From a virus: a stretch of DNA of 22,135 nt. Within the stretch, counting starts at the first letter, position 1. Each line of letters begins with the position of its first letter. Below are positions 1-22,135 of the stretch, piece after piece. Under the pieces are notes generated by a model that saw only the letters and a program-made list of their open reading frames with translations, ran no database searches and was not told the origin of the DNA. The stretch is from IMG/VR virus record IMGVR_UViG_3300049483_000024, positions 1 to 22,135 of that record; one strand, written 5' to 3'. Position numbers and translations under genes: made by a program.

Positions 1-444
1 CAGAACTTTTTTAACCTCAGCCGCTTGTCGGGTGCTTTCGTTATATTGCGCCTGTATGCTGTCATAACCAGACTGTAGCGCCTTGAGTTGGTCAGGAGGT
101 ACGCCTGTAGACGCTTGGCCTGCAATCGCGCCATGAGGGGCGGATAGTCCTGTATTTATCTGGTTGATTGAGTTAATGCCAGACTGCGCATAAGGGTCGA
201 GGATGCCTGATGCTATTGCGCCCTGCCCATAAATACGGGCGAGTGAATCGAGATATTGCTGTTTCTGTATAGCATTGGATTGGCTTGCCGCCTCTCCAGC
301 AAGAGCCATTGTTTGCTGTCCAGCCTGATTTAGCCCAGCCGTTGCTGCTCCTGCTGCCTTTTTAGAACTTGCGCCTTGTGCCATTGACGCCCCTGCTCCG
401 ATTGCCGCGCTTGCAACACCGGCTGCTACTGCAACTCCAGTCAT
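1..444 (-). CDS. Ejection (DNA-injection) type virion protein, N-terminal part, truncated by window edge
   Basis: The first 148 codons are open from an ATG at 444 to the window edge, so the C-terminus is missing. The visible protein starts MTGVAVAAGVASAAIGAGAS and is rich in Ala, Gly, Gln and Ser, with a hydrophobic small-residue N-terminus followed by a Gln-rich stretch (NQAGQQTMALAGEAAS) and a helix-prone segment (ALQSGYDSIQAQYNESTRQ). This composition, and the position after the gp10-like tail gene, fit the internal ejection proteins of P22-like phages (the gp7/gp20/gp16 group), which leave the capsid with the DNA. The ATG overlaps the stop of the cupin gene as ATGA, so translation is probably coupled. 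The assignment rests on composition and gene order, because no diagnostic motif is visible. Confidence 0.6.
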   Translation of the reverse strand, partial: MTGVAVAAGVASAAIGAGASMAQGASSKKAAGAATAGLNQAGQQTMALAGEAASQSNAIQKQQYLDSLARIYGQGAIASGILDPYAQSGINSINQINTGLSAPHGAIAGQASTGVPPDQLKALQSGYDSIQAQYNESTRQAAEVKKVL

Positions 445-1094
445 GATAATGCCTCTTGTTTAATCGTTATTTCATAGCCCTTTAACCCGCCTAAATTCCC
501 TTTAATATTCTTTATAGCAACCAGCATTTCTTCTTTAATCATTGCGTTCGGGGATTCGCTTTTGCGTATGTACTCTATTTTATCCATTCTTTCTATTATT
601 TCTCCTTCTTCTATATTACCATTGGCATACAATCTATTTCCGCATAACTGATACTTTTGCGTAGACATTGGAAGCAGGTTAGAATATTCAATTTTATGCG
701 CTGAATACTTCCAAACTTCGCTTTTATCCAAATACATTTCTTCAAGTTTTTCAATGTCCGTTTCATTTGTTGGAAAAATATTTAGCCAAACGGTATCTTC
801 AAGAATTACCGCTATTTTACGCCCCTTTCCTGCCGTGTACATTGCCGGTGCCGTAATTTCATTATAGCTGCCATCTATATTTTGCAAAAGAAGACGACCA
901 CGAACCATGATGTTTAAATGTTCTGTCTTGTGCTTGTGGCCGATAACATGCGCCCCTTCTGGCATGAATATTTCTCTAATATAAATTCCTGGTGAAAAGT
1001 TGTGCTTTACAGGGCAATTTACCTGCTCAATATCGGCGAGATTTGCTTCTAAGGTTTGTATAAGTGATTCTTGTTTTATTATTTCTACACTCAT
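441..1094 (-). CDS. Cupin-fold protein of unknown function
   Basis: A 217-residue protein with one cupin domain at about residues 35-110. The first cupin motif is almost canonical: Gly47, then His53-x-His55, Glu58 and Gly66, the spacing expected for a single bound metal ion. The C-terminal half (about 120-217) has no recognised domain. Cupins include oxygenases, isomerases and sugar epimerases, so the substrate cannot be named. No good Shine-Dalgarno precedes the ATG at 1094. The next 40 bases are almost pure A/T and lead into a divergent plus-strand gene. The gene is AT-richer than the neighbouring virion genes and interrupts the tail/ejection block, which suggests a late-acquired accessory gene. 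Its stop overlaps the start of the ejection gene as ATGA. Confidence 0.7.
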   Translation of the reverse strand: MSVEIIKQESLIQTLEANLADIEQVNCPVKHNFSPGIYIREIFMPEGAHVIGHKHKTEHLNIMVRGRLLLQNIDGSYNEITAPAMYTAGKGRKIAVILEDTVWLNIFPTNETDIEKLEEMYLDKSEVWKYSAHKIEYSNLLPMSTQKYQLCGNRLYANGNIEEGEIIERMDKIEYIRKSESPNAMIKEEMLVAIKNIKGNLGGLKGYEITIKQEALS

Positions 1095-1137
1095 GCTACA
1101 ATTTATATATTAATTTTTTAATTAAATAGGACGTGTT

Positions 1138-1323
1138 ATGTTTAAAAATTTATCATCAGCCGTGTCTTACATATATATTTTGCCACTTATTGTATTGACA
1201 AAAATAATTGTCTTGCCTTTAAAATATTCTGGAATTATGTTTTTAAACATAGGCAAATTTATTTTATTTATCTATACAAATATAGATTCTTATCTTGATT
1301 CAATAATTGATGAATCCTATTAA
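1138..1323 (+). CDS. Small hydrophobic membrane protein, opposite orientation
   Basis: A 61-residue protein with two hydrophobic stretches, about residues 8-28 and 30-50, so probably one or two membrane spans, and a short acidic tail (SIIDESY). An AGGA at 1128-1131 sits 6 bases before the ATG, a good plus-strand ribosome site. It is one of only two supported genes reading left to right. It diverges from the cupin gene across about 43 very AT-rich bases and meets the next minus-strand gene tail to tail, the two TAA stops overlapping in TTAA. The base composition is much more AT-rich than the virion genes. No family was recognised. A small membrane moron or a holin-like protein are possibilities I cannot separate. 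Confidence 0.55.
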   Translation: MFKNLSSAVSYIYILPLIVLTKIIVLPLKYSGIMFLNIGKFILFIYTNIDSYLDSIIDESY

Positions 1324-1580
1324 ACACTTGCTCCAGAACCATTAACCCACGTTGCTACACCAGCCGTGACTGAGCTAACCCATATTGGATAGCCTAGTGT
1401 AGTATCAAAAAATTGTAGCCCTATATAAAGTCCTGTTGTCGGTCTGTTTATTGTCGCTCCCGATGAACCTATTGAACTGGCAAAATTCCAAACCCTAGTA
1501 AACCAGCGCGACCAGTCCTGGCTCATGTTGCCAAATTCGTCTATCGGATAAGATTTTAATGGGGGGGTTTCAAGTGCCAT
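1320..1580 (-). CDS. Small virion-associated protein, function unknown
   Basis: An 86-residue protein starting MALETPPLKSYPIDEFGN. The C-terminal half carries the pattern RPTTGLYIGLQFFDTTLGYP followed by PIWV and a Trp-Val-Asn-Gly ending. This is common in small phage tail or fibre-associated proteins, where a 'product appears as' beta module ends the chain. An ATG two codons upstream (1586) is also in frame, but the GGGAG ribosome site lies only 3 bases from it and 9 bases from the ATG at 1580, so I chose 1580. The start overlaps the end of the gp10-like gene by 11 bases. In P22 the tail needle gene follows gene 10, but this protein is too short and lacks the needle's coiled coil. Confidence 0.6.
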   Translation of the reverse strand: MALETPPLKSYPIDEFGNMSQDWSRWFTRVWNFASSIGSSGATINRPTTGLYIGLQFFDTTLGYPIWVSSVTAGVATWVNGSGASV

Positions 1581-2958
1581 AAGCATAAGCTCCCATTATT
1601 GCACGCCTCACTGGGTCAGATATTCTGATCCTAAAAACAAAATCTCTTGACTGCCCAAGCCTGCGCCATATTGCCCTTGATTTATACACTCCTACTCTGC
1701 CCATGTTGGCCCACTTTTCAGCGCCCCATGTGTGCCCGTCATCACGTGATATCTGAAGCATTATCTGTGGGTTATCTCCCTGTCCTGTAGCCAATCCTAC
1801 GCCGCTTTCCATGTCAATTTCAAGCATGTGTATTTGTAGCCTGTCCTGCTGTGCAAAGCTGTGCTTAGAAGTCAACTCGCTGACTATTGTCGTTCCGTTG
1901 TCCGTAAACACGTCACCGCGAATTTCATAAAGGTTTCCATTTGCATAGTCGCTGGTAATTGTCTTGTTAAAAAAGCTTACGCATTTCTCTGAGTAATGAC
2001 GACCATCACCGCTTTTTAACTGACTCCATATTCCCATGCTTGCATCATAAAGCCAAGACTCGCCACCGGCAGTAAAGTTTAACTGATAGAACTGGTGTCC
2101 GTTATAGTTGTAACTAAATCCTGTAGCATCCGATACGCCACTGTAATTGTTAAATTTAGTTTCAATGTCAAACGTTGAAACTTTTGTTATCGAGTAGCCG
2201 GTTACGGTAACTACCATTACCTCTCCAAGCTTGTTTTTCGCTAGGAAAATAAGCGAGTTATCCAGCTTGGCTATTGATCGCACAGAAGCTAATCCCCATT
2301 CACTGCTTGCTCCGCTTATCCGAGCATAGGGAAAATCTAACGCTCCTGAGTTATACCAGAATTCTAGCGTGTCAGTTCCAAATAAAAGAACTTGACCGTG
2401 ATCTACATAAACCTTAGAGAGCTTATCAGGGTTAGATTCTGCCGTTGCAAAGTTAAGCGCATCCCATGTATTTCCGTCATAACTGTTTGAGATGTAAAAC
2501 TGACCTGTATCAGGTTTGTTTATAATAAAAAAACTGTCGTTAAACGCTACCGTTCTGGCTCCAGGGAATCCGTCCGAAGTTATGCGAGCAAAAACCTGTG
2601 TTGCTATCGTAAACGTATAGCCATAAGTGCCATCAACAACAATTATTTGTAAGCCGTTATCCGATAGCTCAACAGTTCCATCACTCGTCAACAGAGTGCC
2701 AAGCAGGGCTATAGTTCCTCCATTTGTGATGCTGTAAAAGCCGTCTCTATGGACGCAGTAAATAAAATCACCGTTCGTGTACATTCCACGAATTGGAGTG
2801 TCTCCAAAACTTACAAACAGAGACAGTCCGGGAGTTCCATAGGCATAAAGCGAATTCTTGTCATCACCTTTTTCAAGATAAAAATTAACGCGAGTCTGTG
2901 CAGTAGCTTCTGGGCTATTTGAATTAATGCCTATGCCTAGTAATGGAATTGGCTTCAT
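1570..2958 (-). CDS. P22 gp10-like packaged-DNA stabilisation / tail accessory protein
   Basis: A 462-residue protein close in length to P22 gp10 (about 470). It has the expected pattern of repeated beta-propeller-like blades: PGLSLFVSFGDTPIRGMYT near residue 45, GDFIYCVHRDGFYSI near 62, then several blocks of the type LLFGTDTLEFWYNSG near 190. The end, with Arg-rich IWRRLGQSRDFVFRIRISDP, matches the conserved C-terminus of the P22 family. In P22 gp10 joins the gp4 ring to the needle and closes the portal channel after packaging. It starts with an ATG that overlaps the previous stop as ATGA. The call is based on recognition of family features and the gene order gp4-like then gp10-like. Confidence 0.8.
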   Translation of the reverse strand: MKPIPLLGIGINSNSPEATAQTRVNFYLEKGDDKNSLYAYGTPGLSLFVSFGDTPIRGMYTNGDFIYCVHRDGFYSITNGGTIALLGTLLTSDGTVELSDNGLQIIVVDGTYGYTFTIATQVFARITSDGFPGARTVAFNDSFFIINKPDTGQFYISNSYDGNTWDALNFATAESNPDKLSKVYVDHGQVLLFGTDTLEFWYNSGALDFPYARISGASSEWGLASVRSIAKLDNSLIFLAKNKLGEVMVVTVTGYSITKVSTFDIETKFNNYSGVSDATGFSYNYNGHQFYQLNFTAGGESWLYDASMGIWSQLKSGDGRHYSEKCVSFFNKTITSDYANGNLYEIRGDVFTDNGTTIVSELTSKHSFAQQDRLQIHMLEIDMESGVGLATGQGDNPQIMLQISRDDGHTWGAEKWANMGRVGVYKSRAIWRRLGQSRDFVFRIRISDPVRRAIMGAYAYGT

Positions 2959-3158
2959 TGCTGCATCATTTGTTGGTGCATTTTATAGCGTTCCACAAAA
3001 ATACGGTATTCTTCGTCTGTCATTGGTGGCAATGATTCTTTAGGAGGCATTTGTGATTCATAATCAGGCATCAGTTTATTCTTTATCGTTCCTTTAACCG
3101 CTCCGATAGCATTTATAAGTTCGTTGCGTGTAGGGATAAAAGACGAATTGTTAGCCAT
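2955..3158 (-). CDS. Hypothetical 67-aa protein between gp4-like and gp10-like genes
   Basis: A 67-residue protein with a Pro-rich centre (QMPPKESLPPMTDEEYRIF) and a short C-terminal helix ending in Met/Gln (HQQMMQQ). No family was recognised. It overlaps the gene before it by 8 bases and the gp10-like gene by 4 bases (ATGA), so it is embedded in the tail operon and likely translated by coupling. The location suggests a minor virion or assembly role, but nothing in the sequence proves this. Confidence 0.6.
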   Translation of the reverse strand: MANNSSFIPTRNELINAIGAVKGTIKNKLMPDYESQMPPKESLPPMTDEEYRIFVERYKMHQQMMQQ

Positions 3159-3813
3159 TTATTGGATACCCAAAATTATCATACTGTGGTGCAGTTTGAC
3201 GAATCCCCCCTGTTCTTGAGCTCCCACCTGGATAATACCTTCCTCCAGTTACATTGTCTGAGCCGCCTAGATATGTGTTTTTTTCTTCAGCAGGTTTCGC
3301 CGTGCTATAACCATGCTGCACTGCCCAGTCGCCCCAGTTCTGACCCCACGACATTTTTTGTGGCCCGTACTGGGATTGCATTTCTGTGCGGTATTGGTCT
3401 CGGAAAATATTAGGATTATAAGTGTTGCTCTTTTGCATGTCTGCTGGAACAAATGGGGATCCCATAACGCCTCCGCTTGCATCCCAAGCTTTCCACGCTC
3501 TGTTTGACATGTGCTGCATTGAGTTGTTTCTCTGAGACGCCAATAACGGACTTTGCTGTGACTGAATTGGCATCACTCCAGTTGGCTGGGCAGTTGCTTG
3601 AGTAAAGTTTTGCTCAGGAATTCCTGGAATTTGCGTTCCTGGAGTAGTCGTGTTGTGATTCAACATGGAATCTCCATATAAGTTCATTTGTCCTGTGGGG
3701 CTGTAGCTGGCTCTTGATGTTGTTCCGGTCGTAATTCCAGGGATTCCTATTGCTGCAGTTAATTGATTACTTGGCTGCGATGCTGGTTGATAAAGTTTAT
3801 TTCTAGTAGCCAT
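3151..3813 (-). CDS. Hypothetical Gln/Asn/Gly/Pro-rich virion-region protein
   Basis: A 220-residue, low-complexity protein rich in Gln, Thr, Asn, Gly and Pro, with no predicted coiled coil or membrane segment. The N-terminal half is Thr/Pro/Gln rich (for example GITTGTTSRASYSPTGQMN). A more ordered-looking Trp-rich part follows at about residues 100-170 (NRAWKAWDASGG, WGQNWGDWAVQHGY). The end is Gly/Tyr rich. The start is ATG at 3813 with an AGGGA ribosome site 6 bases upstream, placed just after the stop of the gp4-like gene. Similar unstructured proteins occur among tail and ejection genes of short-tailed phages. No function can be assigned. Confidence 0.6.
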   Translation of the reverse strand: MATRNKLYQPASQPSNQLTAAIGIPGITTGTTSRASYSPTGQMNLYGDSMLNHNTTTPGTQIPGIPEQNFTQATAQPTGVMPIQSQQSPLLASQRNNSMQHMSNRAWKAWDASGGVMGSPFVPADMQKSNTYNPNIFRDQYRTEMQSQYGPQKMSWGQNWGDWAVQHGYSTAKPAEEKNTYLGGSDNVTGGRYYPGGSSRTGGIRQTAPQYDNFGYPING

Positions 3814-3816
3814 GTC

Positions 3817-4503
3817 TTATCCCTGGTAAAAAGTTGCTAAATGGCCTAAGCGAGTATGCCCTAGGTCAAGTTTATTTATTCGTAGATTGTTGCGCTTAAT
3901 CATTTTCCGGTAGCCGATTGCTTTTGACGTAATATCTGGCCTAAGAACCTTGCCCATCATTGTACTGAGTAATTCTGCAAGGCTAAAACGTATCGCTAAG
4001 GCATATTCAGCTGGCAATGTTAAATCATCAGCAGATAGGGCGTAACTGGGAAATTGAACGCTGTAAACAATGTTTATCGTTCCTCCAGTCGCTGCTTTTG
4101 GATAGAGATAAAGAGACGATAACGGATAGGTATTATTGTAGTAATAATAGTCAGGATATCCGGTTAAATTCTTGTAGGCTATGCTCTGATAGTCCTCAAG
4201 AGAAGACAGAGGTTCAACCAAATAATCAACACCGCTTTTTGAATAAAAAACATAATCAAGAGAAGGAGGCGCGGAAATATTAAAGTTACCTCCAATTCCT
4301 ACAGTGTATGATAAAGCTCCGGAAGATGATATTCCTGTTGTTGTCTGTGCGTAAACATACATGTCGTCAGTTTGCCACATTGCCATCATTTGATTAAGCG
4401 TAGTCAATGCGTCTGACATGAGAGCGGCAGAAGGTGTCTCATTCTCATCAAGAACTTGAATATCTTTTAACGCTAATGTGATAATCTCTGCCGCCGTTGT
4501 CAT
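3817..4503 (-). CDS. P22 gp4-like head-closure / tail accessory protein
   Basis: A 228-residue protein. The N-terminus, MTTAAEIITLALKDIQVLDE followed by ALTTLNQMMAMWQTD, is the helical start typical of P22 gp4-type head-completion proteins: a helix, a loop with Pro/Ser, and a helix with LNxMMAxWQ. After a beta-rich insert (about 55-150) the C-terminal part LPAEYALAIRFSLAELLST again matches the family. These proteins form the first ring below the portal and recruit the tail; P22 gp4 is about 166 residues, so this is a long member. The stop of the 52-aa gene overlaps its ATG by one base (TAATG). Gene order before the gp10-like gene supports the call. Confidence 0.75.
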   Translation of the reverse strand: MTTAAEIITLALKDIQVLDENETPSAALMSDALTTLNQMMAMWQTDDMYVYAQTTTGISSSGALSYTVGIGGNFNISAPPSLDYVFYSKSGVDYLVEPLSSLEDYQSIAYKNLTGYPDYYYYNNTYPLSSLYLYPKAATGGTINIVYSVQFPSYALSADDLTLPAEYALAIRFSLAELLSTMMGKVLRPDITSKAIGYRKMIKRNNLRINKLDLGHTRLGHLATFYQG

Positions 4504-4661
4504 TATTCAGTCTCTTTGCGGGGTCTCCCGCGTTTTTTTTCTGTGTCCGGCCCTTGAGTGTCATCATCAACAGTCCAGCCAAACGATTTGAATTTTTCGA
4601 CTTGGTCGTCCGGCACAAATTTTTCAACTTTGCCAGATTCATCAATAACGTGGACTAGCAT
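4503..4661 (-). CDS. 52-aa protein with C-terminal AT-hook-like motif
   Basis: A short gene of 52 codons. It begins MLVHVIDESGKVEKF and ends KKRGRPRKETE, whose Arg-Gly-Arg-Pro core is the AT-hook motif that lies in the minor groove of AT-rich DNA. The middle is acidic (TVDDDTQGPDTE). A strong GGAGG at 4667-4671 sits 5 bases before the ATG, and the stop TAA overlaps the ATG of the gp4-like gene by one base, so both ends look like a true coding gene. Its role is unknown. A DNA-contacting head-completion accessory or a structural peptide are guesses. Some small phage proteins carry such tails without proven DNA binding. Confidence 0.7.
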   Translation of the reverse strand: MLVHVIDESGKVEKFVPDDQVEKFKSFGWTVDDDTQGPDTEKKRGRPRKETE

Positions 4662-4702
4662 TTTTTACCTCCGCCGTTTTTTCCTGGTTTTTTCTTTTTC
4701 AT
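4655..4702 (-). CDS. 15-codon Lys/Gly micro-ORF overlapping the AT-hook gene
   Basis: An ATG at 4702 opens a 15-codon frame, MKKKKPGKNGGGKKC, ending in TAG at 4655. An AGGTG ribosome site lies a few bases upstream, just after a terminator hairpin. The last codons overlap the ATG of the 52-aa gene, and the GGAGG ribosome site of that gene is made of this peptide's Gly codons. It may be a translated basic peptide, a leader that couples ribosomes into the next gene, or chance. No protein evidence is available. Confidence 0.35.
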   Translation of the reverse strand: MKKKKPGKNGGGKKC

Positions 4703-4713
4703 AAGTCACCTGT

Positions 4714-4735
4714 AAAAATGCCCCATTTCTGGGGC
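4714..4735 (-). terminator. Rho-independent terminator after the decoration-like gene
   Basis: Read on the minus strand, GCCCC-AGAAAT-GGGGC forms a 5-bp all-GC stem with a 6-base loop, followed by ATTTTT. It starts 8 bases after the stop of the 4744-5247 gene. The short stem suggests partial termination, which would set a high coat and decoration level against lower levels of the tail genes downstream. Confidence 0.6.
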
Positions 4736-4743
4736 GTTAAATA

Positions 4744-5247
4744 TTAAGATGTAGCCGCTGGTGTTGCTAGTGCGCCTGTTCCGCTTACCATGCCCTCGAT
4801 CAGCCACTGAGTAGTGGATATTGCAGTCAATCGGTATTGGTCGCCAATAACGCCGCCTGTAGTGCTTCCATTGCTGGAAATAGCCACATGAGTTGAGCCG
4901 TTAAAAGCTGCTGCAAGAGTAGTTGCCGCCCCTACCAGGATGATTTGAACATCACCTATGATAAATTGAGCAGCATTGCCAGTGATGGTTTTAGCTGCGT
5001 TAGACGTTATGGTTGCAATAGTTCTAAAGTCAAAGAACATTCCTACGTTTGCAGCGGTAATAACGGGAAGCGTGTAAACCACGCCAGCCGCCCGATCAAA
5101 TAAGCACAAAGCGCCTGATTCTTTAGATAACAATGTGCGTGTAGACACTGCGTCTGAAATTATCTTGCGGCCTGCGCCTACATGTTGAGAAGGAACAGAG
5201 CCGCCATAGGAGACTTGTTCATAATTTTGGTCAGTTGTTGAAGCCAT
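4744..5247 (-). CDS. Probable capsid decoration or head protein
   Basis: A 167-residue protein directly after the coat gene. After a polar N-terminus (about 1-25) it has alternating hydrophobic residues and small Gly/Ala/Thr runs typical of a beta-sandwich: LLSKESGALCLFDRAAG near 40, IIGDVQIILVGAATTLAAAF near 95 and QYRLTAISTTQWLIEG near 137. The end is a low-complexity Ala/Thr tail. The ribosome site AGAGGA lies 8 bases before ATG. Small abundant beta proteins encoded just after the coat gene are often decoration (cement) proteins, and the terminator right behind this gene fits high expression together with coat. No family was recognised with certainty, so the role is inferred from position and fold-like pattern. 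Confidence 0.6.
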   Translation of the reverse strand: MASTTDQNYEQVSYGGSVPSQHVGAGRKIISDAVSTRTLLSKESGALCLFDRAAGVVYTLPVITAANVGMFFDFRTIATITSNAAKTITGNAAQFIIGDVQIILVGAATTLAAAFNGSTHVAISSNGSTTGGVIGDQYRLTAISTTQWLIEGMVSGTGALATPAATS

Positions 5248-5262
5248 TTTTTAAATCCTCTG

Positions 5263-6501
5263 TTATGCGCCAATTAAGCGGCAAGCCCATTCTGGGCGTA
5301 AAGCTGCAAAGCCGTAAAGTATATCAAGACGCAGTAAAAGCTCATCATTTCTAATGTCAGAATCCATCCAGAAACGCATTGAAATTCCATCTTGAACTTT
5401 GCGAACGCATTTTTCAGGGTCAGATTCAAGTTTAGGAAGGTCTGTAGTTACAAACTGGAAGGCATCTTTTTGATACATCAAGCCTTGAACGTAAGAAGTT
5501 GACGCGGAGCCAACGAACGTCATGACCTGGGCATTAAATGATGCTGCTGTTACATCTGCACCGGTTGAAGCACATACGTTTTTCTTAGGCCCAGTCATGT
5601 AGATAGTAGGTGAAATTACTGAGCTTCCAGAAGTAGCACCACCAGATACCAGCGTAAATTGACGCAGGTTAGAGTAGGGCTGTTTTGTTTCTGGATGGCA
5701 CTCATAGATACCTGCAACCGTAAAGACTGCGCCAATGGCAACCTGAGATGCTGTCAACGTGTGGAAATCCAGCACGTTAGAGCCATCAACAACCAAAGCT
5801 GCTGCATCGGTAGAGATTGTCACATCTGAGCCGTTAGTCAACGTAAATACGCGCTCGTTTTCATACCAATCAGCCATTCCTGTACGAGCAATTCTGCCCT
5901 CACGATACTGATCTGCAATGTCTGTTGCAGGTGAAAAATAACCAGCAACACCATTAACCAAACCGCCCATTGTTACAGAATCAAGCTGCACATAACGGTT
6001 GTCTTTAGGTGCTAAAGACTGATTTAACTTTGCTCTTGCTGCGCCTGGAACTGATAAGTTAGTGATTGCAGCGCCAGCCGTACCAGCAACTTTCGCTGTG
6101 GCTTTTGTAGCCATAGCTAAAAAGTCAGATTCGATGCCTGAGATGAGAACGCTCATAGCCGGTTCGATATAGCGCTTGCTAAATGCCGCTACTTCTTTTG
6201 GGCTATCGGTGTTTAACGCTAACTCAGCTGAGTTAAAGCGCATATCAACACCGTCTTGAGTTGCCAGCGTGATTGTTTGTGTTGTTTCGACCTGGTCTTG
6301 CACGCTCATAACGCGAGAACCTTGTCGTCTTGTGTACTGGTTAGGGTCACGAACTCGCAACGTGGAGCCAATTTTAGCGCCAGATTTTGCGTAAGAATCG
6401 TCATATTGACGGTCTACAGTTCCGATGAACTGTGGTTTTTCATGGGCTATTGCAAGAGCTTCTCTTGCCACCATGTCGATAAATTTAAGGGAATTACTCA
6501 C
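5263..6501 (-). CDS. Major capsid (coat) protein, P22 gp5 type
   Basis: A 412-residue protein, close to the 430 residues of P22 coat. The N-terminal block SLKFIDMVAREALAIAHEKP followed by Asp-Arg-Gln-Tyr-Asp and GSTLRVRDPNQYTRRQGSR is characteristic of the P22 coat family, as is the Gln-rich SVQDQVETTQTITLATQDGV. The C-terminal LLRLDILYGFAALRPEWACR also fits. It forms the HK97-fold shell lattice assembled on the scaffold protein. The start is GTG at 6501 with AAGGA 7 bases upstream, and no usable ATG is nearby. Its leader region is shared with the promoter of the oppositely oriented HNH gene, which now separates coat from scaffold. Confidence 0.9.
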   Translation of the reverse strand: MSNSLKFIDMVAREALAIAHEKPQFIGTVDRQYDDSYAKSGAKIGSTLRVRDPNQYTRRQGSRVMSVQDQVETTQTITLATQDGVDMRFNSAELALNTDSPKEVAAFSKRYIEPAMSVLISGIESDFLAMATKATAKVAGTAGAAITNLSVPGAARAKLNQSLAPKDNRYVQLDSVTMGGLVNGVAGYFSPATDIADQYREGRIARTGMADWYENERVFTLTNGSDVTISTDAAALVVDGSNVLDFHTLTASQVAIGAVFTVAGIYECHPETKQPYSNLRQFTLVSGGATSGSSVISPTIYMTGPKKNVCASTGADVTAASFNAQVMTFVGSASTSYVQGLMYQKDAFQFVTTDLPKLESDPEKCVRKVQDGISMRFWMDSDIRNDELLLRLDILYGFAALRPEWACRLIGA

Positions 6502-6529
6502 TTGACTTTCCTTTGGTAAATGTTAGAAT
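6502..6529 (+). promoter_or_regulatory. Sigma70-like promoter for the plus-strand HNH gene
   Basis: TTGACT at 6502-6507 and TAGAAT at 6524-6529 are each one base from consensus, and the spacer is 16 bases. Transcription would start near 6536, about 28 bases before the HNH start codon. The -35 element begins directly next to the coat GTG, and the coat ribosome site (minus strand, 6509-6513) lies inside this promoter's spacer. No experiment supports activity. Confidence 0.65.
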
Positions 6530-6563
6530 AGTTTGTAATCAAATTAATAGTTATGGAGTCAAA

Positions 6564-7184
6564 ATGAAAAGCTTTATTTTTATGGGTATCGAATATAAAT
6601 TTTACGATCATCTTTATGCGTGCTCCGCTTGCGGTAAAGCTATAAAGTTAAAAAAAATTACATTGCCTGATGGTCAAGAAGTTCCCGATTATTCTAATGT
6701 TAAACAAGCGGTTTATTGGCCTCGCCCAGACGGATATATTAACGTCGGAAGGAGAAGGTTATTACACCGTGTTGTTGCAACCTGCTGGATTGAAAACCCA
6801 GAAAACGCTAAACATGTTCATCATAAAAACGGTATTAAGTCAGACAATAGAGCGGATAACCTAGAATGGATAACGCCCAAAAAACATGCTGACAAACATC
6901 CTAAAACACCCTATATAAGAACACCTGAATCTATCGCTAAATTCGTTAAGTCTAAAACAGGAACTAAGGATAATGAGGCATCTCGTATAAAGAAAAAAGC
7001 GCGCCTTATAACTATTGTCCCTCGAACAACCTGTAAATATAAGGGTATTGAATACCCGTCTATAACAGAGGCCGCCCGTATCTTGAATATTAACAAATCA
7101 ACATTTAGACTTCGGTGTAACTCTAAAAACTTTCCAGATTACGAAATAGTTTCACTTTACTATTCCGGCACAACCAATCTTTAA
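6564..7184 (+). CDS. Free-standing HNH homing endonuclease with C-terminal NUMOD-like DNA-binding region
   Basis: A 206-residue protein. An N-terminal CxxC (Cys20, Cys23) precedes an HNH_3-like core: LHRVVATCWIENPE, His86-His87 in AKHVHHKNG, Asn99 in RADNLEWIT and His108. A basic linker follows, then about residues 156-192 with YKGIEYPSITEAARILNI and STFRLRC, a NUMOD1-type helix-turn-helix used by homing endonucleases to read DNA. I chose ATG 6564 because GGAG stands 5 bases before it; an earlier in-frame ATG at 6513 lies inside the promoter. The gene sits opposite to all virion genes between scaffold and coat, which are normally adjacent, so it is probably a mobile insertion. The target may be the uninterrupted scaffold-coat junction. 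Confidence 0.88.
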   Translation: MKSFIFMGIEYKFYDHLYACSACGKAIKLKKITLPDGQEVPDYSNVKQAVYWPRPDGYINVGRRRLLHRVVATCWIENPENAKHVHHKNGIKSDNRADNLEWITPKKHADKHPKTPYIRTPESIAKFVKSKTGTKDNEASRIKKKARLITIVPRTTCKYKGIEYPSITEAARILNINKSTFRLRCNSKNFPDYEIVSLYYSGTTNL

Positions 7185-7208
7185 TTTAATTAAATGACTT
7201 ACGTCACG

Positions 7209-7895
7209 TTATTTGCCTGACCGCCGCCATTTCATATACTCGTCATCCGTCATTACGGCAGGGTCTTTTTTGCCTGCTGCCGTTTTACCGGAAAGCGGTG
7301 TAATTGGAGGTGGTGCTTTCGATACTTTTTGTTTCGAGTTACCGATATTCATTTCAAGAATGGCTAAAGCTCTTCCCATTTGATGAGGCGGCATGTGTAT
7401 TAACTTGTCCGCTTCCTCTAAATGGGTACCAAGATAATGAAGGACTTTATGCCCTGCCTCTGAGCTTGCCACAAGGTCTAAAAATTGAGGTGTTACGCCA
7501 ACAACTTGAAGGTTGCTTACCGTTGCATCGAAGTCATTGAACTCCTTTTGCCCAAGATCATAGGTTTTGTTACATGCCTCGTTAAATCTGTCCGTTTCCC
7601 GTTGGCGTGTTGCTTCCTGTTTTACCAGTTCTGCAATATCTACCTGGGAACCGTCATTATTCGACTGCTGCTGTAAAAAAGCCTTTAATGACTCGTTTTC
7701 TCTCTCAATTTGTTCGGCCCGTTGCCTTGCTTGATACTTTTCACGGGTTAACTCATCAATTCTTTTTTGTACTCCCGATTCCTTTTTGACTACTTCTGGC
7801 TCGGTTTCGGTTTCCTCTTGCTCGGATTCTGCTTCCGCTTCTGTTTCAGTTGGTAATTCTACTTCTTCATCGTTTACGAAGGTTTCTTCTGACAT
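7209..7895 (-). CDS. Capsid scaffolding protein
   Basis: A 228-residue protein starting MSEETFVNDEEVELPTETE. The first 45 residues are strongly acidic. A long charged helix follows (about 45-85: VQKRIDELTREKYQARQRAE, then Glu/Gln-rich), as do further helices. The C-terminus, with GKKDPAVMTDDEYMKWRRSGK-like content, is short and basic and matches the coat-binding tail of phage scaffolding proteins. It guides coat assembly and then leaves the procapsid. An ATG six codons upstream (7913) has no ribosome site, whereas ATG 7895 has AGGTG 5 bases before it. Position between the portal-side genes and coat supports the call even though scaffold sequences diverge strongly. Confidence 0.8.
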   Translation of the reverse strand: MSEETFVNDEEVELPTETEAEAESEQEETETEPEVVKKESGVQKRIDELTREKYQARQRAEQIERENESLKAFLQQQSNNDGSQVDIAELVKQEATRQRETDRFNEACNKTYDLGQKEFNDFDATVSNLQVVGVTPQFLDLVASSEAGHKVLHYLGTHLEEADKLIHMPPHQMGRALAILEMNIGNSKQKVSKAPPPITPLSGKTAAGKKDPAVMTDDEYMKWRRSGK

Positions 7896-7935
7896 TTTTA
7901 CACCTAAAGGCATGGTCTAATGGGCCAAGACATTT

Positions 7936-7956
7936 TAATTAAACAACGTTTAATTA
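7936..7956. promoter_or_regulatory. Perfect 9+3+9 palindrome upstream of the scaffold gene (possible operator)
   Basis: TAATTAAAC-AAC-GTTTAATTA is a perfect inverted repeat with 9-bp arms, 41 bases before the scaffold start. A nearly identical palindrome lies in front of the terminase operon at 16677-16693. There is no T-run, so it is not a terminator. It lies where transcription from the TATAAT at 7963-7968 would start, the usual place for a repressor site. Which protein binds, if any, is unknown. Confidence 0.45.
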
Positions 7957-7962
7957 TTGCTT

Positions 7963-7993
7963 ATTATATAGCACAGTATACAAATTAAAGCAA
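7963..7993 (-). promoter_or_regulatory. Candidate promoter for scaffold and coat genes
   Basis: On the minus strand a perfect TATAAT (7968-7963) is preceded by TTGCTT (7993-7988) at a 19-base spacing, longer than ideal. The predicted start near 7956 falls at the edge of the palindrome. The -35 lies at the end of the LamG-repeat gene. ATTGCTT (7956-7962) and AAGCAAT (7988-7994) are also inverted copies flanking the element. The evidence is motif-level only. Confidence 0.35.
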
Positions 7994-9967
7994 TAACAGA
8001 CGGGCGCTAATGTTGTACTTATGGATAAATTTATTATGTTCTTTGATTAACTCCTTTTCTCTTTGAATAATTAATAGATGTTCGTTGTATAAATCAAGCT
8101 GTCTATTGTTCATGGCATCTACAAGTTGCTGTAACTCATCAATTGCAGCGCTTTTGTAAACAATCGGCTTGTATTTGATGCTTAATAGCCGCTCATACTC
8201 GCTCTGCTCCTGAACTACTTCTTCTATTAGCTGGTTAATTTTCTTTTTTGCTATTCTCTTCTTTGGTCGCTTAACCTCATAAAGCCTGGGGTGTATGTTG
8301 TAAGCCCCGCCTGTAGCCGATGATGCCGGAGCAGGAAGTCCAGACGCATTAATGCTAATAACATCCGGTAAATCAGTTATTGATAATGAAACAGTTTCGC
8401 TTTGTGTTTCTAACGCTGAAATAACATCAGGTAAATCGGTTATTGATACATCGACGTTGCTTATTACAACATCTGTAATTGATACAACAATCGTGTCATT
8501 TGGCGCCGTTATAGCAGCATCTACAGAAGACAAGCCACTAGCGGTAACGGTAATGGTATCAGTTAAGTCCGTTATGGCTGCCGTTACTGTGCTGGTTTGC
8601 GCTTCACTAGCGGCTATCGTATCTCTGCTATCTGTAATCGTTACAGTTACAGAATCCCCAGCAGAAGAAATACTAACGGTAATTGTGTCGGCAAGGTCGG
8701 TAATTGACACGTCAACTGTAGCTAATCCACTGGCATTACCAGCAACAGTGTCTGCAATGTCAGTTATGGAAATTGTAGCTGTTGAGTTTTGCGTCTCTGT
8801 TATTGCAATCGTGTCATTTGGCGCTGTAATCGAAGCCGTTAACGTTGCTGCTCCTGATGCGTTAGCGGAAATCGTATCTACCACATCGGTTATTGCTACT
8901 GTTGCAGTATATGAGCCTGACGCTGTTGCAGCAATAGTGTCGTTTGGTGCAGTAATGGCTGGAGTAGCTGTCGCCGAGCCGCTTGCATTTATCGATATAG
9001 TATCCGCAAGATCGGTAATTGAGACTGTTAAAGATTCTCCAGAAGGTGTTGGTATAGAATATAAAACTAAACTTTTTATTGCATTAAATGCAAGCAGATA
9101 ATTAGAGCTAATTTTTATCTTTACATTATCGCTTAAAAGGCCCCGCCCAAAAGCCGCAAAATTTAGCTTTATATCAGCCGCTTTCCTTTCCCTGTTTAAC
9201 CATGTGTACCCGCCTCCCATTCTAAGCGGAAAATTCTCATCTGTTCCTAGTGTGACATCTGATGGGGTTATCGCTCCTGTTACGTCAATTCCATCAACGT
9301 ATACACTAAAACAGGATGAAGACAGGGCATTACCTGTAAATGTAACTAAAACTGTGTGCCATGTGGAATCTGATGGTATTACATTAGCTGTAGAAGCCGG
9401 CATCTGTAAATCAGTGCCAGAACTGTAGCATGACACACCTATAGACAAATCATTATTTATATAAACAACCCATCCACCATTTGGAACAGATACGCCATCA
9501 ACTTTTGCAAAAATTGACTCACCAAAGCCTGCTGCCGGAGTTGATTTTAGAGCAATATGAAACAGCGCCCATCCGGGTGCGTTTCTAAATAAATCTATTA
9601 CTTTTTTAGATGTAAAGTCTACATAATCACCAGATACTGGAGTACCAGTGCTTTCCCAAGCTTGCCCATGCGGGGTTAATGATGTTGTAAAGTTTACATA
9701 AGATGAATTTTTATCTGCATTTTTTGGATAAAATAATTCGGGATTTATTAATGATGATGCTCCATTTTTATTATTAGATTGTAAGGAGACATTGACAGAA
9801 GATTTAGGTAGGTATATTGCAGTATTAGAAGTAGGGGCAGTGCCAGCATTAAAAAGGCGATAAACAGCTATATCATCAACATACAAAGATGGGGAACTGG
9901 CTTTATCCGCTGTTTTGCGGCTTACCCATCTTTCACCAAGTTTGTTTTTCCAGCCTGATAAGGCCAT
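7985..9967 (-). CDS. Large structural protein: LamG-like domain, 21-residue tandem repeats, C-terminal coiled coil
   Basis: A 660-residue protein. Residues about 30-300 look like a concanavalin/LamG-type beta-sandwich: SPSLYVDDIAVYRLF near 25, APGWALFHIAL near 130, STWHTVLVTFTG near 201, CFSVYVDGIDV near 219. Residues 311-545 hold about eleven repeats of the form [SAT]-I-T-[DA]-x-x-D-T-I. Residues about 565-650 are basic then helical and heptad-like (KKINQLIEEVVQEQSEYERL). LamG-like folds often bind sugars or polymers, so a surface fibre or decoration with host- or matrix-binding function is plausible. It lies last in a five-gene block between portal and scaffold. It has no tail-spike or chaperone domain that I recognise, so the fibre role is inference. 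Confidence 0.7.
   Translation of the reverse strand: MALSGWKNKLGERWVSRKTADKASSPSLYVDDIAVYRLFNAGTAPTSNTAIYLPKSSVNVSLQSNNKNGASSLINPELFYPKNADKNSSYVNFTTSLTPHGQAWESTGTPVSGDYVDFTSKKVIDLFRNAPGWALFHIALKSTPAAGFGESIFAKVDGVSVPNGGWVVYINNDLSIGVSCYSSGTDLQMPASTANVIPSDSTWHTVLVTFTGNALSSSCFSVYVDGIDVTGAITPSDVTLGTDENFPLRMGGGYTWLNRERKAADIKLNFAAFGRGLLSDNVKIKISSNYLLAFNAIKSLVLYSIPTPSGESLTVSITDLADTISINASGSATATPAITAPNDTIAATASGSYTATVAITDVVDTISANASGAATLTASITAPNDTIAITETQNSTATISITDIADTVAGNASGLATVDVSITDLADTITVSISSAGDSVTVTITDSRDTIAASEAQTSTVTAAITDLTDTITVTASGLSSVDAAITAPNDTIVVSITDVVISNVDVSITDLPDVISALETQSETVSLSITDLPDVISINASGLPAPASSATGGAYNIHPRLYEVKRPKKRIAKKKINQLIEEVVQEQSEYERLLSIKYKPIVYKSAAIDELQQLVDAMNNRQLDLYNEHLLIIQREKELIKEHNKFIHKYNISARLLLL
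8333..9037 (-). repeat. About eleven 63-bp tandem coding repeats in the LamG protein
   Basis: The anchor residue before I-T falls at 316, 337, 358, 379, 400, 421, 443, 464, 485, 496, 508 and 529. The period is 21 residues, with one +1 shift and one unit split 11+12. Two unit types occur: ITD-xx-DTI with an ASG turn, and ITAPNDTI. DNA copies are diverged, so the array is old or under diversifying change, not a fresh slippage product. Confidence 0.85.
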
Positions 9968-9968
9968 T

Positions 9969-10778
9969 TTATTTGTCTATGACTTTAAGTGTACCCATTA
10001 GCACAGGTGCGACCGCTCCATTCGCTAAAAATATAGCCATTAAGCAGGCATCAGCCGGTATTTTAGGAAGGCCAAGCTGTGCCCAGTCAAGATTGAAGCC
10101 GGTATTGGCTGCAATGATAGGAATCTCTACTATGCGTTTTAGTAGCGTTATGCCAAAGCCTGTTCCACTTGTCCAAGTAGCGGAAGTTACCAAGCTTACC
10201 GGAGCCCTTACACCCGTGTCACCTGCCTCCATTGGAATTGGTTGCATCTGTCCTGCCTGGGGAGCGGATACGACCGCGGCTATTACACCAGCAGATGCTG
10301 CTCCTGTGTTTGCGTCAGTGTAGTTAAAAGTCGCTGTACCGGACGCTGCGCCTGAAGTCGTGTAATTCTCAATCCATGCCTCAACACCTATTCCGTTGTC
10401 CGTGATACGCGCCGGTAAACTTCCAGGAGTTGTAATCGTGTATGTTGATGCTGCAAAGCCCATACCTCCACACGCCCATAAACGATCTGCAAGGATAATT
10501 ACTCCTGGTTGGTTACACATCATGCCAACCTTAGCTAGCCAGTTCTGTACCGCTCCGTTACTGTAGATCATGGCTCCTGCCGTTGCGCTTGAACATGTGT
10601 AGCCTGACCCGGCAGTATAAGCAGGAGGTGTTGCTCCGGTCGCAGGAAAGCCGCCTGCCACCCACATTGAAAGAAAAGCTCCAGCGCCTTTTGCGGTGTT
10701 GGTTGCTGTCTTGTAATATTGGATTGTTTGCGCCGAATTTAACCCGCTTGCAATGTCGTCTACCGTTGTTATAGCCAT
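9969..10778 (-). CDS. Probable virion protein, beta-rich, function unknown
   Basis: A 269-residue protein rich in Ala, Gly and Thr. The first part (AITTVDDIASGLNSAQTIQ, then FLSMWVAGGFPATGATPP) and the last (LGLPKIPADACLMAIFLANG) are alternating hydrophobic/polar, as in phage capsid- or tail-associated beta proteins. Two Cys occur in a central stretch (YTCSSATAG, VGMMCNQPG). There is no signal peptide or membrane helix. It is one base from the next gene and four bases from the previous one, so it is co-translated within the five-gene block between portal and scaffold. I recall similar uncharacterised proteins in other phages but cannot name a function. Confidence 0.6.
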   Translation of the reverse strand: MAITTVDDIASGLNSAQTIQYYKTATNTAKGAGAFLSMWVAGGFPATGATPPAYTAGSGYTCSSATAGAMIYSNGAVQNWLAKVGMMCNQPGVIILADRLWACGGMGFAASTYTITTPGSLPARITDNGIGVEAWIENYTTSGAASGTATFNYTDANTGAASAGVIAAVVSAPQAGQMQPIPMEAGDTGVRAPVSLVTSATWTSGTGFGITLLKRIVEIPIIAANTGFNLDWAQLGLPKIPADACLMAIFLANGAVAPVLMGTLKVIDK

Positions 10779-10782
10779 AACC

Positions 10783-11175
10783 TTATCCTATGCTTGTTAA
10801 TTCTGAGAAGTACGCCTCAACCGTCACTGTTTGCGCTGTATTGCCAGTAAACTCAACCTCCAAGTGCATTACCCCTGCGCTTACTTCATAACTCCACTCT
10901 CCAACCGTGTTGTTACCAGAACCATTGCCGACACTAAAAACAGTTTTCCAGTTAGCACCTGCGCTTGCAAGTGTAGGAGTTGCTCCGGTATTGTGAGCAA
11001 TTAAAACATTGCCACTGCACTGTACTGTGGGCCCTGTTGCGCCATTTGTAATTTTAAATGTAAGCACCCCGCCAAGCGCTGTTCTAAGGTCTACGCTACC
11101 TCTTGCTGTTGAGCCTGATGTATTGGTAGTGCCGGCAGTTACTAAGGTGCGTGAGTTTTTAATTGCCGTTGACAT
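10783..11175 (-). CDS. Small beta-sandwich-like virion protein, function unknown
   Basis: A 130-residue protein with a regular beta-strand pattern and Gly/Thr/Ser-rich turns: TLVTAGTTNTSGSTARGSVD, GGVLTFKITNGATGPTVQC, WSYEVSAGVMHLEVEFTGN and TAQTVTVEAYF. This is typical of head-decoration or tail-tube-adjacent proteins. Its ATG overlaps the stop of the preceding gene as TAATG. No motif tells the role. Position within the portal-to-scaffold block suggests it is made together with the other structural proteins. Confidence 0.6.
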   Translation of the reverse strand: MSTAIKNSRTLVTAGTTNTSGSTARGSVDLRTALGGVLTFKITNGATGPTVQCSGNVLIAHNTGATPTLASAGANWKTVFSVGNGSGNNTVGEWSYEVSAGVMHLEVEFTGNTAQTVTVEAYFSELTSIG

Positions 11176-11744
11176 TATATTTTCCTCGTTCCATCATCAT
11201 TAAAGATGCAAAAACTAACTTCTGTCTGAGCTATTTTACCCTCAACAACCAGTGAGCCTGGGGATGCTTGTGTTCCTGTTCCAGTTGCGAATATTTGTTC
11301 GTAGAAGCTTGCTGGACGTTGTATTGCAAGCTGGACAGCAGCCCATCCTGCGCCAACTGTTGCACCACTTGCGCCGCTTTGAATACCAGTTAGGGCATCT
11401 TGCAAGCCCGCGCGAATATTAGCAAAGCCTGTCGCTATCGTTCCGTTTTTAGCTGCTGCACTGAGTATATTTTGAAGGTTGAACTGTTTCCCCTGGCAGG
11501 ATAACATATAGTTCATTGCGTCTTGCCCTGCTCCTGCCGCTACTATTGCCGGTGTGAAATTAGCCCAAATAATAGCATTGTCAATGTCAGTTACTTGTGT
11601 TGCAGACTTCCACACTTTGAACGTTGAATCGCTGTTAAGATAATTTGCTATTCCAAGGGTATCGGCTGCCGTTATCATTGCTGCTACTGCTGGAGTCGAT
11701 ACTAACCACCCCTGTACTGCTGTTACTTGCGCTGGTGTTAGCAT
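11175..11744 (-). CDS. Phage minor structural protein of the 'MLTPAQ...FATGTGT...EG' type
   Basis: A 189-residue protein, Ala-rich and mostly helical. It opens with MLTPAQVTAVQGWLVSTPAV and contains DSTFKVWKSATQVTDIDNAI, a central WANF segment and near its end YEQIFATGTGTQASPGSLVV followed by EGKI. This combination recurs in small proteins beside the head genes of phages of proteobacteria, usually annotated only as phage protein. Its biochemical role is not known. The start is ATG 11744, two bases after the stop of the preceding gene. I am fairly sure it is a virion or assembly protein, but no more than that. Confidence 0.6.
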   Translation of the reverse strand: MLTPAQVTAVQGWLVSTPAVAAMITAADTLGIANYLNSDSTFKVWKSATQVTDIDNAIIWANFTPAIVAAGAGQDAMNYMLSCQGKQFNLQNILSAAAKNGTIATGFANIRAGLQDALTGIQSGASGATVGAGWAAVQLAIQRPASFYEQIFATGTGTQASPGSLVVEGKIAQTEVSFCIFNDDGTRKI

Positions 11745-11746
11745 GA

Positions 11747-12124
11747 TTAAGCCGCGTGAGTGATGGTGAATGAATTAAGGGTTTCCGGTGCAGTTGTAGC
11801 AAACGTTGTGTTTGTCACAACTACATCGGTTCCAGACGTGCCGACAGTTAAATCACTGATAATGTGAGTTGTATTGTCTGACTTTGTAACCCTTGCGATT
11901 GCCGCTACACCGTTATTACCAGGAGTTACCGGATTAGTAGTTGGAGCGTTCATTGTCATCGCCCCTGCCGATGCTGCCGCCCATATATTTCCAGTCCATG
12001 TGAACGTAGCTAATAACGTTCCGTATGCGCTGGTATATATATTTAGTTTTGCGCCTGTTCCTGCCTGAGTAGTTATAGCGTCTAAACGTGCGTTCTTTGT
12101 TGCTGTTAAGAATGACCAAGCCAT
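11747..12124 (-). CDS. Small structural protein downstream of portal
   Basis: A 125-residue protein beginning MAWSFLTATKNARLDAITTQ. The LDAIT...GTGAKLNIYTSAYGTLL pattern, followed by Pro/Thr/Gly turns and a hydrophobic TFATTAPETLNSFTITHAA end, is familiar from uncharacterised phage head-region proteins. The fold is likely a small beta barrel. AGG stands 8 bases before the ATG. It is the first of five genes inserted between portal and scaffold relative to the P22 order. Confidence 0.6.
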   Translation of the reverse strand: MAWSFLTATKNARLDAITTQAGTGAKLNIYTSAYGTLLATFTWTGNIWAAASAGAMTMNAPTTNPVTPGNNGVAAIARVTKSDNTTHIISDLTVGTSGTDVVVTNTTFATTAPETLNSFTITHAA

Positions 12125-12136
12125 TTTAATTACCTA

Positions 12137-14290
12137 TTATTGAGTTGTTACTGGATAAGAAATTGATGATACAGGCATCCCGTTTTCATCGAATTGTAGT
12201 TCGCTTTTTCTTGGTAGAGTTGCTGCATGATGGACTTGAGCCATTGCATCATGTAACTTATTAACTGACTCTCCAACATGGCTAAATTGCTCCATAACTT
12301 GAGCCATTTGCTGCATTAGCATCATTTGTTGCTGTTCTTTTTGCATATCAACCTCAGTTAGTTGAGAAGCCTTTATTATTTCCTGTGTTTTTGCATCGGC
12401 AAGTCTTGCCTCTGCTTCAATCTTTAGCCGGTTAGAGCGCGCTGTCTGCTCATCGGTAAACGCTTTCATTTTCGCCTCATCCTTCGACTCTACGTCCGCA
12501 CTCATTTTTTGAATTACTGTATCAAGCTGTTGAATCTGAGCCTGTGCCTGTTGGAGCTGCTGATCTGCCTGCTGGAGATGTTGCTGAATATCTGGGGGTA
12601 TTTCTTGCTGTCCTTCTGGTTTGTCTTGAAGTTCTGGAGGAAGTGTTTTTTTAAGTCTCTCAGCAAGCTTATCGGCCATAGGGAAGTCTGCCGCCTGCAT
12701 GATAATGTCGCCAGCAACCTGCATTAATGCTGGATTGCGCGATGCTATTTCACTAAGAGCCTGAAAAGCCTCCTGGCGCTTAGTGCCATAGTCTGCCCCA
12801 ACATCCACGGTTACATCGTAACGGCCAATTCCTAGGTTATATATTTCAGTTATTTCACCGGTTACCGGATTCAGTTGCTTAGTTAGTGGCTGTTGCTGTT
12901 CAGGGTCAAGCTGTACGTTCTTTTTTTCGTTATCTTCGCCTATTATTCTTGCAACCCTAGCTGTGTCGTAAATTTTTGGAATAAGATCGACTAATATCTT
13001 TCCAGTAAACTTTAACGCCCTTGCCCTGTTATCTACAAAATGGAATGTTGCTGTTTCGCCCTTCTGCTGAACCTTGTTAAGGGCAATTCCTGACTGGTCA
13101 TTAACATTTCTACCAAGCTGACCATCATACTGACCAGATGCCATTTGCATGTCTTCGCTAGCTACCTTCATCCCTTCAAGATAAGCCTGACTTGATACTG
13201 GAGGGGCTACTCTCTGTGGTCTTGGAATAGGGTCTCCGTTCTCGTCTTTGTGATTCCAAGGTAGATAAGCATGATTATCTGTATTTGCTGTTTCCCAAAA
13301 ATCCTTGTATTTCTCGAACGCTTCTGCAGGCCCATCCCAGGGAATTTTGCTTTGAAGTGCTACAAACTCAGTATTGCTTGACAGGTTGTAATTGTACATG
13401 CGCTGCGCATCTTTCATCTGCCGCGTATGCCCTGTGCGCCATACTTTACCGTCAATTACCTTTTCATCTCCTACTACTCGGACAATAGGTATATATTTTC
13501 CAAGCCATTCTTTTTCTTCTATGATCTCATCACCGGCAATCATGCTCCATTTGACAGTTTTATTTACTTTTGTGCGCTTTTGCCCTGTTTGTTCATTTGT
13601 GATTGTTTCTTTTGACTCTACAATTCGTATGTACTCAGCAATCCTGATTGTTTCCTCAGTCTTCCAAGAGTTATCAATGTCCGGCCCCCAAGCATCGGTC
13701 TTATATTTTGCATCTGGATATTTAGCTATAAACTCGCTTTTATTCATATCCTCGAAGACGAAAGCATATGCCGAGTCTGAGCCATCAAAATCCGACCCTT
13801 CATCCATGTACACGTTTAAAGGGTTTCGTACAGCCTTTATGTATATTTCTTGGTTAAATCCATCATCGCTTTCATAATCAGTTATTACGCGCCAATACCC
13901 CAAGCCTGCATCTACAGCAAATTCACTTGCTATATTGTAAGCTGTGTCAGCACTGCTATTTTCTTCAATATGACGGATTATTCCGTTAATGACTTCTGCT
14001 GTTTCCTTGTCCGCGCCATCATCCACAGGCTTAACGACTATCCTAGGTTTGTTCTGTCGTCCTTCGTTAATGATCTGCCGGTTATGCTGCTTAACCTTGT
14101 TTACAGTGATACATGGCCTTCCCTCTCTATCCCTGGAATCCTGCATATCATCATCCCACTGCCAGCCATTGTCGCTATCAGCGTTAGAAAATTTTAAATC
14201 ACTAACCCACAAGGCCCTATTTGCTGCCTCTGCTTCTTCGAGTGATTTAAATCGATCGTGAGCCTCTTTGACAATGTCTTTATCTTTCAT
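12137..14290 (-). CDS. Portal protein, P22 gp1 type
   Basis: A 717-residue protein, near the 725 of P22 portal. The start KDIVKEAHDRFKSLEEAEAA, the WQWDDDMQDSRDREGRPCIT segment and NKVKQHNRQIINEGRQNKP are conserved features of the P22-type portal N-terminus. A helical Gln-rich segment (about 560-680, AKMKAFTDEQTARSNRLK and QKEQQQMMLMQQMAQVMEQ) corresponds to the C-terminal barrel region. Twelve copies form the DNA channel at one vertex, contacting terminase during packaging and the gp4-like ring afterwards. The start is two bases after the TerL stop, with GAG 6 bases before ATG. Confidence 0.92.
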   Translation of the reverse strand: MKDKDIVKEAHDRFKSLEEAEAANRALWVSDLKFSNADSDNGWQWDDDMQDSRDREGRPCITVNKVKQHNRQIINEGRQNKPRIVVKPVDDGADKETAEVINGIIRHIEENSSADTAYNIASEFAVDAGLGYWRVITDYESDDGFNQEIYIKAVRNPLNVYMDEGSDFDGSDSAYAFVFEDMNKSEFIAKYPDAKYKTDAWGPDIDNSWKTEETIRIAEYIRIVESKETITNEQTGQKRTKVNKTVKWSMIAGDEIIEEKEWLGKYIPIVRVVGDEKVIDGKVWRTGHTRQMKDAQRMYNYNLSSNTEFVALQSKIPWDGPAEAFEKYKDFWETANTDNHAYLPWNHKDENGDPIPRPQRVAPPVSSQAYLEGMKVASEDMQMASGQYDGQLGRNVNDQSGIALNKVQQKGETATFHFVDNRARALKFTGKILVDLIPKIYDTARVARIIGEDNEKKNVQLDPEQQQPLTKQLNPVTGEITEIYNLGIGRYDVTVDVGADYGTKRQEAFQALSEIASRNPALMQVAGDIIMQAADFPMADKLAERLKKTLPPELQDKPEGQQEIPPDIQQHLQQADQQLQQAQAQIQQLDTVIQKMSADVESKDEAKMKAFTDEQTARSNRLKIEAEARLADAKTQEIIKASQLTEVDMQKEQQQMMLMQQMAQVMEQFSHVGESVNKLHDAMAQVHHAATLPRKSELQFDENGMPVSSISYPVTTQ

Positions 14291-14292
14291 CT

Positions 14293-16383
14293 TTATCTCA
14301 TCCAGCTTGACTTATTAGGTCTATGGGTTAATTTAGGCTCATATTTCAGTGTTACAACCTTGTTTGCTGCTGCGCGCCTTGCGCCTTCAAGAGCATACCG
14401 GCAATTTTTAACCAATATACCATTAGCAAAATATTCGTGGTGGTTTTCAACAGTTAGATTGTAAACGTCTCTTTTTGTCTCTTGCTCTAAATGCTTTTGC
14501 TTTGCAGTTGGCATGACAATACTTATCACGTCCGCCAATCGCCCTAGCCATAAACTCTTTTCCGCATATTTCACAAAGTTTCGAAATAGGGACATAGTTT
14601 TTATATGCGAGTGTACCAATTTTTTTATGGAACTCTTTGCCTTCATCGCTTGAGTGCCATTCTTTAGAGAGGTGTCTAACGCTATCCAACCATTTTCTCT
14701 GCTTATCTCGCCTGTAGTTGTTAAAGTGCTTATTGACATGGTATTTTGCGGTAATAAGCTCAAGATTGCTGATGTCATTATTTGCATTATTCCCGTCAAT
14801 ATGGTGGATATGATGCTTTTTGCCAGCCGGTATTTCTCCGTGTGTATGCTTCCAAACTTCACGGTGTAAAATTTTTGGACTTCCATTTGTCCTTGATAAT
14901 CTAAAATAATCCCTGTCAGATGATCTAGTGCTTTCAGGATACCTAGTGTAGGTTTCGCCATTAAACTCTTGCTTTTCTGTAACTGCCATTTCGTATACTC
15001 CAAGTCTATTAATAAATTATCATCATATCGTATAGTATTGGAATAAAAGAAATCTTTCTTGCTCTCAACCCATATTTTATGATCTGGCGTACACCATAAT
15101 CCGTCAATGTTTATTACTTCCTGATTGATTCCGGTAATGCCTGCATCAATAACGCGCCGGTATCCTGATCTTGTTAATACCTCGTCTCCTATCTGTACGT
15201 CCTTAATCTTTTTAAATCCATTTCGCATAGAAATCAAAGAGTTACCTTCTATGCAGGCATCTATGACGTGATTGTCTTTATCTTCAAGCAGTGGCAGTAT
15301 ATCACCCGTAAGCTTGTCTTCTTTATAGCTGTAGTATGTTAGTTCGTCAATTGTATGAACACATCTTGGGTGAACGATAATATCAAACGACTTAAGCCAC
15401 TCTATGCCATCCTCAATGCTTTTTGGCCCTTTCACTGCTGACCTTATCTTTGGGAAGCCATTCTTCTGCATGTGTGAAATGGTCTCAGGTCTTGCGCTAT
15501 CAGCTGTTATAGGCCATTTTTCTGCATCTGGAACGCTCATAAACAGCTCAGGAAGATTTACTATTTCGCATCCGACTCGGTAAGCTTCGTAATCAATATA
15601 TAAATTATTACCGTCAATACTACATCTAATAAGCACAGAAGGATCAACAGCAAAGCCCCAATCAGCGCCTAGTCGATATATTGTGCCATCTGGCCTAGTA
15701 AACTCTTCAACTCGCCAATTTCTGAAAACCCTAGCTTCACTATTTTGCCTATATTTACCAAGCCAGACATGATTATATTTATCAATATCTCTGCGCTTGT
15801 CATATTCCAGTTCTTGCTTAAGTTCATCAGGGAACCAAGGATTATCGCAATAATTCGCCTCTATAACTATGGCGTTTTCTGGTGGAGTGTCACCCCTAAG
15901 AAGCGCATCTATTGGATCAGTTGCCAAGTTAGGATTCCAGCTTGCCCATATCTCAGATCCCGGCTTTCTGAATGTTGGCCTGGCTATTGTCAATGACTTA
16001 TCGCTTATATTCTGCGCTTCCTCAAGCCATAATATGTCGAAGTCTTCAAGTGATTTAATACTGTCACTGGTATGTGACTGAAGGCCTGTAAAGATAGCAA
16101 GGCTACCGTTTCTAGCTTTGATGCAATCCTCTTGAACGATAAACATAGGCCCTACTTTCATCTGTTCTATTTTAAGTTCAAGCAAGTGCTTGACAGATTG
16201 CTTTAAGGATTTTTGTATCTCTCTAGCGCAACATATCCTTGTTGGCTTTTCAATCATCCTTTCTATAGCCAGCTCTGCAAAGAAATGAGATTTTCCGCTA
16301 CCCCTACCTCCATAAATCCCTTTATACCTTGATGGATATAACAGAGGCTTAAATACTCGCGGGGTGCGAATGTCAATGATCAT
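14293..16383 (-). CDS. Terminase large subunit (packaging ATPase/nuclease) containing an intein
   Basis: A 696-residue precursor; without the intein about 412 residues remain, short of P22's 499 but usual for the family. The ATPase domain has Walker A GGRGSGKS (25-32) and Walker B ILWLEE (117-122). The RNase H-like nuclease has Asp241 (GADWGF), Asp295 (ITADSA) and Asp375 (NHVIDA). The intein (377-660) is inserted two residues after Asp375, splitting the motif that continues as CRYALEGARRAA. Splicing should be needed for DNA cutting. The ATG overlaps the TerS stop (ATGA). The frame stays open for the whole length although 181 codons also encode the nested HNH gene. Confidence 0.92.
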   Translation of the reverse strand: MIIDIRTPRVFKPLLYPSRYKGIYGGRGSGKSHFFAELAIERMIEKPTRICCAREIQKSLKQSVKHLLELKIEQMKVGPMFIVQEDCIKARNGSLAIFTGLQSHTSDSIKSLEDFDILWLEEAQNISDKSLTIARPTFRKPGSEIWASWNPNLATDPIDALLRGDTPPENAIVIEANYCDNPWFPDELKQELEYDKRRDIDKYNHVWLGKYRQNSEARVFRNWRVEEFTRPDGTIYRLGADWGFAVDPSVLIRCSIDGNNLYIDYEAYRVGCEIVNLPELFMSVPDAEKWPITADSARPETISHMQKNGFPKIRSAVKGPKSIEDGIEWLKSFDIIVHPRCVHTIDELTYYSYKEDKLTGDILPLLEDKDNHVIDACIEGNSLISMRNGFKKIKDVQIGDEVLTRSGYRRVIDAGITGINQEVINIDGLWCTPDHKIWVESKKDFFYSNTIRYDDNLLIDLEYTKWQLQKSKSLMAKPTLGILKALDHLTGIILDYQGQMEVQKFYTVKFGSIHTEKYRLAKSIISTILTGIMQIMTSAILSLLPQNTMSISTLTTTGEISRENGWIALDTSLKNGTQAMKAKSSIKKLVHSHIKTMSLFRNFVKYAEKSLWLGRLADVISIVMPTAKQKHLEQETKRDVYNLTVENHHEYFANGILVKNCRYALEGARRAAANKVVTLKYEPKLTHRPNKSSWMR
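14447..14989 (-). CDS. HNH homing endonuclease nested out of frame inside the TerL intein
   Basis: A 180-residue protein encoded in a different frame (offset two bases) inside the intein segment. It has an AP2-less HNH_3-like layout: a beta-rich N-terminus (NGETYTRYPES, YFRLSRTNGSPKILH), REVWKHTHGEIPAGK, the core His62-His63 in HIHHIDGNN, Asn75 in ISNLELIT and His84. A C-terminal zinc-finger-like CEIC...CHANC (Cys139, 142, 158, 162) and a basic tail follow. The ATG at 14989 has GGAG 8 bases upstream, so it can be translated by itself. It ends at TGA 14447, over block F of the intein. It probably cuts intein-free terL genes and so spreads the intein. Confidence 0.85.
   Translation of the reverse strand: MAVTEKQEFNGETYTRYPESTRSSDRDYFRLSRTNGSPKILHREVWKHTHGEIPAGKKHHIHHIDGNNANNDISNLELITAKYHVNKHFNNYRRDKQRKWLDSVRHLSKEWHSSDEGKEFHKKIGTLAYKNYVPISKLCEICGKEFMARAIGGRDKYCHANCKAKAFRARDKKRRLQSNC
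14998..15001 (-). promoter_or_regulatory. Internal Shine-Dalgarno for the nested HNH gene
   Basis: GGAG on the minus strand, in the context TTGGAG, lies 8 bases before the nested ATG at 14989. It is inside the TerL coding sequence and decides that the nested HNH gene has its own start instead of relying on frameshifting. Confidence 0.6.
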
Positions 16384-16655
16384 TTATCGTCGATGATAGT
16401 GCGCGTTATTTGCTCAATAACAAGATCGCCTGTAACTGTTATGTCTTTGGGCAGTATCTTTCCCACAAGAGTCATGAATGGCCCTGGATTTTCTAGTGCT
16501 TGATAAGCTAGATATTTCCTTCCGCCAACGTCCTGTAGAGCGCCCTCGATCATTTCCTTTATCATTATCGTAACTTTAGCCTGTGAACCCTTTGGCCTTC
16601 CTGGCCCTGGCTTTGTTAAGTCAAGATTATTAACTGGTGTTGGATTTCCTGCCAT
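16380..16655 (-). CDS. Terminase small subunit (putative)
   Basis: A 91-residue protein directly before TerL, overlapping it as ATGA. The N-terminus carries an AT-hook-like GPGRPKGS (about residues 17-24), a frequent feature of terminase small subunits and related phage DNA-binding proteins. The middle, VGGRKYLAYQALENPGPFM followed by VGKILPKD, is the short helical motif seen in many small phage TerS-like proteins. It would recognise the packaging site and stimulate TerL. The length is below that of P22 gp3 (162). The ATG at 16655 has no visible Shine-Dalgarno. A role as TerS is mainly from position plus this motif. Confidence 0.75.
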   Translation of the reverse strand: MAGNPTPVNNLDLTKPGPGRPKGSQAKVTIMIKEMIEGALQDVGGRKYLAYQALENPGPFMTLVGKILPKDITVTGDLVIEQITRTIIDDK

Positions 16656-16676
16656 ATATTTTCGGTTTTTTAATTT

Positions 16677-16693
16677 ATTAAACAGTGTTCAAT
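16677..16693. promoter_or_regulatory. Palindrome upstream of terminase operon, copy of the 7936 element
   Basis: ATTAAAC-AGT-GTTCAAT has 7-bp arms with one mismatch and lies 21 bases before the TerS start. It matches the palindrome before the scaffold gene in its left arm and in six of seven right-arm bases. Both elements precede the first gene of a virion gene group. A shared operator or late-gene control site is inferred. Confidence 0.4.
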
Positions 16694-16701
16694 TAATTGT
16701 T

Positions 16702-16729
16702 AAAAAAAGCTTACCATATAGATAAGCTT
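16702..16729 (-). terminator. Terminator hairpin between the lysis/accessory genes and terminase
   Basis: On the minus strand AAGCTTA-9-TAAGCTT gives a 7-bp stem, followed by a run of Ts. Low GC makes it weak to moderate. It is the only hairpin plus T-run in the 118-base gap 16656-16773 and would separate the upstream operon from late transcription. A smaller TAGCT/AGCTA hairpin lies at 16741-16754. Confidence 0.5.
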
Positions 16730-16773
16730 AAATCAATTAATAGCTTAAAAGCTAATTATTTCAAGTAATAATA

Positions 16774-17166
16774 CTATATTTCAATCTCATAAATCCAAGA
16801 TTTAATCTTTTCTGAGCCTAATTCCATTGTGTGCATTTTTTTACTTTTCCATTGAATTGACTTGCAGTCTAATGATTTTGCCAGTTCTATAATATGTCCT
16901 AGGCAAACCCCAATCGTATCTGCATAAATTGATTCAGCAAGAATTATAAAAAGAATTTTTTTACTATTCACCTCGTCATGTCCAACTCTAGCAACTAAAA
17001 GCATGTCATTACACATGTAAAATTCTGTTACGTCATTTAATAAATCAGTGAAAATCTGCCTTAAATTGTATGACAATGGGTATTTTCTATTTGCCTCATA
17101 ATAAGCATTTGTAATGCTTTGGAAGTTAAAAACAGGGTCATGTTTAATCAATAAAGATTCGGTCAT
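16774..17166 (-). CDS. Hypothetical 130-aa protein
   Basis: A 130-residue protein with mixed helix/strand pattern: YYEANRKYPLSYNLRQIFTD, VTEFYMCNDMLLVARVGHDE, KKILFIILAESIYADTIGVC and a C-terminal IIELAKSLDCKSIQWKSKK. The order strand-strand-helix-strand in the second half is a little like small phage acetyltransferase-fold proteins, but the acetyl-CoA loop is absent, so this is only a weak analogy. It overlaps the membrane protein before it as ATGA. It is the last gene of this operon before the terminator. Confidence 0.55.
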   Translation of the reverse strand: MTESLLIKHDPVFNFQSITNAYYEANRKYPLSYNLRQIFTDLLNDVTEFYMCNDMLLVARVGHDEVNSKKILFIILAESIYADTIGVCLGHIIELAKSLDCKSIQWKSKKMHTMELGSEKIKSWIYEIEI

Positions 17167-17498
17167 TGTATCGGTCTCATATAAAATTGTGCTGGATATA
17201 CTGTAGCCGGAACTGACCGTTGCTGATAACTTGGCATTTGCACAATAGGCATTCCGTATGCGCTTTTAATACGATCATCTGATGCCCTTATTTCTTCTTT
17301 TCGCTCATTCCAGTACTCGTTATTAATCTGCTGCTGTTGAAGGCTTATCATCTCGTCCATTCTATCAGTATATTCATCTGCCGATGCCATGCTTACTAAT
17401 CCAATTGTAAGTATTAATGCAACTACTGTAAACGATAATACAATAACTAATACAAAAACTGCATCATCTATCAAATTTATCCAAAAATCTTTTTTCAT
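17163..17498 (-). CDS. Single-pass membrane protein, possible lysis-module (spanin-like) component
   Basis: A 111-residue protein. After MKKDFWINLIDDA a strong membrane helix spans about residues 13-37 (FVLVIVLSFTVVALILTIGL). Then comes a charged helical segment (SADEYTDRMDEMISLQQQQI, EYWNERKEEIRASDD) and a Pro/Gln/Tyr-rich tail. N-terminal anchor plus coiled region plus Pro-rich tail, two genes after the endolysin, is what an inner-membrane spanin could look like, but no family match was recognised and no outer-membrane lipoprotein partner with a lipobox was found. AGGA lies 6 bases before ATG. Confidence 0.55.
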   Translation of the reverse strand: MKKDFWINLIDDAVFVLVIVLSFTVVALILTIGLVSMASADEYTDRMDEMISLQQQQINNEYWNERKEEIRASDDRIKSAYGMPIVQMPSYQQRSVPATVYPAQFYMRPIQ

Positions 17499-17506
17499 TT
17501 CATTTC

Positions 17507-17719
17507 CTATTTTTTTAATTTATCAGCCAGATATTTCTCTGCTTCTTTTCTGCCAATCGCCTCAAATGGTGTAACTATTTTTACTATAAAATCATTTCCT
17601 TCTACATCCTCGGTAAAATCTTTTATATCTCCAAACCATTGTTTAATAACTATATTTCCGTTTGTATGCAAATATCCCCACCACATCGAATCATCATAAA
17701 TGTATTTATATCCACTCAT
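17507..17719 (-). CDS. Hypothetical 70-aa protein next to endolysin
   Basis: A 70-residue soluble-looking protein, MSGYKYIYDDSMWWGYLHTN at the start and IGRKEAEKYLADKLKK at the end. The aromatic N-terminus and the strand-rich centre (VIKQWFGDIKDFTEDVEGND) suggest a small beta-alpha fold. No family was recognised. The ATG overlaps the endolysin stop as ATGA, so it is probably co-translated. A lysis or regulatory role is not shown. Confidence 0.55.
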   Translation of the reverse strand: MSGYKYIYDDSMWWGYLHTNGNIVIKQWFGDIKDFTEDVEGNDFIVKIVTPFEAIGRKEAEKYLADKLKK

Positions 17720-18186
17720 AAATTTTCAATTTTATAAGTGTTACGAACCATCTGAGCAGACAATGTAATTGCTCTTTGTCCGACATCTTTGTGCCATTTG
17801 CTATCTAGCATTTCTCCTGCTGCTCCTACCCAGTCTTCCTTTTCAATAAAAGCAATCATTTTAACAAACTTATTTAGTCGTGTAAGGCCAATGTTATAGA
17901 CCATGTTGATTAAAACATCCTGTCTAGCCGGGGCCAATACATTAAACCAAAAAAACTCCTCGTTAAGTGTTTTCCTGCATTGTTCAATGCAACATTTAAG
18001 TATTCTCTCTGCCTCTTCTTTAGTCATTCCATTACTGTAAAAATAAGCAATCTCAATAGAGCTTAGCTCTATTATATTAGCTTTTAAATTATACCCATAT
18101 CCAATTGTATCAACTCCTTTTGTGTCCTTATAACAGTGCTTTCTATAGCCCTCGTGTATCTTTAATTGATCAATCAATCTACTCAC
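17716..18186 (-). CDS. Endolysin, T4-type lysozyme (GH24)
   Basis: A 156-residue muramidase cutting the glycan strands of peptidoglycan at the end of infection. The catalytic triad of T4 lysozyme is present: Glu12 in IHEGYR, Asp21 in YKDTKG and Thr27 in VDTIGYGY. The later ARQDVLINMVYNIGLTRL and KWHKDVGQRA blocks also fit the family, as does the length (T4 is 164). No signal peptide or anchor is seen, so a holin must let it pass the membrane. The start is GTG at 18186, with AAGGGGG about 7 bases upstream, and overlaps the preceding stop by 8 bases. Confidence 0.88.
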   Translation of the reverse strand: MSRLIDQLKIHEGYRKHCYKDTKGVDTIGYGYNLKANIIELSSIEIAYFYSNGMTKEEAERILKCCIEQCRKTLNEEFFWFNVLAPARQDVLINMVYNIGLTRLNKFVKMIAFIEKEDWVGAAGEMLDSKWHKDVGQRAITLSAQMVRNTYKIENL

Positions 18187-18346
18187 TTACCATCCCCCTT
18201 ATTTGCATCATAACGGCATCTAGCAGGGCCTTTGTGTCATCTTCGGTAATTGCCATTCTAATAACGTCAACATGGCCTGTATCTCCAGGATTGAATTTAA
18301 AATGTATTTGACTATTCCCTTCTACGCTAACGCTAACCTTAATCAT
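18179..18346 (-). CDS. Hypothetical 55-aa protein before endolysin
   Basis: A short gene of 55 codons. It starts MIKVSVSVEGNSQIHFKFNP, likely two strands, then a helix (TEDDTKALLDAVMMQIRGM). The ATG has AGG 7 bases upstream. Its stop TAG overlaps the GTG start of the endolysin by 8 bases, and its codons contain the endolysin ribosome site. No family was recognised and there is no membrane segment, so it is not an obvious holin. Confidence 0.6.
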   Translation of the reverse strand: MIKVSVSVEGNSQIHFKFNPGDTGHVDVIRMAITEDDTKALLDAVMMQIRGMVSE

Positions 18347-18366
18347 TTATTTACCTATGAGTTAAA

Positions 18367-18579
18367 TCATTTCATTTTAATTTTACTAAATTCTTTTTTT
18401 AACTCTTTTTCGTATGCTTTATATGCTTCGTCATATTCATAAAATGCTTTGGCATATAATGGGTAGTATGCTTCGGCCTCTTCTAAGGATTTTGAATATG
18501 CTTCGGAATATGCCTTATATGCTTCTGAATAGGCTTTGGCTTTATCGCGTTCTTCATTAATCAATTCAGTTATAGTCAC
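18367..18579 (-). CDS. Ala/Tyr heptad-repeat helical protein
   Basis: A 70-residue protein built from 7-residue units around AYSEAYK, giving AYSEAYKAYSEAYS near residues 16-29 and EAYKAYEKELKKEF near the end. It should form one long amphipathic helix or coiled coil with stacked Tyr. The start is GTG at 18579 with AAGGGA 9 bases upstream; the nearby ATG frame ends immediately. It begins one base after the stop of the zinc-ribbon gene. Function is unknown; the composition is unlike its neighbours. Confidence 0.6.
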   Translation of the reverse strand: MTITELINEERDKAKAYSEAYKAYSEAYSKSLEEAEAYYPLYAKAFYEYDEAYKAYEKELKKEFSKIKMK

Positions 18580-18580
18580 G

Positions 18581-18787
18581 TCATAGATTCCCTTTATGTG
18601 CGTAATTCCATCTTGTTAGATGGCGTTTATGGTTGCTTTCACAATCATTTCCAATCACATCACGTTCACAAATTGGGCATTTAGTTTCGTTGTCGCAAAT
18701 TGCAACCTCACAACACTCAGTAAACATTGTGCTGTTAGTTGGAGAACATAGAAAAACTCCAGATTTGTAACCTTCGTTTATATACAT
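18581..18787 (-). CDS. Small zinc-ribbon-like protein
   Basis: A 68-residue protein with closely spaced Cys pairs: CCEVAICDNETKCPICERDV, then DCESNHKRH. The CPIC knuckle and the later Cys/His suggest one zinc site. Similar small treble-clef or ribbon proteins are common in phage accessory regions, some of them inhibitors or adapters. AGGA stands about 4 bases before the ATG. No specific role can be given. Confidence 0.55.
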   Translation of the reverse strand: MYINEGYKSGVFLCSPTNSTMFTECCEVAICDNETKCPICERDVIGNDCESNHKRHLTRWNYAHKGNL

Positions 18788-18804
18788 AATTATCCTAAAT
18801 ACAT

Positions 18805-19155
18805 TTATTTACAATTAAAGACTTGTCTAGTCTTTGTTGAATTACTCGAATTACACGTTAATGCGCATCCTGACTTAGTTCTTTCCCATCGATCTTTCAA
18901 AAGCGAATCCTCCTTATCTTGGTACTGCATGTTAACGATTGCATCAAAGCCGCCACACTCAAGAGCGCATATATGATCGACCACAAAACCTTTTCTACCA
19001 TTAGGATAACCCTTATAAACGTCAAATTGGTGCTTTACATTCTGGCTTCTGCATGTTGCTCCTTCTGGTAATTCTCCAGCATTAGCTTGTTCAATAAATA
19101 CGTAACAGGCAAATAAATAAACCAAAATCCCGATTGTTACTGTTATTTTTCTCAT
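18805..19155 (-). CDS. Exported HNH nuclease-like protein with signal peptide
   Basis: A 116-residue protein. Residues 1-26 are a textbook signal peptide (MRKITVTIGILVYLFACYVF, cleavage likely after ANA). The mature part has an HNH core: Asp60-His61 in FVVDHICALECGG, Asn75 in VNMQY and KDRWE. Six Cys outside the membrane segment (35, 63, 67, 97, 101, 115) could form disulfides in the periplasm. An upstream in-frame ATG (19197) would overlap SSB and has no ribosome site, while AAGGA is about 8 bases before ATG 19155. A nuclease acting on entering DNA or on nucleic acid outside the cytoplasm is inferred. Confidence 0.72.
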   Translation of the reverse strand: MRKITVTIGILVYLFACYVFIEQANAGELPEGATCRSQNVKHQFDVYKGYPNGRKGFVVDHICALECGGFDAIVNMQYQDKEDSLLKDRWERTKSGCALTCNSSNSTKTRQVFNCK

Positions 19156-19165
19156 TGTATTTTCC

Positions 19166-19588
19166 TTAAAACGGAATTTGCGAGTCATAATCATCATCTG
19201 TAGAAGGCTTCGATCTGCCAGACGCCCTATCCTGCTGGCTTGGCTGATACATGAGTTTTGGCTCTGCTGAATCCGGTTTTTTTTCGGTTAAATCGACGAT
19301 ATTACATGCCACATTCAGTGATTTCCTGGCAATACCATCATTTCCCGTGTATTCGTGTTCGCTCAATTCTCCAGACACGAATACAACCACCCCTTTTTTC
19401 AAATAATCCACCAGCGATCCCTCTGCCCGTTTACCGAACACCGAACATTGCAACCAGATTGTTTTCTGATTGTCGCCATAGCCAACATTATTTGCAACAC
19501 TGAAATTAAGGATTGCGCTACCACTCGGCATATGCCTTATTTCTGCATCCCTTCCGATTCTTCCCATAAAACTGAATACGTTGCTCAT
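19166..19588 (-). CDS. ssb: Single-stranded DNA-binding protein (SSB)
   Basis: A 140-residue protein with an OB fold (about 1-105). NVFSFMGRIGRDAEIRHMPS, ILNFSVANN, TIWLQCSVFGKRAEG, YLKKGVVVFVSGELSEHEYT and KSLNVACNIVDL match the bacterial-type SSB pattern. The linker is short and the acidic C-terminus DDDYDSQIPF is the docking peptide for replication and repair partners. It protects single-stranded DNA at the replication fork. It overlaps the upstream membrane-protein gene by four bases (ATGA). Confidence 0.9.
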   Translation of the reverse strand: MSNVFSFMGRIGRDAEIRHMPSGSAILNFSVANNVGYGDNQKTIWLQCSVFGKRAEGSLVDYLKKGVVVFVSGELSEHEYTGNDGIARKSLNVACNIVDLTEKKPDSAEPKLMYQPSQQDRASGRSKPSTDDDYDSQIPF

Positions 19589-19728
19589 TTTTTTGAATCC
19601 AAAAGTTTTATTACATGAAGTGAAATATCGAAGCTTAATCGGGCAATCCCAATAACTGCAATGATTATAAAAACAGCCAATTTAGCGATATGATAAATTG
19701 CCTGTGTTATTAAAGATAATGCCAACAT
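19585..19728 (-). CDS. 47-aa single-helix membrane protein upstream of SSB
   Basis: A short gene, MLALSLITQAIYHIAKLAVF, continuing through a hydrophobic IIIAVIGIARLSFDI to a basic end (LLDSKK). One membrane helix at about residues 14-34. The TGA stop overlaps the SSB ATG (ATGA), so it is coupled to SSB. The ribosome site is weak (GGAT, 6 bases before ATG). It might be a small membrane anchor or a holin-like protein; nothing decides. Confidence 0.5.
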   Translation of the reverse strand: MLALSLITQAIYHIAKLAVFIIIAVIGIARLSFDISLHVIKLLDSKK

Positions 19729-19793
19729 TTATTTATCCATTTAGTTTTAATTGCTTCGTATATTAGTTTATCCATTTGCTAAGTAAAGTCAAG

Positions 19794-19949
19794 TTAATTT
19801 TCTTTGTAGACGAAAGAATATGCTAAAAGCTGAGCATCTGTTTCCTCCATAAGCCTGTCATTCATGATAATTCCAACACGCTCAATAAAGTCATAATTGT
19901 CCTCGCTAGGGTCATGCCCCATAAACTCTAAAAATTCTGTATCTGTCAT
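19794..19949 (-). CDS. Small acidic 51-aa protein
   Basis: A short gene, MTDTEFLEFMGHDPSEDNYD, with helices rich in Asp/Glu and a C-terminal DAQLLAYSFVYKEN. The ATG overlaps the RusA stop (ATGA), which supports real translation by coupling. Small acidic phage proteins may act as inhibitors or DNA mimics, but there is no specific sign of this here. The next 65 bases (19729-19793) contain only a weak 21-codon frame. Confidence 0.5.
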   Translation of the reverse strand: MTDTEFLEFMGHDPSEDNYDFIERVGIIMNDRLMEETDAQLLAYSFVYKEN

Positions 19950-20308
19950 AATTTTTCAATCTGCACAATTATCTTGCCGCCCTTAACATTAGGCATCCTA
20001 ATCAGCGTCAGCCGGTCGATCTGGCTATCATCTTCCCACACCCTGGCCTTGGTTAACGAGTCGCATAAAAGCTTTTCGCAATTAGCTATATCTCTCTTTC
20101 TACGATCTGGTGGAAATATTTGCATACAAACTGCTATACGCCCCATAATAGGATTGACCGCTCTAGCTCCCTGAGAGTATGTAGACACCGCGATAACGTC
20201 AATGTATGCTCTAGCTATTGCTGACAAAATAACTCGCCCAGAAACGGCTCTGTATGCCCTATTTAGAGATGGCGGGTAAGGAAGGATAAATTCTTTAATT
20301 CCATACAT
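19946..20308 (-). CDS. rusA: RusA-type Holliday-junction resolvase
   Basis: A 120-residue protein, the same length as Escherichia coli RusA. It opens MYGIKEFILPYPPSLNRAYR, matching the family's P-P-S-x-N-R block. The active segment is PPDRRKRDIANCEKLLCDSL followed by WEDDSQID. Asp73, Lys79 and Asp93/94 align with the catalytic residues of RusA, but the second Asp of the D-x-D pair is Ala75. The ATG at 20308 has GGAG 8 bases upstream; a longer upstream reading overlaps the helicase and has no support. It would resolve four-way junctions during phage recombination and before packaging. Confidence 0.85.
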   Translation of the reverse strand: MYGIKEFILPYPPSLNRAYRAVSGRVILSAIARAYIDVIAVSTYSQGARAVNPIMGRIAVCMQIFPPDRRKRDIANCEKLLCDSLTKARVWEDDSQIDRLTLIRMPNVKGGKIIVQIEKL

Positions 20309-21581
20309 TTTTTGATCTCCACTCCATAATTTCAGGGATAAAATCACACATAATCGAACCACATGAACCGTGCCGGTTTTTCTCAATAATTATTTCAGGG
20401 CTTTCACCTTCCGGTCTGTACAGCATCAGGATATTGTCGGCTTCCTGCTCTATTACTCCGGAATCCCTAAGGTCGGTCATAACTGGCCTTGGATTAGCCC
20501 TGATTGCTCCTGATCGGTTAAGCTGTGCCAACAAAATTACAGGGGTCTCTATCATTTTTGCCAATGATTTTATTGCCGTTACCGTCTCGCCAACCTCGAT
20601 ATTTTTATTATGCTGTGACTTTTCTGACTTAATCCGCGTAAGGTAGTCGATTACAATTAAATCCAAGCCACCGTTAGACTTCCATGCCCTTGTCATCATA
20701 GACATCTCGTTTGCCGTGATAACCGCTTTATCGCAAACTCGCAAATTGTAAGTAAGTAAATTTTTTTGAGCCAAAGTAATTCTTGCAAAGTCAGAGTCAT
20801 CAAGGTCGGCATGTCTGATTTTCTTTGCATTTACTCCAGATTCCAAAGCTACAAGACGCTGGAAAAGTTGCAGAGATGACATTTCTGTGGAAAAGAACCC
20901 CACAGATTTTCCTGCTTTCATAGCGTTTCTAGCTGCAGACAATCCAAACGCCGTCTTTCCTACCCCTGGTCTAGCACCTATCACCACAAGGTCTGTTGGC
21001 TGTAATCCTCCCATGTCGTCATCAAGCGCAATTATACCTGTTTTAACTCCAGAACCTCCGGTATCCTTTTCCTCGAATGTCTTTGTCATGTAATCGGAAA
21101 GCTCAACTAAACCTCGCCTAATATCGTAAACAAAATCTTTTCCGTCATCGTTAGCCAGTGTCATTGAGTCGGATATAAGCTTGCTAATAACCTTCTGGTG
21201 GTCTTCCCCGTCATCAAGCTCTTTGCTAGCTGTTTTTACCGCCTTGTTGACCATGCTTGAAATCGTAGCGTTTTTTAGCTCATCAAGGTAAAGCTTGTAA
21301 TTTTTAGGGGAACCGTAAGCGTTTCTTTGCAAATCTATCAATTGTGAGATAAAGCTCTCATCGCTAATGCCATTTAAAGGCGATTTAGATTCCATTAGAG
21401 ACGCGTTTACTGAAAAGACATCTATTGCTATGCCTTTTCCAGTTAAATCCAGCATAGCGTCAATTATGAGGCTATTTCTGATAAACCACCTTGATTCAAT
21501 AGGAGCGGTTATTATCAACTCAGGATTGCATAGCAGAATATGAACTACCATATCTTCGATCAAAGCCTTGTTATGATTCAT
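20295..21581 (-). CDS. DnaB-type replicative helicase
   Basis: A 428-residue hexameric helicase. Residues 1-100 form the DnaB N-terminal helical domain. The RecA-like domain has Walker A GARPGVGKT (202-210), the FFSTEMSS block with Glu233, Walker B LDLIVIDYL (306-314), the AQLNRS motif (352-357) and the conserved DLRDSGVIEQEADNILML block (370-387). It unwinds DNA at the phage fork and matches the usual 440-460 residue family length. I chose ATG 21581 (GGAG 6 bases upstream) over the TTG four codons earlier. It overlaps the loader-like gene by 11 bases and precedes RusA. Confidence 0.9.
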   Translation of the reverse strand: MNHNKALIEDMVVHILLCNPELIITAPIESRWFIRNSLIIDAMLDLTGKGIAIDVFSVNASLMESKSPLNGISDESFISQLIDLQRNAYGSPKNYKLYLDELKNATISSMVNKAVKTASKELDDGEDHQKVISKLISDSMTLANDDGKDFVYDIRRGLVELSDYMTKTFEEKDTGGSGVKTGIIALDDDMGGLQPTDLVVIGARPGVGKTAFGLSAARNAMKAGKSVGFFSTEMSSLQLFQRLVALESGVNAKKIRHADLDDSDFARITLAQKNLLTYNLRVCDKAVITANEMSMMTRAWKSNGGLDLIVIDYLTRIKSEKSQHNKNIEVGETVTAIKSLAKMIETPVILLAQLNRSGAIRANPRPVMTDLRDSGVIEQEADNILMLYRPEGESPEIIIEKNRHGSCGSIMCDFIPEIMEWRSKNVWN

Positions 21582-21903
21582 TCTTAACTCCAAGCATCGC
21601 TTTCATTTCAGCAAGATGAGCACGTCCAATTGCAGTTATGGGCACTGCCTTTTCCCAATTGGGTAACATTTTTACATTTCTGGATTCCTGAACCTCGCTG
21701 ATCTTTTCGATAATATCTGCAAGGGTCGGATAATATTTGCTTGATAGCATGTGGTTAGTTGCCGCCTTTTCAATATCATCCAGTTCGTAGACTTTTAGTT
21801 TTTCAAAAAACAAATTAGCGTGTGACGGATTAACGGATTTCGAATAATTATTGCTTAAGTCGTTTAGGATTTTGAAAAATCCCTGGTAATCTTGTTTTTC
21901 CAT
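21571..21903 (-). CDS. Putative helicase loader (G39P-like) upstream of DnaB
   Basis: A 110-residue protein. The first 65 residues are helical with the pattern SKSVNPSHANLFFEKLKVYE and DIEKAATNHMLSSKYYPTLA, which resembles the small helical loader/inhibitor domain (SPP1 G39P type) that brings phage DnaB helicases to DNA. The C-terminus (KAVPITAIGRAHLAEMKAML) looks like a flexible arm that could contact helicase. The ATG 21903 has AGGTGG 5 bases upstream; a GTG three codons earlier is less likely. The location right before the helicase supports the role, which is still inferred. Confidence 0.6.
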   Translation of the reverse strand: MEKQDYQGFFKILNDLSNNYSKSVNPSHANLFFEKLKVYELDDIEKAATNHMLSSKYYPTLADIIEKISEVQESRNVKMLPNWEKAVPITAIGRAHLAEMKAMLGVKNES

Positions 21904-21904
21904 T

Positions 21905-22135
21905 TTATCCACCTATAAGTTGTAAATTATCTACTTCACCAAAAGTCTTGCTTTGCATAAGGCTGAATAGTATTGACTCATTTCTTTCCTGTTTTGAGTT
22001 TACAGGAATATTGCAGACAACAGGCTCATCTGTCCACCTTTTTCCGTTCAGGTATGATGCTGGATTAGGAATGTATTTTACATCTGTCCAGATATAAGCC
22101 TGTGGGCTTGAGTTTCTGATTATGACGTTGTTTAT
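21905..22135 (-). CDS. C-terminal 76 residues of an unidentified protein, truncated by window edge
   Basis: The frame is open from the right edge to TAA at 21905. The visible end reads INNVIIRNSSPQAYIWTDVK, then YLNGKRWTDEPVVCNIPVN and FSLMQSKTFGEVDNLQLIGG. It ends one base before the loader-like ATG, so it is in the same operon. It may belong to replication or recombination, but the visible part has no recognised motif, and the start lies outside the window. Confidence 0.55.
   Translation of the reverse strand: MNNVIIRNSSPQAYIWTDVKYIPNPASYLNGKRWTDEPVVCNIPVNSKQERNESILFSLMQSKTFGEVDNLQLIGG

What the first reader, a model, noticed from the sequence alone, without database searches (positions are those of the whole stretch)
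14447..14989. Complete HNH homing endonuclease gene nested out of frame inside the TerL intein
Within the intein, 181 codons are read in two frames on the same strand. The terL frame stays open and joins intein blocks B and F, while the offset frame encodes a full HNH enzyme (HHIHHIDGNN core, CEIC...CHANC finger) with its own ATG and GGAG ribosome site 8 bases upstream. The intein-frame linker (about residues 465-638) shows no endonuclease features, so the mobile part is separated from the splicing protein by reading frame instead of fusion. Under uniform base use a random frame of 180 codons would stay stop-free roughly 2 times in 10,000, so an open intein frame suggests selection. This is an intein/HEG architecture unlike the usual in-frame endonuclease domain. 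Related cases may exist in other phage inteins; I cannot check.
Basis: partly seen in the sequence, partly recalled or inferred. Interest (0 to 1): 0.88.

Follow-up and report, generated by a model that had tools for sequence, protein, structure and literature searches.

The report
Out-of-frame homing endonuclease inside terminase intein
A phage DNA-packaging gene carries a self-splicing protein insert (intein) whose DNA also spells a complete DNA-cutting enzyme in another reading frame; this arrangement proves to be the normal one for a large, widespread family of phage inteins, and some relatives have become split inteins.

Summary
terL (16383-14293, minus strand) holds a complete 284-aa intein (15255-14404). 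A complete 180-aa HNH endonuclease (14989-14447) lies inside it in the -1 frame, with its own GGAG and ATG. It is not an error: the same layout occurs in 97 loci (66 clusters at 60% identity), including phages Highwayman, TJE1 and LS06-2018-MD07, and prophage-like loci in bacterial and archaeal contigs. All 97 have intein blocks on both sides. None has the HNH in frame; 94 use the same offset, 3 the other. No stop interrupts the intein frame, against about 444 expected after synonymous recoding.

The HNH frame is under purifying selection (omega about 0.24); the intein linker is near neutral (about 0.78) apart from staying open. AlphaFold gives a confident HINT fold with an unstructured linker, and a confident HNH protein. 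Shine-Dalgarno motifs precede 45 of 95 HNH starts (8 expected).

Likely mechanism: the intein splices; internally initiated HNH homes the element. Relatives include mini-inteins with HNH fossils and split TerL inteins with the HNH between the halves. Splicing, cutting and homing are untested. An out-of-frame HNH is published for a non-intein insertion (ShiLan); an unread 2025 preprint may describe intein cases.

The parts
14293..16383 (-). terL gene: N-extein (res 1-376), intein, C-extein
   Evidence: Terminase_3 3e-30, Terminase_3C 7e-13, TIGR01547 1.8e-45
14404..15255 (-). intein, 284 aa, inserted IDA|CRYA in the TerL nuclease domain
   Evidence: Cys1 ... Asn-Cys junction; intein-free TerL of Xanthomonas phage PBR31 (71% identical) reads straight through HVIDA-LRYA; AF2 HINT fold and PDB matches
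14989..15255 (-). intein N-terminal splicing half (blocks A and B)
   Evidence: HMM hit 5.4e-25; AF2 pLDDT 94-98 over residues 1-90
14404..14466 (-). intein C-terminal splicing half (blocks F and G), VYNLTVENHHEYFANGILVKN
   Evidence: HMM hit 4.3e-19; pLDDT about 97 over residues 261-284
14447..14989 (-). nested HNH endonuclease gene, 180 aa, -1 frame relative to terL; HNH core and CxxC...CxxxC zinc finger
   Evidence: PF13392 1.4e-12, phrog_15471 3.2e-21; AF2 pLDDT 95; profile match to I-HmuI 1u3e 1.1e-4
14998..15001 (-). GGAG Shine-Dalgarno-like site, 8 nt before the HNH ATG
   Evidence: sequence; SD motifs at 45 of 95 nested HNH starts vs 8.0 expected
15017..15019 (-). TAA stop in the HNH frame, 27 nt upstream of the ATG, limiting any frameshift fusion
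14447..14466 (-). doubly constrained stretch: end of HNH (LQSNC-stop) overlaps the start of intein block F (VYNLTVE)
   Evidence: translations

Best explanation
This is a mobile intein whose homing endonuclease is a separate gene, nested out of frame in the DNA of the intein's linker instead of fused to the splicing protein. Ribosomes in the terL frame read straight through and make a precursor; the HINT domain (blocks A, B, F and G brought together, linker looped out unstructured) excises itself and ligates TerL. Other ribosomes start inside the same message at ATG 14989 (GGAG, 8 nt) and make a free 180-aa HNH/zinc-finger enzyme. That enzyme cuts intein-less terL alleles of co-infecting phages near the IDA|RYA motif, and break repair copies intein and endonuclease together. 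Selection acts on the HNH protein and on the two splicing halves; the linker frame only has to stay open. The usual -1 offset is favoured because the +1 frame of a basic, hydrophilic HNH gene holds about a third as many stops as the +2 frame. Shown from sequence: both frames, intein anatomy, empty site, selection pattern, initiation signals, recurrence, an element more conserved than its host gene. Inferred: splicing, HNH translation, target cutting, homing.
For: 97 nested loci all with intein N and C blocks in one shared frame around the HNH. 0 stops vs 444 expected; true free-standing relatives have 1-16 stops in that frame. Met followed by an A-codon (which makes TGA in the intein frame): 0 of 132 nested vs 13 of 42 free-standing. 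Overlap-aware rates: HNH 0.24, linker 0.78. AF2: HINT halves 94-98, linker mostly below 50; HNH pLDDT 95; fold like gp41-1 and DnaB inteins. SD at 45/95 vs 8. Empty site in PBR31, whose complete genome has no PF01844 or PF13392 HNH. Hint and HNH median identity 0.37-0.38 between loci vs 0.17 for the extein. Survey by intein junction, not by HNH: 68 nested, 8 mini-inteins, 0 in frame. Offset bias: 3.4 vs 10.7 stops per 100 codons.
Against: No expression, splicing or cleavage data. About half the loci lack an obvious SD motif. Rates rest on six pairs. Pfam's intein model is below its own cut-off in the window. The recognition site of the HNH is unknown.
Confidence: 0.8

Rival explanations
1. The HNH is made as a fusion: ribosomes slip -1 from the terL frame into the HNH frame, giving TerL-N/intein-N joined to HNH.
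For: The usual offset is -1, the direction of classical programmed frameshifting; 14 of 94 loci have a canonical slippery heptamer in the entry stretch, against about 5 on a crude uniform expectation.
Against: In most loci an HNH-frame stop lies within a few tens of nucleotides of the start codon, often 3-12 nt, leaving little room to shift; 80 of 94 loci have no slippery heptamer and the window's entry stretch has none; SD motifs are enriched at the starts; three loci use the other offset.
Confidence: 0.05
2. The HNH is a dead passenger or a chance ORF, and the overlap is a by-product of base composition.
For: HNH fossils and core deletions exist in some relatives (L149, L154, L164), and the +1 frame of such genes is poor in stops.
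Against: Catalytic HNH residues and zinc-finger cysteines are invariant in 50 aligned proteins, omega about 0.24, full-length ORF, confident fold, P(open) 0.0015 for this gene.
Confidence: 0.05
3. The HNH serves DNA packaging (HNH proteins are common beside terminases) and is merely stored inside the intein.
For: It sits in terL, and relatives lie as free genes next to terL (BP10, FBPa53, SN1).
Against: The relative PBR31 (complete genome, TerL 71% identical) has neither HNH family; mini-inteins lack it; its best structural and sequence match is the homing enzyme I-HmuI.
Confidence: 0.07
4. The insertion is an RNA intron (group I or II) carrying an endonuclease ORF, removed before translation.
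For: HNH enzymes of the I-HmuI kind usually ride in group I introns (general knowledge).
Against: No Rfam family matches the window; intein blocks and catalytic residues are present and the frame is open throughout.
Confidence: 0.02

Closest known systems
ShiLan domain in mycobacteriophage DNA methylase (PMC11855218, 2025)
   Same: Insertion with no stop in the host frame that hides a complete HNH endonuclease with zinc fingers in another frame; patchy distribution suggesting homing.
   Different: Its authors found no intein or intron splicing features and no Shine-Dalgarno site, and propose leaderless initiation from GTG. Here a full intein surrounds the HNH, often with an SD site, in an essential terminase gene and across many phage groups.
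Canonical inteins with in-frame endonuclease, e.g. cyanophage CL131 dCTP deaminase (HintN + HNH_3 in one chain, PMC6293099)
   Same: HINT splicing domain plus HNH_3-type nuclease inside the intein.
   Different: There splicing domain and nuclease are one polypeptide; here they are two proteins from two frames of the same DNA.
Mycobacteriophage TerL inteins (PMC5050341)
   Same: Inteins in terminase large subunits; the authors report splicing-competent inteins and active endonucleases.
   Different: Those sit in the ATPase domain of TerL1/TerL6 types; the window's sits in the C-terminal nuclease domain, at a conserved DNHxxDAxRYA-like motif.
Fractured genes: split inteins with a free endonuclease between the halves (Dassa et al. 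2009, NAR; known from citations and memory only)
   Same: Endonuclease gene separate from the splicing protein and between its halves; seven genome loci here and Vibrio phage 1.245.O have this layout with the HNH of this family.
   Different: In the window the intein is one uninterrupted chain and the endonuclease overlaps it out of frame. The 2009 title reports a new endonuclease family; I could not read it to compare.
I-HmuI (PDB 1u3e), HNH homing endonuclease of a phage group I intron
   Same: Best structural hit (Foldseek E 0.079) and profile hit (1.1e-4) of the nested HNH.
   Different: Carried by a ribozyme, not an intein; the similarity is remote.

Membership tests
Intein (HINT protein-splicing element) | Cys/Ser at position 1, block B T-x-x-H, C-terminal Asn, then Cys/Ser/Thr +1 | tested here: met
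   C1, T56-x-x-H59, N284, Cys+1; C1, H59, N284 invariant in 58 inteins
Intein (HINT protein-splicing element) | HINT fold | tested here: met
   AF2 pLDDT 94-98 over both halves; gp41-1 intein 3.4e-5, DnaB inteins; profile match 6qaz 3.6e-20
Intein (HINT protein-splicing element) | In-frame insertion in a conserved site with intein-free homologues | tested here: met
   PBR31 TerL aligns across the junction
Intein (HINT protein-splicing element) | Protein splicing | not testable with these tools
   needs expression
Large (endonuclease-bearing) intein of the usual kind | Endonuclease domain fused in frame between blocks B and F | tested here: not met
   HNH is in another frame in all 97 loci (94 at one offset, 3 at the other); no C block in the HNH frame of any locus
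HNH homing endonuclease (HNH_3 / I-HmuI-like) | HNH catalytic motif and fold | tested here: met
   PF13392 1.4e-12; invariant H62 H63 N71 N75 H84 and four Cys; AF2 pLDDT 95
HNH homing endonuclease (HNH_3 / I-HmuI-like) | Site-specific cleavage of the element-free allele | not testable with these tools
   no biochemistry
HNH homing endonuclease (HNH_3 / I-HmuI-like) | Patchy distribution decoupled from the host gene | tested here: met
   Element about 37-38% identical between loci whose exteins are 17% identical; partial correlation HNH-Hint given extein 0.25, 0 of 300 permutations as high; loci were chosen by HNH similarity
Split intein | Stop between N and C halves, each separately translated | tested here: not met
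   window frame is open; the stop is present in relatives L103, L104, L106, L109, L113, L117, L118 and Vibrio phage 1.245.O
Group I intron with HEG | Ribozyme core | tested here: not met
   no Rfam match in the window at gathering thresholds
ShiLan-type out-of-frame insertion | No splicing features in the host frame | tested here: not met
   intein blocks present

The most novel reading that the evidence does not exclude
Out-of-frame nesting is a stable, recurrent class of mobile intein: the endonuclease and the splicing protein are two proteins encoded in two frames of one DNA stretch. Because a nonsense change in the unconstrained linker frame would separate the splicing halves while leaving the endonuclease whole, such nested inteins may be a natural source of split inteins with an endonuclease between the halves.
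Probability: 0.4. Interest if true: 0.85.

Novelty: new variant of a known kind. Interest (0 to 1): 0.75.

Why it matters
Inteins are described as one chain with the endonuclease inside. Here is a widespread family in which splicing and mobility are separated by reading frame, so each protein can evolve or decay with less harm to the other. The annotated records read here (Highwayman, TJE1, LS06-2018-MD07) list only terL, so the endonuclease is missed. The series nested, nested with HNH fossil, mini-intein, split with HNH, split with fossil (Brochothrix phage BL3) makes the origin of split inteins testable in cultured phages. It is also a strong natural case of same-strand overlapping genes, with one frame constrained as protein and the other mostly just kept open.

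Tried and rejected
(1) The uniform-base chance estimate was replaced by synonymous recoding. (2) RNA intron: Rfam gathering search of the window empty. (3) Frameshift fusion: no slippery heptamer in the window; 14 of 94 elsewhere, above a crude uniform expectation of about 5, so not fully excluded. (4) Three loci flagged with the other offset (L063, L081, L102) were checked and are real TerL inteins. (5) Several loci first classed as free-standing proved to be split inteins or frame-broken or truncated copies when intein blocks were sought without requiring openness. (7) Script crashed part-way through the free-standing set; redone. (8) HNH tree: weakly resolved, 110 rows; it does not settle how often nesting arose. 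(9) Plasmid search: no match. (10) The preprint most likely to overlap (doi 10.1101/2025.01.02.630785, Actinobacteriophage inteins, non-canonical architecture) is not held; the ShiLan paper cites it for overlapping frames in actinobacteriophages, so priority is unclear.

Full report
WHAT IS THERE. The window is an IMG/VR virus record with a tailed-phage structural block: portal, major head, head-closure and terminase genes. terL (16383-14293, minus) is one open frame of 696 codons with Terminase_3 and Terminase_3C domains. Residues 377-660 are an intein (15255-14404): Cys1, blocks A and B, blocks F and G, Asn, then Cys+1. Xanthomonas phage PBR31 has a TerL 71% identical that reads straight through the site as HVIDA-LRYA; the window reads HVIDA|CRYA once the intein is taken out. 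Inside the intein, in the -1 frame, lies a 180-codon ORF (14989-14447) with HNH_3 at 1.4e-12, GGAG 8 nt before its ATG, and an HNH-frame stop 27 nt upstream. The two genes share 543 nt, and the last HNH codons run into block F.

NOT AN ERROR, NOT CHANCE. An identical copy comes from another metagenome (L003) and a 91.5% identical relative keeps both frames (L004). The HNH protein recoded with the phage's own codon usage would have 5.2 stops in the intein frame and be open in 0.15% of draws, or 1.9% with the HNH gene's own usage.

A FAMILY. Profile searches with the HNH gave 126 loci from viral and genome contigs. Together with earlier loci, 97 have the HNH strictly nested in a longer same-strand frame, and all 97 have intein N and C blocks in one shared frame on both sides. 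The block profiles were grown on these same loci, so the count leans on them, but the motifs are plain (Cys ... HN|C). In 94 the HNH is -1 to the host; in three (L063, L081, L102) it is at the other out-of-frame offset. None is in frame. Of 90 host N-parts scanned, 55 match Terminase_3 and 53 Terminase_6N; a few hosts were not identified. Most insertion sites that could be placed lie within a few residues of the same conserved terminase motif. Sources include Acinetobacter phage Highwayman, Tetrasphaera phage TJE1, Rhodobacteraceae phage LS06-2018-MD07 and a human faecal phage scaffold, and contigs assigned to Bacteroidota, Frankia, Patescibacteria, Nitrospirota, Thermoplasmatota and Nitrososphaerota.

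A SECOND SURVEY STARTED FROM THE INTEIN. Using only the C-terminal intein/TerL junction, 79 loci gave 68 with an out-of-frame HNH at the same offset, 8 mini-inteins without HNH (104-113 aa), one possible split, two cut by contig ends, and none in frame. Five of the 68 (L149, L151, L154, L164, L168) have only a short or partial HNH; of the three printed, L149 and L164 retain a short zinc-finger fragment and L154 has lost the catalytic core, each still in the alternative frame. The profile came from nested loci, some contigs recur from the first survey, and only the best 80 are returned, so these fractions describe this clade, not all TerL inteins.

SELECTION. Over 97 genes 0 stops were seen in the host frame against 443.8 expected after synonymous recoding; over 66 clusters, 0 against 322, with 1.3 genes expected open by chance. 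Nesting was partly defined by openness; the independent contrast is that true free-standing relatives carry 1-16 stops in that frame. The overlap even limits the protein: Met followed by an A-codon is 0 of 132 in nested genes and 13 of 42 in free-standing ones. In six independent close pairs the rate ratio for changing HNH residues is 0.24 and for changing linker residues 0.78. In window versus L004, 77 of 89 changes in the terL part upstream fall at third positions, while 16 of 19 in the overlap change the intein-frame residue. Median identity between loci is 0.38 for HNH, 0.37 for the splicing domain, 0.20 for the linker and 0.17 for the extein (loci were picked by HNH similarity). So both frames are maintained, in different ways: HNH as a protein, linker as an open frame.

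STRUCTURE. AlphaFold gives the intein halves pLDDT 94-98 and most of the linker below 50 to 75; nearest solved structures are gp41-1 and DnaB inteins. The HNH model has mean pLDDT 95; its best matches, weak, are to I-HmuI.

TRANSLATION. SD motifs precede 45 of 95 starts (8.0 expected); the HNH-frame stop lies a few to some tens of nucleotides before the start in most loci. Canonical slippery heptamers are absent in 80 of 94. Internal initiation is the simplest reading. No expression data exist here.

WHY THIS OFFSET. Free-standing relatives have 3.4 stops per 100 codons in the +1 frame and 10.7 in the +2 frame. A nested gene is therefore far easier to keep open at the offset that 94 of 97 use. 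This explanation is inferred.

RELATED LAYOUTS. Seven genome contigs (L103, L104, L106, L109, L113, L117, L118) have the same HNH between intein halves separated by stops, i.e. split TerL inteins. Vibrio phage 1.245.O shows the same; Brochothrix phage BL3 has a split TerL intein with an HNH zinc-finger remnant in another frame. Free HNH genes of this family lie next to intein-less terL in BP10, FBPa53 and SN1. A path from free gene beside terL, to nested gene in the intein, to split intein or mini-intein fits these data, but the tree does not resolve direction.

RIVALS. Packaging role: PBR31, a complete genome, has neither PF01844 nor PF13392. RNA intron: no Rfam match. Dead passenger: contradicted by selection and invariant residues. 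Frameshift fusion: unlikely but not excluded.

NOVELTY. The ShiLan domain (PMC11855218) is an out-of-frame HNH without splicing features; in-frame HNH inteins are known (PMC6293099); mycobacteriophage TerL inteins sit in the ATPase domain (PMC5050341). I found no held paper describing an out-of-frame endonuclease in a real intein, but a 2025 preprint on non-canonical actinobacteriophage inteins could not be read and the ShiLan paper cites it for overlapping frames. I therefore call it a new variant of a known kind.

Noticed in passing
window 6513-7184 (+): A second HNH gene (phrog_59 1.1e-23), 223 aa, on the opposite strand between the major head gene and the scaffold-like gene; HNH_3 over cut-off.
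   Followed up: partly
L219 1501-2607 (Brochothrix phage BL3, NC_015254): The annotated terL ends early and gp3 (unknown) looks like intein C-half plus TerL C-terminus: a split TerL intein with an HNH zinc-finger remnant in another frame.
   Followed up: partly
L218 2000-3389 (Vibrio phage 1.245.O, NC_055736): Split TerL intein with an unannotated HNH between halves; gp15 'hedgehog/hint domain protein' looks like the TerL C-terminal half.
   Followed up: partly
L103, L104, L106, L109, L113, L117, L118: Split TerL inteins with the HNH between the halves, in Clostridia, Patescibacteria and Spirochaetes contigs.
   Followed up: partly
L101, L027, L124: These ORFs also carry other intein or LAGLIDADG_3 matches besides the nested-HNH intein, so two intein types seem to share one gene.
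   Followed up: no
L154 2645-3271: Intein with an HNH that has lost its catalytic core yet stays open in both frames; L149 and L164 keep shorter fossils.
   Followed up: partly
L220 2501-2893 (Brevundimonas phage Poludnitsa): An HNH of this family lies unannotated between terL and portal.
   Followed up: no
L121 1331-4732: Nested-HNH intein in a 1134-aa ORF from a Clostridium contig with no terminase match; host protein unidentified.
   Followed up: no
window 8352-9101 (+): A 249-codon ATG ORF antisense to the 660-codon ORF 7985-9967(-), which itself has no PHROG match.
   Followed up: no
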